Numbered from the stretch's first letter, positions 1 to 38,825 are shown. The stretch is 38,825 bases of DNA from Gomphosphaeria aponina SAG 52.96 = DSM 107014 (GCA_016903655.1 JADQBC010000020.1:1-38825); one strand, 5' to 3'. The notes: generated by a model not told the origin, from the letters alone. A program made the numbers and translations.

Positions 1-206
1 TATTCCTTTTCTTTTTTTGTGTAATTAGTGAATAGCTTTTTGCTAGTATCTAGTTTTTTCGATGCACTAAAGTTATATTCCTTGTGCTCAATTTGATTAG
101 ACCAAGCTAAAGCATAGTTATAAACAAAGCGACTATAACCAGCGTGTTGTGCTAATTTGGTTCGTTCCTTGTTATTAATTTTGAGTTCTATTTTAATGGC
201 ATACAC
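1..206 (-). CDS. tnpB: Partial TnpB (IS200/IS605-type OrfB), N-terminus only, truncated by the window edge
   Basis: Manual translation from GTG at 206: (M)YAIKIELKINNKERTKLAQHAGYSRFVYNYALAWSNQIEHKEYNFSASKKLDTSKKLFTNYTKKEKE, open to the edge. Resembles cyanobacterial TnpB N-termini. Absent from the ORF track because it has no stop in the window. Confidence 0.7.
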   Translation of the reverse strand, partial: MYAIKIELKINNKERTKLAQHAGYSRFVYNYALAWSNQIEHKEYNFSASKKLDTSKKLFTNYTKKEKE

Positions 207-344
207 GTTCAAATATATCTCCAAATACTTGTTGACTAATAATATAGCAGCTCATTAATTGAGGTGAGATTCCTTCTTCGTAACTTTTACTTAAATAGAC
301 TTATTTATTCAAGTTTATTCAGCAAATTCCTATTTAATAGCAAC

Positions 345-629
345 TCACTCATTGATCTCAGATATTTTTGCTGCTAATTGAAAGTCTTGCTCTGTTAAGC
401 CTCCAGCATCGTGGGTAGTCAAGCTGATAGTTACTTTGTTGTAGGAAATTTCTAAATCTGGATGGTGTCCTGCTGATTCTGCTGGCTCTACTAACTGATT
501 AACAAAATTTATCGCTGCGATAAAATCTTTAAATTTACGGGTTGACTGAATCTTTTTTTCTGCTAATGTCCAACCTGATAGCTTACTGATACTTTCTTCA
601 ATTTCTGAAGGGCTGAGTAACTTAGCCAT
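345..629 (-). CDS. 4a-hydroxytetrahydrobiopterin dehydratase (pterin-4-alpha-carbinolamine dehydratase)
   Basis: 94 aa with the family signature AGHHPDLEISYNKVTISLTTHDAGGLTEQDFQLA. Confidence 0.93.
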   Translation of the reverse strand: MAKLLSPSEIEESISKLSGWTLAEKKIQSTRKFKDFIAAINFVNQLVEPAESAGHHPDLEISYNKVTISLTTHDAGGLTEQDFQLAAKISEINE

Positions 630-670
630 TTATTTTTTGCTCCACTAGCTATTTTTTCTCTAAAATCACT

Positions 671-695
671 AACCGCTCTTCTTGTAAGAGCGGTT
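671..695. other. Perfect 10-bp stem-loop (AACCGCTCTT-cttgt-AAGAGCGGTT) upstream of the dehydratase gene
   Basis: Direct reading; stem arms 671-680 and 686-695. Confidence 0.75.
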
Positions 696-765
696 GGCTG
701 GGTCTTCTTGTTGAAACCTGACTGCCGGGAGGAACCCCAGCAACACATATATTATATACTGACTG

Positions 766-840
766 CTAGAGAACAGCCCCGGCCCGCAGCCGGCTTATTT
801 CAACTAGAAGACCCATGATTTTACTACTACTTTCACTCAT
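766..840 (-). CDS. Possible 24-aa small ORF MSESSSKIMGLLVEISRLRAGAVL
   Basis: Strong Shine-Dalgarno (AAGGAGGTGATGCCC-ATG). Located in the cbiA-dehydratase intergenic region; overlaps one arm of an 18-bp inverted repeat. Confidence 0.35.
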   Translation of the reverse strand: MSESSSKIMGLLVEISRLRAGAVL

Positions 841-897
841 GGGCATCACCTCCTTTTTGCCTTAATGGACTTATTCTCAAAATTTTCCTTTACTCTT

Positions 898-2292
898 TTA
901 GTCTAATTCAAGTCCCCAAAAAATGCAAGCTTTTTTTTGACAATGGCTTAAAAACCTCTCAGGCAGCTTTTTACAGTTCCCAAAATGCAGATGTAGATAT
1001 GAGGCATACAGATGATTATCTCTTCCCCAGCCTTCGCCATAACTTGGACTTTGTGGGTGATAACTTCTGATTTGAAATAGAGGTTTTTCTGGCAGGCTGG
1101 TTAGTTGGGAGCGATGAAACTCATGTCCCCACACTCTCTCTCCTTTCTTTAGTAACAGGTTGTCTTCTAAAGCTGTTGCTAGACGGTATCCTAATGTGAG
1201 GGTTTTTCCCATGACCGCAGTTGTTGGTAAAATTCCTACCATCTCCCAGGTTTTACCTGAAAAATCTACAATTTCTTGACATAAGTACATTAAGCCTCCA
1301 CATTCGGCTATTGTTGGCATTTTCCCGGCGATCGCTTTTCTTATTTCTTTTCTTATGGTTTCATTTTCCCCTAATTCCCCGGCAAATATTTCGGGAAACC
1401 CTCCCCCTAAGTATAGTCCTTCAATCCCTTCTGGCAGTTTCTCTTCTGTTAAGGGTGAAAATTCTATTAATTCTGCTCCCAGTCCTTGCATTATATCTAA
1501 GTTGTCCTGGTAATAAAAATTGAAGGCCCGATCGCTGGCTATCCCTATTTTTACTTTTTTCTTTGGGGGAGATGGCGGGGTATGGGGTGTTGGGAAATTG
1601 GTCTTTTTCCTGGCCATCATTGGTAATAGTTGCTCCCAATTAAAACATTTTTCTCCTAAGTCTGCCAGTTGCTCAACAATCCTACCTAGCTTTTTTACTT
1701 CTCCTGTTGGTACTAATCCCAGATGTCTCTCGGGTATGGTAATTTTATCCTGCCTTCTAATTATCCCCAACACTGGCATCTTTAATGTTTCTAGGGCATC
1801 TATAAGTAATTCTTCATGCCGATCACTTCCTACTTTATTTATTACTATCCCTGCAATTTTTACTCTGGGATCTAATGAACTATAACCTGCGGCGATCGCT
1901 GCTATTGACCCTGATAGTTTGCTAGCATCAATTACTAATACTACTGGTAACTCCAACAATCTAGCTATATGAGCTGTACTTCCCCAGTCTCTTTCTACTC
2001 CATCAAATAATCCCATTACTCCTTCTACTAACACATAGTCTGCCCCTTGACCATGACGTGCAAAACTAGCTTTTACATATTCACAAGCAGTTAAAACAGG
2101 ATCTAAATTACGACAAGGCCGATTTGTTACCGCCGTGTGAAACATTGGGTCAATATAGTCGGGCCCTACTTTAAAAGATTGAACTCGGTAGCCTTTACGA
2201 ACTAAAAATGAAAGCATGGCGAGAGTAACAGTTGTTTTCCCTACTCCACTTCTTTCTCCTGCAATGATTACAGCCATTTTTTCCTTGATCAA
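898..2292 (-). CDS. cbiA: Cobyrinate a,c-diamide synthase
   Basis: N-terminal MAVIIAGERSGVGKTTVTLAML P-loop, and a C-terminal GATase-like domain with LYLGGGFPEIFAGEL and AECGGLMYLCQ. Start probably at MAVIIAG. Confidence 0.93.
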   Translation of the reverse strand: MIKEKMAVIIAGERSGVGKTTVTLAMLSFLVRKGYRVQSFKVGPDYIDPMFHTAVTNRPCRNLDPVLTACEYVKASFARHGQGADYVLVEGVMGLFDGVERDWGSTAHIARLLELPVVLVIDASKLSGSIAAIAAGYSSLDPRVKIAGIVINKVGSDRHEELLIDALETLKMPVLGIIRRQDKITIPERHLGLVPTGEVKKLGRIVEQLADLGEKCFNWEQLLPMMARKKTNFPTPHTPPSPPKKKVKIGIASDRAFNFYYQDNLDIMQGLGAELIEFSPLTEEKLPEGIEGLYLGGGFPEIFAGELGENETIRKEIRKAIAGKMPTIAECGGLMYLCQEIVDFSGKTWEMVGILPTTAVMGKTLTLGYRLATALEDNLLLKKGERVWGHEFHRSQLTSLPEKPLFQIRSYHPQSPSYGEGWGRDNHLYASYLHLHFGNCKKLPERFLSHCQKKACIFWGLELD

Positions 2293-2381
2293 TTATTAAT
2301 GCTCAATTATCAATTATCACTGTTACTTCTTCATTTCCTTTTTAGTCCTATTATAAGTAATGTTTAAAAAATTTTAAACCT

Positions 2382-2579
2382 CTTGACAGAAATAACCCTT
2401 GTATGTTAGATTGAAAATGGGAAAAGATGCCGCCCATATATATAACACTTATAAAACAGACAAGTTGCTTGTCTGGACTCCTTCGAGTATTTCTTAAATA
2501 ATCTTCATGGGTAAAAAAAAGATTAACATTTTCTTAAATTTGTTTTCCCCAGAAAACTTAGGTATTCTGGGGCTTTTTT
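2382..2579 (+). ncRNA. Candidate small RNA: TTGACA promoter-like sequence, hairpin, intrinsic terminator, no convincing ORF
   Basis: TTGACA near 2382-2388; AGACAAG-ttg-CTTGTCT hairpin near 2457-2474; terminator CCCCAGAA-aacttaggta-TTCTGGGG-CTTTTTT at 2547-2579. Confidence 0.3.
2547..2579 (+). terminator. Rho-independent terminator
   Basis: 8-bp stem CCCCAGAA/TTCTGGGG followed by CTTTTTT. Confidence 0.8.
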
Positions 2580-2707
2580 CACATATATTTGAAGAGAAAA
2601 AAAAAATACAAAAAATCTTCTACCCACCCTTGACAATCCCCTAGGGATTGGTTATAGTTAAGACAGTTCAGAAAAAACCAGGAAGTACCCAGAAACAAGC
2701 AAAACAC

Positions 2708-3147
2708 ATGACTACTCAACTCAGTTCCCCAGTTCACTTAATTTCAGGACTTCCCCGCTCAGGAAGTACTCTGTTAGCTGGGATACTCAGACAAAACCCT
2801 AATTTTCATGCAGGTATGTCTTCCCCAGTAGGTGGACTAATGAACCAGTTGTTAGAGTCCGTAGGGGCGGGTTTAGGGACTAACCCTGGTACTTCTGAAC
2901 AAACTTCATATCAAAACCCGCCCCCGCTAATTCTGAGTTTTCTGTGTTTATTTCCGAACAGCAAAAACGGGACATTCTTTTAGGGGTTTTCCAAGCTTAC
3001 TATCACCAGCAATTAGCGGAAAATCAAGTTATTTTTGACACAAACCGTCTCTGGTGCAGCAAATTACCCTTAATTAACGAGCTATTCCCAAATGCAAAAG
3101 TAATCTTGTGTATCAGAAATATTGCTTGTGCTTTTAACGGTTTATGA
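2708..3147 (+). pseudogene. Broken sulfotransferase-like gene interrupted by a palindromic repeat element
   Basis: P-loop region VHLISGLPRSGSTLLAGILRQNPNFHAG, then the element at about 2862-2925, then a different frame encoding NSEFSVFISEQQKRDILLGVFQAYYHQ...VILCIRNIACAFNGL*. Confidence 0.75.
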
Positions 3148-3199
3148 AACCAATGACCAACAACTATTTTTGAGCCCATAATACAGAAAGTATCAAACC

Positions 3200-3499
3200 A
3201 TGACAGCAACCATTGTAGATATTGGAACCCTAATAGTTAGCTCCCCAGACATTTGCGGAGGTCGCCCCCGCCTTGCCAACACACGTATAACAGTTGGACG
3301 TATTGCGACCCTCTGGAAACAAGGCTTAACCCCTGAAGAAATTGTAGATAACTGGGGCTATCTTAGTATGGCTCAGGTCTATGCTGCACTTACCTATTAT
3401 CACGCAAATCGCGAAGCAATAGAACAGTCTTTACACCAGGATCGAGAAGATTACGATCGCCTGTATATTGAGCATTTAGAGATCCAAAAGAGTCGATAA
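3200..3499 (+). CDS. DUF433 domain protein (antitoxin-like)
   Basis: ICGGRPRLANTRITVGRIATLWKQGLTPEEIVDNWGYLSMAQVYAALTYYHANR is typical of DUF433. Confidence 0.85.
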   Translation: MTATIVDIGTLIVSSPDICGGRPRLANTRITVGRIATLWKQGLTPEEIVDNWGYLSMAQVYAALTYYHANREAIEQSLHQDREDYDRLYIEHLEIQKSR

Positions 3500-3617
3500 T
3501 GAGTTCTATTCGTTAATTATGTGTTTATTATAACACGAGCAACTTTAAATCAAATTGTATCATATTATTCCAGCCGAAAAGTCAATCAGGTAAATAGGGA
3601 ATATCTGTCAATATATT

Positions 3618-4115
3618 TCAATATTTGTCTATAAAATCTAAGTTCTTAATCAATACTGTCTCCAGATTAACTCCATCCTCTGATTCATAAAAACCTAGCT
3701 CTTGAGTTGCTTCTATTAACTCACTAAGAGCTTGTCGGCGATCGCTATCCCGTTGAGTTTTATACTCTAATAAATTCTCAATTTTAATACGTCTATGAGT
3801 TCCAATCATCTTATAAGGTATTTTTCCTTGATTTAAGAGAGTATAAAGGTAAGTCCGAGAAATATTGAGCAAATTTGCAGATTCTTGGGTGGTAAGATAA
3901 TGATCTTGAGGAACAAGGGTTATACCTTTACCCTGTGCTAGCAAAGAAGTTACTTCACGCAAGATCTGGTAAATTGATTCTGGTAAATAGATTTCTTCGC
4001 CATCAACTCCCACTAATTGAGGGTGAGTATTTTCTAAAAGAGCTTCAAGACGTAAAAGGTCAGTATTCTCTACATGATCTTCAAAAAACGGAAGATTGGT
4101 TTTTACTTTTTCCAT
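3618..4115 (-). CDS. Excisionase-family helix-turn-helix DNA-binding protein (PIN-associated antitoxin type)
   Basis: YLTTQESANLLNISRTYLYTLLNQGKIPYKMIGTHRRIKIENLLEYK. Confidence 0.8.
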   Translation of the reverse strand: MEKVKTNLPFFEDHVENTDLLRLEALLENTHPQLVGVDGEEIYLPESIYQILREVTSLLAQGKGITLVPQDHYLTTQESANLLNISRTYLYTLLNQGKIPYKMIGTHRRIKIENLLEYKTQRDSDRRQALSELIEATQELGFYESEDGVNLETVLIKNLDFIDKY

Positions 4116-4204
4116 AGCTTCTCCCTACCCTTTATTTATTGTCTATCTGCAATAAGTGTAACAAAAAAAAGAAAGAAAAAACCATAAAGTACTTAAGAGA
4201 ACAC

Positions 4205-4315
4205 ATGACTACTCAACTTAGTTCCCCAGTACACTTAATTTCAGGACTTCTCCGCTCAGGAAGTACTCTGTAGCTGGGATACTCAGACAAAACCCTAATT
4301 TTCATGCAGGTATTC
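4205..4315 (+). pseudogene. Second truncated copy of the sulfotransferase 5' end
   Basis: Near-identical to 2708-2817, with a 1-nt deletion and frameshift at SGSTL-tagctggg. Confidence 0.8.
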
Positions 4316-4466
4316 ATTCGTTTTGGAAACAGTACGAACCCAAACCGCCAGGGGTTGAAACCTGGGGGTTTATGAAACCTCACCAACCAAACCCAGACTG
4401 GGGATTGGATTTGATAAATAGATAGAAATTGTTAATAAACATCTACATGAAGAGAGGTGGTAAAAA

Positions 4467-4934
4467 ATGGTAACTACAGCAAAAGAAAAAATTCAACAAA
4501 TTTATACAGAAGATTTTCTCTTATGGGTAGATACCACAAGCGAACAAATTCAGCAAAGAGATGTAGAAAATCTGGATTGGGAACATATCTTAGAGGAAAT
4601 AGTAGCATTGGGAAATGAACAAAGACATAAGGTAGAAAGTTACTTATTAAGATTATTTATTCATCTGCTGCTTTATAAATATTGGGAAACAGAAAGAACC
4701 TGGTCAGGGAAAGGATGGGAAAAAGAAATTGATAACTTTAGAATCGAGTTAGAGTTACTTTTAGAATCAAAAAACCTCTACAATCATTTTCTAGGCCAAA
4801 TGGATAGTATTTATTTAAAAGCCAGAAAAAATGCGATTCGCAAGTCAAAACTAGCTCCAGAAATTTTCCCAGAAAGTTCCCCTTTTTCAGTAGAAGAATT
4901 ATTAGATTTTGGCTTTTTACCAGAAACTAAATAA
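4467..4934 (+). CDS. DUF29 family protein
   Basis: FLLWVDTTSEQIQQRDVENLDWEHILEEIVALGNEQRHKVESYLLRLFIHLLLYKY is typical of DUF29. Confidence 0.88.
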   Translation: MVTTAKEKIQQIYTEDFLLWVDTTSEQIQQRDVENLDWEHILEEIVALGNEQRHKVESYLLRLFIHLLLYKYWETERTWSGKGWEKEIDNFRIELELLLESKNLYNHFLGQMDSIYLKARKNAIRKSKLAPEIFPESSPFSVEELLDFGFLPETK

Positions 4935-4976
4935 GAGAAACTCCCCCCTTTTCTTTTTCGGTAGTGGTTGCACAAA

Positions 4977-5105
4977 ATTAATTACCGCAGGGTAGGGCGG
5001 GTTTTGATTTAAAGATCACGTTGCGATATTAATTACCGCAGGGTAGGGCGGGTTTTGATTTAAAGATCACGTTGATCACAAAGATCAAGGCTAAACCCGC
5101 CCCTA
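4977..5105. repeat. Palindromic repeat element, intergenic copy with a duplicated internal unit
   Basis: Perfect 47-nt direct repeat (attaattaccgcagggtagggcgggttttgatttaaagatcacgttg) at 4977-5023 and 5028-5074, closed by TAAACCCGCCCCTAC at about 5091-5105. Confidence 0.85.
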
Positions 5106-5148
5106 CATTCATTGTGTAAATAATTTTGCTTATCTACTTAGAGGCGTT

Positions 5149-5322
5149 GCTCTCCCTTCTCCCTACTCCCTACTCCCCACTCCCTTCTCCCCACTCCCTT
5201 CTCCCCACTCCCTACTCCCTTCTCCCCACTCCCTACTCCCTTCTCCCCACTCCCTTCTCCCCACTCCCTTCTCCCCACTCCCCACTCCCTTCTCCCCACT
5301 CCCCACTCCCCACTCCCCACTA
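5149..5322. repeat. Degenerate heptanucleotide tandem repeat (ACTCCCC/ACTCCCT/TCTCCCC)
   Basis: About 25 consecutive 7-mers; G-rich on the minus strand (GGGGAGTGGGGAGTGGGG...). Confidence 0.93.
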
Positions 5323-5398
5323 CTTATACATATATATATGGGCGGCATCTTTTCCCATTATCAGGCTAACATACAAGGGTTATTTTTGTCAAGAGGTT

Positions 5399-6184
5399 TC
5401 AGAAAGATTTTTTTTGTCGTTTAATCTCGAATAATAATAAAGCAGAAGCGATCGCCACATTTAAAGATTCTACCCCTGCACCCAGAGGAATTGTAACCTG
5501 TTCATCTGCTATGGAAATCAACTCATCAGAGAGTCCTGCCCCTTCATTTCCCAGTAAAATTAAAGAGGGCCTGGTAAAATCTATTTCCCAGTAAGTTTTT
5601 GTAGCAACAGGTCTAGTAGCGACCACCTGAACTTTCTGGTCTTGATAATTTGTAATTAATGCTTTTAAATCCTCACTTACTCCCATCGGGAGACGAAACC
5701 ACTCCCCAGCGGCTGCACGAATTACTTTAGGATTATATAAATCCACACTATCCCCACTCAACCATAAACCATCAACATTAGCAGCAGCAGCAGTACGGAT
5801 AATAGTTCCCAAATTACCAGGGTCTTGCAACCTTTCCAACAATAAAATTGAATTAATGTTAATTAAAGGAGGGGGAGGAGTATTTTTCCATAAAGCACTA
5901 GCTACTACCCCATCAGGGTTAACCGTAGTAGCGATCGCCTTCATTACCTCTTCACTTACTATTACTGCCCGCTCACTACATACCTGCAATTTTTCCCATA
6001 CCTCAGGGTAACGCAACTGCCATTTATTAGTACAAAAAACATTCACCAGCGGATAATGTACTCCCAAAGCTGACACTATTATATGTGTACCTTCCAACAA
6101 CAACAAACCCTGCTCGCGGCGATATTTAGCCAGGTGGAGCTTACGCATTTCTTTGAGCAGAGGATTTTGAAGACTGGTGATCAT
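5399..6184 (-). CDS. TrmH/SpoU-family RNA methyltransferase
   Basis: LLERLQDPGNLGTIIRTAAAANVDGLWLSGDSVDLYNPKVIRAAAGEWFRLP and LLGNEGAGLSDELISIADEQVTIPLGAGVESLNVAIASALLLFE. Start set to MITSLQNPLLKEMRKL because the ORF-track start runs into the tRNA. Confidence 0.93.
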   Translation of the reverse strand: MITSLQNPLLKEMRKLHLAKYRREQGLLLLEGTHIIVSALGVHYPLVNVFCTNKWQLRYPEVWEKLQVCSERAVIVSEEVMKAIATTVNPDGVVASALWKNTPPPPLININSILLLERLQDPGNLGTIIRTAAAANVDGLWLSGDSVDLYNPKVIRAAAGEWFRLPMGVSEDLKALITNYQDQKVQVVATRPVATKTYWEIDFTRPSLILLGNEGAGLSDELISIADEQVTIPLGAGVESLNVAIASALLLFEIKRQKKSF

Positions 6185-6200
6185 AAAAACAGAGATGAGA

Positions 6201-6282
6201 TGCGGAACCCGGGACTTGAACCCGGAAGTCCGAAAACACATGAACCTGAATCATGCGCGTCTACCAATTCCGCCAGTTCCGC
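6201..6282 (-). tRNA. tRNA-Leu (anticodon CAG)
   Basis: Reverse complement GCGGAACTGGCGGAATTGGTAGACGCGCATGATTCAGGTTCATGTGTTTTCGGACTTCCGGGTTCAAGTCCCGGGTTCCGCA: acceptor stem, D-arm, CATGA-TTCAGGT-TCATG anticodon arm and T-arm are all visible. Confidence 0.95.
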
Positions 6283-6415
6283 ATGGAGTTAAAATTTAAC
6301 CCGCAATTAAACATGATGGCACAAAAAAACAGATTTGTCAAGGAAATAAATAATTAAAATTTTTTCGAGTAGAATTTTAACCGACAAACAAAATAAATAT
6401 CAGGAGGATCGAGCC

Positions 6416-7744
6416 ATTAACTCCTCATTATACCAAGGAAAACCGCAAGCAGAGAACCAGCCAGTGTTAGAAATCTGGGGAAGACAAGCACTCAAAGGAG
6501 AAGTAAGAATTAGCGGAGCAAAAAACTCAGCCTTAGCAATTATGGCAGGAGCATTGCTGTGTCCAGAAGATTGCCGTTTGCGTAACCTACCCTCCTTGGC
6601 GGACATAACCCGCATGGGTGAAATTTTGACCGCATTAGGGGTGAAAATTGTGCGACAAGGAGATATTCTAGAGATCGATGGGAGGGAAATTAAACGAGCA
6701 CAAGCGCCTTATGAAATAGTATCTCAACTGAGAGCAAGTTTTTTTGTGATTGGGCCATTATTAGCCAGACTAGGAGTAGCAGAAGTGCCTCTACCAGGGG
6801 GATGTGCTATAGGTGCCAGACCAGTTGACCTGCACGTGCGGGGTTTACAAGCAATGGGAGCAGAAGTTACTATTAAGCATGGCATGGTTGAAGCACGTGT
6901 TCGCGGAAGTCGTGGCAGATTAAAAGGGACAAAAGTCTATTTAGATTATCCGAGCGTAGGCGCAACAGAAACCATTATGATGGCAGCAACCCTAGCCCAA
7001 GGAGAAACAAAAATCGAAAATGCAGCGCAAGAACCAGAAGTAGAAGACCTCGCCAACTTTTGTCGCCAGATGGGGGCAAAAATTGAAGGAGCAGGGACTA
7101 ATACCATTAATATTGGCGGAGTAGAACGGTTGCACTCAGTAGATTATGAGATTATACCAGATCGAATTGAGGCAGGAACATTTCTCGTAGCAGGAGCAAT
7201 AACCCAATCAGAATTGAGTTTGTGGCCAGTAATTCCTGAACATCTAGCACCAGCGATCGCCAAACTCGAAGAAATTGGCTGTAAAATAGTTGCTGAAGGG
7301 CCAAACCGTTTGCGCATTATACCTAACGCGTTAAAAGCCACGGATATAGAAACTTTACCTTATCCAGGTTTTCCCACTGATATGCAGGCTCAATTTATGG
7401 CATTACTAGCTATAAGTGAAGGGAACAGTGTGATAACAGAAACCGTATTTGAAAACCGTTTGCGTCATTTTGCCGAATTAAATCGCATGGGGGCAAATAT
7501 TCGAGTAAAAGGGAATAATGCGATCGTGGAAGGTGTTTCCATTCTCTCAGGCGCTCCAGTTATGGCAACAGATTTACGAGCTTCGTGCGCGTTAGTCCTC
7601 GCAGGTTTAGCAGCAGAAGGAAAAACAATTGTGCAGGGATTACATCATTTAGATCGGGGTTATGAAAACCTCGATGGTAAGCTACGCCAACTCGGAGCTA
7701 AGATCCAGCGCTTAGACAACAGTTACCAGTTGTCACGTAACTAA
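6416..7744 (+). CDS. murA: UDP-N-acetylglucosamine 1-carboxyvinyltransferase; start drawn at a proposed ATT codon (ORF-track start is GTG 6464)
   Basis: [47 protein letters not shown] and [22 protein letters not shown] at 6402-6407 lies 8 nt before ATT 6416, in frame with no stop. Confidence 0.95.
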
Positions 7745-7828
7745 AGGGAGTAAGTAATGAGTTTTTTTGACTAACAATCTCAGATATGAGATAATTCTTA
7801 ACAGAGATTTGAAGATGAGCCGAAGGCA

Positions 7829-8176
7829 ATGAGCGAGCAACCTAAAGAACAGACTCTGGCTGAACAAGCACCAGCTTGTTATGAATGTAAAAGCTGTGGC
7901 TATGTGTATGAGCCATCTAAAGGAGATAGTAAAAGCAATATTGCAGGGGGAACAAAGTTTGAGGAATTGCCAGATTCCTGGCGCTGTCCCGTGTGTGGTG
8001 TACGCCGTAACCAATTTGTTAATATAGGGGCAAGTGGCGCACCATCAGGGTTTGCAGAAAATCTCAATTATGGTTTTGGAGTCAATCGTTTGACTCCAGC
8101 TCAAAAGAATATCTTGATCTTTGGAGCTTTGGCTTTAGGCTTTTTGTTCTTCATTAGCCTCTATGGGCTAAAGTAA
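7829..8176 (+). CDS. rubA: Photosystem II-associated membrane-anchored rubredoxin
   Basis: CKSCGYVYEPSKGD and FEELPDSWRCPVCGVRRNQF with a C-terminal transmembrane helix, directly upstream of ycf48-psbEFLJ. Confidence 0.95.
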   Translation: MSEQPKEQTLAEQAPACYECKSCGYVYEPSKGDSKSNIAGGTKFEELPDSWRCPVCGVRRNQFVNIGASGAPSGFAENLNYGFGVNRLTPAQKNILIFGALALGFLFFISLYGLK

Positions 8177-8208
8177 GCAAACGAGTATAAAAAAAATTCC
8201 TGTGTTGG

Positions 8209-9219
8209 ATGTTGATGAATTTATTTGTGAGAAAACTGAAAGAAATAGTAATCATACTGGCAGTTGGCTTATTGTGTATAAGCTGTAGCAGTGTAGAGTC
8301 TTTAAGTTATAATCCCTGGACAGTGATCAACCTGCCAACGGATGCGACTTTGGCGGATGTAGCTTTTACTGATGACTTAAATCATGGCTGGGTTGTGGGG
8401 ACAAAAGGAATTATTTTTGAAACTACAGATGGCGGAGATACTTGGCAGGAGATGTCTATTGATTTAGGAGACGAGAAAGTAAGCTATACAGCAATTAGCT
8501 TTAATGAACAAGAGGGCTGGATTACAGGGAAACCATCTATATTACTGCATACAAAGGACGGGGGTACATCTTGGTCACGTATTCCTTTAAGTCCTAAGTT
8601 ACCAGGCGCTCCCTATGGGATTTTGGCATTGGGCCCAAATACCGCTGAAATGGTAACAGATTTGGGTGCAATATATAAAACAGAAGATGGGGGACGGAAT
8701 TGGAAAGCTTTGGTAGAAGGAGCGGTGGGAGTAGCCCGTAATATTGAACGCTCCGCCGATGGTCAATATGTGGCAGTTTCGGCGAAGGGGAATTTCTACT
8801 CAACCTGGAAACCAGGGGATACTGAGTGGACTCCCCATAACCGTAATTCTTCTCGCAGAATACAAAATATGGGTTTTACAGAAAATGGCAGTCTCTGGCT
8901 AATTGCTCGTGGGGGTCAAATTCAGTTTAGTGACCCTGATGATCAAGAAAGCTGGGGCGAGGTAGAATATCCAGAACTTTCTACGAGTTGGGGACTTCTG
9001 GATCTGGCCTACCGCACTCAGGATGAACTTTGGGTAGCTGGGGGTAGTGGGAATTTACTCATTAGTCCCAATCATGGGGAAAGTTGGTCAAAAGACCGAG
9101 ATGTAGAAGATGTGGCTTCCAATTTCTACAAAATTGTTTTTGTAACAGCTAAAAAAGGTTTTGTCCTTGGTCAACAAGGGGTTTTGTTAAAATATGAACC
9201 CCCATCAGAAGCAGCTTGA
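8209..9219 (+). CDS. ycf48: Photosystem II assembly factor Ycf48 (HCF136 homologue), lipoprotein-like N-terminus
   Basis: LLCISCSS lipobox, beta-propeller repeats GWVVGTKGIIFETTDGGDTWQ, synteny with rubA and psbE. Confidence 0.95.
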   Translation: MLMNLFVRKLKEIVIILAVGLLCISCSSVESLSYNPWTVINLPTDATLADVAFTDDLNHGWVVGTKGIIFETTDGGDTWQEMSIDLGDEKVSYTAISFNEQEGWITGKPSILLHTKDGGTSWSRIPLSPKLPGAPYGILALGPNTAEMVTDLGAIYKTEDGGRNWKALVEGAVGVARNIERSADGQYVAVSAKGNFYSTWKPGDTEWTPHNRNSSRRIQNMGFTENGSLWLIARGGQIQFSDPDDQESWGEVEYPELSTSWGLLDLAYRTQDELWVAGGSGNLLISPNHGESWSKDRDVEDVASNFYKIVFVTAKKGFVLGQQGVLLKYEPPSEAA

Positions 9220-9334
9220 ATTATTAGTTATTAGTCCTGAGTAGGGCCGAGCAACCAGTGACTAATGACTAATGACTATTGAGGAGGTTGTATATGGTAA
9301 AATTAAAGGATTGTCAAGAGGAGGAAAAGATATA

Positions 9335-9580
9335 ATGTCAGGTAGCACTGGAGAACGTCCGTTTTCAGATATTGTTACCAGTATTCGTTACTGGGTAATT
9401 CACAGCATCACCATTCCTATGTTGTTTATTGCAGGGTGGCTGTTTGTTAGCACAGGTCTAGCTTATGATGCTTTTGGGACCCCCCGCCCCAATGAGTATT
9501 TTACTCAAGAGCGGCAAGAATTGCCCATTATCTCAGACCGCTATGAGGCAACTCAGGAAATTCAAGAGTTTAATAAATAG
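9335..9580 (+). CDS. psbE: Cytochrome b559 subunit alpha
   Basis: [57 protein letters not shown]; start moved to the ATG after an AAGAGGAGG ribosome-binding region. Confidence 0.98.
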
Positions 9581-9592
9581 GAAAGGAACACT

Positions 9593-9724
9593 ATGACAAG
9601 CAGTAATCGACAACCAGTAACGTATCCAATTTTTACCGTAAGATGGCTGGCAGTCCATACATTGGCAGTTCCCACAGTCTTCTTTATCGGTGCGATCGCC
9701 GCTATGCAGTTTGTACAAAGATAG
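9593..9724 (+). CDS. psbF: Cytochrome b559 subunit beta
   Basis: Manual translation [43 protein letters not shown]. Confidence 0.98.
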
Positions 9725-9733
9725 GAGCAACTC

Positions 9734-9853
9734 ATGGAAAGAAGTCCCAATCCGAATAAACAACCAGTAGAACTAAACCGTACTTCCCTCTATTTGGGTT
9801 TACTGCTTATTGCTGTTCTTGGTATTCTATTTTCGAGCTATTTCTTTAATTAA
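9734..9853 (+). CDS. psbL: Photosystem II protein L
   Basis: Manual translation [39 protein letters not shown]. Confidence 0.98.
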
Positions 9854-9882
9854 TTTTTAGCAGCAATGAGGAGGTAAAATTA

Positions 9883-10002
9883 ATGTTTGCAGAAGGACGT
9901 ATTCCCCTTTGGATAGTAGCAACTATCGCTGGTTTAGGCGTTATTGCTGTTGTTGGCATTTTCTTCTACGGCGCTTATGCAGGCGTAGGTTCTGGTATGT
10001 AA
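9883..10002 (+). CDS. psbJ: Photosystem II protein J
   Basis: Manual translation [39 protein letters not shown]. Confidence 0.98.
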
Positions 10003-10032
10003 CTTAATAGGTAATTTAAGTGAATTAGAAAA

Positions 10033-10064
10033 ACCGCCTGTCTTTTTTAAGGCGGTATTTTTTG
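10033..10064 (+). terminator. Terminator of the psbEFLJ operon
   Basis: ACCGCCT - loop - AGGCGGT followed by ATTTTTTG. Confidence 0.85.
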
Positions 10065-10226
10065 AGCCTAATTGTGGGTATGGCAAATATGGGGATGATA
10101 CAGAGCTGGACATCCGACCATGGCTTTTAAGCAAAATTGATTTTTCCGAGAAATTGTCTTGTTAGCTACAATATTAAAAGGAATTAACCTAGATCTTGGA
10201 GAAAAGAAGTATTTGGAGGGCAAATA

Positions 10227-11663
10227 GTGCAATTGGCAGAATATGATCCAGAAAACTTCTATGATGAGCTTTTCCAAGAGAAGGGAAAGCCGCGATCGCA
10301 CGCGGCATCCTTGATTCAATGGATGGAGAAACTCGGAGTAGTAAAATTGCAACAACACAGGGAAACAGCTCAGATAGCTCTGTTTAAACTGGGGGTGACT
10401 TTTAATGTATATAGCGATGATCAGGGAGTAGAGCGAGTTTTTCCTTTTGATATTATTCCCCGCATCATAGCAGCAGAAGAATGGGAATGGCTGCAAAAAG
10501 GACTAAAACAGCGAATTAGGGCAATTAATCTCTTTTTAGGTGATATTTACGGAGAGCAAAAGATTATTCAGGATGGAAAAATTCCCCAGGAAGTAATTAA
10601 TTCGGCTCGAGGAAACCTCAAACCTTGTCAAGGGATAAAACCCCCAGGAGAAATTTGGTGTCATATTACTGGGACAGATTTGGTACGGGATGGGGATGGT
10701 CAATGGTACGTCCTCGAAGATAACTTACGTGTACCATCAGGGGTGTCATATGTGTTGGAAAATCGTCGGGTGATGAAAAGTACTTTTCCTGAAATTTTCC
10801 AGACAATGGCAATTCAACCAGTGGATGACTACCCCAGTCATTTATTGGAAACGCTGTTAAATCTGGCTCCGCTTAATTTACCAGAACCAACAGTGGTGGT
10901 TCTGACCCCAGGAATTTATAATGCAGCCTATTTTGAACATTCTTTCATCGCTCAACAGATGGGGGTGGAACTGGTGGAAGGTCGGGATTTAGTAATAGTT
11001 GATGGGTATTTACAAATGCGCACCACGAAAGGATTGCATCGGGTAGATGTGATTTATCGGCGAGTGGATGATAATTTTTTAGACCCTTTGGTGTTTCGTC
11101 CCGACTCTCTGCTCGGTGTACCAGGATTGATGGAAGTGTATCAACAGGGTCGAGTGGCGATCGCTAATGCACCAGGTACTGGAGTGGCTGATGATAAGGT
11201 AGTCTATGCCTATGTCCCCGAAATGATTCGTTATTATTTGGGAGAAGAACCGATTTTACCTAATGTGCCAACTTATCTCTGTTGGCGAGAAAAAGAGCGG
11301 GATTATGTTCTCAAACATTTAGAGCAATTAGTAGTTAAATCGGCTAATGAAGCAGGGGGTTATGGGATGTTAGTGGGCCCAGTTTCTACAGCAGCAGAAA
11401 GGGCAGATTTTGCACAAAAGATAATTGCTCAACCGCGCAATTATATTGCTCAACCTACTCTTAGTCTTTCCCGTGTTCCTACTTTAATTGATGACCAAAT
11501 TGAAGGCCGCCATGTGGATTTACGGCCTTATATTCTCCATCGGGGAGATGAAATTTATGTCCATCCAGGAGGACTTACTCGGGTGGCTTTGAAAAAAGGT
11601 TCTCTGGTGGTCAACTCTTCTCAAGGGGGTGGGAGTAAGGATACTTGGGTATTGACAAAGTAA
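10227..11663 (+). CDS. Circularly permuted type 2 ATP-grasp protein (DUF404/DUF407)
   Basis: GTG start with GGAGGG ribosome-binding site; WYVLEDNLRVPSGVSYVLENRRVMK, VVVLTPGIYNAAYFEHSFIAQQMGVELVEGRDL, VVKSANEAGGYGMLVGP. Confidence 0.93.
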   Translation: MQLAEYDPENFYDELFQEKGKPRSHAASLIQWMEKLGVVKLQQHRETAQIALFKLGVTFNVYSDDQGVERVFPFDIIPRIIAAEEWEWLQKGLKQRIRAINLFLGDIYGEQKIIQDGKIPQEVINSARGNLKPCQGIKPPGEIWCHITGTDLVRDGDGQWYVLEDNLRVPSGVSYVLENRRVMKSTFPEIFQTMAIQPVDDYPSHLLETLLNLAPLNLPEPTVVVLTPGIYNAAYFEHSFIAQQMGVELVEGRDLVIVDGYLQMRTTKGLHRVDVIYRRVDDNFLDPLVFRPDSLLGVPGLMEVYQQGRVAIANAPGTGVADDKVVYAYVPEMIRYYLGEEPILPNVPTYLCWREKERDYVLKHLEQLVVKSANEAGGYGMLVGPVSTAAERADFAQKIIAQPRNYIAQPTLSLSRVPTLIDDQIEGRHVDLRPYILHRGDEIYVHPGGLTRVALKKGSLVVNSSQGGGSKDTWVLTK

Positions 11664-11677
11664 GTGAATAAAAACCT

Positions 11678-12673
11678 ATGTTAAGTCGAGTTGCTGATGC
11701 TATTTACTGGTTAAATCGTTATATTGAACGAGCAGAAAATGTGGCTCGTTTTGTTGAGGTGAATCTGAATTTAATGCTGGATTTACCTGCGGGTATAACT
11801 CAACAGTGGGAACCTGTGGTGAACACTACAGGGGATTTGCCATTGTTCAAAAGTCGCTATGGTATTGCTAATTCTGATAATGTGATTCAGTTTCTCACTT
11901 TTGATGCTGCTTATTCTAATTCTATTTTTTCCTGTTTACAAAGGGCCAGGGAAAATGCTCGTTCAATTCGGGAAATTATCTCTTCAGAAATGTGGGAAGA
12001 GGTGAATACTTTTTACTATATGGTAAAGGAGGCCGCTGAAAAAGGGGTGCAGACAACTTTACCTGATTTTTTTACTCAGGTGAAACTGTCGAGTCATCGC
12101 TTTGCTGGGGTGATGGATGCTACTATGACCCATAATGAAGGTTGGCATTTTGGTCAGATGGGCCGACTTCTAGAACGGGCGGATAAAACAGCGCGTATTT
12201 TAGATGTTAAGTATTTTTATTTATTGCCTTCGGCCGAGTGGGTGGGGACTCCTTTGGATCAAATTCAATGGATCGCTTTGTTAAAATCTGCTAGCGCTTA
12301 TGAAATGTACCGTAAGTCTCAACGCCGCATTATTCCGAGTAGTGTAGCCCAATTCCTGATTTTGAATCGCCAGTTTCCCCGTTCTATTCATTTCAGTCTC
12401 TGGCAAGCACAACAATGTCTCTATGAAATAACTGGTACTCCCTATGGGAATTGGTGCAATGGTGCAGAGCGAAATTTGGGTCGTTTATGTTCTTCTTTGG
12501 GTTATCTGACTATTGAGGATATAATTCAAAAAGGTTTACATGAGTTTTTAGACCAAATGCAGTTGGAAATGAATGGGGTGGGTCATGAAATTTCTGCTAC
12601 TTTTTTTGGGGTTGAACCTGTTACCCCAGCTTCAACAGGGAGTTTTCAGTCTGCAGCTCAAATTATACTATGA
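11678..12673 (+). CDS. Alpha-E domain protein (DUF403)
   Basis: MLSRVADAIYWLNRYIERAENVARFVEVNLNLMLD; immediately downstream of the ATP-grasp gene. Confidence 0.93.
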   Translation: MLSRVADAIYWLNRYIERAENVARFVEVNLNLMLDLPAGITQQWEPVVNTTGDLPLFKSRYGIANSDNVIQFLTFDAAYSNSIFSCLQRARENARSIREIISSEMWEEVNTFYYMVKEAAEKGVQTTLPDFFTQVKLSSHRFAGVMDATMTHNEGWHFGQMGRLLERADKTARILDVKYFYLLPSAEWVGTPLDQIQWIALLKSASAYEMYRKSQRRIIPSSVAQFLILNRQFPRSIHFSLWQAQQCLYEITGTPYGNWCNGAERNLGRLCSSLGYLTIEDIIQKGLHEFLDQMQLEMNGVGHEISATFFGVEPVTPASTGSFQSAAQIIL

Positions 12674-12749
12674 TGGGAATGATTAAATGATTAAAGGAGG
12701 ACTTAGATTATGAGTATTGTAGTAACAGACCAATGAGCAAAAGTCATTG

Positions 12750-12809
12750 GTAGGGTGCCTTATCCCAGAACTATCTTAGCCGAGAAAATCCATTGAACTA
12801 TGGCCGCTC
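12750..12809. repeat. GTGCGTTA-type repeat fragment, copy 1
   Basis: tagggtgccttatcccagaactatcttagccgagaaaat...; similar to 14523-14582. Confidence 0.65.
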
Positions 12810-12863
12810 AGTCATTTCCCTCATTGATCTAAAGTATAATTAAAATGGATAACAATTAACCAT

Positions 12864-13634
12864 CTAATCAATGAAAACATCTTCTTGGTTTAACTCTTCT
12901 TCTTCATTATTCCATTCTATATTGGGCATAGCTTCAAATGCTTCACGTACTGATTCTTCCCACAATTTGCGGATTTTTGCTAGATAGGGAGCGCCTAAAC
13001 GTAACCGCAAAGTGTGTCGCAAAACAAAAGTATTTACTTCGTACATGACTAAATCTATGGGGGGCCCTACGGAAATGTTAGATTTCATGGTGGAGTCGAT
13101 GGAAAGTAAGGCACACTTCGCCATGGCTTGTAAGGGAGTTTCTGGGGTTATGGTGCGATCGAGGATGGGTTTCCCATATTTTGCTTCCCCAATTTGTAAG
13201 AAAGGAGTTTCCCTTGTTGCTTGAATATAGTTTCCTTGTGTATAAATTAAATACAGATGTGGTTCTTCTCCTTTGATTTGTCCTCCGAGCAAAAAGTTAC
13301 AAGAATAATCTATTTTGTCTTTTTCTAACCACGGTCTCTCTTTATTTTGAATTTCACGGCTTTTGCTACCAACATATTCAGCCAGCTCATACATACTAGG
13401 GAGGGTGTAGAGATTTTCTTCTTCCTGATTTTGAATATCTCTTTGCAGTCGGGTTAAAACTCCCTGGGTAATCGAAAGATTTCCTGAACAACAAATTAAC
13501 ACTACTCTTTCTCCCGCAACCGAGAAATCAAAAAGTTTTTGATAGATTGAAGTGTAATCAACCCCTGCATTGGTAAGGGAGTCAGACCCCATGACAATAC
13601 CAAAACGGTTAATAATTCCCAAACAATAAGTCAT
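12864..13634 (-). CDS. Proteasome-type peptidase (Anbu family)
   Basis: MTYCLGIINRFGIVMGSDSLTNAGVDYTSIYQKLF, NTN-hydrolase-like sequence, plus linkage to the ATP-grasp and alpha-E genes. Confidence 0.9.
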   Translation of the reverse strand: MTYCLGIINRFGIVMGSDSLTNAGVDYTSIYQKLFDFSVAGERVVLICCSGNLSITQGVLTRLQRDIQNQEEENLYTLPSMYELAEYVGSKSREIQNKERPWLEKDKIDYSCNFLLGGQIKGEEPHLYLIYTQGNYIQATRETPFLQIGEAKYGKPILDRTITPETPLQAMAKCALLSIDSTMKSNISVGPPIDLVMYEVNTFVLRHTLRLRLGAPYLAKIRKLWEESVREAFEAMPNIEWNNEEEELNQEDVFID

Positions 13635-13662
13635 TTTAATCTGCTCCTTCTCTTAATTAATT

Positions 13663-14424
13663 TTAATCTAATTCCTCGGTAATTTCATCTAAATTTTTTC
13701 CCTGTGGCACAGGAACACTGCAAGCACTATTTATGTTATTTGTCTCCCCTAATTGATATAAAAAAGCAATAGTGCGAAAAATCTCTGACCTATCTAATTC
13801 CTTTCCTAAATCAAAACCCTGTTTTTGTAAACAATCTCCCCATTTTAACTCATAAAAATATTTTGCCTCACCTTCTGGTTGTTTAAATAAACCCCATTGC
13901 ATTGCCATTCCTACAGCAGCGCGATAGGGATCATCAGTTAAATCTCCAATAGAATTAGGAAGTTCACTGGGCTGAATTTCCTTTCCTCTTGTTTCCAGAT
14001 ATGTATAATTATTAGTTTGCATTGCTGCCCAAAAATCGGGTTTATCTTCCCAATTTTGGAGATATTTTATATAAACTTTGGTGTTGGGATTGCCTTGATA
14101 ATAATTCCAAATAGCTCGCAGCAGATGGTGGTGATCTACTAGATATAATTTACCTTCTGGTCCTATAACTACTGGAACAACTTTTTGTTTTAATAACTCC
14201 TCGATTGAGGCAAATTTTTGAGATTTCCCATCCTCAATTAATTTGAGCCAAGCTACTGTATAATTTACTTGATACATTCCCACATGAGCTTGAGTTGGGT
14301 GCAAGTCACCAATACTTATTTGACATTCAGTATTCCTGCAATCTGGCATTAGGGCATTTACTGAGCTAGCTGATAATATTAGGAGTATGCCGATTGTAAT
14401 TAAACCTAAACCTACTTTTTTCAT
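13663..14424 (-). CDS. Secreted ParB-like protein (ParBc_2-like)
   Basis: Signal peptide MKKVGLGLITIGILLILSASSVNA, then ISIGDLHPTQAHVGMYQVNYTVAWLKL and VIGPEGKLYLVDHHHLLRAIW. Confidence 0.75.
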   Translation of the reverse strand: MKKVGLGLITIGILLILSASSVNALMPDCRNTECQISIGDLHPTQAHVGMYQVNYTVAWLKLIEDGKSQKFASIEELLKQKVVPVVIGPEGKLYLVDHHHLLRAIWNYYQGNPNTKVYIKYLQNWEDKPDFWAAMQTNNYTYLETRGKEIQPSELPNSIGDLTDDPYRAAVGMAMQWGLFKQPEGEAKYFYELKWGDCLQKQGFDLGKELDRSEIFRTIAFLYQLGETNNINSACSVPVPQGKNLDEITEELD

Positions 14425-14517
14425 TGTTTAATAAATCCTTAATATATTAGTGATTATTTAAGCACAAGTGATTGATGAAGTCAAAAGTTCATAGATTGAG
14501 TTATAATAATTTAGGGT

Positions 14518-14602
14518 AGCTCACCTAGGGGGCCTTATGCCCGAACTATCTCAGCCGTAAAAATAGATTGAAATGTCAGCCGTAACGCACCCTAGGTGAG
14601 CT
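14518..14602. repeat. Inverted-repeat element, GTGCGTTA-type, copy 2, with perfect 13-bp ends
   Basis: AGCTCACCTAGGG (14518-14530) and CCCTAGGTGAGCT (14590-14602). Confidence 0.8.
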
Positions 14603-14653
14603 TCCGACTTTCCAACCAATGACTTCACTAAAAATCAATGCACTTAATACATT

Positions 14654-15388
14654 ATGCTAGAAACAATTTCTTATCAACTTTATCAACTAGAGCAATTTGC
14701 TAATAATTTGGTTGCTACTCAATTAACTCATTTAAGCTGGGTGAGTATTGGCATCATATTTATTGCTGGGTTGTTCACCAGCCTCACTCCTTGTATGCTT
14801 TCTATGTTGCCTATAACAATTGGTTATATTGGCGGTTATGAAAACAAGGGTAGGGTACAAGCTGCTACCCAGTCAACTTGGTTTTCTTTAGGTTTAGCTA
14901 CTACTTTAGCTGCTTTAGGCATTTTAGCTGCATCGGTGGGGCGAGTTTATGGACAAATTGGTGTTGGTTTACCAATTTTAGTGAGTCTTATTGCCATTAT
15001 TATGGGACTTAATTTGTTAGAAATTTTGCCCCTTAGTTTTCCCAATTTTAGCGCTAGTGATTGGATTGCCGAAGAATTACCTGATGGGGTACGTTCCTAT
15101 TTGTTGGGTTTAACTTTTGGTTTAGTTGCTTCTCCCTGTAGTACTCCAGTCTTGGCAACTTTATTAGCTTGGGTAGCAACTACTCAAGATTTAGTTTTGG
15201 GTGCTGTTTTACTCCTTGCTTATACAGCAGGTTATGTTGCTCCGTTAATTTTAGCTGGCACTTTTACTGCTTCTATTAAAAAATTGTTAGAATTACGTCG
15301 GTGGTCAGGTTGGATTAATCCTGTAAGTGGTGCTTTACTTTTGGGGTTTGGGGTATTTTCTCTCTTATCCAGAATTACCCTTTTTTAA
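14654..15388 (+). CDS. ccdA: Cytochrome c biogenesis protein CcdA
   Basis: FIAGLFTSLTPCMLSMLPITIGYIGGY and GLTFGLVASPCSTPVLATLLAWVA, multi-TM. Confidence 0.95.
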   Translation: MLETISYQLYQLEQFANNLVATQLTHLSWVSIGIIFIAGLFTSLTPCMLSMLPITIGYIGGYENKGRVQAATQSTWFSLGLATTLAALGILAASVGRVYGQIGVGLPILVSLIAIIMGLNLLEILPLSFPNFSASDWIAEELPDGVRSYLLGLTFGLVASPCSTPVLATLLAWVATTQDLVLGAVLLLAYTAGYVAPLILAGTFTASIKKLLELRRWSGWINPVSGALLLGFGVFSLLSRITLF

Positions 15389-15590
15389 TTGTTATAAGCA
15401 ACAAGTAGAGGGCGTGAGGCGCTAAACATATAGATTTTCAATCTCAGTAACGAAGCTGTAACGCACATAATTTTTAACAGCAATAATGTTCCCAACTTGA
15501 TATTAGACCAATGATCGAAATTACGAAAAGCTGCCATCACTCTGCACCAGCAAATGATCTCGGATCTCCTTCGCGCTTTGCGGACTAATA

Positions 15591-15970
15591 GACCTCTTGC
15601 GAAAGTAGTGTTAAACCCCCCCTACCCCCCCTTGGCAAGGGGGGGAGAAATGCTTGGAATGTAGTGCTCCCTCCCCTTACTAAGGGCAGGGCTGTTTCAT
15701 TTAAAAATTTAAGGCTTTTTAAAACCCTTAAAATCTAACGGTTTCAGGCTTAGATTTCTAACAATTTGGGTAAAATTAACAAACATCGTTATTATTGCTT
15801 TTATACTTTTTAAAAGCTACATAAGCTCAAGCATTGATTTCTAAAAATTGGTTATTTAAGTATTTAATTTAAAATATGCTGATTAAAATAGATAATCTAT
15901 TTAACTGCAAACGTAAAATGAAACAGCCCTGGGGGGGGAGGGGGGGTTAACAGCACTTTTGCAAGAGGTC
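15591..15970. mobile_element. Non-autonomous MITE-like element with TA flanks (outer element)
   Basis: Imperfect terminal inverted repeats GACCTCTTGCgAAAGTagTGTTAA / TTAACAgcACTTTTGCAAGAGGTC, flanked by TA on both sides; no transposase ORF. Confidence 0.7.
15687..15931. mobile_element. Non-autonomous MITE-like element nested in the outer element
   Basis: Perfect 14-bp terminal inverted repeats CAGGGCTGTTTCAT / ATGAAACAGCCCTG, AT-rich non-coding interior of about 220 bp. Confidence 0.7.
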
Positions 15971-16035
15971 TAATGTATTTTTATTAGATCTAAAAAGTGT
16001 TTTTTGTTACAATTTATTCATGCTTCGGGGCACAA

Positions 16036-16059
16036 GACAAGGGGCTTAAGCCCCTTGTC
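16036..16059. repeat. Perfect 24-bp palindrome GACAAGGGGCTTAAGCCCCTTGTC
   Basis: Direct reading. Confidence 0.9.
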
Positions 16060-16203
16060 CGTTTTATGTAGCGCTTAATTTGTAGCAAGAATTGAAATGA
16101 CAATCTGTTCATGCTCTGGGGCACAAGACAATAATTTGGCACAAGTACTTCGATAATATTTTACACATAGAGAATTTTGTGAATTAAGGGCGATCGCCTT
16201 TCC

Positions 16204-19200
16204 CTACTGCTTGAAATAAATGTAGCTTTCTGAAGGATGACCTCGGGGTTGAAAACTCCAGACGGACTGACGGGATTCAGTCATACTGCTACAGTAGGGA
16301 GCAAGATGCTTTTGGGTAAAGCGGAGCATGGGTTGATTATCCGCTGCTACTGCATATTTATAGTAAGGGATGTTGCTATTTATTTGCAGTTTCAGGGCTG
16401 CTGCTATTAAAGCAATACCTCGCCCCATTTTTTGGAAAGGCGGCTCTACATACATAGTAGAATAACGGATGGTTTGCTGGTCAACTCTGTGAGTAAGACA
16501 CCAACCTATCACTTTGCCATCGTAACGCAACCCCAAACTGTTGAGGGGTTCTAAACGAGAGTCTTGGGTTAGGGGTGAGAGAGATGGGGGATAGTTGAGT
16601 TGCTTTAACTCTTCTAACTCTGTGGGGGTTATTTCTACCCAGGGGAAAATAGTAAATTTCTCTGGGAGGGGATACTGATCCAACCAAGGAGCTTGGGCGA
16701 TTTTTTCTGTGGTAGTTTTAGCCAGCAAGAAGGTAGTTTTTGGTTTTTCCCAACCCAGTCGGCGCAATATTGGCTCTAGGGCAGTGGTAGTAATGTCTGT
16801 GACTTTATAAGCTATTTTGATTTCTGTTGCTAGGCTTTTTTGTAAATGCTGCAGTAAGTTGATGCCTATGCCTTGGTTACGGTATTCTGGTTTGACAAAG
16901 AAGGAAAGCACTTCGGTTATTTGTTTATTTTGGTTGTCATAAGTTTCTGCCAAAACCAAACCTATTGTTTCATTTTCTTTGAGGGCGAGAATACCCAGTA
17001 AGTTACCCCGTTGGGTTTTAGCCCGCCAGTGTTTGTGAATACTGGGGTAAGTGAGGGCATTAAATTGGAGGGTTTTGGCCCAGGTAAGGTTGTTGATTTG
17101 CTGGTAAGTTATTTGATTGGTTTTTTTTTGCTGTTGCTGCCACATTTGCTCATACCCAGTTTCTAAGTTAGCCACAAACTGGGGTAAGTCAAATAAGGGT
17201 AAGTTGGGGCGCAACTTAGGTAGGGTTTCGGGGTGGTTGCCAAAATTTATGGCTTTTTCTCGGTATTCTGCCCCAGTCTGACACACCATTTCTTCCAACC
17301 CCGCAGCATGACAAATACTTGCTCCCATGCTCGAAGCGTAGGTTTTTCCCTGTAAAGTTAGCACTGGTAAACCCATTGCTAAAGCTCCTACTGCGGTTGC
17401 TCCCGCATTATAGTTGAAAGTATCTAGCAATAAGTCGGCGAGTTGGTAGCGGGCTAAATATTCGGGGTGGGGGAGTTTGCTTGCAAAAATTAGGCGGGTT
17501 TTTATATTTGCGTCTGGGTTGGGGCGGGTTTTGATATTCAGGTTATGGTTTGTGTCATGGTTTGTTGCTAAACCCGCCCCTACAGTTTCCCGTTGCAAAT
17601 TTTCCTGGGTAATAAGAGAGTCATCTGCATATAACCACAAAACGGAATTGGGCACAGCTTGCAATATCTCCATCCACACTTGGAATACTTGAGGGGAGAT
17701 TTTAGCTGGGCGGTTAAAACTGCAAAAAACAAAAGCATTTTCTGGTAAGTTAAATTCCGCCCTGGTGATGGGTTTTTGGGAAACTTCCATTGAAGAGCCT
17801 ACAAAAGCGTGGGGCAGATAAATTACTTGCTCTGTATAATATTGAGTTAATTCTGGGGGAATTAGGGTTTTATCTGCCAAAATATACTGGATAAACTTTG
17901 CGCCCATTGTGCCAGGAAAACCTAAATAACTACACTGAATAGGAGCGGGTTGAAGGGCAAAAATTTCTGGGCGACAGTAGGTGGTATATCCTGCTAAGTC
18001 GATTAAAATATCTATCTCATCTTGGTTAATTTTTGCCGCTGCATCTACAGAAGACATTAAAGAGATATCGGTATATTGGTCACAATTTGCCTTAATGGTT
18101 GCTGTTAATTCATCTTCGGTGGTTAAATTATAACAGTAAACCTCAAATTTTTGGCGGTTATGGTGTTGGAAAATATCCTTAATTAAAACTCCCACTGCAT
18201 GGTTGCGAAAGTCGGGGGAAACATAACCCAGGCGGAGTTTATTTTTATTGCCCTTTTTTGCCATCGGGGTTGTTTTTCCTTGCATACCCGCCATTTTCTC
18301 TTCAACTCTGGCTGCATAATGGCTGGCAACTGCTTTATGTAAAGCTGGCTCAATATTAAAATAATTCAGAGTTAAAGGGAGAAGCTGATCTGAGTTATTT
18401 TCCCTGAGATGTTTTTCTGTGCGGGAAATTAACTCTCTTTCTAACTCATTATGGTTTTCCCAGTGACACATTTGCCGCAGTAAGTCACAGAAATGATAAA
18501 AAGTAGTTGTATTGTTGGGATTGATTTTTATAACCTGTTGGTAGAGTTTGGCTGCCCCCAGAAAATCTCCCTCTTCAGTTAGAATAATGCCTAAATTTCC
18601 CAAAGCAAAATCATTATCTGGTTGGGCTTGTAAAACTCGCTGATAACATTGTTTTGCTAGTTGACTCGCCCCCCGCATTTGCCAAGCTGCCCCTAAATTA
18701 AGACAAGCTGGGATATAATTAGGTTGGAGTTTCATGGCAGTTTGATAAGCTTTAATTGCCTCCTCAATTCTTTCTTGCCCTTTCAGTAAATTTCCCAACT
18801 CCAAATAAACTTCTGGATTGTTTGGTTGGAGTTGGAGCGCTTTTTGATAACATTGCCCTGCTTGGGGAAATTGTTTCTGACTTATAAATAGTCTGCCTAA
18901 GTTAAGATAGGGGAGGGGAAAGTTAGGTTTAAGTTGAATGGCAGTTTCATAAGCTTGAATTGCTCCTTGAATATCTCCCATTTGTTGGAAAACTGCCCCC
19001 AAGTTAGTATAAGCTGGAGCACTTTCTGGCTTAATTTGAATTATCTTTTCAAAACAAGTTTTGGCTTTTTGATATTGTTTCTCTGCGGTGTAGAGTTTCC
19101 CCAACTCGTTATAAGCGGGAATATTATCAGGTGCTGCGGCTATGATTTTTTCATATTCAGCAATAACCTGGTTGGGGTGGGTTTTGATATTAAGGTTATC

Positions 19201-20409
19201 CTCATTTGCGTCTGGGTTGGGGTGGGTTTTGATATTAAGATTATTATTTGTTTCAGAGACTGGGTTGGGGTGGGTTTTGATATTAAGGTTATTATTTGTT
19301 TCAGAGATTGTCTCTAAACCCGCCCCTACAGTAGCCTGTACATTGGCATCATCTTTTTTTACCACAGGTAGGGTTAAATTCCCAGGAAAATTAACCAGTC
19401 TTTGAATTTCATCGGTTTTAAAACCTAATGCCATTGGCTGTTTTACGCCTGGTAACACCACCACGTCGAATAATTCTGTTACCACGCCTTCAAATTCTAA
19501 CCAGTGGGCTACTTGCCCGTTATTCAAGTCGATTACCATCACGCCACATTTGGCCGTTGCGTCTTTTTTTGCCAAAGTTTCATCTAAAGCTAACCCATTA
19601 AAACTCCTATCCCTGGGTTTTGACATTCCTACAATGGCGAAGTTTTGCCAAAAAGCTAACCCTCTGACAAAACCTGGGCAAAAAGTCACTGGTTGAAACT
19701 TATCTGATTCTATATACCCCAATTCTCCACTGCCAGAGTTTAATACCCAAAGTTTTCCTTGGTAATATCTGGGGGAATGGGGCATAGATAACCCAGTGGT
19801 GATAATTTCCTTACTTTCTATCTCTATTACTACGCCGCCATTCTGCCTTCTTCCTCGCCAAGCTGCTGCCACATCTGAGCGACTACAAGCGGTTACATAC
19901 TTAGGTTTTCCTCCTACCTGCGCCAACCCATTGAGATGACATCTATCTTCTGGAGTCAGCCCAGAAATAAAGCTAGGTTGCCAAATTGGCTCAAAACTAA
20001 ACCCTGGTTTTAGTTTAGCTAAACAGGAGTATTTTGTGTTAACAAAGATTAAATCCCCATTATTGTCTAAAACTAAATCATGGGTGTTTAAATCTGCTGT
20101 TGTATAACCAATAGTTGGCACATAAAGCGCATCATAGGATTTTTGATGTAATTGCCCTGAAGTTAACATATTATCAAAGCGCCAAATTTGATAACGGGTA
20201 GCCAGGTAGAGGCTATTTTCTTGCTGATATAACCCCATTGCTCTGTCAAAAAAGCGCTCAAAACCAGAGAGAGTGCCATCTGGTTTTTTGCCTATGAAAA
20301 ATATGCGATTAGTTTGATAAGTAGAGAGGGCGATACTCAGATTATGCTCTTCTAGCCAGGAGAGCCAATATTCCGAGCAAATTAATTCTACTGGTGGTTG
20401 AGTCGTCAT
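16204..20409 (-). CDS. Multidomain protein: TIGR03032-like N-terminus, TPR repeats, GT41 (SPINDLY/OGT-type) glycosyltransferase, two GNAT-like acetyltransferase domains
   Basis: N-term LICSEYWLSWLEEHNLSIALSTYQTNRIFFIGK...FERFFDRAMGL; TPR units AYTNLGAVFQQMGDIQGAIQAYETAIQLKPN; GT41 LRLGYVSPDFRNHAVG...IDLAGYTTYCRPEIFALQPAPIQCSYLGFPGTMG...FNRPAKISPQVFQVWMEIL...YNAGATAVGALAMGLPVLTL; GNAT FFVKPEYRNQGIGINLLQHL and MYVEPPFQKMGRGIALIAAAL. Start shifted to MTTQPPVELI. Confidence 0.88.
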   Translation of the reverse strand: MTTQPPVELICSEYWLSWLEEHNLSIALSTYQTNRIFFIGKKPDGTLSGFERFFDRAMGLYQQENSLYLATRYQIWRFDNMLTSGQLHQKSYDALYVPTIGYTTADLNTHDLVLDNNGDLIFVNTKYSCLAKLKPGFSFEPIWQPSFISGLTPEDRCHLNGLAQVGGKPKYVTACSRSDVAAAWRGRRQNGGVVIEIESKEIITTGLSMPHSPRYYQGKLWVLNSGSGELGYIESDKFQPVTFCPGFVRGLAFWQNFAIVGMSKPRDRSFNGLALDETLAKKDATAKCGVMVIDLNNGQVAHWLEFEGVVTELFDVVVLPGVKQPMALGFKTDEIQRLVNFPGNLTLPVVKKDDANVQATVGAGLETISETNNNLNIKTHPNPVSETNNNLNIKTHPNPDANEDNLNIKTHPNQVIAEYEKIIAAAPDNIPAYNELGKLYTAEKQYQKAKTCFEKIIQIKPESAPAYTNLGAVFQQMGDIQGAIQAYETAIQLKPNFPLPYLNLGRLFISQKQFPQAGQCYQKALQLQPNNPEVYLELGNLLKGQERIEEAIKAYQTAMKLQPNYIPACLNLGAAWQMRGASQLAKQCYQRVLQAQPDNDFALGNLGIILTEEGDFLGAAKLYQQVIKINPNNTTTFYHFCDLLRQMCHWENHNELERELISRTEKHLRENNSDQLLPLTLNYFNIEPALHKAVASHYAARVEEKMAGMQGKTTPMAKKGNKNKLRLGYVSPDFRNHAVGVLIKDIFQHHNRQKFEVYCYNLTTEDELTATIKANCDQYTDISLMSSVDAAAKINQDEIDILIDLAGYTTYCRPEIFALQPAPIQCSYLGFPGTMGAKFIQYILADKTLIPPELTQYYTEQVIYLPHAFVGSSMEVSQKPITRAEFNLPENAFVFCSFNRPAKISPQVFQVWMEILQAVPNSVLWLYADDSLITQENLQRETVGAGLATNHDTNHNLNIKTRPNPDANIKTRLIFASKLPHPEYLARYQLADLLLDTFNYNAGATAVGALAMGLPVLTLQGKTYASSMGASICHAAGLEEMVCQTGAEYREKAINFGNHPETLPKLRPNLPLFDLPQFVANLETGYEQMWQQQQKKTNQITYQQINNLTWAKTLQFNALTYPSIHKHWRAKTQRGNLLGILALKENETIGLVLAETYDNQNKQITEVLSFFVKPEYRNQGIGINLLQHLQKSLATEIKIAYKVTDITTTALEPILRRLGWEKPKTTFLLAKTTTEKIAQAPWLDQYPLPEKFTIFPWVEITPTELEELKQLNYPPSLSPLTQDSRLEPLNSLGLRYDGKVIGWCLTHRVDQQTIRYSTMYVEPPFQKMGRGIALIAAALKLQINSNIPYYKYAVAADNQPMLRFTQKHLAPYCSSMTESRQSVWSFQPRGHPSESYIYFKQ
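17492..17583 (-). repeat. Palindromic repeat element inside the GT41 domain, in frame
   Basis: Minus strand GTAGGGGCGGGTTTAGCAACAAACCATGACACAAACCATAACCTGAATATCAAAACCCGCCCCAACCCAGACGCAAATATAAAAACCCGCCT; encodes VGAGLATNHDTNHNLNIKTRPNPDANIKT. Confidence 0.85.
19172..19329 (-). repeat. Palindromic repeat element in the interdomain linker, in frame, with three internal units
   Basis: Encodes VGAGLETISETNNNLNIKTHPNPVSETNNNLNIKTHPNPDANEDNLNIKTHPN. Confidence 0.87.
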
Positions 20410-20491
20410 TTTTTTATTATTTTTTATCAAAAAAAAGGCAGACTGTTAACAAGTAACTTACTTATGCTCTTTTCCTGGTAATTTCTCCAGC

Positions 20492-20596
20492 ATTGCTGAA
20501 TATTGTCTCGCCCCCTAAATCCCCCAATTCTGGGGGATTTAGATTGAAAATTCTTTTCCCCCCCAAATTGGGGGGCTAGGGGGGCAATTCAGCAAC
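20492..20596. repeat. Folded inverted-repeat element (two hairpins inside imperfect terminal repeats)
   Basis: CTAAATCCCCC-aattct-GGGGGATTTAG; CCCCCCAAATTGGGGGG; outer ATTGCTGAATATTG / CAATTCAGCAAC. Confidence 0.75.
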
Positions 20597-20766
20597 GCCA
20601 TTTCTTCATTATAAATTCCTTTTGCTAAATATGTCAACCTATTTTTTATGTTGAATAACACCAGATTCTTCCTGACAAACAACCCAAATCAAGTTACTCA
20701 AGAATTTACGTGTTTATATTGATTTTTGCTCTGCCTTGTTTCCGAGTTTACCCCAGGTATCTTTTT

Positions 20767-20887
20767 TTTGCGATTATCATTCTCACCGGTGCTCTAGAAG
20801 GAGTAAAAAAAGCTTAAAACTCTTACCCTGTATAATGCTCAAAAAAGTTGCAAGGAGTCTCACTTAAATGAGAATGATAATCGCAAA
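20767..20887. promoter_or_regulatory. Pair of inverted Fur-box-like sites (19-bp perfect arms, 83-bp spacer)
   Basis: TTTGCGATTATCATTCTCA (20767-20785) and TGAGAATGATAATCGCAAA (20869-20887); TGAGAATGATAATC resembles Fur operators. Confidence 0.5.
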
Positions 20888-20944
20888 CAAAATAGAGGTT
20901 TGTAACGTATTAAAGGCGATCGCCTATTTGCTAATATCAGCCCG

Positions 20945-20972
20945 AAAAAAGGCGTAAACCCTTACGCCTTTT
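20945..20972 (-). terminator. Terminator of the FG-GAP repeat gene
   Basis: AAAAGGCGTAA-GGGT-TTACGCCTTTTTT read on the minus strand. Confidence 0.85.
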
Positions 20973-20980
20973 CAACAAAA

Positions 20981-23900
20981 TCAAATGGGTGTAGTCCACA
21001 ACTCTATTCCATTTGTACCATTATTGGCTGTGAAATAAAGCTCTCCCAACATATCAGTTAGGTTGGCGGGTTGAGAACCCCTGCCTCCTACAAGGATATC
21101 TTGAACTAACACAGTTCCTCCTGAAGTTCCATCACTTGTCCATAACTCTTTCCCATTAATACTATTATTAGCTGTGAAATAGAGAGTTCCATTGACATTT
21201 GTTAAGTTATAAGGATTGGAACTACCGCCATTTAAAAGAATGTCTTTGACTAACACAGTTCCTGCTGCTGTTCCATCACTTTTCCACAACTCAACTCCGT
21301 TAATTCCATCATTAGCTGTGAAATAGAGAGTTCCATTGACATTTGTTAAGTTTGATGGGTCAGAACTACCGCCATTTAAAAGAATATCTTTGACTAACAC
21401 AGTTCCTGCTGCTGTTCCATTACTTTTCCACAACTCAACTCCGTTAGTCCCGTTATCAGCTGTGAAATAGAGAGTTCCATTGACATTTGTTAGATTAGAT
21501 GGGTCAGAACTACCGTCATTTAAAAGAATATCTTTGACTAAGACAGTTCCTGTTGCGGTGCCATTACTTTTCCACAACTCAACTCCTTTAGTCCCGTTAT
21601 CAGCTGTAAAAAAGAGAATATTGTTGACATTTGTTAGGTTTGATGGGTCAGAACTACCGTCATTTAAAACAATATCTTTAAGCAATACAGTTCCTGTTGC
21701 TGCTCCATTACTTTTCCATAACTCAACTCCGTTAGTCCCGTTATCAGCTGTAAAAAAGAGAATATTGTTGACATTTGTTAGGTTTGAGGGATTGGAACTA
21801 CCGCCATTTACAAAAATATCTTTGAGTAAAACAGTTCCTTCTGCTGTTCCATTACTCGAAAACAACTCTATCCCATTAGTACCATTATTAGCTGTAAAAA
21901 AGAGAGTTCCGTTGACATTTGTTAGGTTAGATGGAGTGGAACTACCGCTTCCTGAACGAATATCTTTGAGTAAAACAAATTCCCCAATATCATTGACATT
22001 AATGGTAAATACTTGTTGAAATGTTCCTCCGTTTCCATCGTTGGTTTGTACCCGAATGGAGTAGGAAGACTTGGTTTCAAAGTCGAAGACATTTTTTGTT
22101 TTTAGTTGGTTTCCGACTATCTCAAAAGCAGTATTATCTGTACTTCCTGTCCCTGCAACTAACTGGTAACTGTGAGTCTGTCCTGCATCTGGGTCAGTTG
22201 TCGTTATGTTTCCTACCACTGTGCCTGAAGGTTGGTTTTCACCTACTTTGTTGGAGTCCAGGTTAATAGCTGTGGGAGGTTGGTTTTCAGAAACATCATT
22301 TACTGTTATTGCTGCTGTTGTGGTTTCTACACTAAATGCTGTCTCTCCTCCATTGCTGGTTGTATTTGCTATTCCTCCTACTACTCCTTTGGTTTTGTCC
22401 CAGAGTCGGAAGGTAATATTAGCTGTACCAAACCAGTCTGGGTTGGGGATAAACCGCATTTTGTTGGTACTGTTTAGGAGTCGGGCGGTAGCTTCTGTTA
22501 CACTACCAAAATTGTTCCAGGTGTTTCCCCCATTTGTGGAGTATTGCCAAGCTCCGTTTGTGTTGTCGGCTGCGGTGACTGCTATTGCTTCTACTGCACC
22601 TTCTGGGTCAATTACTGTGTTGTCGGTGATTATTTCTGCTACAGTATTGCCTGTTGGTGCGGTTTCATCTTCGTTAACAGCAGTCAGGTTATAGATGGGG
22701 GGTTCGCTGGTGTTTTTATAGTAATAAAAACTACCTAAAAATTCCCCACTGAAAACATCTAAATCCCCATCTGCGTCTATGTCTGCCAAAGTAGGAGTGC
22801 TGGCCAAACTTACATCTTGCCCATTTAAGGGGTTAGCTATACCTGCTTGATAGGTAAATTTGGGATTGGTCTGATTCCCTGTATTTTTGAAGTAATAAAA
22901 AATGCCAGAACCTTCCCCACTGAAAGCATCTAAATCCCCATCTCCGTCTAGATCTGCCAAAGTGGGGGCGCTGTTAGAACCTACATCCCAATTTAAGGGG
23001 TTAGCTGTGCCCATTACTTCGGTAAATTGGGGATTGGTCTTATTTCCTGTGTTTTTGAAATACTTAATAGTCCCCGAATATTCCCCACTGAAAACATCTA
23101 AATCCCCATCCGCGTCTATGTCTGCCAAAGTAGGAGTGCTGTAAGAACCCACATCTTGCCCATTTAAGGGGTTAGCTGTGCCTATTACTTCGGTAAATTG
23201 GGGATTGGTCTCATTTCCTGTATTCTTGAAGTAATTAAAAATGCCATTATCTTCCCCACTGAAAGCGTCTAAATCCCCATCCGCGTCTATATCTGCAAAA
23301 GTAGGAGTGCTGCTACCAAAAAAATAATCACCCACATCAAACCCATTTAAGGGGTTAGCTGTGCCTATTACTTCGGTAAATTGGGGATTGGTCTTATTTC
23401 CTGTGTTTTTGAAGTAATTAAAAAAGCCATTATCTTCCCCACTGAAAGCGTCTAAATCCCCATCCGCGTCTATATCTGCAAAAGTAGGAGTGCTGTCACC
23501 AAACACACTATCAGCCACATCAAACCCATTTAAGGGGTTAGGACTGCCATATAGGTGGGTAAATTGGGGGATTTTGCTGAACTTGGGAGCTGTGTTATCA
23601 ATAACGCTTCTAACATAAACAGTTGCTATTGTGGTTTCTACACTAAATGCTGTCTCTCCTCCATTGCTGGTGGTATTTGCTGTTCCTCCTGCAACTCCTG
23701 TGGTTTTATCCCAGAGTCGGAGGGTAATGTTGGCTGTACCATACCAGTTTGCTTTGGGGATAAACCGCACTTTATTGGTACTGTCTAGGAGTCGGGCGGC
23801 AGCTTGAGTTACAGAACCGAAATTGTTCCAGGTACTTCCCCCATCGGTGGAATATTGCCAAGTTCCGTTTTTGTTATCTACTGCGGCGATCGCTACTGCT

Positions 23901-24889
23901 TCTACTGCTCCCTCTGGGTCACCTACTGTGTTGTCGCTGATTATTTCTGCGATGGTGTTGCCAGTTGGGGCGGTTTCATCTTCGTTAATAAGAGTCAGGT
24001 TATAGATGGGGGGTTGGCTAATGTCTTTAAAGTAGTAAATAGTCCCATTCAATTCCCCACTGAAAGCATCTAAATCCCCATCCGCGTCTATGTCTGCCAA
24101 AGTAGGAGTGCTGTACAAACTTACATAAAGCTCATTTAAGGGGTTAGCTGTGCCTGTTTGATAGGTAAATTGGGGATTGTTCTTATTTCCCGTGTTCTTG
24201 AAGTAGTAAAAATAACCATAATATTCCCCAATGAAAGCATCTAAATCCCCATCCGCGTCTATTTCTGCCAAAGTAGGAGTGCTGTTATCACCCACCTCCC
24301 AATTTAAGGGGTTAGCTGTGCCTATTACTTGGGTAAATTTGGGATTGGTCTGATTTCCTGTGTTCTTGAAGTAATTAATAATACCATCTTCTGCCCCACT
24401 GAAAGCATCTAAATCCCCATCTCCGTCTATGTCTCCCAAAGTAGGAGTGCTGTAATAACCCACATCTTTCCCATTGAACGGGTTAGCTGTGCCTGTAACT
24501 TCGGTAAATTGAGGATTGGTCTTATTTCCTGTGTTTTTGAAGTAATTAAAAATGCCATCATATTCCCCAATGAGAGCATCTAAATCCCCATCTCCGTCTA
24601 TGTCTGCCAAAGTAGGAGTGCTGTAATAACCCACATTTTTTCCATTAAAGGGGTTAGCTGTGCCTATTACTTCGGTAAATTTGGGATTGTTCTTATTTCC
24701 CGTGTTCTTAAAGTAGTTTAAAGTCCCATCCCATTCCCCACTGAAAGCGTCTAAATCCCCATCCGCGTCTATGTCTGCCAAAGTAGGAGTGCTGTAAGAA
24801 CCCACATCTTTTCCATTAAAGGGGTTAGCTGTGTCAGTCTGTTCGGTAAATTGGGGGATTTTGCTGAACCTGGGGGCTGTGTTTGCCAT
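20981..24889 (-). CDS. Large FG-GAP/VCBS repeat protein with cadherin-like domain and C-terminal ELWxSNGTxxGT repeats
   Basis: Repeated STPTLADIDADGDLDAFSGExxGxxxYFKNTGN; VGENQPSGTVVGNITTTDPDAGQTHSYQLVAG cadherin-like; repeated GTLYFTANNGTNGVELWKSNGTAAGTVLVKDI. Start at MANTAPRF behind AAGGAGAATT. Confidence 0.9.
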   Translation of the reverse strand: MANTAPRFSKIPQFTEQTDTANPFNGKDVGSYSTPTLADIDADGDLDAFSGEWDGTLNYFKNTGNKNNPKFTEVIGTANPFNGKNVGYYSTPTLADIDGDGDLDALIGEYDGIFNYFKNTGNKTNPQFTEVTGTANPFNGKDVGYYSTPTLGDIDGDGDLDAFSGAEDGIINYFKNTGNQTNPKFTQVIGTANPLNWEVGDNSTPTLAEIDADGDLDAFIGEYYGYFYYFKNTGNKNNPQFTYQTGTANPLNELYVSLYSTPTLADIDADGDLDAFSGELNGTIYYFKDISQPPIYNLTLINEDETAPTGNTIAEIISDNTVGDPEGAVEAVAIAAVDNKNGTWQYSTDGGSTWNNFGSVTQAAARLLDSTNKVRFIPKANWYGTANITLRLWDKTTGVAGGTANTTSNGGETAFSVETTIATVYVRSVIDNTAPKFSKIPQFTHLYGSPNPLNGFDVADSVFGDSTPTFADIDADGDLDAFSGEDNGFFNYFKNTGNKTNPQFTEVIGTANPLNGFDVGDYFFGSSTPTFADIDADGDLDAFSGEDNGIFNYFKNTGNETNPQFTEVIGTANPLNGQDVGSYSTPTLADIDADGDLDVFSGEYSGTIKYFKNTGNKTNPQFTEVMGTANPLNWDVGSNSAPTLADLDGDGDLDAFSGEGSGIFYYFKNTGNQTNPKFTYQAGIANPLNGQDVSLASTPTLADIDADGDLDVFSGEFLGSFYYYKNTSEPPIYNLTAVNEDETAPTGNTVAEIITDNTVIDPEGAVEAIAVTAADNTNGAWQYSTNGGNTWNNFGSVTEATARLLNSTNKMRFIPNPDWFGTANITFRLWDKTKGVVGGIANTTSNGGETAFSVETTTAAITVNDVSENQPPTAINLDSNKVGENQPSGTVVGNITTTDPDAGQTHSYQLVAGTGSTDNTAFEIVGNQLKTKNVFDFETKSSYSIRVQTNDGNGGTFQQVFTINVNDIGEFVLLKDIRSGSGSSTPSNLTNVNGTLFFTANNGTNGIELFSSNGTAEGTVLLKDIFVNGGSSNPSNLTNVNNILFFTADNGTNGVELWKSNGAATGTVLLKDIVLNDGSSDPSNLTNVNNILFFTADNGTKGVELWKSNGTATGTVLVKDILLNDGSSDPSNLTNVNGTLYFTADNGTNGVELWKSNGTAAGTVLVKDILLNGGSSDPSNLTNVNGTLYFTANDGINGVELWKSDGTAAGTVLVKDILLNGGSSNPYNLTNVNGTLYFTANNSINGKELWTSDGTSGGTVLVQDILVGGRGSQPANLTDMLGELYFTANNGTNGIELWTTPI

Positions 24890-25061
24890 AATTCTCCTTG
24901 AGATTAGTTGGTTTTCGCAGACTTCGTAATCATCTTTTTTGCAAATGTATTTCTCTGGTCGGGGTTTTTTTTGCTCTTGAATCACTATAAACCATCTTTG
25001 GAGAATCTGTCAAGGGGGTTGGGGGAAAAATGGGAAAAATTAATATTTGTTTACAATTCTT

Positions 25062-25389
25062 TTAAAAAGGCCTATTCAAGCTGGGCGTTTTTTTTTGGGG
25101 GCTGGTGGAGTCATTTCGGGTTTGGGATTTTTGGGGATTTTGTGCCGACTGACAGGACTCAGTGCTACTGGCACAAAATAGTCCAATATGCTTTTGAGTA
25201 AAGCGAAGTATAAGTAAGTTACTTATTGCTACTGCACAATACTTAGTAGAGAGTGCCATCACTTTTGCGCCCGAGCAAAAATATGCGATTAGTTTGATAA
25301 GTAGAGAGAGCGATACTCAGATTATGCTCTTCTAGCCAGGAGAGCCAATATTCCGAGCAAATTAATTCTACTGGTGGTTGAGTCGTCAT
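25062..25389 (-). pseudogene. Internally deleted relic of a paralogue of the 16204-20409 gene
   Basis: From 25389: MTTQPPVELICSEYWLSWLEEHNLSIALSTYQTNRIFLLGRKSDGTLY*, then in another frame KYCAVAISNLLILRFTQKHIGLFCASSTESCQSAQ, matching the extreme C-terminus KYAVAADNQPMLRFTQKHLAPYCSSMTESRQSVW. Confidence 0.88.
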
Positions 25390-25432
25390 TTTTTTCTAAG
25401 TCAAATCAATTGTAATTGTGATTTATTGCTGA

Positions 25433-28036
25433 TTATCTGCCTGCAACTTCTGGCTGATTTTCATTTACTGTTCTTTCCCCATAACTAAGTAAACTGTCCA
25501 GCATTTTTAACCGATTTTCCCACACTTCTACCTGATAGGGCTGTAGTTGCCGATATTGTTTCATCCAGCTCCGAAATTGCCGTTGAAAAGATGATAAAGC
25601 TAGTTGGGCTGAAAGTAAATTTTTGAGAGAAGGTTCAGCGGCCAACCGTTGAAAAGACTCGGCTAATAAATCTGATTCTTGCTCCCATTGTTTCCTGGCC
25701 GCTAAGGCTATGTCAATCTCGTTTTTTTCGAGTAAAAAACTCCACTCTTTTTGTAACACTTGATAATGGGAAACAGTAACAACAAAAGGCTGGCGTGTCG
25801 GTAAAGGTGTTGCTTCTACAACTTGTCTATTGCTAATAATTTTTTGGAGACTGGGATTAAAATTCTCAGCGGCAAAAAGTGCATAACCTCCTGTTGGTAA
25901 ATTGCGTAAAAGCTGCATTTGATCCACTGCTACCATATCTGGCAAATTCAACAGTCTAATTCCTGGAATGATTATGGTATTAATTTTTGCTTCTTCACTA
26001 AATAAAGGTTGAGTAATTTTCTCCAACTCATCGCTATTTAAAGCATAAGTCATGGGAACAATTATGTCAACTAATTCTGCTTGGGCCCATGCTTCCCAGT
26101 TTTGCTGAATTTTCGCTAAACGTTCTTGTCTCTCTATGGGAAATACAGCAGTGGAAATAATCAAATTAGGACGTTTGTTTCTGAGCATTTGCGCAGCACT
26201 AGAGACAAATTTATCTACTTGTTGTACCCGAAACTTTGTCCATTCAGACCAGAGGGGATGATTGGGTTCAATATTAATGGGATCAACCCCAGTTAATTGT
26301 TTAAATTTGCGCCTGGATTCTCTACTGTAACCAAAGGTCTGATTAGCAGCAGGATCTTGAAAAGGATAACGAATATAATCTAACTGAATCCCATCTAGGT
26401 CGTAGTTAGTAACAATCTCTGCTAATAGGGATAACAAATATTGCTGGACTTCGGGATTGGCTGGGTCAAAAAAGGCTTTTTTCGAGTTAGTGTTATCATC
26501 AAAGAAACCGCCTTCGCGATCAGTAATTCCCCAATCACGACGTTGGGATAGTACTGGCCCTAAATCATCAATGGGTTTATTTAAAATTACATTATGCCGT
26601 TGATTAGCTGCTGCAAAAACCCACACCCAAGCGTGTAATTCCATCCCCCTTTCATGGGCTAATTTAACTGCTGCTTGCAAAGGGTCCCAACCTTTAGTGA
26701 GGGGATTTTGCTCAGGGGCAATTTTACTGGGATAAATGGGATAACTAGAGTTGATAGTTTCAAAGAAAACTGTGTTAATCCCACTGGCGGCAAAGCGGTC
26801 AAAAATTACAGCTAATTCTGCTTCTGATTTAGTCTGAACTATTGTTCCCCGATCTAACCAAATGGCCCGAATTTCTGGGAAAGCAAGTAGGCGATCGCTG
26901 GGATAATTTGCTAACAATCCTTCCCAGGCTTCATGCCATTCATGTCTAGCTCTATTATAGTCTCCTTGTTGAACCAGTTTAATAAATTTTTCTCTTCTTG
27001 CTTTAGCTTCCGCCAATGCCTCATGGGTTGCAGTATTTGGCAAATCACTCTCACTATTTCCTGAGTTATAAACCTGATTTTTATCCCCAAAAAACTGATC
27101 AATTTCTTGAGCAGCAGCAGTAAGTAAAACACTTTCTACCCGCGCAATTAAACCTTTTATTTCTTGATTCATTTGCTCAAATTCTGGAGGTAAAACTATC
27201 CCCTCACTACTCAATTCCCCAGGTAAATTTTTGCTTTGCTCCTGGGGGAAAAGTGGTTTAATTTCCTCCTCTATTTCAACTTTAGGGTTACAAGGTTGAC
27301 CTACCTTACTATGAGATAATAAATTATTCCCAGAGATGCCATAGCGACTGAGAGCAGCTTCCAACCAAGCAGTATCCAATTCTACAGAAGCTACTGGAGC
27401 TACTCCCCAGCGCCAACCCAAAAAAGTAGCATTGTCTGTAACTACTACTGCGGGAATGCTCCCATCCCCTAACCAAACTGCTGCGGTTTCACTCTCTTTG
27501 CCAGCAGGAATAACAGCACCGCCTACAATAGTACTGATTAGCTCCTGTTCTTTTAACCAAGGGGCACTTTGAGGGGAAAGAGTAGAAGGAGTCGCAATGG
27601 GAAACCCCCAGTAAGCGCCCAAAAGCTCCCGCAAAGTTGCACGAATTTCTGGCCCTGACAAATTACCTGTGGGGCCTGTAACAATCACCTGCCCCCCCAA
27701 CTTCATCCATGCTTCTAAGGCGATCGCCTGTGCGCCATTAATTGTTTCTATATTGGGCAAAAACAACACACGCACTTCTTTTAAGTCTTTCTCCGCCTGC
27801 CAAGAAGCGGCATCAAGAATACAATAGTCCACCCCTGTTGCTGCTAAACGTTGAGTAATTTCCGTCCATTGACTGACATTTTCCTCACTTTTAACAACTC
27901 CTACTTGTCTCAATTGTGCTTTCACAGGATTTACAAACCATGTCAAAGATAAAATTGACAAAACTGATGAAAATAAATGTCTTTTTTTCCCTTTCCCTAA
28001 CACAAGTTTTCTCCTCTCTCTTTTGTCATTTGTCAT
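25433..28036 (-). CDS. Exported glycoside hydrolase family 10-like (GHL10/DUF187) protein
   Basis: EIRAIWLDRGTIVQTKSEAELAVIFDRFAASGINTVFFETINSSYPIYPS, ELHAWVWVFAAANQRHN, YDLDGIQLDYIRYPF. The real start may be TTG/GTG behind AGAGGAG, giving a signal-peptide N-terminus. Confidence 0.87.
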   Translation of the reverse strand: MTNDKRERRKLVLGKGKKRHLFSSVLSILSLTWFVNPVKAQLRQVGVVKSEENVSQWTEITQRLAATGVDYCILDAASWQAEKDLKEVRVLFLPNIETINGAQAIALEAWMKLGGQVIVTGPTGNLSGPEIRATLRELLGAYWGFPIATPSTLSPQSAPWLKEQELISTIVGGAVIPAGKESETAAVWLGDGSIPAVVVTDNATFLGWRWGVAPVASVELDTAWLEAALSRYGISGNNLLSHSKVGQPCNPKVEIEEEIKPLFPQEQSKNLPGELSSEGIVLPPEFEQMNQEIKGLIARVESVLLTAAAQEIDQFFGDKNQVYNSGNSESDLPNTATHEALAEAKARREKFIKLVQQGDYNRARHEWHEAWEGLLANYPSDRLLAFPEIRAIWLDRGTIVQTKSEAELAVIFDRFAASGINTVFFETINSSYPIYPSKIAPEQNPLTKGWDPLQAAVKLAHERGMELHAWVWVFAAANQRHNVILNKPIDDLGPVLSQRRDWGITDREGGFFDDNTNSKKAFFDPANPEVQQYLLSLLAEIVTNYDLDGIQLDYIRYPFQDPAANQTFGYSRESRRKFKQLTGVDPINIEPNHPLWSEWTKFRVQQVDKFVSSAAQMLRNKRPNLIISTAVFPIERQERLAKIQQNWEAWAQAELVDIIVPMTYALNSDELEKITQPLFSEEAKINTIIIPGIRLLNLPDMVAVDQMQLLRNLPTGGYALFAAENFNPSLQKIISNRQVVEATPLPTRQPFVVTVSHYQVLQKEWSFLLEKNEIDIALAARKQWEQESDLLAESFQRLAAEPSLKNLLSAQLALSSFQRQFRSWMKQYRQLQPYQVEVWENRLKMLDSLLSYGERTVNENQPEVAGR

Positions 28037-28086
28037 GAGTATTTATTAAATAATATACTCAATGACCAATGACCTATGACCAATAA

Positions 28087-30996
28087 CTATACAGGAAAAC
28101 GCTTCATTGCCCTAATTGCCGCTTTAGCATTTAAAACCAAAGCTGGGTGAACTCCTGGAATTTGGGGAATTTGCCAAAGAACGTCTATTGTTCTACGGAA
28201 CATTCTCACAATATCTCCCTCATCCAAACTTGTATTTTCCCCTAATTCATTCCATTCAACACCCATTGCCCACTGTTCCACTAAGCCAATAAATTTAATT
28301 TCGAGCCACACGGGAATAGCCAATTTATGCTCATATTGAGCTTGATTTAGCTCCCATTTCATGCCCGATAAACTAATATTTCCTAGTGCGGCGCAAGGCT
28401 TTTTAAATGTCTCTAAAACTTCCATAGACGGGAGATAATTTGTTTCACTATCTGGTCGAGGTGATTCTGTAATTAATGCCGCTATCACTCCAGCTAAATG
28501 TGCTGGTTCTAAACAATGCAACTCCCCTGACATCAAAGCTAAACCCAGCCATAACTCATTTTCTCCCCGAATTGTTGCCGCTGCTTCTCCCAATGGTGTA
28601 GGGTGATATCCCTCCAAAGTTCCAAACTTCTGCAATACTTTAATTAGGGCTAAAAATTCTTTCCAATAATAAGAACTACTTGTTTTGTGCTTTTGATATT
28701 GAGATTGACTTTTGTTCAGCCTTTCCTTTAAGCTAAGTCTGTGATGATAGCGTTTGATTAAATTGCCAGGATTACCAAATTGCTGTAAGGCATGATTATC
28801 TAATTGTTGTTGCAAATCCTCAATTTTTTGCTCTTGTGCAGTTATTTCTAATGGTATTTGCCTCGGCACGGCATAATCTAAAATCATCTCACTAATTGCC
28901 CCCGTAACTTCATCTCCCTTATGCCATTTCCCTAGTCTTACATTTTCTAAATCTGGCAGAGATATTGTTTCTATAAATGAGGGAGGTATGGACTTAGAAT
29001 CAAGATCTGCCACATCAGCTGAAGTAACAACATACCAGCGGTTATCATTACCTAAACACAGAAAAATCGGTGCTTTACCAGAACCAGGAATATGCGCAAC
29101 TAAGACAGCAATTATGGGAGAACCAACGGGCAAATGCTTTCCTTTCAGATACATAATTCTCCCTGGTTGCAACTCAAAGAGAGTTGGGCTAATTTCCTTT
29201 TTCCTTGAAGTTGCTGCTTGTTCTTCGAGGTATTTTAAAATGCGTTTTTCTTCTTTGAGCCGATCGCCTAGCTTCATATAGCTAGTAAAATAATTAGTTT
29301 TGATAGGTGCTAATTCAACATCTATTTTTGCCAGTTCAGTAGTGATTTGAGCGATCGCCTTTTGTTCTGGTCCCAGTTTTAATTGAGCTAAATATTCAGC
29401 AAAACTTCGCTCCAATAAATTTTTAGCTTCATGGATGGTGTGCTTTTGTAGCAAGTTTAATACCATCCCATAACTCGGAGTAAACCAGCTAATTAAAGGT
29501 TCTGGTTTTGCTGTTGCTAAATAAGCTGCTTCTTTTGCTCCTTCAAACGCTGTTTGCACCGTCACAACATGACCCATCTCATCCATACCTCTGCGCCCTG
29601 CTCTCCCCGCTATTTGCAAAAATTCTGAAGGGGTGAGCATACTATGTCCAGTATCAGTGCGCTTACTCAATGCCGAAATCACTGTAGTGCGAGCAGGCAT
29701 ATTAATCCCTGCGGCGAGAGTTGCTGTTGCAAACACTACTTTTACTAAACCCAACTCAAACAGAGTTTCAACTAATTCTTTCCATGCAGGTAAAATCCCT
29801 GCATGGTGAGCAGCAATTCCCCGAGTTAACGGTTCAATTTGTTCTGCTCTTCCTGCTTGAGAATTATTGCCAATTACCTCATAAAGTTTTCTTTTGCTGT
29901 CGAGATTTGTCTCCAGAAATTCAATCAGTTCTCTTGCCCCACCCTCATTTTTTGCCAAAAATCCAATTAGCTTACTTTCTAAAGGATGATTGTTAAATGC
30001 CCCCAGCACTAGGCTTTGTAGCTCTAGATTCTCCTTGAGAAAAAATTCCAAAAGGTTTTTTTGAATTACTATCGATTCTGTTAGACTTACCAAATTTAAA
30101 GAACGTAATTGTGACACTGCCTGGTCACAACCGCGACGGCTAAAAATCACATAAATTGCAGGCAGCATATCCCTGGCTTGAAGCTGACTGACAATGAAGT
30201 AAATATTTGGTAAATCTTCCCGCCTTATTCTTCCGCTTTTCGACTCTTGTCCTAAAGCCTTGAGACTTTTATTAAGCTGAGTTTGTTGATTATTAAGTAA
30301 GGGAAAAATTCCTTTTTTGTTAATAAAGTGAAACCGCAGAGGTACGGGGCGAAAATCCGAGTTAATCAACTCACAAGTTGCTTGTTTTTGCGACTTATTT
30401 TGTGCTGCCCGCACTTTATTAATCCAATCTGTTAATTCTTCTGGATTCCCAATTGTAGCTGAGAGAGCAACTAATTGAATTTGTGGGGGACAATAGATAA
30501 TTGATTCTTCCCACACCGTACCTCTACCGCGATCGCTAATATAATGACATTCATCTAACACCACCGTTTCCACATCTTCTAGAGAAGTCCCCACTTGTCC
30601 TATGGGGGTTTCGTAGAGCATATTCCGAAAAATTTCTGTGGTCATAACTACAATTGGCGCTTCTGGGTTAATCAAAATATCCCCAGTAATTAACCCCACT
30701 TCTTGGTATATGTCGTTTACTTGCTTGCGCCCAAATTTCTCTTGAAAATCCCGAAATTTTTGATTCGAGAGGGCTTTTAATGGCGTAGTATAAAACACCC
30801 GCTTGCCATTTGACAGGGCGCGGTAAATGGCATATTCCCCAATTACTGTTTTTCCTGAACCTGTAGGTGCAGCTACTACTACTGATTTTCCTACGTTGAG
30901 AGCGGCGATCGCCTTGAGCTGAAATTCATCGAGCTCAAAGGGAAATATTTCTTTAATATCTACTGAATATTTATAATTCACACAATTTTTTTCCAT
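28087..30996 (-). CDS. DEAD/DEAH-box helicase, Ski2/Mtr4-like with DSHCT domain
   Basis: VVAAPTGSGKTVIGEYAI, VVLDECHYISDRGRGTVWEE, VALSATIGNPEELTDW, LQIAGRAGRRGMDEMGHVV. Confidence 0.93.
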   Translation of the reverse strand: MEKNCVNYKYSVDIKEIFPFELDEFQLKAIAALNVGKSVVVAAPTGSGKTVIGEYAIYRALSNGKRVFYTTPLKALSNQKFRDFQEKFGRKQVNDIYQEVGLITGDILINPEAPIVVMTTEIFRNMLYETPIGQVGTSLEDVETVVLDECHYISDRGRGTVWEESIIYCPPQIQLVALSATIGNPEELTDWINKVRAAQNKSQKQATCELINSDFRPVPLRFHFINKKGIFPLLNNQQTQLNKSLKALGQESKSGRIRREDLPNIYFIVSQLQARDMLPAIYVIFSRRGCDQAVSQLRSLNLVSLTESIVIQKNLLEFFLKENLELQSLVLGAFNNHPLESKLIGFLAKNEGGARELIEFLETNLDSKRKLYEVIGNNSQAGRAEQIEPLTRGIAAHHAGILPAWKELVETLFELGLVKVVFATATLAAGINMPARTTVISALSKRTDTGHSMLTPSEFLQIAGRAGRRGMDEMGHVVTVQTAFEGAKEAAYLATAKPEPLISWFTPSYGMVLNLLQKHTIHEAKNLLERSFAEYLAQLKLGPEQKAIAQITTELAKIDVELAPIKTNYFTSYMKLGDRLKEEKRILKYLEEQAATSRKKEISPTLFELQPGRIMYLKGKHLPVGSPIIAVLVAHIPGSGKAPIFLCLGNDNRWYVVTSADVADLDSKSIPPSFIETISLPDLENVRLGKWHKGDEVTGAISEMILDYAVPRQIPLEITAQEQKIEDLQQQLDNHALQQFGNPGNLIKRYHHRLSLKERLNKSQSQYQKHKTSSSYYWKEFLALIKVLQKFGTLEGYHPTPLGEAAATIRGENELWLGLALMSGELHCLEPAHLAGVIAALITESPRPDSETNYLPSMEVLETFKKPCAALGNISLSGMKWELNQAQYEHKLAIPVWLEIKFIGLVEQWAMGVEWNELGENTSLDEGDIVRMFRRTIDVLWQIPQIPGVHPALVLNAKAAIRAMKRFPV

Positions 30997-31093
30997 GAAC
31001 TAGGGGTAAAGACTACCGCTAAGTAATCTTTACTCTTAAACCTTATTGGTTCTATTTTAAGCCAGCACAGGACATTTATGAATGTGTTACTAC

Positions 31094-31615
31094 TCAAATT
31101 CTCAGTTTCACTAAGGCATTTTTTACTGCTGGTGGTAGCTCGCGGTAAATTTTCCCTTTTTCGCGGTCAATTCCTACCAAAGTAACACTTGCAGTAACAT
31201 ATGTTTCTTTGCCATCAGGGGATACAATTTTGTATTCCCAATTAATACGCACACCTTGAAGATCGCTCATTCTGGTTTTCACCACTGCTCTCATTCCCAT
31301 CCGTAGAGAGCGATGGTAGCGTAGCGCAAGTTCAATTACTGGTAATTCACAACCCAAATTCACCAAATCTGCATATTCAATCCCCAGGCTACGCAAGCAT
31401 TCAATGCGCGCTTCTTCGAGCCAAGTAAGATAACAACCATGCCAGACAATTCCCGCATAGTCTGTCTGGTGGGGATAAGCGATGATCGGATATTCAAACC
31501 AATTTTCTGTAGTTGCTCTCAAATCGGGATCTGTTTGAATCGCTTCTGTAGGGGGTAATGATGGTGGGTTTGGCTGCTCTTGTGACAATTTCTTCCTCCC
31601 TATGTCTCTATTCAA
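31094..31615 (-). CDS. Acyl-CoA thioesterase, 4-hydroxybenzoyl-CoA thioesterase-like
   Basis: YPHQTDYAGIVWHGCYLTWLEEARIECLRSLGIEYADL hot-dog fold signature. Confidence 0.88.
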   Translation of the reverse strand: MNRDIGRKKLSQEQPNPPSLPPTEAIQTDPDLRATTENWFEYPIIAYPHQTDYAGIVWHGCYLTWLEEARIECLRSLGIEYADLVNLGCELPVIELALRYHRSLRMGMRAVVKTRMSDLQGVRINWEYKIVSPDGKETYVTASVTLVGIDREKGKIYRELPPAVKNALVKLRI

Positions 31616-31823
31616 CTCACAGATTATAATAATTGATTATTAGTTTTTCCTCAAGGAATTTGGATAAATACCACACTTAAGCAAATAAGAGCTTTAGAAA
31701 GTTTGGGAAAACAACAGGTATTATTCCAGAAAATGTGATTATCAATCAAGCACAAGTATTAGATGAAAACTGGCTACCTGAGTTATAATATTTCAAAAGT
31801 AATTTATTAAATTTGATCATCTT

Positions 31824-32606
31824 ATGTCACTTCCCAACTTAGAGAAAAGATTGATATTAAAAACTTCTATATATGCAACCAGTTATGAAGATGCTTGCGA
31901 TCGCATTTTCTTCTGGGCGACTAACTCAACTTCCTGCTACATCGTCGCCGCTAATGTTCATGTAATAATGACAGCATATTGGCAAAGAGAATACCAAGAA
32001 ATTATTGAGGGTGCAGCATTAGTAACACCCGATGGAATGCCCTTAGTTTTGGGAATGGGTCTGTTAGGAATTAAAAAACAATCACGAGTGTATGGCCCAG
32101 ATTTAATGTTAGCTTGGTGCGATCGCGCTGCTCAAGTTGCCATGCCCATCTATCTCTATGGTGGTACAGAATCAGCCCTCAGTCAACTTCAATATAACCT
32201 CAAAAAGCAGTTTCCTGGAATTATCATTACTGGGAGTTACTCGCCCCCGTTTCGCCAACTAACACCAGCAGAAGTAACAGCAGATCGCGATCGCATTCAC
32301 GCATCAGGTGCTAAAGTGGTTTTTGTGGGTTTAGGTTGTCCCAAACAAGAGGAATGGATGGCACAACAAGTGGGAAAATTGCAAGCTGTTATGATTGGTG
32401 TAGGAGCAGCTTTTAGTTTTCATAGCGGCGAAGTTTCTCAAGCTCCCCGCTGGATGATGTCCTGGGGATTAGAATGGTTATATCGCCTAATTACTGAACC
32501 TCAACGGTTATGGAAACGTTATTTAATTAATAACCCCGCCTTCGTTTTTTTGTTTGGCTTACAGTTAGTTAAACATTGGTTGGGAATTTTAAGGAAAAGT
32601 CAATAA
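31824..32606 (+). CDS. WecG/TagA/CpsF-family glycosyltransferase
   Basis: VAANVHVIMTAYWQREYQEIIEGAALVTPDGMPLVLGMGLLG, RVYGPDLM, VVFVGLGCPKQEEWMAQ, GVGAAFSFHSGEVSQAPRWM. Confidence 0.95.
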   Translation: MSLPNLEKRLILKTSIYATSYEDACDRIFFWATNSTSCYIVAANVHVIMTAYWQREYQEIIEGAALVTPDGMPLVLGMGLLGIKKQSRVYGPDLMLAWCDRAAQVAMPIYLYGGTESALSQLQYNLKKQFPGIIITGSYSPPFRQLTPAEVTADRDRIHASGAKVVFVGLGCPKQEEWMAQQVGKLQAVMIGVGAAFSFHSGEVSQAPRWMMSWGLEWLYRLITEPQRLWKRYLINNPAFVFLFGLQLVKHWLGILRKSQ

Positions 32607-32623
32607 TATGAAGATTTTTGTTA

Positions 32624-33020
32624 ATGCCTGCAAAAGATATTTATCACAACAACGTCAAAAATGCCCTAATTAAAGATGGATGGAATATTACCCATGATCC
32701 TTTAAGACTTGAATGGGGAGCAAAAGATATATCTGTTAGTAGCTGCTGAAAAAGAAGAAATAAAAATAGCTGTTGAAGTGAAAAGTTTTGTTGGTAAATC
32801 AGATATGAATGACTTAGAAAAAGCATTAGGTCAGTATATTTTATACCACGATATTTTAGCTGAACGAGAACCAAAACGTACTTTATATCTTGCTGTTACT
32901 AAAAGAGTTTTTAATGACATATTTGAAGAACCAATAGGCAAATTGTTGTTAAAAAATAACCGTTTAAATTTAATAGCTTTTGACCCAATAAAGGAGGTAA
33001 TTGTCAAATGGATACCTTAA
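32624..33020 (+). pseudogene. xisH: XisH-family protein, frameshifted by a small internal deletion
   Basis: ATG 32624: MPAKDIYHNNVKNALIKDGWNITHDPLRLEWGAKDI, then a frame change to LLVAAEKEEIKIAVEVKSFVGKSDMNDLEKALGQYILYHDIL. The usual YVDLGAEK-like segment is absent. Confidence 0.8.
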
Positions 33021-33349
33021 AGCTGGATAGGATACGGCTGATAATTGAAAATATATTGAGCGAATATGCTCAAGTTCCTTATGCTTATGGGAATATTAAG
33101 ACGGAAATAGTTTTTGATCGCACCAACGATCGTTATTTATTGGTAAATGTAGGTTGGGATTTAGAAAGAAGAATTCATGGTTGTCTTATTCATATTGACA
33201 TAATAGAAGATAAAATTTGGATTCAAAGGGATGGCACAGAAGAAGGAATTGCAGATGAATTAGAAAAAGCGGGGATTCCTAAAGATAAAATAGTTTTGGG
33301 TTTTCGTCCCCCTGAAGTAAGGCAATATACAGGGTATGCTGTGGCGTAA
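33008..33349 (+). CDS. xisI: XisI family protein
   Basis: FDRTNDRYLLVNVGWDLERRIHGCLIHIDIIEDKIWIQRDGTEEGIADELEKAGIPKDKIVLGFRPPEVRQYTGYAVA; overlaps the 3' end of xisH. Confidence 0.93.
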   Translation: MDTLKLDRIRLIIENILSEYAQVPYAYGNIKTEIVFDRTNDRYLLVNVGWDLERRIHGCLIHIDIIEDKIWIQRDGTEEGIADELEKAGIPKDKIVLGFRPPEVRQYTGYAVA

Positions 33350-33354
33350 GAGCG

Positions 33355-34791
33355 ATGGATAATCTTCCAGAAAAAACAAGGAAAATATTAGCAGATATCC
33401 GCGCACCTCAAAAGTTTAAACTATTCCACCTGTCAGGTTGGCAATGGAAATGGGGGTTAGTTTTACTGTTTAGTGATACATTGGCATTGGCGATCGCTTG
33501 GCAATTTGCTCGTTACCTCAATAAATTTTACTCCCCTATTCCCCCCCAATTAGTTTGGTGGGTGTGGTTAGGTATTCCTAGTTTATTTTGGGTATTTGCT
33601 GCATTAACTATTATTTTTTTCGCCTATGGCGCAATGTATAATACTGCTGGAAGTCAAAACTATGTTCGCGCAGCAAAATTAGTAACTTTAGTTTATTTAT
33701 TATCCCTGGTATTGGGATATTTTTATAACCCCAAAATAGATCCACCACGAAGTCTTTTTTTTACCGCTTGGTTTAGCAGTATTTTTATACTCATTGGTTT
33801 CAGATTATTTGTTGCTCTGCTCCGTAGTCAATTGCAGAAAAAATACGAAATTGCAGTATTTTTAATTGCTCCAGCCAATCGCATCAGAAAATTAACAGAA
33901 GTTGTAGAGCGGCGCTCCCATTATAAAATTGTAGGTGCAGCCCTAGGGAGTATGGCAAACTCACCGAGCACTTACAAGGCAATTTTAGACTCTGGTGCAG
34001 TAGAGGTACTCGCCGCCGAATTACCCAGAAGCGAATTAGCATCAAGTCTTTATTGGGAATTACGACGCACTGGCATTTCCCTGCGGTTAATTCCTTCGAG
34101 CGTAGAAATGCTCCATCGTCGAGGAGTACCAGAGATATTTGCAGGATTACCGACCCTGCGCGTAGAAACTCCCTTACTTATCGGTTGGGACTACCGTTTG
34201 AAACGCTGGTTAGATCTGATTGCCGCATTTTTAGGAGTAATAGTACTTGCGCCTTTATTTGTGGGAGTAGCGATCGCCATTAAACTCACTTCTCCTGGTG
34301 CAGTATTTTTCCGTCAAGAGCGGATGGGTTTACACGGAAAAGTCTTCCACGTCTGGAAATTCCGCACAATGGTAGTTAACGCTGAAGCACTGCAACAAGA
34401 ATTAGAATCACAAAATCAAACCAAAGATGGAGTAATGTTCAAAATCAAACATGACCCCCGCATTACTCCAGTTGGTAACTTTCTCCGTCGTACCAGTATT
34501 GACGAACTCCCCCAATTATTTAACGTTTTGCTCGGTCAAATGAGTTTAGTGGGTCCGCGTCCTCTTCCCCTGCGAGATATAGAACATTTCCAGTCGTGGC
34601 ACCATATCCGCCATCAAGTACTCCCAGGTATAACTGGTTTATGGCAGATTTCTGGGCGTTCTGATATTGAAGACTTTGATGATGCTGCCCGTCTTGACCT
34701 TTATTATATTGATAATTGGTCTTTAAATCTTGACTTAGATATCTTAGTAGAAACCGTCAGAATTGTTTTATTTGGCAAAGGAGCATATTAA
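33355..34791 (+). CDS. Exopolysaccharide polyprenyl-phosphate sugar transferase (bacterial sugar transferase family)
   Basis: N-terminal TM helices; KRWLDLIAAFLGVIVLAPLFVGVAIAIKLTSPGAVFFRQERMGLHGKVFHVWKFRTM and NFLRRTSIDELPQLFNVLLGQMSLVGPRP. Confidence 0.95.
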   Translation: MDNLPEKTRKILADIRAPQKFKLFHLSGWQWKWGLVLLFSDTLALAIAWQFARYLNKFYSPIPPQLVWWVWLGIPSLFWVFAALTIIFFAYGAMYNTAGSQNYVRAAKLVTLVYLLSLVLGYFYNPKIDPPRSLFFTAWFSSIFILIGFRLFVALLRSQLQKKYEIAVFLIAPANRIRKLTEVVERRSHYKIVGAALGSMANSPSTYKAILDSGAVEVLAAELPRSELASSLYWELRRTGISLRLIPSSVEMLHRRGVPEIFAGLPTLRVETPLLIGWDYRLKRWLDLIAAFLGVIVLAPLFVGVAIAIKLTSPGAVFFRQERMGLHGKVFHVWKFRTMVVNAEALQQELESQNQTKDGVMFKIKHDPRITPVGNFLRRTSIDELPQLFNVLLGQMSLVGPRPLPLRDIEHFQSWHHIRHQVLPGITGLWQISGRSDIEDFDDAARLDLYYIDNWSLNLDLDILVETVRIVLFGKGAY

Positions 34792-34881
34792 TAAAGATGA
34801 TTAAACAATTGGCACAATAATGGTATAGTGGGGTTTTTCAATTTGTGTCACCATCAACCTTTTTTCCTAAAGTTTTAGTAG

Positions 34882-34909
34882 GGTGCGTTATAGCCAGCCG
34901 TAACGCACC
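34882..34909. repeat. Compact GTGCGTTA-type inverted repeat, copy 3
   Basis: GGTGCGTTA-tagccagccg-TAACGCACC. Confidence 0.8.
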
Positions 34910-34940
34910 GAAGTTATCTGAGTTAGCTTTTTTTGACCTA

Positions 34941-37517
34941 TCAATTCAACCAAGGACTAACATCAACGGCTAACTTTTGACCCAACTTTAATAAGGGGCG
35001 AATTTGAGTTAAATCCCAACGACAGACGCAATGACCATTACCATTTACTTCCAAACAATCTGGCACAATGCGATTGTGCAGGCATTTATAATACATTTCC
35101 TGAGCTCGGTCGAGAGATAAACCCAAATTGAGGTTATTTCCCACATTAATTATTTGCTCCAACCGTTGCACATCTGCTTCTAAATTAGTTGGGTCACCAT
35201 CATGTAAAATATGCCAGAGAGAACGGAGAATAAGTTGTTCTAAGGTTTTCTTGGCTTCAGGAATTTTTAATTGACAGCGGAGATGGTTAGCTTCAGCAGC
35301 GATCGCCTCTAATTCAGCCAAATGTTTTTCCATTTCTTCTGAGTTTCCTGTTGAATCTTGCAGCGCTGCAATTTTCATTAAACAACGGTGAGACAAAGCT
35401 ACCTCAGCCGCTACTTGCAACTCTTGGGGTACTGGTAACTCATCCCGTTGAAAAGCCACCAAAACACTATAATTATCCCGATAAACCTGGGTATAAAGTT
35501 GGTCTAAACGCTTCTTAGTTTCTTCTGTTAACTGCTGAATAATGCGGTGACGTTCCTCAGCAAATAAATGTTGTAAATCAAAAGACTGATCGCCAAACAA
35601 TTGAGTCATCACCAGAATCATTTTTGCTGCACTTGCTTGTTTTAGCGCCTCAAATAACTTCTCTTTTAAATCAGCATAAGCCAAACGACCAGCGAAAGGT
35701 TCAATACAGCAGTGGAAGTCCCAACCCCCCAAATGCAAAACAGCAAAGACAAAATGATTACTTTCCCAAGTTATTTCCGAAACCAAACGCACCTGACCAA
35801 CTGCTAAAGAAAGAGCCCCAATATTTTGTTTTTGATAATCTAATTGTTGGGCATTATAACAGTAAACTTGGTGGTCAGTGGGATAAGTAGTAAACAGAGA
35901 ACTTATGGCATAGTGAGCGGCTACTTGCTGAAAACTAATTTGGGAAGAGACCACCAAATGGCGATATACTGCCGCACCATTCCCAAAGAACTCCACATTA
36001 CTTGGAGCTACAGTAAGACGACGGAGGAACTCTTCTTCTAACTGTACCCCAGCTACCTCTCCTGCCAATTCTAAAGCACGAGCTGCATAGCGCAAAATTT
36101 GCACCCCTTCTGGGCGAGAGATCTCCTCAAAAAACCAACCACAGCTAGTGTACATTAATAGAGAATGACGCTGCATTTCCAACAGACGCAGAGCATCTAT
36201 TTGTTCTGCTGGAGTCAGTTGGTGAGCTTGATGGCGACTGAGAAACTTATCAACCATTACAGCCGAGCGGTCTAAAACTACCGTGATATATTCATCCCGT
36301 GCTAACCAGGGGTCGCGGAAAAACTTGCGCCCGCTATCCTCATATATCTCAACCAATTGATCTCGCAACCAATTTAAAGTATTGCGTAGAGGTTTGCGCC
36401 ATTTTTGGTGCCAAAGCCCACCACCACCGCAACCACAATCATCTTGCCAACGATCTACTCCGTGGGAACAACTCCAGGCGGTTACGGGTTTGAGTTGCAC
36501 CTCCCAGGTTGGGGGGTTAATGCTGAGATAGTGAGCAAAATTAGTTACCGTCCAGCCCCGCTTGGCAAACTCTTCAGTCACAGCATAGGCGATACATTTT
36601 TCTGTTCCCCCCTTGTGATGGCCAAAGGTTTCCCCATCGGTAGCTACACTAATTAGCTGTGCAGGGCGATTATCCCCTCTTACTGCTTGTCCAATGCGGC
36701 CAACCAAATGATGACTACTACTCAAAACATCATCAAACCCCATATCCCTGGAGATAGGGCCATCATAGAAAAAGATATCAATATATCTTTCGTCGTCAAG
36801 GAAACAGCGATAGGGGCGAGTGGGATCAATTTGACCCCCTCCCACTTCATGCCATTCAGGCTCGGGGGTGGTTTCAGTGCGGAAGGGGCGACAGCGCTCT
36901 GCTTGGGAAGGGGCGAGGATAATAAATTTAATCCCCTCATCGATAAGAGCTTCGAGGGTGGGGGAATCGATCGCTGTTTCTGCTAACCACATCCCTTCTG
37001 GATCTCTTTGAAAACGAGAGCGGAAGTCTTCCTTCCCCCAACGGATTTGGGTGTACTTGTCTCTTTTGTTGGCGAGGGGGAGGATAATGTGGTTATAGAC
37101 TTGGGCGATCGCATTTCCATGACCATTGAGACGTACACAGCTTTTGCGATCGCCTTCGAGAATGCGTTGATACACTTCTATGTCATAACTTTGCAACCAT
37201 GACATGAGAGTTGCACCGAGATTAAAACTTAAATACTCAAAATTATTCACAATCCCCACCACTTCGCCCTGATTATTTAATATTCTGGCAAAAGCATTGG
37301 GGCGATAGCATTCATAATGAATACGTTCATTCCAGTCATGGAATGGAAAGGCGCTAGGTTGTCTTTCGATGGTATTTAAATAGGGGTTTTCCCTGGGGGG
37401 TTGGTAGAAGTGACCATGAACAGTCACATAGACACCCGAGGCAGTTTTGAGGCGATCAATTTTGCTCTGGGGCGCTTCCACTTTTGTAAGCATCATCTTT
37501 GTATCAGCAATAGTCAT
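34941..37517 (-). CDS. Glycoside hydrolase family 57-type protein with DUF3536-like C-terminus
   Basis: YVTVHGHFYQPPRENPYLNTIERQPSAFPFHDWNERIHYECYRPNAFARIL; WLAETAIDSPTLEALIDEGIKFIILAPSQA. Start taken at MTIADTKMM. Confidence 0.9.
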   Translation of the reverse strand: MTIADTKMMLTKVEAPQSKIDRLKTASGVYVTVHGHFYQPPRENPYLNTIERQPSAFPFHDWNERIHYECYRPNAFARILNNQGEVVGIVNNFEYLSFNLGATLMSWLQSYDIEVYQRILEGDRKSCVRLNGHGNAIAQVYNHIILPLANKRDKYTQIRWGKEDFRSRFQRDPEGMWLAETAIDSPTLEALIDEGIKFIILAPSQAERCRPFRTETTPEPEWHEVGGGQIDPTRPYRCFLDDERYIDIFFYDGPISRDMGFDDVLSSSHHLVGRIGQAVRGDNRPAQLISVATDGETFGHHKGGTEKCIAYAVTEEFAKRGWTVTNFAHYLSINPPTWEVQLKPVTAWSCSHGVDRWQDDCGCGGGGLWHQKWRKPLRNTLNWLRDQLVEIYEDSGRKFFRDPWLARDEYITVVLDRSAVMVDKFLSRHQAHQLTPAEQIDALRLLEMQRHSLLMYTSCGWFFEEISRPEGVQILRYAARALELAGEVAGVQLEEEFLRRLTVAPSNVEFFGNGAAVYRHLVVSSQISFQQVAAHYAISSLFTTYPTDHQVYCYNAQQLDYQKQNIGALSLAVGQVRLVSEITWESNHFVFAVLHLGGWDFHCCIEPFAGRLAYADLKEKLFEALKQASAAKMILVMTQLFGDQSFDLQHLFAEERHRIIQQLTEETKKRLDQLYTQVYRDNYSVLVAFQRDELPVPQELQVAAEVALSHRCLMKIAALQDSTGNSEEMEKHLAELEAIAAEANHLRCQLKIPEAKKTLEQLILRSLWHILHDGDPTNLEADVQRLEQIINVGNNLNLGLSLDRAQEMYYKCLHNRIVPDCLEVNGNGHCVCRWDLTQIRPLLKLGQKLAVDVSPWLN

Positions 37518-37784
37518 AATTTTTTTCCTAAATTGTCTCAATTTGTTAACTTCCTTTTTAAGATGATGCTTGCCTTCGCAAGTGGCAAACATCATCAAAT
37601 CAAGGGTTTTGGCTTGTGGTTTAAACCTGATAACTGAGAGATTATGCAGTTATTCTTCTATTTAAACGCAATTTTTGTTGGCAGAGTTATTGCTCAAGAT
37701 CTTTAACAATTTCTTAAGAATTTGTGCAATAAGTTAAAATTTGATTAGGCAAGGTGGAAAATTAGCAAGCAGAGTGGAAAGTCT

Positions 37785-38609
37785 ATGTTAGAGAATACTC
37801 TAAAAGTAACTAAGGTTGCACTGCTCCCAACTCAAGCAGAACTTCCCTATGATGATGGAATACCGATGGAAAGTCAAAGACATAAAACCCAAATGGAGCT
37901 TCTAATTGATGTTATTTCAATTTGGTTAGAAGGAAGGTCAGATGGCTATGTAGGCGGCAATATGTTTGTCTATTATAGTTTAGAACAGGTGAAAAACAAA
38001 GACTGGAGTGGACCAGATTTTTTTGTGGTTTTAGGTGTCCCAAAAAAAGAACGTCTGAGTTGGGTAGTCTGGGAAGAAGGAAAAGTCCCTGATGTGGTGA
38101 TTGAGTTACTTTCTGAAAGTACTGCCTATACAGATAAAAATGAGAAAAAATTGATTTATCAAAATCAATTACAGGTCCCAGAATATTTCTGGTTTGATCC
38201 TTTTAATCCTCAGGATTTGGCAGGTTTTTCTTTACAAAATGCTAACTATCAACCCTTAGAATTTAATGAGCAAAATCAATTAATTAGTCGCGCTTTAAAT
38301 TTAGCTTTAGTGCGTTGGCCTGGGGAATATAAAGGAATAAATACAACTTGGCTACGCTGGGCTACTTCTTCGGGAGAATTATTACCCAATGCTGAAGAAA
38401 TTGCCTTACAAGAAAAACAACGGGCAGATGCAGAAAAACAACGGGCACAAGAGGAAAAACAACGGGCGGATGCAGAAAAACAACGGGCAGATCTGGCAGA
38501 ATCAAAGTTAAGGCAAACTGCACGTAACTTACTGCAAGAAGGAATGACTATTCAACAGGTAGCAAGTTTAACTGGTTTATCTGAAATGCAAATAAATCAA
38601 CTAAATTAA
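37785..38609 (+). CDS. Uma2 family (DUF820) putative restriction endonuclease-like protein
   Basis: GNMFVYYSLEQVKNKDWSGPDFFVVLGVPKKERLSWVVWEEGKVPDVVIELLSEST and PEYFWFDPF; C-terminal EKQRADA heptads. Confidence 0.93.
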   Translation: MLENTLKVTKVALLPTQAELPYDDGIPMESQRHKTQMELLIDVISIWLEGRSDGYVGGNMFVYYSLEQVKNKDWSGPDFFVVLGVPKKERLSWVVWEEGKVPDVVIELLSESTAYTDKNEKKLIYQNQLQVPEYFWFDPFNPQDLAGFSLQNANYQPLEFNEQNQLISRALNLALVRWPGEYKGINTTWLRWATSSGELLPNAEEIALQEKQRADAEKQRAQEEKQRADAEKQRADLAESKLRQTARNLLQEGMTIQQVASLTGLSEMQINQLN

Positions 38610-38712
38610 TCTTAGTCATTAGTCATTAGCCCTTATTTCTAATTTGTGCTAATGATGAGTGATTAAAAATTCAATTAGGCTGTGAAAAATTAGCAAGCAG
38701 AGTGGAAAGTCT

Positions 38713-38825
38713 ATGTTAGAGAATACTCTAAAAGTAACTAAGGTTGCACTGCTCCCAACTCAAGCAGAACTTCCCTATGATGATGGAATACCGATGGAAA
38801 GTCAAAGACATAAAACCCAAATGGA
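38713..38825 (+). CDS. Second tandem copy of the Uma2 gene, 5' end only (window edge)
   Basis: 113 nt identical to 37785-37897, plus about 27 nt of identical upstream sequence. Confidence 0.92.
   Translation, partial: MLENTLKVTKVALLPTQAELPYDDGIPMESQRHKTQM

Follow-up and report, generated by a model that had tools for sequence, protein, structure and literature searches.

Di Nocera et al. 2013 (PMC3733652) describe GTAG-tagged REPs as elements of 20-40 bp with stems of 6-13 bp and loops mostly of 2-15 nt (up to 27 nt). Families GTAG-12, GTAG-15 and GTAG-16 are reported there from cyanobacteria, and intragenic copies, including double inserts in one gene, from other bacteria. GTAG hairpins are the targets recognised by RAYT enzymes, which cleave between C and T (PMC8266576), and REPINs are inverted pairs arranged around a spacer (PMC3116915). 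The classic in-frame case is provided by the RPEs, which are ~150 bp long and of which nearly half lie in ORFs (PMC10969869, a review).

Here we describe a short GTAG-headed repeat that lies twice, in frame, within one glycosyltransferase gene. The window (the whole stretch of DNA analysed, 38,825 nucleotides) belongs to a draft genome of 146 contigs that is 76% complete; it includes a Ycf48 gene, which marks it as cyanobacterial, in line with an earlier note on this DNA. The host gene is a minus-strand ORF of 1,408 aa in which TIGR03032/DUF4915, TPRs, GT41 (OGT-like) and GNAT follow one another. Profile searches gave 451 bits for TIGR03032 and 452 bits for DUF4915, and GT41 was matched as two separate stretches (Pfam score 260 bits; phmmer E=8e-71 against OGT structures), which confirms the TIGR03032-like, TPR and GT41 regions that the earlier note had read in this ORF of ~1,400 aa. 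The features of the gene are as follows.

16204-20430, minus strand: 1,408-aa ORF with TIGR03032/DUF4915, TPR array, GT41 (OGT-like) catalytic domain and GNAT domains (ORF and domain search).
19268-19329, minus strand: core of element copy 1, in the linker between DUF4915 and the TPRs, encoding VGAGLETISETNNNLNIKTHP from residue 368 (E=1e-13 with a covariance model built partly from copies 1 and 2 themselves).
19167-19267, minus strand: extra right-half units of copy 1 in tandem, spaced 45 and 48 nt apart and extending to approximately residue 422.
19204-19219, minus strand: 16-nt tail CAACCCAGACGCAAAT within the copy-1 array (exact genome match only here and at 17506-17521).
17522-17583, minus strand: core of element copy 2, inside GT41, encoding VGAGLATNHDTNHNLNIKTRP from residue 950 (E=4.5e-14 with the same, partly self-derived model; homologue alignment).
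17506-17521, minus strand: second occurrence of the 16-nt tail, after copy 2 (exact genome search).
17493-17508, minus strand: truncated second right arm (AATATAAAAACCCGCC), abutting the native RLIF codons.

Both copies are translated in the same frame as VGAGL...NLNIKT.P. The linker insert reads VGAGLETISETNNNLNIKTHPNP-VSETNNNLNIKTHPNP-DANEDNLNIKTHPNQ and the GT41 insert VGAGLATNHDTNHNLNIKTRPNP-DANIKT. Units are spaced by 45 and 48 nt in the linker copy and by 30 nt, up to the truncated unit, in the GT41 copy; two in-frame copies in one ORF, with spacings that are all multiples of three, are thus present as first proposed. NPDANIKT, which follows copy 2, was considered as native sequence and rejected, its DNA matching the element right arm at 15/16 positions and the tail recurring in the linker array.

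The element consists of GTAG, a 10-bp stem (GGGCGGGTTT/AAACCCGCCC) and a variable loop of ~39 nt, 60-65 bp in total (62-63 bp for the two cores in the GT41 gene). Its consensus and fold were derived from 50 diverse copies chosen on the exact left end, and the covariance model was built from that alignment; in these copies, selected on that very end, GTAG lies unpaired at the 5' foot of the stem. No stem covariation was detected in the 50-copy alignment, because copies selected in this way hardly vary in their arms. The model has at least 150 matches in the genome, an independent exact pattern 89 (against 0 for the reversed control), and the exact 16-nt left end GTAGGGGCGGGTTTAG occurs at 96 places. 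We located 159 copies in the stretches around matches. Of these, 52 sit mid-way in a larger repeat that starts with TAAGTAG and ends near CCACTTA; the remaining 107 have mostly unrelated flanks, and among them T precedes GTAG at position -1 in 85 (p=3e-22) and C stands at -2 in 25. The recurrent left end and the preceding T give the copies common boundaries throughout the genome, contrary to one of the two outcomes by which the earlier note would have been refuted. None of the papers searched prints GTAGGGGCGGGTTT. Two further copies lie in the window, both outside the GT41 gene.

2861-2923, plus strand: element copy in a broken sulfotransferase gene, of which an intact paralogue without the element exists elsewhere in the genome.
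5046-5106, minus strand: intergenic copy nested in a larger repeat of the TAAGTAG...CCACTTA type, with its right half in tandem at 51 nt.

Tandem repeats of the right half follow 6 of the 159 copies, three of them in the window and one of these three intergenic. The amplified internal units remarked on earlier are therefore real and rare, and since one of the window's own cases is intergenic, amplification is not tied to coding.

The genome-wide tally of intergenic and in-frame copies, for which spanning ORFs were sought in six frames, places 5 of the 159 copies (~3%) internally and in frame in genes with recognisable domains. Two are those of the GT41 gene. Two more lie at domain boundaries of a 1,918-aa TPR-GT2 protein (C145), again in the VGAG frame, and are not mutual nearest relatives, unlike the GT41-gene pair. 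The fifth lies in an NQR2/RnfD-like membrane protein (C109), in a loop of varying length among homologues. Two copies form C-terminal ends (C5:6899 and C70:1256), the former in a 509-aa ORF that we take from its sequence to be a putative DegT-type aminotransferase. On C63 and C75 the copies fall before the apparent start, probably upstream of the gene, and no homology supports the few short ORFs that run over other copies. One copy sits in the dead sulfotransferase gene, and the remainder are mostly intergenic; the census undercounts gene-disrupting copies, which escape notice once the frame is broken. Absent selection, a rough estimate would have 111-135 copies fall within genes and the frame preserved in about 11-13 of these. 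Coding copies are depleted relative to this expectation, and the in-frame copies look like survivors, not targets. The element is not a protein-coding element.

Within the GT41 gene, copies 1 and 2 are related to each other. The 16-mer CAACCCAGACGCAAAT occurs exactly twice in the genome, both times in this gene, and follows none of the other copies in the 159-copy set. In both inserts a further element right arm follows it, and the copy-2 tail equals the copy-1 tail minus 15 nt (five codons). Copies 1 and 2 are not independent, because a tail absent from the rest of the genome is common to both; judging from these sequences, copying within the gene probably produced one array from the other. 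The earlier claim that the element was inserted twice thus holds for the number of in-frame copies and fails for their independence. Two separate landings of a protein-coding palindromic element, which in the manner of the RPEs would regularly supply new peptide segments by in-frame insertion, could draw on the three element frames that are often stop-free (84, 76 and 94 of 159 copies, VGAGL being one open frame) and on the TPR-GT2 protein, whose two VGAG-frame copies are not closest relatives. That history is nevertheless improbable, given the private tail of the GT41 pair and the mere 5 of 159 copies that are internal and in frame. Nor is there visible selection on the encoded peptide, since the two heads differ at 8 codons and 6 of these differences alter the amino acid.

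The same tail bears on the assembly. In a 146-contig draft, short repeats can be collapsed or misjoined and could have been misplaced into the gene, but the frame is intact through both inserts and all internal units, the unique tail was not borrowed from another locus, the element is shorter than a typical read, and comparable in-gene copies stand on other contigs; we regard such an artefact as very improbable. More tentatively, as a possibility to which we give a minor share of our confidence, the array may have moved within the gene together with flanking DNA, replacing native codons, with REP-like repeats serving as donors in the exchange of protein segments. If true, small repeats of this type would exchange segments within a host gene, beyond providing mere inserted extras.

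At the GT41 site, the segment between helix and strand has a constant length across 24 aligned homologues (for example, NLRQAAQNRGIDGN-RIIF), none of which carries VGAGL/NIKT there, contrary to the other outcome by which the earlier note would have been refuted. Here the order is NLQRE, 30 residues and RLIF, a net gain of 21 residues relative to the 24 homologues. The native segment, about nine codons long, is missing, and the insert occupies its position; the earlier note had rightly placed it inside the catalytic domain and had described as a lengthened loop what is in fact the replacement of a segment of constant length. Loss of the native codons could have preceded or followed the insertion. 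No near-identical empty site for this insert was found among the compared genomes, none of which is from the same family. That the inserts might be ordinary low-complexity linker of the protein family, resembling the intergenic repeats by coincidence, would fit the position of the first insert in a linker and that of the NQR2/RnfD-like insert in a loop of varying length. The chance of this is negligible, however, and the reading is already refuted by the DNA identity that extends genome-wide to the element ends, by the empty pattern control and by the absence of the segment from all 24 homologues at a site of constant length.

The catalytic domain otherwise resembles that of its relatives. It keeps 34 of 37 near-invariant residues (3 deviations, compared with 0-12 across homologues), and the R conserved in homologues at position 1034 is S here. 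An AlphaFold2 model of residues 700-1105, made with a 25-sequence alignment, has a mean pLDDT of 86.5, with every residue below 50 falling at 958-975, within the insert; the best PDB matches of the model in Foldseek are O-GlcNAc transferases (TMq 0.82-0.83). The OGT fold is thus predicted to be intact and the insert to be disordered. Because pLDDT is high, the best matches are OGTs and 34 of 37 near-invariant residues are kept, the fold is predicted to tolerate the insert; the enzyme may do likewise, a predicted fold being no proof of activity. A gene in decay, with inserts marking a pseudogene as in the window's sulfotransferase copy at 2861-2923, would account for the native segment lost inside the catalytic domain and for the serine at 1034. 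We consider it unlikely, in view of 1,408 open codons, unit spacings that are all multiples of three, the retained residues and a fold predicted with high confidence.

The sulfotransferase copy gives a view of an insertion footprint. The gene in the window is frameshifted and truncated, and its intact paralogue on C80 is 80% identical in DNA. Where the paralogue reads GAGTCC-ATGAGTA-CTAATTC, the window reads GAGTCC-GTAG...CCCGCCCCCG-CTAATTC, so that 66 nt are gained and 7 nt are absent. There is no target-site duplication at this one resolved site. Intact sulfotransferases in the alignment carry an MS-type dipeptide here and lack the insert. Insertion at this site went with a loss of local sequence and left the target unduplicated. 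From the copy number and this one comparison, at 80% identity, we infer that the element moves. The private 16-nt tail pair of the GT41 gene and a sulfotransferase with an intact paralogue are rare footholds on the mode of insertion.

Related elements occur in 24 of 60 genomes of the same order and in 24 of 246 genomes across the phylum, the source genome being counted in both; this long-loop GTAG element is widespread enough for a hunt for its mobiliser. Several relatives have a symmetrical form of the element, with CTAC at its end and inverted arms of up to 14 bp; in the source genome CTAC is mostly absent from the right end. The source genome has two RAYT-like genes, one intact (C113; 63 bits against the NCBI RAYT model NF047646, for which the cutoff is 80) and one broken. 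A RAYT as mobiliser finds no support in this genome: element copies flank neither gene, and across the relatives the occurrence of RAYTs does not match that of the element. One relative (G034, L283) has a truncated RAYT-like gene, 81% identical, with two element copies just upstream and one just downstream, within ~40 nt, and another (G057, L291) has a RAYT fragment with one copy 30 nt downstream. Full-length RAYTs of relatives have no flanking copies. Because the flanked genes are remnants in element-bearing genomes and full-length RAYTs lack such copies, the link is suggestive, a lead and not a demonstration. An autonomous transposon was also considered between an inverted pair of elements on C80, the one pair examined closely; the interval holds a host gene and no transposase, and no autonomous element with the same ends was found.

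We think it likely that a short non-autonomous mobile repeat entered the GT41 gene once, was copied within it and is tolerated as a disordered loop. A repeat with a GTAG head, a 10-bp stem and a variable loop of ~39 nt would have dispersed through this genome and those of related cyanobacteria, probably with the element hairpin as the substrate of a transposase. It would land widely, with purifying selection presumably removing nearly all copies that hit genes; survival within a gene would require that the frame be kept, that the element be open in that frame and that the site be a linker or surface turn. One copy may thus have entered the TIGR03032-GT41 gene and then acquired further right-half units in tandem, in steps that are multiples of three, the array being copied ~1.7 kb along the gene, in either direction, to give two related inserts. 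In GT41, where a helix is followed by the strand RLIF, the insert would replace the intervening native codons, about nine in number, and form a disordered surface loop on an otherwise conserved OGT-type fold. Accidents of this general type are known, and the in-frame copies in this gene look like a rare instance that was tolerated.

Compared with the RPEs, the element is likewise a palindromic repeat read in frame inside unrelated host proteins. The likeness to RPEs suggested in the earlier note extends to in-frame insertion and is otherwise weak: ~3% of copies here are internal and in frame, as opposed to nearly half of RPEs in ORFs (PMC10969869), at ~150 bp each, and the peptide shows no sign of selection. 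Bacterial MITEs (Nezha of cyanobacteria; QMITEs of Coxiella, PMC5896051) are also short, with inverted ends and no transposase, and form occasional in-frame fusions. The present element shares inverted arms (10 bp), the lack of coding capacity of its own and a size of tens to hundreds of bp, and differs in that the one resolved site shows no duplication of the target and that, at the one inverted pair examined closely, no autonomous element with the same ends was found. Few small mobile repeats are known to have become translated protein; to these the element adds a clear example from a cyanobacterium, with one such insert in a catalytic domain of constant architecture. REPINs resemble it in having two conserved inverted arms, a variable spacer and a hairpin, and relatives of the element can have GTAG/CTAC ends; by contrast, its arms pair with each other and are not themselves palindromes, its right end here mostly lacks CTAC and no linked RAYT is present in the source genome. 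With GTAG-REPs it shares the unpaired GTAG at one end, a GC-rich stem (10 bp here), high copy number (at least 150 here) and a mainly intergenic distribution with some copies in ORFs, whereas a RAYT flanked by the element is absent from the source genome, and its ~63 bp and ~39-nt loop exceed the 20-40 bp and shorter loop described for GTAG-REPs (PMC3733652). Because the GTAG head and stem match while the size and loop do not, we file the element as a variant of the GTAG-REPs and not as a member.

The TPR-GT2 gene of contig C145, the second with in-frame copies, carries two element copies, both in frame and both at domain boundaries, which show no close kinship to each other. A further copy lies inside a sulfotransferase pseudogene.

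Extracted stretch L224 (C145), 709-6465, minus strand: TPR-GT2 protein, 1,918 aa
Window 2717-3138, plus strand: sulfotransferase pseudogene, with frameshifts and one element copy inside
C80 28146-28493 (L270): its intact paralogue

Nearly a third of the genome's located copies (52 of 159) are nested inside larger repeats of the TAAGTAG...CCACTTA type, and copies also adjoin short-period arrays.

Window 4960-5140 (approximate), minus strand: TAAGTAG...CCACTTA-type repeat with the GTAG element within
Window 5152-5321: array of 7/14-nt repeats, CTCCCTACTCCCCA type, adjoining the element copy at 5046
C80 25569-25694 (L052): element left end GTAGGGGCGGGTTTAGCCATT in tandem, 21-nt period, adjoining an element copy

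Within the first of these, the right half of the element is duplicated in tandem (51 nt). Tandem repeats of 144 nt and 171 nt also occur in the FG-GAP/cadherin gene. The predicted tRNA overlaps the 5′ part of a SpoU methylase ORF, listed as 5399-6241.

Window 20981-24985, minus strand: FG-GAP/cadherin repeat protein, 1,334 aa
Window 6201-6282, minus strand: predicted tRNA

No element copies were found flanking the two RAYT-like Y1 transposase genes of this genome. RAYT-like fragments in two relatives, G034 and G057, have copies at most about 40 nt away.

C113 1046-1834 and C102 16130-16795: RAYT-like Y1 transposase genes, one intact and one broken
L283 (G034) 1332-2007: RAYT-like transposase fragment
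L291 (G057) 1744-1801: RAYT-like transposase fragment

These fragments with their adjoining copies resemble a REPtron, a RAYT gene flanked by its repeat, and the layout might point to the element's mobiliser.
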